A stretch of 18,454 bases of DNA from Candidatus Fermentibacterota bacterium (GTDB lineage: Bacteria; JAFGKV01). A program made the position numbers and the translations under genes. Location of the stretch: contig JAUXFG010000074.1 of assembly GCA_030620115.1 (NCBI GenBank), positions 1-18,454 of the forward strand. The letters run 5' to 3'. Shown in pieces: positions 1-18,454 of the stretch. Below the pieces are notes generated by a model. The model had not been told where the DNA came from. It did not search any database and saw only the letters and a list, made by a program, of their open reading frames with translations. Positions within the stretch are counted from its first letter, which is position 1. Each line of letters begins with the position of its first letter.

Positions 1-405
1 AGCGATTACATGTTTGCAAAGGACAGGATTTTCGCGAACCTGAACTTGGATGACCAGGAACTCGTGCTCTACGAACGATTGGCGACTCTCCTCGAGAAGA
101 CGGCAGTGCAACCTGATCTCGTGCTTTACTTGCAGGCGAGAACCGAAGTGCTCCTTCAGAGAATAAAACATCGCGGTCGTCAATTTGAGAAAAGAATAAG
201 CAATGAATATATAGAAATGCTCAATGAAGCATATAATCGCTTTTTCTTTAACTATAAATTATCGCCTGTTATTGTTATTGACACAAACGATGTTGATTTT
301 AGACATGATAATTATCATCTTGATCAACTCATTGACTCCATGTGGCATATGGAGGAAGGGGTCAAAGTATGGATCCCTGGCAAAACCGAAGAGGATACAC
401 CATGA
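1..405 (+). CDS. Deoxynucleoside kinase (deoxyadenosine/deoxyguanosine kinase type), 5'-truncated by window edge
   Basis: The reading frame is open from base 1 (S-D-Y-M-F-A-K-D-R-I-F-A), so the gene begins upstream and the ATG at 10 is internal. The visible 134 residues match the C-terminal two thirds of the bacterial dNK family, which phosphorylates deoxynucleosides for salvage. Seen: the SDY-x-F-x-KDRIFA segment, PDLVLYLQA, and the arginine-rich LID (LLQRIKHRGRQFE). The N-terminal P-loop lies outside the window. The stop TGA (403-405) overlaps the panB ATG as ATGA, which implies translational coupling. A folK-dNK-panB-panC order is known in several FCB-group genomes, so folK may lie just upstream. 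Oddity: bases 181-340 are only about 28% GC (45 of 160 by hand count), against about 51% for bases 1-180. Confidence 0.88.
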   Translation, partial: SDYMFAKDRIFANLNLDDQELVLYERLATLLEKTAVQPDLVLYLQARTEVLLQRIKHRGRQFEKRISNEYIEMLNEAYNRFFFNYKLSPVIVIDTNDVDFRHDNYHLDQLIDSMWHMEEGVKVWIPGKTEEDTP

Positions 406-1208
406 ATGAGGTGGTTACACCCAGGCTGCTGAAACGATGGAAAAAGGATGGCCGTCCCATCGTCGCTCTTACCGCGTATGACTTCCCCACCGCTCGAATT
501 CTCGATGAGGCCGGTGTTGATGTAATACTCGTCGGTGATTCATTGGGTATGGTGCTCATGGGCCTGCAAGACACGGTAAACGTGACTATGGACGCCATGG
601 TCCACCATACGAGCATGGTCACCCGTGCCGTGAAGCGGGCCTTGGTCGTGGCAGACCTCCCCTTTCTCTCGTATCATCTGTCTCCTTCCCACGCATTGTC
701 CAATGCGGGTAGGCTCATGCAGGAGGGCGGCTGCCAGGCGGTGAAGCTCGAAGGCTGCAGGCCTGAGTTAACGGAATCGCTCGTTGATGCGGGGATACCG
801 GTGATGGGACACCTTGGCCTCACGCCCCAGAATATCCGCCTCACAGGACATTACCGCGTATCCGGGAGGAGTGAGAAAGAGCATGATCTGCTCGTGGAGC
901 AGGCTTCTATCATGGAAAAGGCCGGCTGTTTCAGCCTGGTTCTTGAATGTACCATGCCGGATCCCGCGCGAGTCATGACCTCATCTATAACCATTCCCAC
1001 TATCGGTATCGGCTCTGGGGATGGCTGTGATGGGCAAATCCTGGTCCTTCACGACATTATTGGGCTCTCAACCTCCCCGCCCGCTCGATTTGCGAGAAGA
1101 TACGCGGCTGTGGGTGACGAAATACGACGCGCGGTGGAATCCTACGCTGCCGATGTCCGAGAGCGCCGTTTCCCCACAGCAGAGGAGAGCTACGGCAAAG
1201 CGAAGTAG
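402..1208 (+). CDS. panB: 3-methyl-2-oxobutanoate hydroxymethyltransferase (ketopantoate hydroxymethyltransferase)
   Basis: Cytosolic first step of pantothenate synthesis: it transfers a hydroxymethyl group from methylene-tetrahydrofolate to ketoisovalerate, giving ketopantoate. The protein is 268 aa, the usual family length (about 264). Family motifs run in order: LTAYDFPTARILDEAG, ILVGDSLGMV (metal-binding Asp), VVADLPF, AVKLEG (substrate Lys/Glu), MGHLGLTPQ, LVLECTMP (catalytic Glu region) and IGIGSGDGCDGQILVLHD. I chose the ATG at 402 because it overlaps the upstream stop as ATGA, has GAGG at 391-394 as a ribosome site, and gives the family N-terminus. A longer in-frame extension to 342 would run far into the kinase gene. 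panC follows after 5 bases. The family assignment is secure. Confidence 0.97.
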   Translation: MNEVVTPRLLKRWKKDGRPIVALTAYDFPTARILDEAGVDVILVGDSLGMVLMGLQDTVNVTMDAMVHHTSMVTRAVKRALVVADLPFLSYHLSPSHALSNAGRLMQEGGCQAVKLEGCRPELTESLVDAGIPVMGHLGLTPQNIRLTGHYRVSGRSEKEHDLLVEQASIMEKAGCFSLVLECTMPDPARVMTSSITIPTIGIGSGDGCDGQILVLHDIIGLSTSPPARFARRYAAVGDEIRRAVESYAADVRERRFPTAEESYGKAK

Positions 1209-1213
1209 ACGAC

Positions 1214-2077
1214 ATGGAGGTAATCAAATCCAATAGTGAGCTCAAGGTGTGGCGCGCATCGGCCCGAGGCGACACTGCGTTGGTGCCCACCATGGGGTCC
1301 TTCCATAACGGGCATCTCTCATTGATCCAGCGCGCACGCCAACGTGCAGATACAGTCATCGTCTCGCTTTTCGTCAACCCCACCCAATTCGGCCATGGGG
1401 AAGACTTGGAAACGTACCCAAGAGACCTCGAGCGCGATGCCGCCCTGGCCGAGGAGCGTGGTGCGAATTGCCTTTTCGCTCCCCCTGTCCATGAGATGTA
1501 TGGGAGACTTCACGCCACGTACGTGTACTGGCCCGAGCTCGGGTCCCGACTCTGTGGGGAAACACGTCCCAATCATTTCCAGGGCGTGGCCACCATTGTG
1601 CTCAAGCTATTCAATCTTGTCCGACCCGATCTCGCGGTGTTCGGACGAAAGGATGGCCAGCAGGTACTTCTGATCCAGCGACTCGTGGCGGATCTCAACC
1701 TCGATATCCGGATCGTCGTGAGTCCTACAGTCCGCGAGCCGGATGGGCTCGCCATGAGCAGCAGGAACATCAACCTGACCAAGAGCGAGAGAAGCCAGGC
1801 TCTCGGTTTGTATGCTGCGCTTCGCGCCTGCAAGGAGAGGATCCTCCGTGGCGAATGGGCGTCGGAGTCGTTAGTGGGGACAATGCACGAGGCATTGGGG
1901 CAATTCCCAGGCCTTCGACCAGAATACGTGGAGATCGTGGATAGGGATTCGTTGTGTTCCGTCGAATCCGTCGATACAAACGTCATGGTCGCTGCGGCGG
2001 GAGGAGTAGGATCCACGAGATTAATCGACAACCTCTGGACCTATGAAATGGAAGGAGCCATAGGTGTTGAACTCTGA
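1214..2077 (+). CDS. panC: Pantothenate synthetase (pantoate--beta-alanine ligase)
   Basis: ATP-dependent condensation of pantoate with beta-alanine, through a pantoyl-adenylate, in the cytosol. The protein is 287 aa, normal for PanC. The nucleotidyltransferase signature VPTMGSFHNGHLSLI (HxGH-type) is near residues 25-39. It is followed by SLFVNPTQFG, the HFQGVATIVLKLFN pantoate-site segment, VFGRKDGQQ (family usually FGEKDYQQ) and REPDGLAMSSRN (the KMSKS equivalent). It lies 5 bases after panB, with no clear Shine-Dalgarno, so it probably relies on coupling to panB. panD, which often completes the cluster and makes beta-alanine, does not follow; the next gene is a glmU-like gene. Confidence 0.97.
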   Translation: MEVIKSNSELKVWRASARGDTALVPTMGSFHNGHLSLIQRARQRADTVIVSLFVNPTQFGHGEDLETYPRDLERDAALAEERGANCLFAPPVHEMYGRLHATYVYWPELGSRLCGETRPNHFQGVATIVLKLFNLVRPDLAVFGRKDGQQVLLIQRLVADLNLDIRIVVSPTVREPDGLAMSSRNINLTKSERSQALGLYAALRACKERILRGEWASESLVGTMHEALGQFPGLRPEYVEIVDRDSLCSVESVDTNVMVAAAGGVGSTRLIDNLWTYEMEGAIGVEL

Positions 2078-2095
2078 CATGTTTTGTCTGTGGGA

Positions 2096-2134
2096 CGTCT
2101 CCCCTGCCAGGAACAGACGGCGGGGATACGTTTT
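2096..2134 (+). terminator. Possible Rho-independent terminator after panC
   Basis: In the 80-base gap after panC, CGTCTCCCCTGCC (2096-2108) can pair with GGCGGGGATACG (2119-2130), with one mismatch and one bulged base. TTTT follows at 2131-2134. The stem is GC-rich but imperfect and the T-run is short. It would separate panBC from the glmU-HIT pair. Only moderately supported. Confidence 0.4.
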
Positions 2135-2157
2135 GCAGCCGCGGAAAAAGTCCTGAG

Positions 2158-2916
2158 ATGGGTCTGGCGGCAATCATCCTGGCGGCAGGTCAGGGCAAGC
2201 GTATGAAATCATCTATCCCGAAAGTTCTTCACGAACTCAACGGCAAGCCGGTGCTGCAGTATGTCATCGAGGCTGCTACGCAGGCGGGGGCCGATCCCGT
2301 AGTCGTGGTTGCGGGGCCGGATTCGGATACCATAGGCCGGCTCGCACATTCCTTGGGATCCCTTGTGGTGATCCAGCCGATACCTAAAGGAACCGGAGAC
2401 GCCGTGAAGTGGGCGCTGGCGGCGCTTGATCAAAACCAAGGGGAGCTTCTTGTTCTGTGCGGCGATGCACCTCTCATTTCCGGCGCCCTCTTGATGGAAC
2501 TGACGGATATTCATAGAAAGCATGATGCGGATGCCACCATATTGACGGCAGAGCTTGACGATCCTACCGGATACGGCAGAATCATTCGGAACGCCGAGGG
2601 CAGAGTGATCCGAATCGTGGAGGAGGCAGACGCCGACGCACAAGAACGACTGGTGAGGGAAGTAAACACCGGAGCCTATTGCTTCTCGCCGGAAAGTCTC
2701 AACAATCAGCTCGCCGCGCTGAAATCGAAAAATGCTCAGGGCGAGTTCTATCTCACGGATGTGGTCGGCGCGCTGGTGGAGCAAGAAAAACAGGTACGTG
2801 CCCTCTCCATGGGGCGCCCAGTGGGACCGTTGGGCATCAACACCAAGGAAGACTTCGAGAAGACCGAAGAAGCCCTTGCCAAGCTCTCCAGCCCGCTTCG
2901 CCATGAGATCCGGTGA
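2158..2916 (+). CDS. glmU: Single-domain GlmU-type UDP-N-acetylglucosamine pyrophosphorylase (uridylyltransferase)
   Basis: Nucleotidyltransferase of the GlmU N-terminal family, which forms UDP-GlcNAc from UTP and GlcNAc-1-phosphate for peptidoglycan and LPS. Seen in order: LAAGQGKRMKSSIPKVLH (residues 8-25), KGTGDAV (77-83), the metal-binding LCGDAPL (100-106), GYGRI (138-142), REVNTGAY (167-174), GEFYLTDVV and GINT (226-229). All major active-site positions of the pyrophosphorylase domain look intact. At 252 aa it is about half of the bifunctional GlmU (about 456 aa): the left-handed beta-helix acetyltransferase domain is absent and the protein ends cleanly. Acetylation of GlcN-1-P must be done by another protein, or the sugar substrate may differ. 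The stop overlaps an in-frame GTG of the HIT gene. The symbol refers to the family only. Confidence 0.85.
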   Translation: MGLAAIILAAGQGKRMKSSIPKVLHELNGKPVLQYVIEAATQAGADPVVVVAGPDSDTIGRLAHSLGSLVVIQPIPKGTGDAVKWALAALDQNQGELLVLCGDAPLISGALLMELTDIHRKHDADATILTAELDDPTGYGRIIRNAEGRVIRIVEEADADAQERLVREVNTGAYCFSPESLNNQLAALKSKNAQGEFYLTDVVGALVEQEKQVRALSMGRPVGPLGINTKEDFEKTEEALAKLSSPLRHEIR

Positions 2917-2951
2917 GAGATGCGACACAGAGAGAAGAGGAGACCTTAGGC

Positions 2952-3437
2952 GTGGAACGGCTCTGGGCTCCGTGGCGTATGGAGTATATCATGAGTGCAA
3001 AAGATAAAAAAGATTGCATTTTCTGTGTGGCGGCACACGACAGTGAAGGCCTGGTGCTGTATCGAAATGAGCTCGTGGTTGTGCTGCTCAACCGATTCCC
3101 CTATACAAACGGGCATATCATGGTGGCGCCTAGCCGTCACGTTTCCGAGCTGGGGGCGCTTTCGACAGATGAATCACATGCCCTCATGGATGCTCTTCAA
3201 AACTGCGAACAGGTTCTCAAGAAGGAGTATCAACCTCAGGGTATGAACATCGGCATCAATGAAGGAACATGTTCAGGGGCCGGTATCCCAGGACATATCC
3301 ACATTCATCTCGTTCCCCGTTGGGTGGGCGACACGAACTTCATGCCGGCCATCGGAAACGTCAGAGTTCTCCCCGAATCCTTGGATGAGACGCTTGAGCG
3401 ACTCATGGTACATTTCAAGGAACTCGATCAGAAATAG
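2952..3437 (+). CDS. HIT-family hydrolase/phosphorylase (Ap4A phosphorylase-like)
   Basis: The protein belongs to the HIT superfamily group whose members start with ERLWAPWRMEYI and contain a CxxC pair. It likely acts on dinucleoside polyphosphates or nucleoside-phosphate conjugates in the cytosol. Seen: ERLWAPWRMEYI (residues 2-13), C22-I-F-C25, LNRFPYTNGHIMVAP (46-60), GMNIGINEGTCSGAGI (97-112), the histidine triad H115-I-H117-I-H119-L (H117 the expected nucleophile) and PRWVGDTNFMP. I chose GTG 2952 because AGGAGA (2938-2943) sits 8 bases upstream and the family N-terminus begins there. An in-frame GTG at 2913 overlaps the glmU stop and would add 13 residues with no family match. Probably co-transcribed with glmU. 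Exact substrate unknown. Confidence 0.93.
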   Translation: MERLWAPWRMEYIMSAKDKKDCIFCVAAHDSEGLVLYRNELVVVLLNRFPYTNGHIMVAPSRHVSELGALSTDESHALMDALQNCEQVLKKEYQPQGMNIGINEGTCSGAGIPGHIHIHLVPRWVGDTNFMPAIGNVRVLPESLDETLERLMVHFKELDQK

Positions 3438-3450
3438 ATTCTCGTTAGTG

Positions 3451-3607
3451 TTCGCGCAGGAATAAGTTCGCAGTCTTGGCGCACATATTTGGTCCCCCCA
3501 TGTAGAGGCATCCGCCAGCTGGCGGACCGTGCCCACCACAGACGTAGTCCCCCACAGTACGCGGGATGAAGATGGGATGTCAAAATGTGAGCTTATTCCT
3601 GCGCGAA
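3451..3607. repeat. MITE-like inverted-repeat element (157 bp)
   Basis: This non-coding gap holds a perfect 16-bp terminal inverted repeat: TTCGCGCAGGAATAAG (3451-3466) and its exact reverse complement (3592-3607). A perfect 16-bp palindrome, TCCGCCAGCTGGCGGA (3511-3526), lies near the middle. I see no convincing target-site duplication in the flanks and no ORF inside. It could be a miniature mobile element or a dispersed structural repeat. It separates the HIT gene from the LytR_C gene. Confidence 0.7.
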
Positions 3608-3641
3608 AGAGAAGCGGTAGCTTGATGAGGAAATATCAGTA

Positions 3642-4139
3642 GTGGCACCAAGTCGTAAACGGCGCGCAAAATCCTCCTCAAGAAGAAAACAGAGGAAGCC
3701 CAAGGGGGGTTCGATCCTGTGGTGGTTGCTGCCGGGGTGCATCGTGGGCCTGTTTCTTCTCTCCATAGCACTTCGACATCGATCATTGCCTGCGCCTCCG
3801 CCCACTCCACCGAAGAACCCCATACGTGTGGAAGTTCTCAATGGCTGCGGGAAGATCGGTCTGGCGGGAGCCATCACCAGGGAATTACGCCGACGAGGCG
3901 TTGATGTCGTCTATACGGGCAATGCGTCAGAAATGAATCATGAAGTCACGCTTATCATCGACCGGGGAGGGGGAAACCCGTCAGTAAGACATATCGGCCG
4001 ACTTACAGGCTGCAAGAACCACCTTTCGAGCCGGGACGGCAGGCAGGATCGAGATATTACACTCATCATCGGTATGGACTACGAGGAGCTTTTTCCCGAT
4101 ATATCCGAGAACCGTGACAGATGGTGGCTGCTTCCTTAG
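3642..4139 (+). CDS. Membrane-anchored LytR C-terminal (LytR_C) domain protein
   Basis: A 165-aa protein with a very basic N-terminus (R/K-rich residues 4-21), one membrane segment at about 25-43 (ILWWLLPGCIVGLFLLSIAL), a proline-rich linker (49-60) and a LytR_C-type domain from about residue 61. That domain shows IRVEVLNGCGKIGLAGAITRELRRRGVDVV (61-90), TLIIDRGG and a terminal DITLIIGMDYEELFP. LytR_C domains often follow LCP ligase domains; here the domain stands alone on a membrane anchor facing outward, and its function is unknown. The start GTG at 3642 has GAGG (3627-3630) 11 bases upstream and directly follows an out-of-frame TAG. The Ppx/GppA-like gene follows after 69 bases. Confidence 0.75.
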   Translation: MAPSRKRRAKSSSRRKQRKPKGGSILWWLLPGCIVGLFLLSIALRHRSLPAPPPTPPKNPIRVEVLNGCGKIGLAGAITRELRRRGVDVVYTGNASEMNHEVTLIIDRGGGNPSVRHIGRLTGCKNHLSSRDGRQDRDITLIIGMDYEELFPDISENRDRWWLLP

Positions 4140-4206
4140 GGCACGGCGAAACGTGAGTTGCACCATTCCCTGCCGATGTGGTAGTCGCGGAACTGACCAT
4201 AGCGAC

Positions 4207-4222
4207 TCATGAGCGCTCATGA
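4207..4222. promoter_or_regulatory. Perfect 16-bp palindrome across the proposed start of the Ppx/GppA gene
   Basis: TCATGAGCGCTCATGA (4207-4222) is its own exact reverse complement and contains the ATG at 4209. Just upstream, AGTCGC (4183-4188) and GCGACT (4202-4207) form a 6-bp inverted repeat. Together they could form an operator or leader structure, or show that translation really starts at ATG 4242. This is seen in sequence only; no regulator is known. Confidence 0.35.
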
Positions 4223-5150
4223 AGAATCTGGCCCAATCGCCATGAATATCTCTGCTATCGATATTGGCAGCAATTCATTGCGCCTTATGGTTGGCCAGGA
4301 GACCGTTTCCGGATTTCGATTTGTTGCCACGCATGCAATAACCACGCAGCTCATCCAAGGAATCCGGGACAATGGGATGTTGCAGGGCCTTCCCATGAGA
4401 CGATCATTGCGTGCAGTGGCCAAGCTCGTGGTTTTGGCCCAGTCGTATCATGCGCCGAAACCACGTCTTGCGGCAACCGAGAGCTTGAGGGCTGCCGCCA
4501 ATCGGCAGCTTCTCATCGATCTCGTGATGCGCAGGCATGGATTGAGCATAGAGGTTCTCTCCGCCGAAGAAGAGGCGGCTCTCACTTTTGCCAGTGTGAG
4601 GAACAATATATTTCCCATGGGTGAGTTGACCGTGGCGGATTTGGGAGGTGGTTCCCTTGAGATTGCCTCGGGGTCTGGCGACTCTCCTGAAAGCTGGTCA
4701 GGCTATCCACTGGGCTGTGTTACGTTGACTGCAACCCACCTCTCCAATGAGCCCCCGGGCATCGATGCATGGGAGCGAACACGGATTTTTGCACGAACCG
4801 TGCTCAGAGAGCGTTTGGCGATACACGGCACGCTCGTGGGGTGTGGTGGCGCCTTCACATCAGTGGCAGACATGTCCATCGGTCTTAGTCGTAACCAAGA
4901 CGCTCCTCTGCGTGGATACCGCCTTGAGCACTCTTCAATCATCCAGAGTGGCAGATTTCTCGCCTCATTGCCCTCGGCCAGACGTGCCCTTCTCCCGGGA
5001 ATTTCGCGAGCAAGAGCGCCTCTTGCTCCTGCAGGAACTGCTATCATCGCAGCCCTCCTTGATCTCTCGGAGGGCTGGTGTTTGGTCAGTGATCGCGGAT
5101 TTGCATGGGGTCTCTTGTTAGATACCTGGGCACGCTCCAAGCAGCGTTGA
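4209..5150 (+). CDS. Ppx/GppA-family exopolyphosphatase/pppGpp phosphatase-like protein
   Basis: ASKHA-fold phosphatase family that hydrolyses polyphosphate or pppGpp. Seen: AIDIGSNSLRLMVG (16-29, phosphate 1 loop), LAATESLRAAANR (87-99), LSAEEEAALTF (117-127, catalytic Glu), VADLGGGSLEIA (142-153, phosphate 2 loop), YPLGCVTLT (166-174), GCGG, LLPGISRARAPLAPAGTAII and a terminal SDRGFAWGLLLD. At 313 aa it is the short two-domain form, without the C-terminal HD-like region of long Ppx/GppA. The start is uncertain: ATG 4209 lies in a palindrome and ATG 4242 (giving MNISAIDIGSNS) fits the family better; neither has a clear ribosome site. Polyphosphate and pppGpp cannot be told apart as substrates from the sequence. 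Confidence 0.88.
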   Translation: MSAHEESGPIAMNISAIDIGSNSLRLMVGQETVSGFRFVATHAITTQLIQGIRDNGMLQGLPMRRSLRAVAKLVVLAQSYHAPKPRLAATESLRAAANRQLLIDLVMRRHGLSIEVLSAEEEAALTFASVRNNIFPMGELTVADLGGGSLEIASGSGDSPESWSGYPLGCVTLTATHLSNEPPGIDAWERTRIFARTVLRERLAIHGTLVGCGGAFTSVADMSIGLSRNQDAPLRGYRLEHSSIIQSGRFLASLPSARRALLPGISRARAPLAPAGTAIIAALLDLSEGWCLVSDRGFAWGLLLDTWARSKQR

Positions 5151-5573
5151 TGAGGGAAGGAGTTCGGGACAAAATACGGAGATGTTTCAGGACAGGCCCT
5201 TCGACCAAGCTCAGGACATGCCGGGAAGTGGTTTACACTTTCGGAACCCTCCTTGCAATGACTGAGGCCCCAGGGGTCATCGCGAGCACTTCGACTTCGC
5301 TCAGCATAAACTCCGCGCGGCGATCTCAATTGAGGTCATGAGATTGCTTCGTCGTTACCTTCCTCGCAATGACAGGTGGAGGGGCTGGTCATCGCGAGCG
5401 GTAGCGTGGCGATCTCAGTTGAGAGCATGAGATTGCTTCGTCGCGGGCTCTATCCTGCCTCCGGGGCGTATGCCTACGCCCCGGAGGGGGCTTGTCGAAG
5501 GGCTCCTCGCAATGACTGAGGGTGGTGCCACGATTCCGGAATCTCCATAGGGGGATTACATAGTTTTATTTAT
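5151..5573. repeat. Block of dispersed palindromic repeats (no gene)
   Basis: A 423-base non-coding stretch. Two units, 5276-5373 and 5388-5516, each begin GTCATCGCGAG and end CTCGCAATGAC, a near-perfect inverted pair. They share a 36-base core (5319-5354 and 5408-5443) matching at 33 positions, itself a hairpin (GCGATCTCA with TGAGATTGC). A third right end, CTCCTTGCAATGAC, sits at about 5249-5262. Stretches like CTTCGACCAAGCTCAGGACA (about 5199-5218) are a second repeat type. Similar repeats are widespread in environmental bacterial genomes. Their mobility and role are unknown. Confidence 0.75.
5458..5487. repeat. Perfect 13-bp hairpin inside repeat unit B
   Basis: CCTCCGGGGCGTA (5458-5470), a TGCC loop, then TACGCCCCGGAGG (5475-5487) form a perfect 13-bp stem. 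It is inserted between the core and the right end of the second repeat unit, which is why that unit is 129 bp rather than 98 bp. No T-run follows on either side, so a terminator is unlikely. Confidence 0.7.
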
Positions 5574-7058
5574 TTAGCGCTTCGGGGGAAAGATCCCACC
5601 GCGTTCCTTGACTCGCTGAAGAAGCTTCTTGGTTGGACCTATATGGATCGATGCACTCAACCGGTCCATCTCGCGCAGGAAATGCGCCGCAATATCCCCG
5701 CTCTCGATAATGAGCAATGCCTCATCGTTGTTGGTATTGGCCGCTGATGACCAGTTATGACTCCCTGTGATGACGATCATGGAATCGATGACTGCGAACT
5801 TGTGGTGCATCTTGTCCCCCTCGGGGAGAATAGCAAGTCCCAGTCTACCTGGTGATGTACTCCACGGACGATTCCTTGCACCGGTTTCCGAGCTTGTCTC
5901 GAACTTGCCTCTTTCTTTGAGCGCCATCTGCCACATATCCAATGTTTCGCTATAGTACCTGGTCGCAAAGCTCATATCAAAGATGCCACGAAGCTGCAAA
6001 TCAGGGCATTCCCTATGAGCCGCCCATATCGCGTCGACGATCTCCTGGGCGCTGAAGACAAACTGGGCGAGATCTACTGAGCGTCTGGCCCGACGGATGG
6101 TTCGAACGATCAATCCATTGCTCGTATGCTCATAGGGGATCTTGGCTGAGGCGGGTGAGAATTGAACCGTGATGGGACAGCCATCCACCGTCACAGTCCG
6201 AGGACGACGATGAGGCTTCTGCTTCCCGAATCTGCTATCCTCAAGCCCTCCGGGGCCATCACCCCACATGATCTCGAACTCCTCTTCAAACATGCGGGCA
6301 AGCGCTGGGCTCTCGAAAACAAGCAGATGATTCGTATTTCCCCTGGTGAGAGGATTCGCGAAATCACCATGCACCCCGCTCATGGTGAAATTCACGGAAC
6401 CACACACCACAATCCTCCGGTCCACAACCAAAAACTTGTGGTGCATGGTCCCACTCCCCTTGCTGCCATCTGCAGTGTCATCGATGATGGGGATACGTGT
6501 CTGTTTCAGTATATGGAGTGCGTCGCGCTGAGCTGCCTCCTCGAGGGAGATCTCACCGTTCCCATCCAGATCCGCCAAGTGCACGAACTCATAGTATTTT
6601 CGTCTTGCATACTCGCTCAGCCGTCTCACGTCAGCCTTCGAGAGTTCGCTCGGAATACGGCTGTACTTGTTCTCTAGGATGATCCTTACAACCACTCCCC
6701 GTTGGTGGCTTTCCTGGAGCGCCTCCGCAAGAGTGGGGAGATTTATCTCCTGGACAGCCACATCCACGCTGCTCTGCGCACTATCAACGAGCGCACAGAG
6801 CACTTCCTCCAGATTGTCACCATAGCGCCAGATATCACGGTACGTTTCCCAGTAAACCGCAGCCCGAGATCCATTGAAGAAACAAGCCAGATGGGGTAAT
6901 TGGGGCAATAATCCGATGAGCGGACGCGGGACCTCCTCCTCAACAATCTTCTTTCTTGGCCACTGATCCTCGAAAGGCAGGTGACGATGGAGCAAGATCA
7001 ATAGCAGCACCGCGATCAGGATACACGCGATCAGCACAACCTTTGTTCGTGTTCTCAT
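5574..7058 (-). CDS. Membrane-anchored phospholipase D-like protein with two HKD motifs and an EF-hand loop
   Basis: A 494-aa PLD-superfamily protein; members hydrolyse or transfer phosphodiester groups on lipids or nucleic acids. An N-terminal membrane segment or uncleaved signal (residues 6-24) suggests an extracytoplasmic catalytic part. HKD motif 1 is H206-x-K208-x4-D213 with GSVN (220-223); motif 2 is H418-x-K420-x4-D425 with GSHN (432-435), so both active-site halves are intact. Between the first core strands and HKD1 is a canonical EF-hand calcium loop, D163-x-D165-x-N167-G-E169-I-S171-x-x-E174. Start ATG at 7058-7056, with GGGGGA about 8 bases upstream on the minus strand. It is divergent from the peptidase operon and is the only minus-strand gene. 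Its substrate (lipid or DNA) cannot be inferred. Confidence 0.9.
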   Translation of the reverse strand: MRTRTKVVLIACILIAVLLLILLHRHLPFEDQWPRKKIVEEEVPRPLIGLLPQLPHLACFFNGSRAAVYWETYRDIWRYGDNLEEVLCALVDSAQSSVDVAVQEINLPTLAEALQESHQRGVVVRIILENKYSRIPSELSKADVRRLSEYARRKYYEFVHLADLDGNGEISLEEAAQRDALHILKQTRIPIIDDTADGSKGSGTMHHKFLVVDRRIVVCGSVNFTMSGVHGDFANPLTRGNTNHLLVFESPALARMFEEEFEIMWGDGPGGLEDSRFGKQKPHRRPRTVTVDGCPITVQFSPASAKIPYEHTSNGLIVRTIRRARRSVDLAQFVFSAQEIVDAIWAAHRECPDLQLRGIFDMSFATRYYSETLDMWQMALKERGKFETSSETGARNRPWSTSPGRLGLAILPEGDKMHHKFAVIDSMIVITGSHNWSSAANTNNDEALLIIESGDIAAHFLREMDRLSASIHIGPTKKLLQRVKERGGIFPPKR

Positions 7059-7825
7059 CTATGGATCCCCCGAGCCCGCATGAAGGCCCATTTGATCTTG
7101 CAACCGGAACAAATCTATGCTCCAGGAAAGCAATAGCAAATGGCTAGCCCGAACTTCTCACCAGCCTCCTACTCCAACGGCTGATATGGCACCGCCTCCT
7201 TCGTTACGCTTCGTCGGCCGTTTCGCTACGAAGGCCGGTGAGAAGTCCGGGCTGGCGGCAAATCAAGAGACCCATTCCCATTTGCTGTAAAAGCGAGCAA
7301 GACAGGGTGCCGGCACATCGCTGCTTATGAATGGACTGTCGGCAGAAATCATCCATTGCAAACCAAATATCAGTAATACCATCTGTTTCACTCATTCCCT
7401 CATGCTATTTCCCAAAATCTGACTACATAAGGACGCTTCCTGCATTCAATTGCGGTGGCTTATACAAACATCTCCTCACCATCCCAAAGCCAGGATACGG
7501 GAATCCCTTTCTCATAATCTCATAAATTGATTCAGCTTCCAGGAGATTGGCCGCGTGATAACTCCCCGGATTTTGAACCCTCTGGTCTCTTGGGTTGCCA
7601 ATTGACAGACAACGAGCATGTCCATAGCTTCCCTGAGCCTTACCATGGAGCCATAGTCCCTGTGATCCAGGTGGTCTCCTTTTATTTCCCGCTGGCCTTG
7701 TTGGCCCATGCGATGATCAGTGCATCCCGGATGATATCCACCTTTCGTTCTGATCCTACAGTCTGCATCGGTTCACGCCGGTAGCCTGCAGTCGCCCTAT
7801 CAGAAACCCTAGAGGAGAGGCTCAC
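7059..7825. other. Long intergenic region between divergent genes
   Basis: 767 bases with no supportable gene. It holds a ribosome site for the plus-strand peptidase gene (AGGAG, 7813-7817), a long inverted repeat (separate entry) and a perfect TTGACA at 7602-7607 whose best-spaced partner (TAGCTT, 7625-7630) is a poor -10 box. Short minus-strand frames at 7204-7395 and 7512-7709 lack recognisable domains. The promoters for both divergent genes should lie here. Confidence 0.5.
7146..7253. repeat. Long imperfect inverted repeat (108 bp hairpin element)
   Basis: The 21-base arms 7146-7166 and 7233-7253 pair at 19 of 21 positions; the core is ACTTCTCACC against GGTGAGAAGT. A nested inner stem pairs CCTTCGT (7198-7204) with ACGAAGG (7228-7234). 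It has no coding content and lies 88 bases upstream of the PLD-like gene's start. Similar GGTGAGAAGTCCGGGC-type repeats are common in environmental genomes (from memory). Confidence 0.65.
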
Positions 7826-10147
7826 ATGTCGAATAACCCAGCCCGCACCGCTATCTTGCCGTCATTCTTTGGCTTGATCGCCTTATGCTTTTTCGTTTTC
7901 GTTCCACCACTTCCCGCCACCATCGTTTCGTTTGGTATTGCTGATCCCGGCTGGCACGTGATCTCCACGTCACCCTCCGGTCTCGAGCTTCAATGGAATG
8001 CTCCCTCTTTGGAGGCCGAGGAGGTGGTGAAAGACGGAATCGTGTACTGGAAATTGGCTTTGGAAGGATCGGGCGTCGCTGCGGATCCAGGAATGCCGGA
8101 TCTCCCCGTCGCGCGGGTCATGATCCGCCTTCCTGCAGGCGGGAGCATTTCTGTGGTGGCGCACGCAGCTAATCACCAACTGATCCGTTTGAAGACATTG
8201 GGTGTGGACAGGATAGCCCCCCGCCCCAGACGTGTTGCAAAGATACGAGGCGCCACGCCCGACGATGGCTGGACAGTTGATGAAAAAGCATATACCGGCC
8301 CGTGCGGTGAGCTGGGCGCCGCAGTGGTCGAGAGGCTTGGCACCATGCGAGGAGTGAAATTGGGCCTCGTGGAAGTCAACCCTATCTCGTATGACCCGCT
8401 CGGCGCCGAATTGCGCCTGACGAAGTCCATACGGGTGAAGCTATCCTTTGACGAACCCCTTCGCGATATCGATCAGAGACTCTTGTCACAAGAGGCCTGG
8501 CAGCAGGTCTCTTGCCGCGTCCTGAACATGGACCAGTCGCGTGATCCCGTTGACCTCCCCGCGGGCTACCTCATCATCACTGCGGACGCATTGGAGAACG
8601 CGCTCTCTCCCTTGGCAGCATGGAAAGCCGAGAAGGGCTACCACGTCACCGTGACCAATACTTCACAGATCCCAGGAGGAGCTACGGCGGACAACATCAG
8701 GAGCTACATACAGGATGCGTATGATAACTGGACAGTGCCGCCCGTGTTTGTGCTGCTGGTGGGGGATTCCAACACCATCCCGGCATTCAACGGGACCGGA
8801 TATCAGAACCCCAAGACCGATCTGTACTACGGCTGCATGGATGGCGGCTCAGACTACCTCCCGGATCTGTACGTAGGGAGATTCTCCATGAGAACCGCAG
8901 ACGATGTCGCCGCCGAAGTTGAGAAGACGGTGGACTACGAGCAGGCGCAGTGGAGCCAGGGCAGCACGTGGGCGGGGAGGCAGTACTTCATCTCGTCGGA
9001 TGACTGGGGCAACCACGGACTCACTGAGGGCACACACACCTATTGCATGGCCAAGGCAAGGAGCCATGGTGTTACCTGCGACTCGCTCTGGGGGTACTAC
9101 GGCACCGGAACGCCCATTGCCGAGGCGGTGAACACCGGTCGGGCCATGGTTGCTTACTCCGGCCACGGGGTGGAGAACATGTGGCAGGGACCGATCTTCA
9201 GCAACTGGAATGTGAGCCAGCTCAGCAACCTTGACCGCTATCCCATCGTACTCAGCTTCGCCTGTCTCACCGGCGATTTCACCTGGAGCTCGGACCCTTG
9301 CTTCATGGAAAACTGGGTCAGACAGCACGACAAGGCTGCGGTGGTGGCGTGCGGATCATCCGCCAACTCGTTCTGGCCCGATGACGACTACTTGCAGCGT
9401 CGCGTATGGGACGCGCTGTTCGATGATGGGTTCAACTGGCCCGGCGGCTTCATCCTTGAAGGGAAGATGCTGTACGCCCTGTGGGAGCCCAACCAGTGGA
9501 TGGAGAGGGGTTATTTCGAGCAGTACAATATTCTTGGCGATCCTTCGCTGCTCTTGTTCACCTTGGAGCCTGTGGCTCTTGCCGCCACCATACCCGCCTC
9601 CATCCCTTCAGGCTCCCCACAGACAGTACAGATCACGGTCACCCGCGGAGGCCAGCCCATGGAGGGCGCCCTTGTAGGGCTCCACAAGGAGGGGGAAGTC
9701 CAGGAGGCGGGTTATGCTGATGCCAACGGTCAGGTTTCTCTCCAGGTGACCGCCACCACCACGGGATCCATCATAGTGACGAGCACGGCGTATAATTCAA
9801 TCGTATATGTCGACAGCATCACCGTAGGTAGTGGTGACGCCATCGCACCCACTGCGCCCTCTTGGGCAACCTTGTCACCGGCGGGGATTCTCACGTGGGG
9901 CGCCTCCTCTGACAATGTAGGCGTGGCGGGTTACCGCATCTACCGACAGACACACGCCTACTTCGACACAGAGGGCATATCCCATCTCCGGGAAACCGCG
10001 GAGACGACCTCTTCATTTCCGGGCAGCATGGGTAACCCAGCAGTGAACTACTATTTTCTCATCACCGCATTCGACGCTGCTGACAATGAGTCGGCTCCAT
10101 CACCACTTGTGGGCGAATACGACTTCGACCTTCCATCCGTGCCATAG
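7826..10147 (+). CDS. Secreted C25 (gingipain-like) cysteine peptidase with Ig-like and Fn3-like C-terminal domains
   Basis: A 773-aa exported protease of the caspase-like C25 family. N-terminal signal/hydrophobic segment (about residues 10-31), then a gingipain-type pro/N-terminal domain (about 40-235, with PGMPDLPVARVMIRLPAG). The C25 catalytic domain spans about 245-578: YLIITADALENALSPLAAWKAEKGYHV, FVLLVGDSNTIPA, DLYYGCMDG, LPDLYVGRFS, catalytic His in YSGH447G, catalytic Cys in LSFAC480LTG, ending YNILGDPSLLLF. An Ig-like/carboxypeptidase-regulatory-like domain (about 585-668) and an Fn3-like domain (about 674-768) follow. Start ATG 7826 has AGGAG 8 bases upstream. The next gene, a second C25 peptidase, starts 23 bases after the stop. 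No typical type IX secretion tail was recognised. The family is secure; the P1 specificity is unknown. Confidence 0.92.
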   Translation: MSNNPARTAILPSFFGLIALCFFVFVPPLPATIVSFGIADPGWHVISTSPSGLELQWNAPSLEAEEVVKDGIVYWKLALEGSGVAADPGMPDLPVARVMIRLPAGGSISVVAHAANHQLIRLKTLGVDRIAPRPRRVAKIRGATPDDGWTVDEKAYTGPCGELGAAVVERLGTMRGVKLGLVEVNPISYDPLGAELRLTKSIRVKLSFDEPLRDIDQRLLSQEAWQQVSCRVLNMDQSRDPVDLPAGYLIITADALENALSPLAAWKAEKGYHVTVTNTSQIPGGATADNIRSYIQDAYDNWTVPPVFVLLVGDSNTIPAFNGTGYQNPKTDLYYGCMDGGSDYLPDLYVGRFSMRTADDVAAEVEKTVDYEQAQWSQGSTWAGRQYFISSDDWGNHGLTEGTHTYCMAKARSHGVTCDSLWGYYGTGTPIAEAVNTGRAMVAYSGHGVENMWQGPIFSNWNVSQLSNLDRYPIVLSFACLTGDFTWSSDPCFMENWVRQHDKAAVVACGSSANSFWPDDDYLQRRVWDALFDDGFNWPGGFILEGKMLYALWEPNQWMERGYFEQYNILGDPSLLLFTLEPVALAATIPASIPSGSPQTVQITVTRGGQPMEGALVGLHKEGEVQEAGYADANGQVSLQVTATTTGSIIVTSTAYNSIVYVDSITVGSGDAIAPTAPSWATLSPAGILTWGASSDNVGVAGYRIYRQTHAYFDTEGISHLRETAETTSSFPGSMGNPAVNYYFLITAFDAADNESAPSPLVGEYDFDLPSVP

Positions 10148-10170
10148 GCCGGAAACAGAAAGGACACACC

Positions 10171-13100
10171 ATGACCAAGCTTGTGAGTCTCACGACCTTG
10201 ATGCTGCTGCTCGGAGGAGCACCTGGTTCCGCTGCAGATGTCATGAGGCTCGATTTCGCTTATGAAGAACCCTCGGTCTCGTGGGGGCCGGATGGGGACA
10301 TAGTAGAACTCGAAGGCTGCCAGATCATCGCACATGTAGGCGAGCCGCTCTTGCCCGTACATGGCGTTTCAGTCCTCCTTCCCGCGGGTCACGAGCTGGA
10401 GGGTGTCGAAATCGTTCCCGGGGATCCAGTGATTCTCCCAGGAACCTTCGACCTCCCCATTGCTCAGCGGCAATATCCATTCTCCTACGTGGGTCCGGTT
10501 GAGGTCGTGGAGCTGTCGGATCGGCTGAAGGGCAGCCCGGATCCCCATCCTGCGTACTTGCATGCCAATGAGACAACTCATTTCCTGGCCGGCCATGGGT
10601 TAGGGAGCTTCACCCTGCATCCCGTTCGCTACATCCCCGCCACGGGAACACTTCTCTATTATCCTCATATGAGTGTGCTGGTCACGACTACGACCACCGC
10701 TCGGGCACAGGAAGCCCTGGCCCGCCTCTATCGTGATTCCCACCTCGATCGGGAACGCATCCAACGTGCAACGCCCTTTATACAAGAGCTTGATACGTAT
10801 CCGGCTCAGAGAGGGGGAAGACGCAACGACTTCGATATTCTTCTCATCGCCGAATCCTCCCTTCTTCCGGAATTCGATCCCTACATCACCCACAAGACCC
10901 TCAGGGGCTGGAAAATCGTCACGAGGACCGTAGGTTCCACATCCTCCTATCCCGGTGCGGATACTCAGGAAAGAATCAGGAATTGCATCAAGGACTACTA
11001 CGAGAACTACGGCATTCAGTATGTCCTTCTGGGCGGAGATGACGAGACGATCCCTCATAGGGGGTTCTGGTTTGATCCGGGCTGGGGTCTCGAGGATTAC
11101 GATATCCCCGCAGATCTCTATTATGCGGCCCTCGACGGAACGTGGAATGATGATGGTGATGCCAAGTGGGGCGAGCCCAGCGAGGCGGATCTACTGGCGG
11201 AGGTTTTTGTTGCACGGGTTTGCGCCGATAATGCGGCCGAGGTTTCACGATTCATCAGCAAAACAGCTCTGTATGAAGACGAGCCGGTGGTAGCTGAATG
11301 TGACAAGGCGCTGATGGTGGGCGAAAAGCTCTGGGACGACCCGACGTGGGGCGGTGACTCCAAAGATGAGATCAAATCCGGGGCCTCCACACATGGGTAC
11401 ACCACGGTGGGGTTCCCCAATCCTGGAAACGTAGAAACACTGTATGACCGAGACATACCCGGGAGCTGGAATGCCATGTCGGACCTACTCCCACTCCTGA
11501 ACGGCGGTGTTCATTTCGTTAACCACCTCGGCCACTCCAATGTCGGCTACTACATGAGGTTCTACAACTCCAATATCACAGACGCCAACTTCACGAACAA
11601 CGGTGTGAATCATTCGCTGTACATCACCTACAGCCAAGGCTGTTATTGTGGTTCATTCGATAATCGCACCACCGGCGGCAGCTACACTTCTGATTGCATA
11701 AATGAAAGGATCACGACAGAGATCTCAAACGGCGCGGTGGCGGCGATAGCGAATTCCAGATACGGTTGGGGAGCTCATGAGAGCACCAACGGTTCGAGCC
11801 AGTACTTCGACCGACAGTTCTTCGATGCTGTGTTTGGCGAAGGGATAACCAATATCGCATGGGCCAATCAAGATTCAAGAGAGGACAATATCTGGGCAAT
11901 TAGCTACGCCCAGAACCGATGGTGCTACTACGAGCTGACTGTATTCGGGGATCCATTGCTTGACATGTGGACAGCCCAGCCGACCACAATGGCCGTTAAC
12001 TATCCATCAGCGTACATCATCGGCGGCCCCACATTCACCGTGACCGTCACAGGCGTCGCCGGAGCCAGGGTTGCACTGTCTCGAGACGGGCAGTTGCTCG
12101 GTCGTGGTTTTACCGATGTGTCCGGAGTTGCGGTGGTTGAGTTCGATGATCCTCCACAAACTCCCGGCGCCATGGACGTTGTGGTTACTGCCCATGACAG
12201 GCTTCCATTCCAGGGTACGGCGAATGTCGCAGACCCTGACGGTCCCTACGTTGTCTGTATCGACCACACCATCGATGACGACATGAACGGAAACAGCTGG
12301 GGAGATGCCGACGGCGAGGTCGAACTCGGTGAAACCATCGAACTCCCCTTGCTTCTCGAGAATGTCGGCACAGAGCAAGCTGCGGGCGTTATAGCAACCG
12401 TATCAACCAGCCAATCCTATGTCCAGTTCTCTCAGGATTCCCAGACCTACGGCGATATCGATATCGGCGCCCAGGTTTGGTCAGCCGGAAGCTATGTGTT
12501 TTCCGTGGTTCAAGACTGCCCTGACAGGACAGGCGTCACAATCGAGGTTAGCGCAACTGACGGATCCGAGACGTGGGTATCTTACGTTTCCATTATGGTG
12601 AATTCTCCGGTGCTCTACCTTGCTTCCTTTCAGATCAGCGAGGTTTCCGGCAACGGCAATGGGCAAGCGGACGCGGGTGAGACTATCGCAATTACGTCCA
12701 TGCTTGGGAACAGTGGGCACGGAACCGCATGGTCGGTGACCGGGGACATGTCATCCGGCGATGGCTATACCACAATCAATTCCGGCTCGGCAGGATATCC
12801 TGACATCAGCCCTGAGTCTACAGTCGGTTCGTCAGTACCGTTCCAGGTTGAGTTCTCCCCATCGACACCTCTGGGGCATTTGGTTGACTTCTCAGTTGAT
12901 GTAACAGCGGCCGGTGGGTATGCTGAGACCGTCGGTTTCACACTCTGCGTCGGCAAGAAATCTCTTCTCGTGGTGGATACCGACAATGAAACCACTGAAA
13001 CCAGGATTATCACCGCCCTGGACGATCTTGGTGAGGATTATGACCAATGGGCATGGTTTACCGCAGGCTCACCCGGTCTCGACGAACTCTTGCGCTACGA

Positions 13101-13902
13101 GACGGTCATCTGGGCCTCGGGCGACCAAAATGCGTCCACCGGTACGGCGCAGGATCGTCAGGACCTCGGCGCCTTCCTCGATCAAGGCGGCAGTTTGCTC
13201 TATTCGGCGGAAAACTACCTCACCCAGTACCCCAATGAATCGTTTACAACCGAGTACCTGCATATCGCGGATCATTCTGTAAATGTTACTGTCTTCAACA
13301 GCGTTGTGGGCGAGGCCGGGGATCCTATAGGGGATGGGCTGAATGTGTCCATATCCTATCCGTCCGATCTATCCGAGACACCTGATACAGTTGAACCAGA
13401 CGCTCAATCAGCGGTGGTATTCAGGTCTGGAAGCGCCAATCAATCCACCGTGATCAGGTATCCGGCTACAGGGGATGGCCCATATCGCATGATGTTCTTT
13501 GGAACGCCCCTGGAAGCGTTCAGTAGTTCCGGAGCCGGCGATAATAATATCTCCGGGGTTCTATCTCGCAGCCTGGCATGGATGAGGGGATCCGCAGATA
13601 TCCAAGCTCCTTCGGCGCCCGCATGGATAGCTATGACAACAGCCGGCGAGCTGACCTGGGATCCTGCCACCGACAATGTGGGCGTAACGGGCTACAAACT
13701 CTATCGGGCGACCGAACCCTACTTCTCCATTGATGGTTTGTCTCCATTGGCTAGCCCTTCAAGTGCAAACTGGAGTGCTCCAGGAAGCGTGGGCAATACG
13801 GAGATCAATTATTACTTCATCGTGACCGCCTGCGACGAGGCCGACAATGAATCTCTCCCATCGCCCATCGCGGGTGAACATGACTTCGCGATTGAGAACT
13901 GA
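10171..13902 (+). CDS. Large secreted C25 (gingipain-like) cysteine peptidase, multidomain
   Basis: A 1243-aa exported protease. Signal peptide about residues 1-22 (LMLLLGGAPGSAA). A gingipain N-terminal domain (about 25-205) has GEPLLPVHGVSVLLPAG. The C25 domain (about 218-600) has FDILLIAESSLLPEFDPYI, YVLLGGDDETIPH, DLYYAALDG, catalytic His in NHLGH455SN, catalytic Cys in YSQGC491YCGSFDN, and VFGDPLLDMW. Then an Ig-like domain (604-686), two CARDB-like repeats (about 713-808 and 830-925, each with a D/E-rich GET motif), an alpha/beta GATase/ThuA-like domain (about 930-1138, SLLVVDTDNET... FLDQGGSLLYSAENY) and a C-terminal Fn3-like domain (1146-1240). AAGGA at 10160-10164 precedes the ATG by 6 bases. 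It shares the last domain with its upstream neighbour, but the catalytic domains are only distantly alike. Confidence 0.92.
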   Translation: MTKLVSLTTLMLLLGGAPGSAADVMRLDFAYEEPSVSWGPDGDIVELEGCQIIAHVGEPLLPVHGVSVLLPAGHELEGVEIVPGDPVILPGTFDLPIAQRQYPFSYVGPVEVVELSDRLKGSPDPHPAYLHANETTHFLAGHGLGSFTLHPVRYIPATGTLLYYPHMSVLVTTTTTARAQEALARLYRDSHLDRERIQRATPFIQELDTYPAQRGGRRNDFDILLIAESSLLPEFDPYITHKTLRGWKIVTRTVGSTSSYPGADTQERIRNCIKDYYENYGIQYVLLGGDDETIPHRGFWFDPGWGLEDYDIPADLYYAALDGTWNDDGDAKWGEPSEADLLAEVFVARVCADNAAEVSRFISKTALYEDEPVVAECDKALMVGEKLWDDPTWGGDSKDEIKSGASTHGYTTVGFPNPGNVETLYDRDIPGSWNAMSDLLPLLNGGVHFVNHLGHSNVGYYMRFYNSNITDANFTNNGVNHSLYITYSQGCYCGSFDNRTTGGSYTSDCINERITTEISNGAVAAIANSRYGWGAHESTNGSSQYFDRQFFDAVFGEGITNIAWANQDSREDNIWAISYAQNRWCYYELTVFGDPLLDMWTAQPTTMAVNYPSAYIIGGPTFTVTVTGVAGARVALSRDGQLLGRGFTDVSGVAVVEFDDPPQTPGAMDVVVTAHDRLPFQGTANVADPDGPYVVCIDHTIDDDMNGNSWGDADGEVELGETIELPLLLENVGTEQAAGVIATVSTSQSYVQFSQDSQTYGDIDIGAQVWSAGSYVFSVVQDCPDRTGVTIEVSATDGSETWVSYVSIMVNSPVLYLASFQISEVSGNGNGQADAGETIAITSMLGNSGHGTAWSVTGDMSSGDGYTTINSGSAGYPDISPESTVGSSVPFQVEFSPSTPLGHLVDFSVDVTAAGGYAETVGFTLCVGKKSLLVVDTDNETTETRIITALDDLGEDYDQWAWFTAGSPGLDELLRYETVIWASGDQNASTGTAQDRQDLGAFLDQGGSLLYSAENYLTQYPNESFTTEYLHIADHSVNVTVFNSVVGEAGDPIGDGLNVSISYPSDLSETPDTVEPDAQSAVVFRSGSANQSTVIRYPATGDGPYRMMFFGTPLEAFSSSGAGDNNISGVLSRSLAWMRGSADIQAPSAPAWIAMTTAGELTWDPATDNVGVTGYKLYRATEPYFSIDGLSPLASPSSANWSAPGSVGNTEINYYFIVTACDEADNESLPSPIAGEHDFAIEN

Positions 13903-13908
13903 GTCCTC

Positions 13909-14439
13909 ATGCGCATCCTCGTCGTCAGTGATAGCCATGGCAACAGGGAGCTACTCTCCCTCGCTCTCTCCCGAGCGAAGGAGACGGGAACACTCGATCT
14001 CGTGATTCACCTCGGTGACGAGCATACCGATCTCCAGGGACTGCTAAGCGCCGAGGAAAAAGCCACCGTGGCGCCGGGCATCTATCATGATGATTACCGA
14101 ACGGGAGCTGTCTCGCCATCGAGAACCCTGGAGCTCAACGGAATCGTCGTCGCCATGGCACACCAACCTCCGGATCTTCCCTCCCTCCAGGGACGTCCAG
14201 AGCCCAGGCTTCTGCTCCACGGCCATACCCACAACCTTCTGTTGTCTCAGGATCCGTGGGGGCTCAGATTCAACCCCGGTCACCTTGTGAGCCCTACAGA
14301 CAAAGGAAGACCGGCGTCATTTGGGCTCCTTGAAATTGCCCAAGATACGCTCTCAATACAGGCATTTGGCCTGGCAAAGGATCCTCTTTTTCGGAGCCTC
14401 TGGCCATTCGACTCGCTCAGAAGGCCAGAGGGGTTCTAA
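13909..14439 (+). CDS. YfcE/MJ0936-family metallophosphoesterase, atypical
   Basis: A 176-aa cytosolic calcineurin-like phosphodiesterase. Metal-binding elements: V-S-D8-S-H10-G-N, HLGD37E, A-H85-Q and HGH106TH108, with FNPGH after. In YfcE-type enzymes a GN(C/H)D motif supplies a bridging Asn; here that position reads APGIYHDDYR (residues 56-64), so the Asn is missing and His60 or Asp61 may replace it. The C-terminus (about 145-176) extends past the core. It starts 6 bases after the C25 peptidase stop, without a clear ribosome site, so it is probably co-transcribed. Whether it works with the peptidases or is only carried along is unclear. No specific substrate can be inferred. Confidence 0.82.
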   Translation: MRILVVSDSHGNRELLSLALSRAKETGTLDLVIHLGDEHTDLQGLLSAEEKATVAPGIYHDDYRTGAVSPSRTLELNGIVVAMAHQPPDLPSLQGRPEPRLLLHGHTHNLLLSQDPWGLRFNPGHLVSPTDKGRPASFGLLEIAQDTLSIQAFGLAKDPLFRSLWPFDSLRRPEGF

Positions 14440-14469
14440 GCCATATACGCGATAGGTGATCGATGGCTT
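14438..14469 (+). terminator. Weak hairpin at the end of the peptidase operon
   Basis: AAGCCAT (14438-14444), overlapping the TAA stop of the metallophosphoesterase gene, pairs perfectly with ATGGCTT (14463-14469) across an 18-base loop. There is no T-run. It could mark the transcript end, but a chance pairing is quite possible. Confidence 0.25.
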
Positions 14470-14479
14470 GGGCTCGGTC

Positions 14480-14572
14480 TGTCATTCTGAGCGCACGCGA
14501 AGAATCTCAAGGTACGCGACCTTAGCCTGAGGAGGAAAGATCCTTCGTTTCCTAGGGTCACTCAGAATGACA
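14480..14572. repeat. Dispersed palindromic repeat (93 bp)
   Basis: Perfect 12-bp terminal inverted repeat, TGTCATTCTGAG (14480-14491) and CTCAGAATGACA (14561-14572). An inner pair, CGAAGAATCT and AGATCCTTCG, matches at 9 of 10 positions. It has the form of a common dispersed hairpin repeat of environmental bacterial genomes (TGTCATTCTGAGCG... type). It is non-coding and lies between the peptidase and pgs operons. Confidence 0.75.
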
Positions 14573-14633
14573 GTGTTGCGACATGGGTGTCTTGGTGTTA
14601 GGATCTGTCCTTCGTCCTCCGTCTTCTGTCTAC

Positions 14634-14681
14634 CCGACCGAAACGGTCGGCGTCAGTTCCACGTGAAGTTGTGGAACTGAC
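14634..14681 (+). promoter_or_regulatory. Two adjacent perfect hairpins in the pgsB leader
   Basis: Hairpin 1: CCGACCG-AAA-CGGTCGG (14634-14650), 7-bp stem. Hairpin 2: GTCAGTTCCAC (14652-14662), an 8-base loop, then GTGGAACTGAC (14671-14681), 11-bp perfect stem. They sit one base apart and end 26 bases before the pgsB ATG. No T-run follows, so they look more like a leader/attenuation or protein-binding structure than a simple terminator. Whether they are transcribed with pgsB is inferred. Confidence 0.5.
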
Positions 14682-14707
14682 ATAGACACGCAGCCTATCG
14701 AGGAGTT

Positions 14708-15883
14708 ATGCTTATTCTCGCTGCACTAGTGATCTGTATCGTGATCTACGGCATGATTGAACACCGACGGCATGTCAGGAACCTGGCATCCATGAAGTTT
14801 AGGATTCATGTAAACGGGACACGCGGAAAGTCCAGCGTTACCAGATTGATTGCCGCGGGCCTTCGGGCAGGCGGCATCCGCACGATTGCCAAGACCACGG
14901 GCTCTGCGGCACGCATGATTTGGGAAGACGGGAGCGAAACTCCGGTAGAGCGCTACGGCCCCCCCTCCATCAGAGAGCAGATCGGAGTGGTCAACAAGGC
15001 CGCCGAGCGAGGGGCAGAGGCCCTGGTGGTGGAATGCATGGCCCTGCAGCCTGACTATCAGTGGTTCACCGAACAGAAGCTGATCCGCTCTACCCACGGG
15101 GTTATCACCAATGTCAGGGAGGACCACCTCGATGTCATGGGACCAACGGTTCTAGATGTCGGTTACGCGCTCTCCAATACGATCCCCAAGGCGCAGTTGG
15201 CCTACACTACGGAAACCAGAATGATCGGTCCGTTGAAGACCGTGGCGAATAGCCGAGGTACACGCTTAGAGGTTGTGACAGCCACCGATCAAGACCGCGA
15301 GGACTCGACCCGATTTCAGTATCTCGAGCATCCCGATAATGTGGCCTTGGCGTTGGCGGTCTGCCGTGATTTGGGAGTGGGCCGATCTGTGGCTCTCACC
15401 GGGATGTGGGCCGCTGATCCGGATATCGGCGCCCTGAAGATCTGGGAGATACATTTTTTCGACAAGAGGCTCTTTTTTGTGAATGCCATGGCCGCCAATG
15501 ATCCTGAATCCACGCTCATGGCCTACGATCGAGCCAGGAGCACGGTGACCGGATATGAGAGAACGGTGATTCTCTATAACAATCGCGGGGATAGGCCTGC
15601 CCGCGCCAAACAGTTCGGCGAATTCCTGGCCAAGGATCTTGGCGCTGATCATAATGTCCTCATCGGCGACGGCACCAGGCCGGTGGAAGATGAGGCGATC
15701 AGAGCCGGCCTGCCTGCGCACAGGATCTCGAACATGGGAGGGGGCTCACCGTCCGAGGTATTCGAGAAGGTACTGGACCTTGTGGATGAAACTGCGCTAG
15801 TTGTGGCAATCGGAAATCTAGGGGGTCTCGGTGGCTCTGTGGCCGCATACTTCCAACACAGGGGGAAGCCGCTTGGTTCTTGA
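14708..15883 (+). CDS. pgsB: Poly-gamma-glutamate synthase PgsB/CapB (Mur-ligase-type amide ligase)
   Basis: ATP-dependent amide ligase that, with PgsC at the membrane, polymerises glutamate through gamma-linkages. The protein is 391 aa, the family length (about 393). It has an N-terminal membrane helix (residues 2-16, LILAALVICIVIYGM), then the Mur-type P-loop FRIHVNGTRGKSSVTRLI (31-48), IAKTTGSAAR, ALVVECMAL, the NVREDHLDVMG motif, and NNRGDRPARAKQF. AGGAG at 14701-14705 is unusually close (2 bases) to the ATG, but the helix start fits the family. It opens the four-gene operon and overlaps pgsC. Another polyamide product is possible, but the PgsC and PgsW neighbours favour poly-gamma-glutamate or a close relative. 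Confidence 0.93.
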   Translation: MLILAALVICIVIYGMIEHRRHVRNLASMKFRIHVNGTRGKSSVTRLIAAGLRAGGIRTIAKTTGSAARMIWEDGSETPVERYGPPSIREQIGVVNKAAERGAEALVVECMALQPDYQWFTEQKLIRSTHGVITNVREDHLDVMGPTVLDVGYALSNTIPKAQLAYTTETRMIGPLKTVANSRGTRLEVVTATDQDREDSTRFQYLEHPDNVALALAVCRDLGVGRSVALTGMWAADPDIGALKIWEIHFFDKRLFFVNAMAANDPESTLMAYDRARSTVTGYERTVILYNNRGDRPARAKQFGEFLAKDLGADHNVLIGDGTRPVEDEAIRAGLPAHRISNMGGGSPSEVFEKVLDLVDETALVVAIGNLGGLGGSVAAYFQHRGKPLGS

Positions 15884-16340
15884 ATCCGTAGGGATAGGCT
15901 TGGTTATCAGCCTATTATTCTCTGAGCTCTTTGGCCTGGTGGCGGGGGGCCTTGTGGTCCCCGGATACATGGCCTTGTATATCGACAGACCCTTGGCAGT
16001 GCTCTCGACTCTGGCAGCAAGCTTGGCCACATTGGGGTTGATACGGTTCTTGGCCTACTTCATGTTCATCTTCGGTCGAAGACGTATGGTATTGACGATC
16101 ATCTTCGGTTTTCTCCTCGGCTCGGCTCTCCGCACCGCAGGAGATCTGAGACTGGCGGGCTTCGCGCTTGATCTTGCCCCAGTGGGCTACATCATTCCGG
16201 GCCTCCTGGCGAACTGGATGGATAGGCAGGGTGTAATGCCTACCTTGGCGACCCTGGTCATTGCCTCGGTTCTTGTCCGTCTGATTCTCATCCTCATCTC
16301 CGGTGGAAGCTTCTTCGGCTTGGAGGGGAATCTCGGATGA
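15831..16340 (+). CDS. pgsC: Poly-gamma-glutamate biosynthesis protein PgsC/CapC (membrane subunit)
   Basis: Small polytopic membrane protein that partners PgsB in the synthase. Seen: hydrophobic segments separated by short loops and the family signature GLVAGGLVVPGYMALY near the N-terminus (compare Bacillus PgsC, AGLVVPGYLAL), then RRRMVLTIIFGFLLG and VGYIIPGLLANWMDRQG. The start is uncertain. GTG 15831 (AGGGGG 5 bases upstream, 169 aa) overlaps pgsB by 53 bases. TTG 15873 (GGGGGAAG 4 bases upstream, 155 aa) overlaps by 11 bases and gives a more family-like N-terminus. The stop overlaps the next ATG as ATGA, so translation is probably coupled. Confidence 0.92.
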   Translation: MALWPHTSNTGGSRLVLESVGIGLVISLLFSELFGLVAGGLVVPGYMALYIDRPLAVLSTLAASLATLGLIRFLAYFMFIFGRRRMVLTIIFGFLLGSALRTAGDLRLAGFALDLAPVGYIIPGLLANWMDRQGVMPTLATLVIASVLVRLILILISGGSFFGLEGNLG

Positions 16341-17464
16341 GCGGTTTTCGGACGGTCTCACCGCGTGTACTCATAGTCCTGGCGCTATTGTCCGTAGCGT
16401 GCTTCGTCATTGCGCAAAATGCTACGGTGATTGTCCGCGGCAATAACTACCGGGAGAAATTGCGTGCCTCCCGTCTTGCGCTCCTCTCACAGCAGGCAAT
16501 CAAAGATCATCGGTTCCCCAAGGGCCAGGAGATCGACCTGGTCAATGATCCGTACGCCACTGGAATGATTGGTCAGGAGTACACACTCATTACCACTGAT
16601 CGCGGCGTCATCCGTTCCAAGCTCACCGCCACGAACCCCAACTTCGGCGCGGTCATGGTGGAGTTCCTGACCAGAGCGGGGCTGGAAGAAGGAGATGTCA
16701 TCGCAGTATCACTGACCGGATCATTTCCCAGCCTCAATATCGCTCTGCTCGCCGCCGCGGACATCCTGGGGCTGAACCCCCTGGTCATCACCAGCGTGGG
16801 TTCTTCCACATGGGGCGCCAACGACCCTGAGTTCACTTGGCTGGACATGGAGGACCTGCTCTACCAGAAGGGGTTGATTCGAACCAGATCCATTGCCGCA
16901 TCCACAGGCGGCGGAGAGGACAGAGGGCGCGGCTTGAGCCGTCTCGGGAGACGCTATATCGAGCAGGCAGTCGAACGAAACGGCATCGAGCTCATCAGAG
17001 AGCGTACCCTCGAGGAGTCCATCGCCAAGAGGATGGAGAAGTACCACGAAGCTGCGGGCAAGCGACCTATCCGTGCCGTAGTAAATATCGGCGGAGGTGT
17101 GGCGAGTCTTGGCGCGAGCATCAACGGGAAACTCATTCCATCCGGGCTCTCTATGTCGCTGGCTCGGAGGAATTTCCCAGTCAGAGGAACCCTGCTCCTG
17201 TTGGCAGAGCGTGGTATCCCCGTCATTCATATACTGCATGTCCAGAAACTGGCCAAGAAATTCGGCCTTCCCGCCCCACCCGGCCCAGACCAAGAAATCG
17301 GCGTTGGCGCCATCTATTTCACGGAACGACTCAATTGTGCGGTGGCCGGTTTCCTGCTTTTTCTTCTCCTCCTGATACTCCTGGTGACCATACGAGTCGA
17401 CCTCGCGCATAGCCTTCTTCGCAAAACAAGTACAAAGCCCGAAATCCATGGAGGTGCGCTGTGA
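16337..17464 (+). CDS. pgsW: Poly-gamma-glutamate system protein (PgsW-type)
   Basis: A 375-aa protein matching, from memory, the family named 'poly-gamma-glutamate system protein', found next to pgsB/pgsC in several lineages. It has an N-terminal membrane segment (10-27), a large extracytoplasmic region, and a C-terminal membrane segment (334-352) with a short basic tail. Recognisable stretches: YATGMIGQEYTLITTDRGVIRSKLTATNPNFGA (73-105), VAVSLTGSFPSLNIALLAA, GSSTWGANDPEFTWLDME and VNIGGGVASLGASINGKLIPSG (249-270). ATGA overlap with pgsC; GGAGG (16322-16326) upstream. It occupies the position where pgsA/capA is expected in Firmicutes operons. Biochemical role unknown; transport or assembly of the polymer is an inference. 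Confidence 0.85.
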   Translation: MSGFRTVSPRVLIVLALLSVACFVIAQNATVIVRGNNYREKLRASRLALLSQQAIKDHRFPKGQEIDLVNDPYATGMIGQEYTLITTDRGVIRSKLTATNPNFGAVMVEFLTRAGLEEGDVIAVSLTGSFPSLNIALLAAADILGLNPLVITSVGSSTWGANDPEFTWLDMEDLLYQKGLIRTRSIAASTGGGEDRGRGLSRLGRRYIEQAVERNGIELIRERTLEESIAKRMEKYHEAAGKRPIRAVVNIGGGVASLGASINGKLIPSGLSMSLARRNFPVRGTLLLLAERGIPVIHILHVQKLAKKFGLPAPPGPDQEIGVGAIYFTERLNCAVAGFLLFLLLLILLVTIRVDLAHSLLRKTSTKPEIHGGAL

Positions 17465-18330
17465 TCCGCCTTCTCCTCGGCCTTAGCCTGCTCGCGGTCT
17501 GCTTCCTACCCTCGGCGCATGCAAAGGAGTGGGAGTTCATCCGATCCGGCCAAGACGACACCACGAGTTTGATAGTCCTCATCAAGGGTTCGGCCAGGAC
17601 CTACTACAAGGCATCCAATCTTGCCTTGACACTGACCGGCCCGGGATACTTGAAAATAATCTCCCGGTGGGTTGGTCCGCGCCCTACGGCTCGGGACACT
17701 TCGTATACTCTTCGGGTCACGGTTGGCAAGAAGCAATACCGCAAGCACTATAGAGTCACAAGATCCGGGGTGGCGGGGATCAGACAGAGGAAGCTTTGGG
17801 TAGGGAAGAGCAGAACTTTTACCATTCCTCTCCCCTCCACGACCACGGTGGTGAGAATCGATTCACCTTTAGGGAATGTGTATGTTCGACCATTTTTTTC
17901 ACAGCAGCCCACGAGACTGGGAAAACTAAGATCCATGAGCCCCACCACTTTTTGCGAGGTGGTGCGTTTGGAGAGAAAGGAGCGTGAGAGGAAGTACTAT
18001 CGTGCCACAACCGAGAAGCCTGTGGAACTTCAGATCATCGGGCCAACGACCCTGGTGGTCTACTCTCGTCTTGAGTTCACCTACGACATGAAGGGTCTTC
18101 AGAACTACGGCATACAGATATGGGAGGAGGAGAGCCTCCTCCATTCCTTCGCGTGGAGTACATCCCGATCCGATGTGACGAGATACATGGACCGCGATGA
18201 TCTTGTGCCTTCACCCGGTCAAAAGGCCTTGGTCAAGGTACCAAGGGGAGCACATCAGTGGACGTTCAAGCCCTCCAGCAGGATGGAGAGCGTGCTGTTT
18301 CGCTTCCTCATTCCGGAGCGTGATCTATAG
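17461..18330 (+). CDS. Secreted protein of unknown function, last gene of the pgs operon
   Basis: I do not recognise this 289-aa protein. It starts at GTG 17461 (GTGA overlap with the pgsW stop) with a strong ribosome site, GGAGGTG at 17450-17456. A classical signal peptide (MIRLLLGLSLLAVCFLPSAHA) predicts cleavage after A21 and export. The rest looks beta-rich. Two halves, about 47-146 and 178-286, share a pattern: YYKA...LTLTGPGYLKIISR against YYRA...LQIIGPTTLVVYSR, then YTLRVTVG against YGIQIWEE, then GKSRTFTIPLPSTTTVVRI against GQKALVKVPRGAHQWTF, each ending YVRPFF or LFRFLI. This suggests an internal duplication of one beta-sandwich domain. Tight coupling to pgsBCW suggests a role in polymer binding, export or anchoring; this is inference. 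Confidence 0.8.
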   Translation: MIRLLLGLSLLAVCFLPSAHAKEWEFIRSGQDDTTSLIVLIKGSARTYYKASNLALTLTGPGYLKIISRWVGPRPTARDTSYTLRVTVGKKQYRKHYRVTRSGVAGIRQRKLWVGKSRTFTIPLPSTTTVVRIDSPLGNVYVRPFFSQQPTRLGKLRSMSPTTFCEVVRLERKERERKYYRATTEKPVELQIIGPTTLVVYSRLEFTYDMKGLQNYGIQIWEEESLLHSFAWSTSRSDVTRYMDRDDLVPSPGQKALVKVPRGAHQWTFKPSSRMESVLFRFLIPERDL

Positions 18331-18348
18331 GCGCTTATCGGCGCCTAT
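18327..18348 (+). terminator. 8-bp perfect hairpin at the end of the pgs operon
   Basis: ATAGGCGC (18327-18334), overlapping the TAG stop (18328-18330), pairs perfectly with GCGCCTAT (18341-18348) around a 6-base loop. It is followed by TTCACC, with no long T-run. A plausible transcript end, or part of the nested repeat that follows. Confidence 0.45.
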
Positions 18349-18388
18349 TTCACCAATCCCGCGTACTGCGCGGGGTGAAGTAATAGGA
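18344..18388. repeat. Nested hairpin repeat near window end
   Basis: CCTAT and TTCAC (18344-18353) can pair with GTGAA (18375-18379) and ATAGG (18384-18388). Around them an inner stem forms, CCCGCG (18358-18363) with CGCGGG (18369-18374) around TACTG. The outer arm shares CCTAT with the preceding hairpin, so the two structures exclude each other. The window closes with another stem, CCGCGAC-GT-GTCGCGG (about 18437-18452), possibly the start of a further repeat. Confidence 0.5.
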
Positions 18389-18454
18389 CGGATGATAGAA
18401 TCTTGGAGTGCGGTCGCATGAGGCCGCTATCAGATTCCGCGACGTGTCGCGGGA

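Follow-up and report, generated by a model that had tools for sequence, protein, structure and literature searches.

A candidate periplasmic and outer-membrane protein pair accompanying poly-gamma-glutamate synthesis genes in diderm bacteria

We describe a poly-gamma-glutamate system of diderm bacteria with what we call its own envelope pair: X, a secreted protein with a duplicated domain, and OMP, a predicted outer-membrane beta-barrel, whose genes follow pgsB-pgsC-pgsW. Judging from sequences and gene neighbourhoods, the scales tip slightly towards a diderm secretion pathway for poly-gamma-glutamate in which X acts in the periplasm and OMP in the outer membrane.

Genes for the synthesis of poly-gamma-glutamate are found in many diderm phyla, and the standard definition of this capsule type, the CapABCDE model of CapsuleFinder, holds no outer-membrane component; diderms need at least one further protein for outer-membrane crossing (PMC5542703). 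In the open-access literature, to which our search was confined (subscription journals lay outside its scope), we found neither PgsW/TIGR04332 as a studied protein nor a description of X, OMP or an outer-membrane step for poly-gamma-glutamate. Excerpts of papers on Cloacimonadota describe only Cap/Pgs genes (PMC13082233, PMC8542988). If our reading is right, how diderms secrete or display the polymer could be tested directly on two defined genes; in many phyla, two families that now lack a name could receive an annotation, and the X-OMP module would serve to distinguish diderm poly-gamma-glutamate operons. The route would then be analogous to cellulose and alginate secretion while unrelated to them in sequence.

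The operon, gene X and the gene beyond the contig end

The window, that is, the whole stretch of DNA analysed, is the entire contig C132 of 18454 bases; it ends 124 bases past X, at position 18454, so the operon is truncated within it. The relevant features are:

14708..15883, + strand: pgsB, poly-gamma-glutamate synthase of Mur-ligase type (TIGR04012, 432.7 bits, cut-off 222.7; Pfam Mur_ligase_M)
15831..16340, + strand: pgsC, membrane subunit (TIGR04011, 127.4 bits, cut-off 96.45; PF14102 Caps_synth_CapC, 7.6e-31)
16337..17464, + strand: pgsW, poly-gamma-glutamate system protein (TIGR04332, 320.6 bits, cut-off 100)
17450..17454, + strand: GGAGG ribosome-binding site of X, 6 nt 5' of the GTG (sequence)
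17461..18330, + strand: X, secreted protein with a duplicated domain (open reading frame and translation; homologues after pgsW in other X-bearing genomes)
17461..17523, + strand: X signal peptide, residues 1-21, cut between AHA and KE (read from the sequence; hydrophobic N-terminus conserved in the 18-sequence alignment)
17566..17904, + strand: X domain 1, residues 36-148, with Y48, G60-P61, R69, P125 and R143 (profile-profile match to domain 2; conservation; AlphaFold2)
17947..18324, + strand: X domain 2, residues 163-288, with Y179, G194-P195, R203 and G263-x-H265 (profile-profile match to domain 1; conservation)
18415..18454, no strand assigned: interspersed repeat of 40 bp that closes the contig, one of 6 genomic copies
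G000:C231, about 259-1362, outside the window: OMP, the next gene of the operon (profile search; synteny with L002)

PgsB, PgsC and the TIGR04332 protein are encoded by adjacent, overlapping genes (14708-17464), all over their curated NCBIfam cut-offs, and pgsBCW as such is already known and annotated. With hydrophobic stretches at both ends, PgsW looks like a protein of the inner membrane that has a periplasmic domain. The operon in the window holds no PgsA/CapA, and pgsE and capD are likewise absent from it. A preliminary description of this DNA had already remarked on the missing PgsA/CapA, correctly for the operon, though PF09587 proteins are encoded elsewhere in the genome and in many other X-bearing genomes; X is thus not a simple replacement of PgsA.

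The gene for X starts with GTG and encodes 289 aa. The same description had given it an overlap with pgsW, a strong ribosome-binding site and a signal peptide, and all three are found: the GTGA at 17461-17464 is both the start of X and the stop of pgsW, GGAGG lies 6 nt before the GTG, and the N-terminus, MIRLLLGLSLLAVCFLPSAHA followed by KEW, reads as a classical signal peptide with an A-x-A site after residue 21.

The closest relatives of this locus are L002, from a Candidatus Fermentibacteria MAG, and L003, from a Candidatus Eisenbacteria MAG, with X proteins 52-55% identical. In both, the gene after X encodes OMP, a secreted and barrel-like protein of about 370-390 aa, and a profile of this family (A4) finds OMP at the very start of contig C231 of the window's own genome (E 3.2e-77). 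C231 starts with the last 40 bases of C132, with one mismatch; after OMP it carries genes for a 335-aa beta-propeller-like and a 611-aa FG-GAP-like protein, the same next two as in L002. Because of the shared 40 bases and the matching gene order, the operon of the window almost certainly continues as pgsB-pgsC-pgsW-X-OMP, a join drawn from overlap and synteny. Two of the six genomic copies of the 40-bp repeat lie at contig ends.

On the other side of the operon, 7826-13902 encodes two large secreted proteins resembling C25 (gingipain-type) peptidases, the second syntenic with a protein of equal length (1243 aa) in L002 and L003. These two loci also carry a DJ-1/PfpI-like gene between a metallophosphoesterase gene and pgsB (L002:4577-5188; L003:4352-5182), which is missing from the window (14440-14707).

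X had been called unrecognised, and searches for a clear known family leave it so. Neither the window protein nor its 18 homologues (to E<=1) match Pfam or NCBIfam above noise, and a profile search of PDB sequences with X returned nothing above noise (E<=5). X was rejected as a PgsA/CapA protein: it is without a PGA_cap domain, PF09587 being matched neither by X of the window in Pfam nor by the 18 homologues (E<=1). The BcsB family is absent among the Pfam and NCBIfam matches of these homologues at the same limit. The MtxA Ig-like family (PF22433) was also discarded: it matches one of the 18 homologues over 22 residues (E 0.0011), at 19.2 bits below the cut-off of 26, and MtxA was not returned by the PDB profile search with X (E<=5). 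X and OMP are two families without a name, neither of them in Pfam and X also absent from NCBIfam.

Distribution of X and OMP across genomes

We surveyed 290 genomes, nearly all listed as outside the window's phylum, with thresholds of E < 1e-30 for X and E < 1e-40 for OMP. PgsW was found in 31 genomes, OMP in 23 and X in 22; every genome with X and every genome with OMP belongs to the 31. X and OMP occur together in 22 genomes, OMP without X only in G198. In 18 of the 22, X lies directly 3' of pgsW on the same strand, with a 4-base overlap in six, and the gene order pgsB-C-W-X-OMP is seen again in lineages that are listed under other phyla than the window's. The tie of X to pgsB/C/W, first proposed from the window, is therefore borne out by the neighbourhoods (22/22 in PgsW genomes). 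The further proposal, that X is a new extracytoplasmic component, holds in that X is secreted and linked to pgsBCW, but X is not alone: it is paired with OMP.

Four genomes (G005, G107, G153, G243) have X away from pgsW and yet retain it. G107 carries an adjacent X-OMP pair (L103) apart from pgsBCW, which suggests that X and OMP work together; a second, divergent barrel in this genome also bears an X domain. In G060 (E 2.6e-25), G212 (1.2e-15), G274 (6.8e-12) and G071 (6.9e-11) the X domain stands at the N-terminus of OMP itself, where it matches either half of X, and it was still found with an X profile rebuilt without three of the OMPs.

Fisher's test over the 290 genomes gives 3e-26 for X with PgsW and 4e-32 for X with OMP, values that ignore relatedness. 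On a quick PgsW tree the presence of X takes 2 changes, against a mean of 10.5 for shuffled labels; X-OMP would be, roughly, largely a module of one PgsW lineage. As the PgsW proteins of genomes with X fall into what is roughly a single lineage, the co-occurrence does not amount to many independent events, and the linkage could partly reflect shared ancestry. Co-occurrence that is kept after the genes have separated is a stronger argument than the Fisher values.

Omp85 is encoded in all 31 PgsW genomes, including the 22 with X, so all of them have an outer membrane. Since every sampled PgsW genome is thus diderm, the observation that X occurs only where an outer membrane exists is non-discriminating. 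X is missing from nine of the 31, one of which has OMP, so not every PgsBCW system requires the X-OMP pair. The X domain, for its part, is not exclusive to the pgsBCW system, since weak single-domain relatives occur in G016 and G169, genomes without PgsW or PgsB.

Several related loci were seen along the way. L105:7342-8466(+) and L106:7288-8454(-), in genomes without PgsW/PgsB, encode secreted proteins 374-388 aa long, each with a single X-like domain (E about 1e-8 to 1e-10), beside lipoprotein-like genes. A divergent cluster, L107 (G221:C10:38000-55000), encodes a PgsC fusion of 801 aa, a protein of 1695 aa with weak X-like domains and a 767-aa PgsB-like protein, and may represent a version of the pathway, as yet unnamed, that uses large proteins; a PgsB-like reading frame of about 790 aa is present in G190. 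A second, solo PgsW stands beside gamma-glutamyltranspeptidase-like genes at L067:9234-10265(-), L065:8918-9910(-), L052:10134-11120(-) and L068:9727-11607(-), and PgsW thus appears to have a second, uptake- or processing-like context. At the L052 locus a transporter, an M14-like gene and a small secreted protein follow (names read from the sequence); apparently the same transporter/M14-like module comes after pgsBCW in G156 (L051), which lacks X.

A secreted protein about 1000 aa long, which combines PKD repeats with a PGA_cap (PgsA-type) domain interrupted by an insert, is encoded in 13 of the 22 PgsW genomes with X and in none of the nine without (Fisher 0.002, uncorrected). Some copies end in a FlgD/Por sorting tail; loci include L113:2505-5522(-), L109:2913-6248(-) and G000:C191:3775-4593. 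This protein may be a PgsA counterpart or a surface processing enzyme of the system.

Architecture of X and OMP

The mature part of X had been thought to consist of two copies of one domain. We aligned the halves 36-148 and 163-288 with hhalign, each as an 18-sequence family alignment (A3), and obtained a probability of 99.8% over 115 columns with a score of 149, while the best of 30 column-shuffled controls reached 2.6% and a score of 17.6. By this comparison, the halves are one duplicated domain, far beyond chance, with boundaries slightly wider than the 47-146 and 178-286 first suggested. Each half carries the same pattern of a tyrosine (48/179), a G-P pair (60-61/194-195) and an arginine (69/203), and a P/G-x-H motif near its end (125-127 in the first half, 263-265 in the second).

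Conserved positions across the 18 sequences are mainly structural (Y, G, P, R), and no catalytic acid, His, Ser or Cys set common to both halves is conserved among them; on this ground X was rejected as an enzyme. Mature X has a mean charge of +12 over the same sequences, and the window protein reaches +23 with a pI of 10.4. Seventeen of the 18 are basic, and the lone acidic X comes from G060, where OMP itself bears an X domain. The charge per residue of X also exceeds that of most other open reading frames called in the same loci. Taken with the want of a conserved catalytic set, the basic charge would suit X to binding a polyanion.

AlphaFold2 models of X (three sequences only, mean pLDDT 48) leave the structure of half 2 unresolved, so it is the profile comparison that carries the homology of the halves. 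Half 1 is modelled as a seven-strand, jelly-roll-like sandwich, with ten-residue block means mostly of 57-86 over mature residues 21-130. The model resembles the jelly rolls of carbohydrate-binding modules and of BcsB, tied at Z 7-8.

OMP is predicted to be an outer-membrane beta-barrel forming a porin-like channel. Its low-confidence model (mean pLDDT 53) is a barrel of 14 long strands, whose structural matches (Foldseek, VIA) are porins and other outer-membrane barrels, CymA and OmpG first; the fold search singled out no particular exporter family. Among 15 OMPs, none matches the Alginate_exp, PgaA or Wza exporter families in Pfam (E<=1), and six give a weak match to the generic OMP_b-brl family (PF13505). 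The OMPs have invariant N, D, E and R positions and a mean charge of about -4, and so are not basic overall. In several, the last residue is aromatic, a frequent feature of outer-membrane barrels.

Proposed role, alternatives and known systems

In Bacillus, PgsBC build the chain from glutamate and move it through the inner membrane, and PgsB and PgsC of the window, assigned by homology, would do the same. Beyond that membrane, diderms leave the chain a periplasm and an outer membrane to cross, a gap that X, secreted, basic and with two tandem sandwiches of a polymer-binding kind, and a porin-like barrel would fit. X, exported by its signal peptide, would bind the polyanionic chain through its two tandem basic jelly-roll-like domains and pass it on; the barrel would dock X or the chain and give an exit pore, in some lineages with an X-type domain of its own. 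Whether X and the barrel form a dedicated route from the periplasm to the outside, the missing outer-membrane step of diderms for this polymer, is to our minds evenly poised.

Export and surface anchoring cannot be separated by computation: we put export at about an even chance and hold anchoring to be distinctly less probable. CapD covalently anchors poly-gamma-glutamate in some monoderms, and X and OMP could conceivably retain the polymer as a capsule, the barrel being an outer-membrane anchor, X the polymer binder, with export by another route. The linkage and charge evidence fits this as it fits export; the modelled domain 1 of X resembles polymer-binding (CBM-type) jelly rolls, and genomes with X often carry the surface-sorted PGA_cap protein of about 1000 aa with its PKD and sorting domains. 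Anchoring agrees less well with the barrel, which weak models predict to be a porin-like channel and no small anchor, or with the tight pgsW-X overlap, since the latter suggests stoichiometric expression with the synthase.

It is improbable that X regulates the synthase or helps to assemble it, in the place of the Bacillus PgsA/CapA or PgsE/CapE, with OMP as a mere neighbour. PgsA is indeed missing from the operon and X directly follows pgsW; moreover, PgsB and PgsC of Bacillus suffice to make polymer without PgsA (PMC6029982), so accessory subunits vary. Against this stand the fusion of the X domain to OMP in several lineages, the near-perfect co-occurrence of X and OMP even when unlinked, and the PF09587 proteins also present in many genomes with X. 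Least probable of all, X-OMP would serve another exported polymer or solute and pgsBCW of this clade would make no poly-gamma-glutamate, as the solo PgsW beside gamma-glutamyltranspeptidase-like genes and the X relatives of G016 and G169 might hint, whereas the scores of PgsB and PgsC exceed the NCBIfam equivalog cut-offs by a wide margin.

The secretion pathway that we favour can be set beside several known systems. With PgsBCA(E)/CapBCADE of Bacillus it shares orthologous PgsB and PgsC (by the equivalog cut-offs), adjacent in both; the operon of the window differs in having pgsW, X and an outer-membrane barrel in place of pgsA, pgsE and capD. Like PgsA/CapA (PF09587), X would be an extracytoplasmic accessory protein of the same pathway, but without the PGA_cap domain. 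Exporters of the AlgE/PgaA/Wza type place an outer-membrane pore beside a polymer synthase, as proposed here for OMP, which differs from them in having no sequence match to the exporter families in Pfam. The cellulose secretion proteins BcsB and BcsC differ in more respects: X is soluble, small and without a sequence match to BcsB, OMP is without a TPR scaffold, and the polymer is a polyamide. The modelled half 1 of X matches BcsB at Z 7.3, tied with many unrelated sandwiches and so at the level of a common fold only (half 2 being unresolved). BcsB-BcsC would nevertheless be the closest working analogy: a periplasmic protein with tandem jelly rolls and a barrel, beside a membrane synthase.
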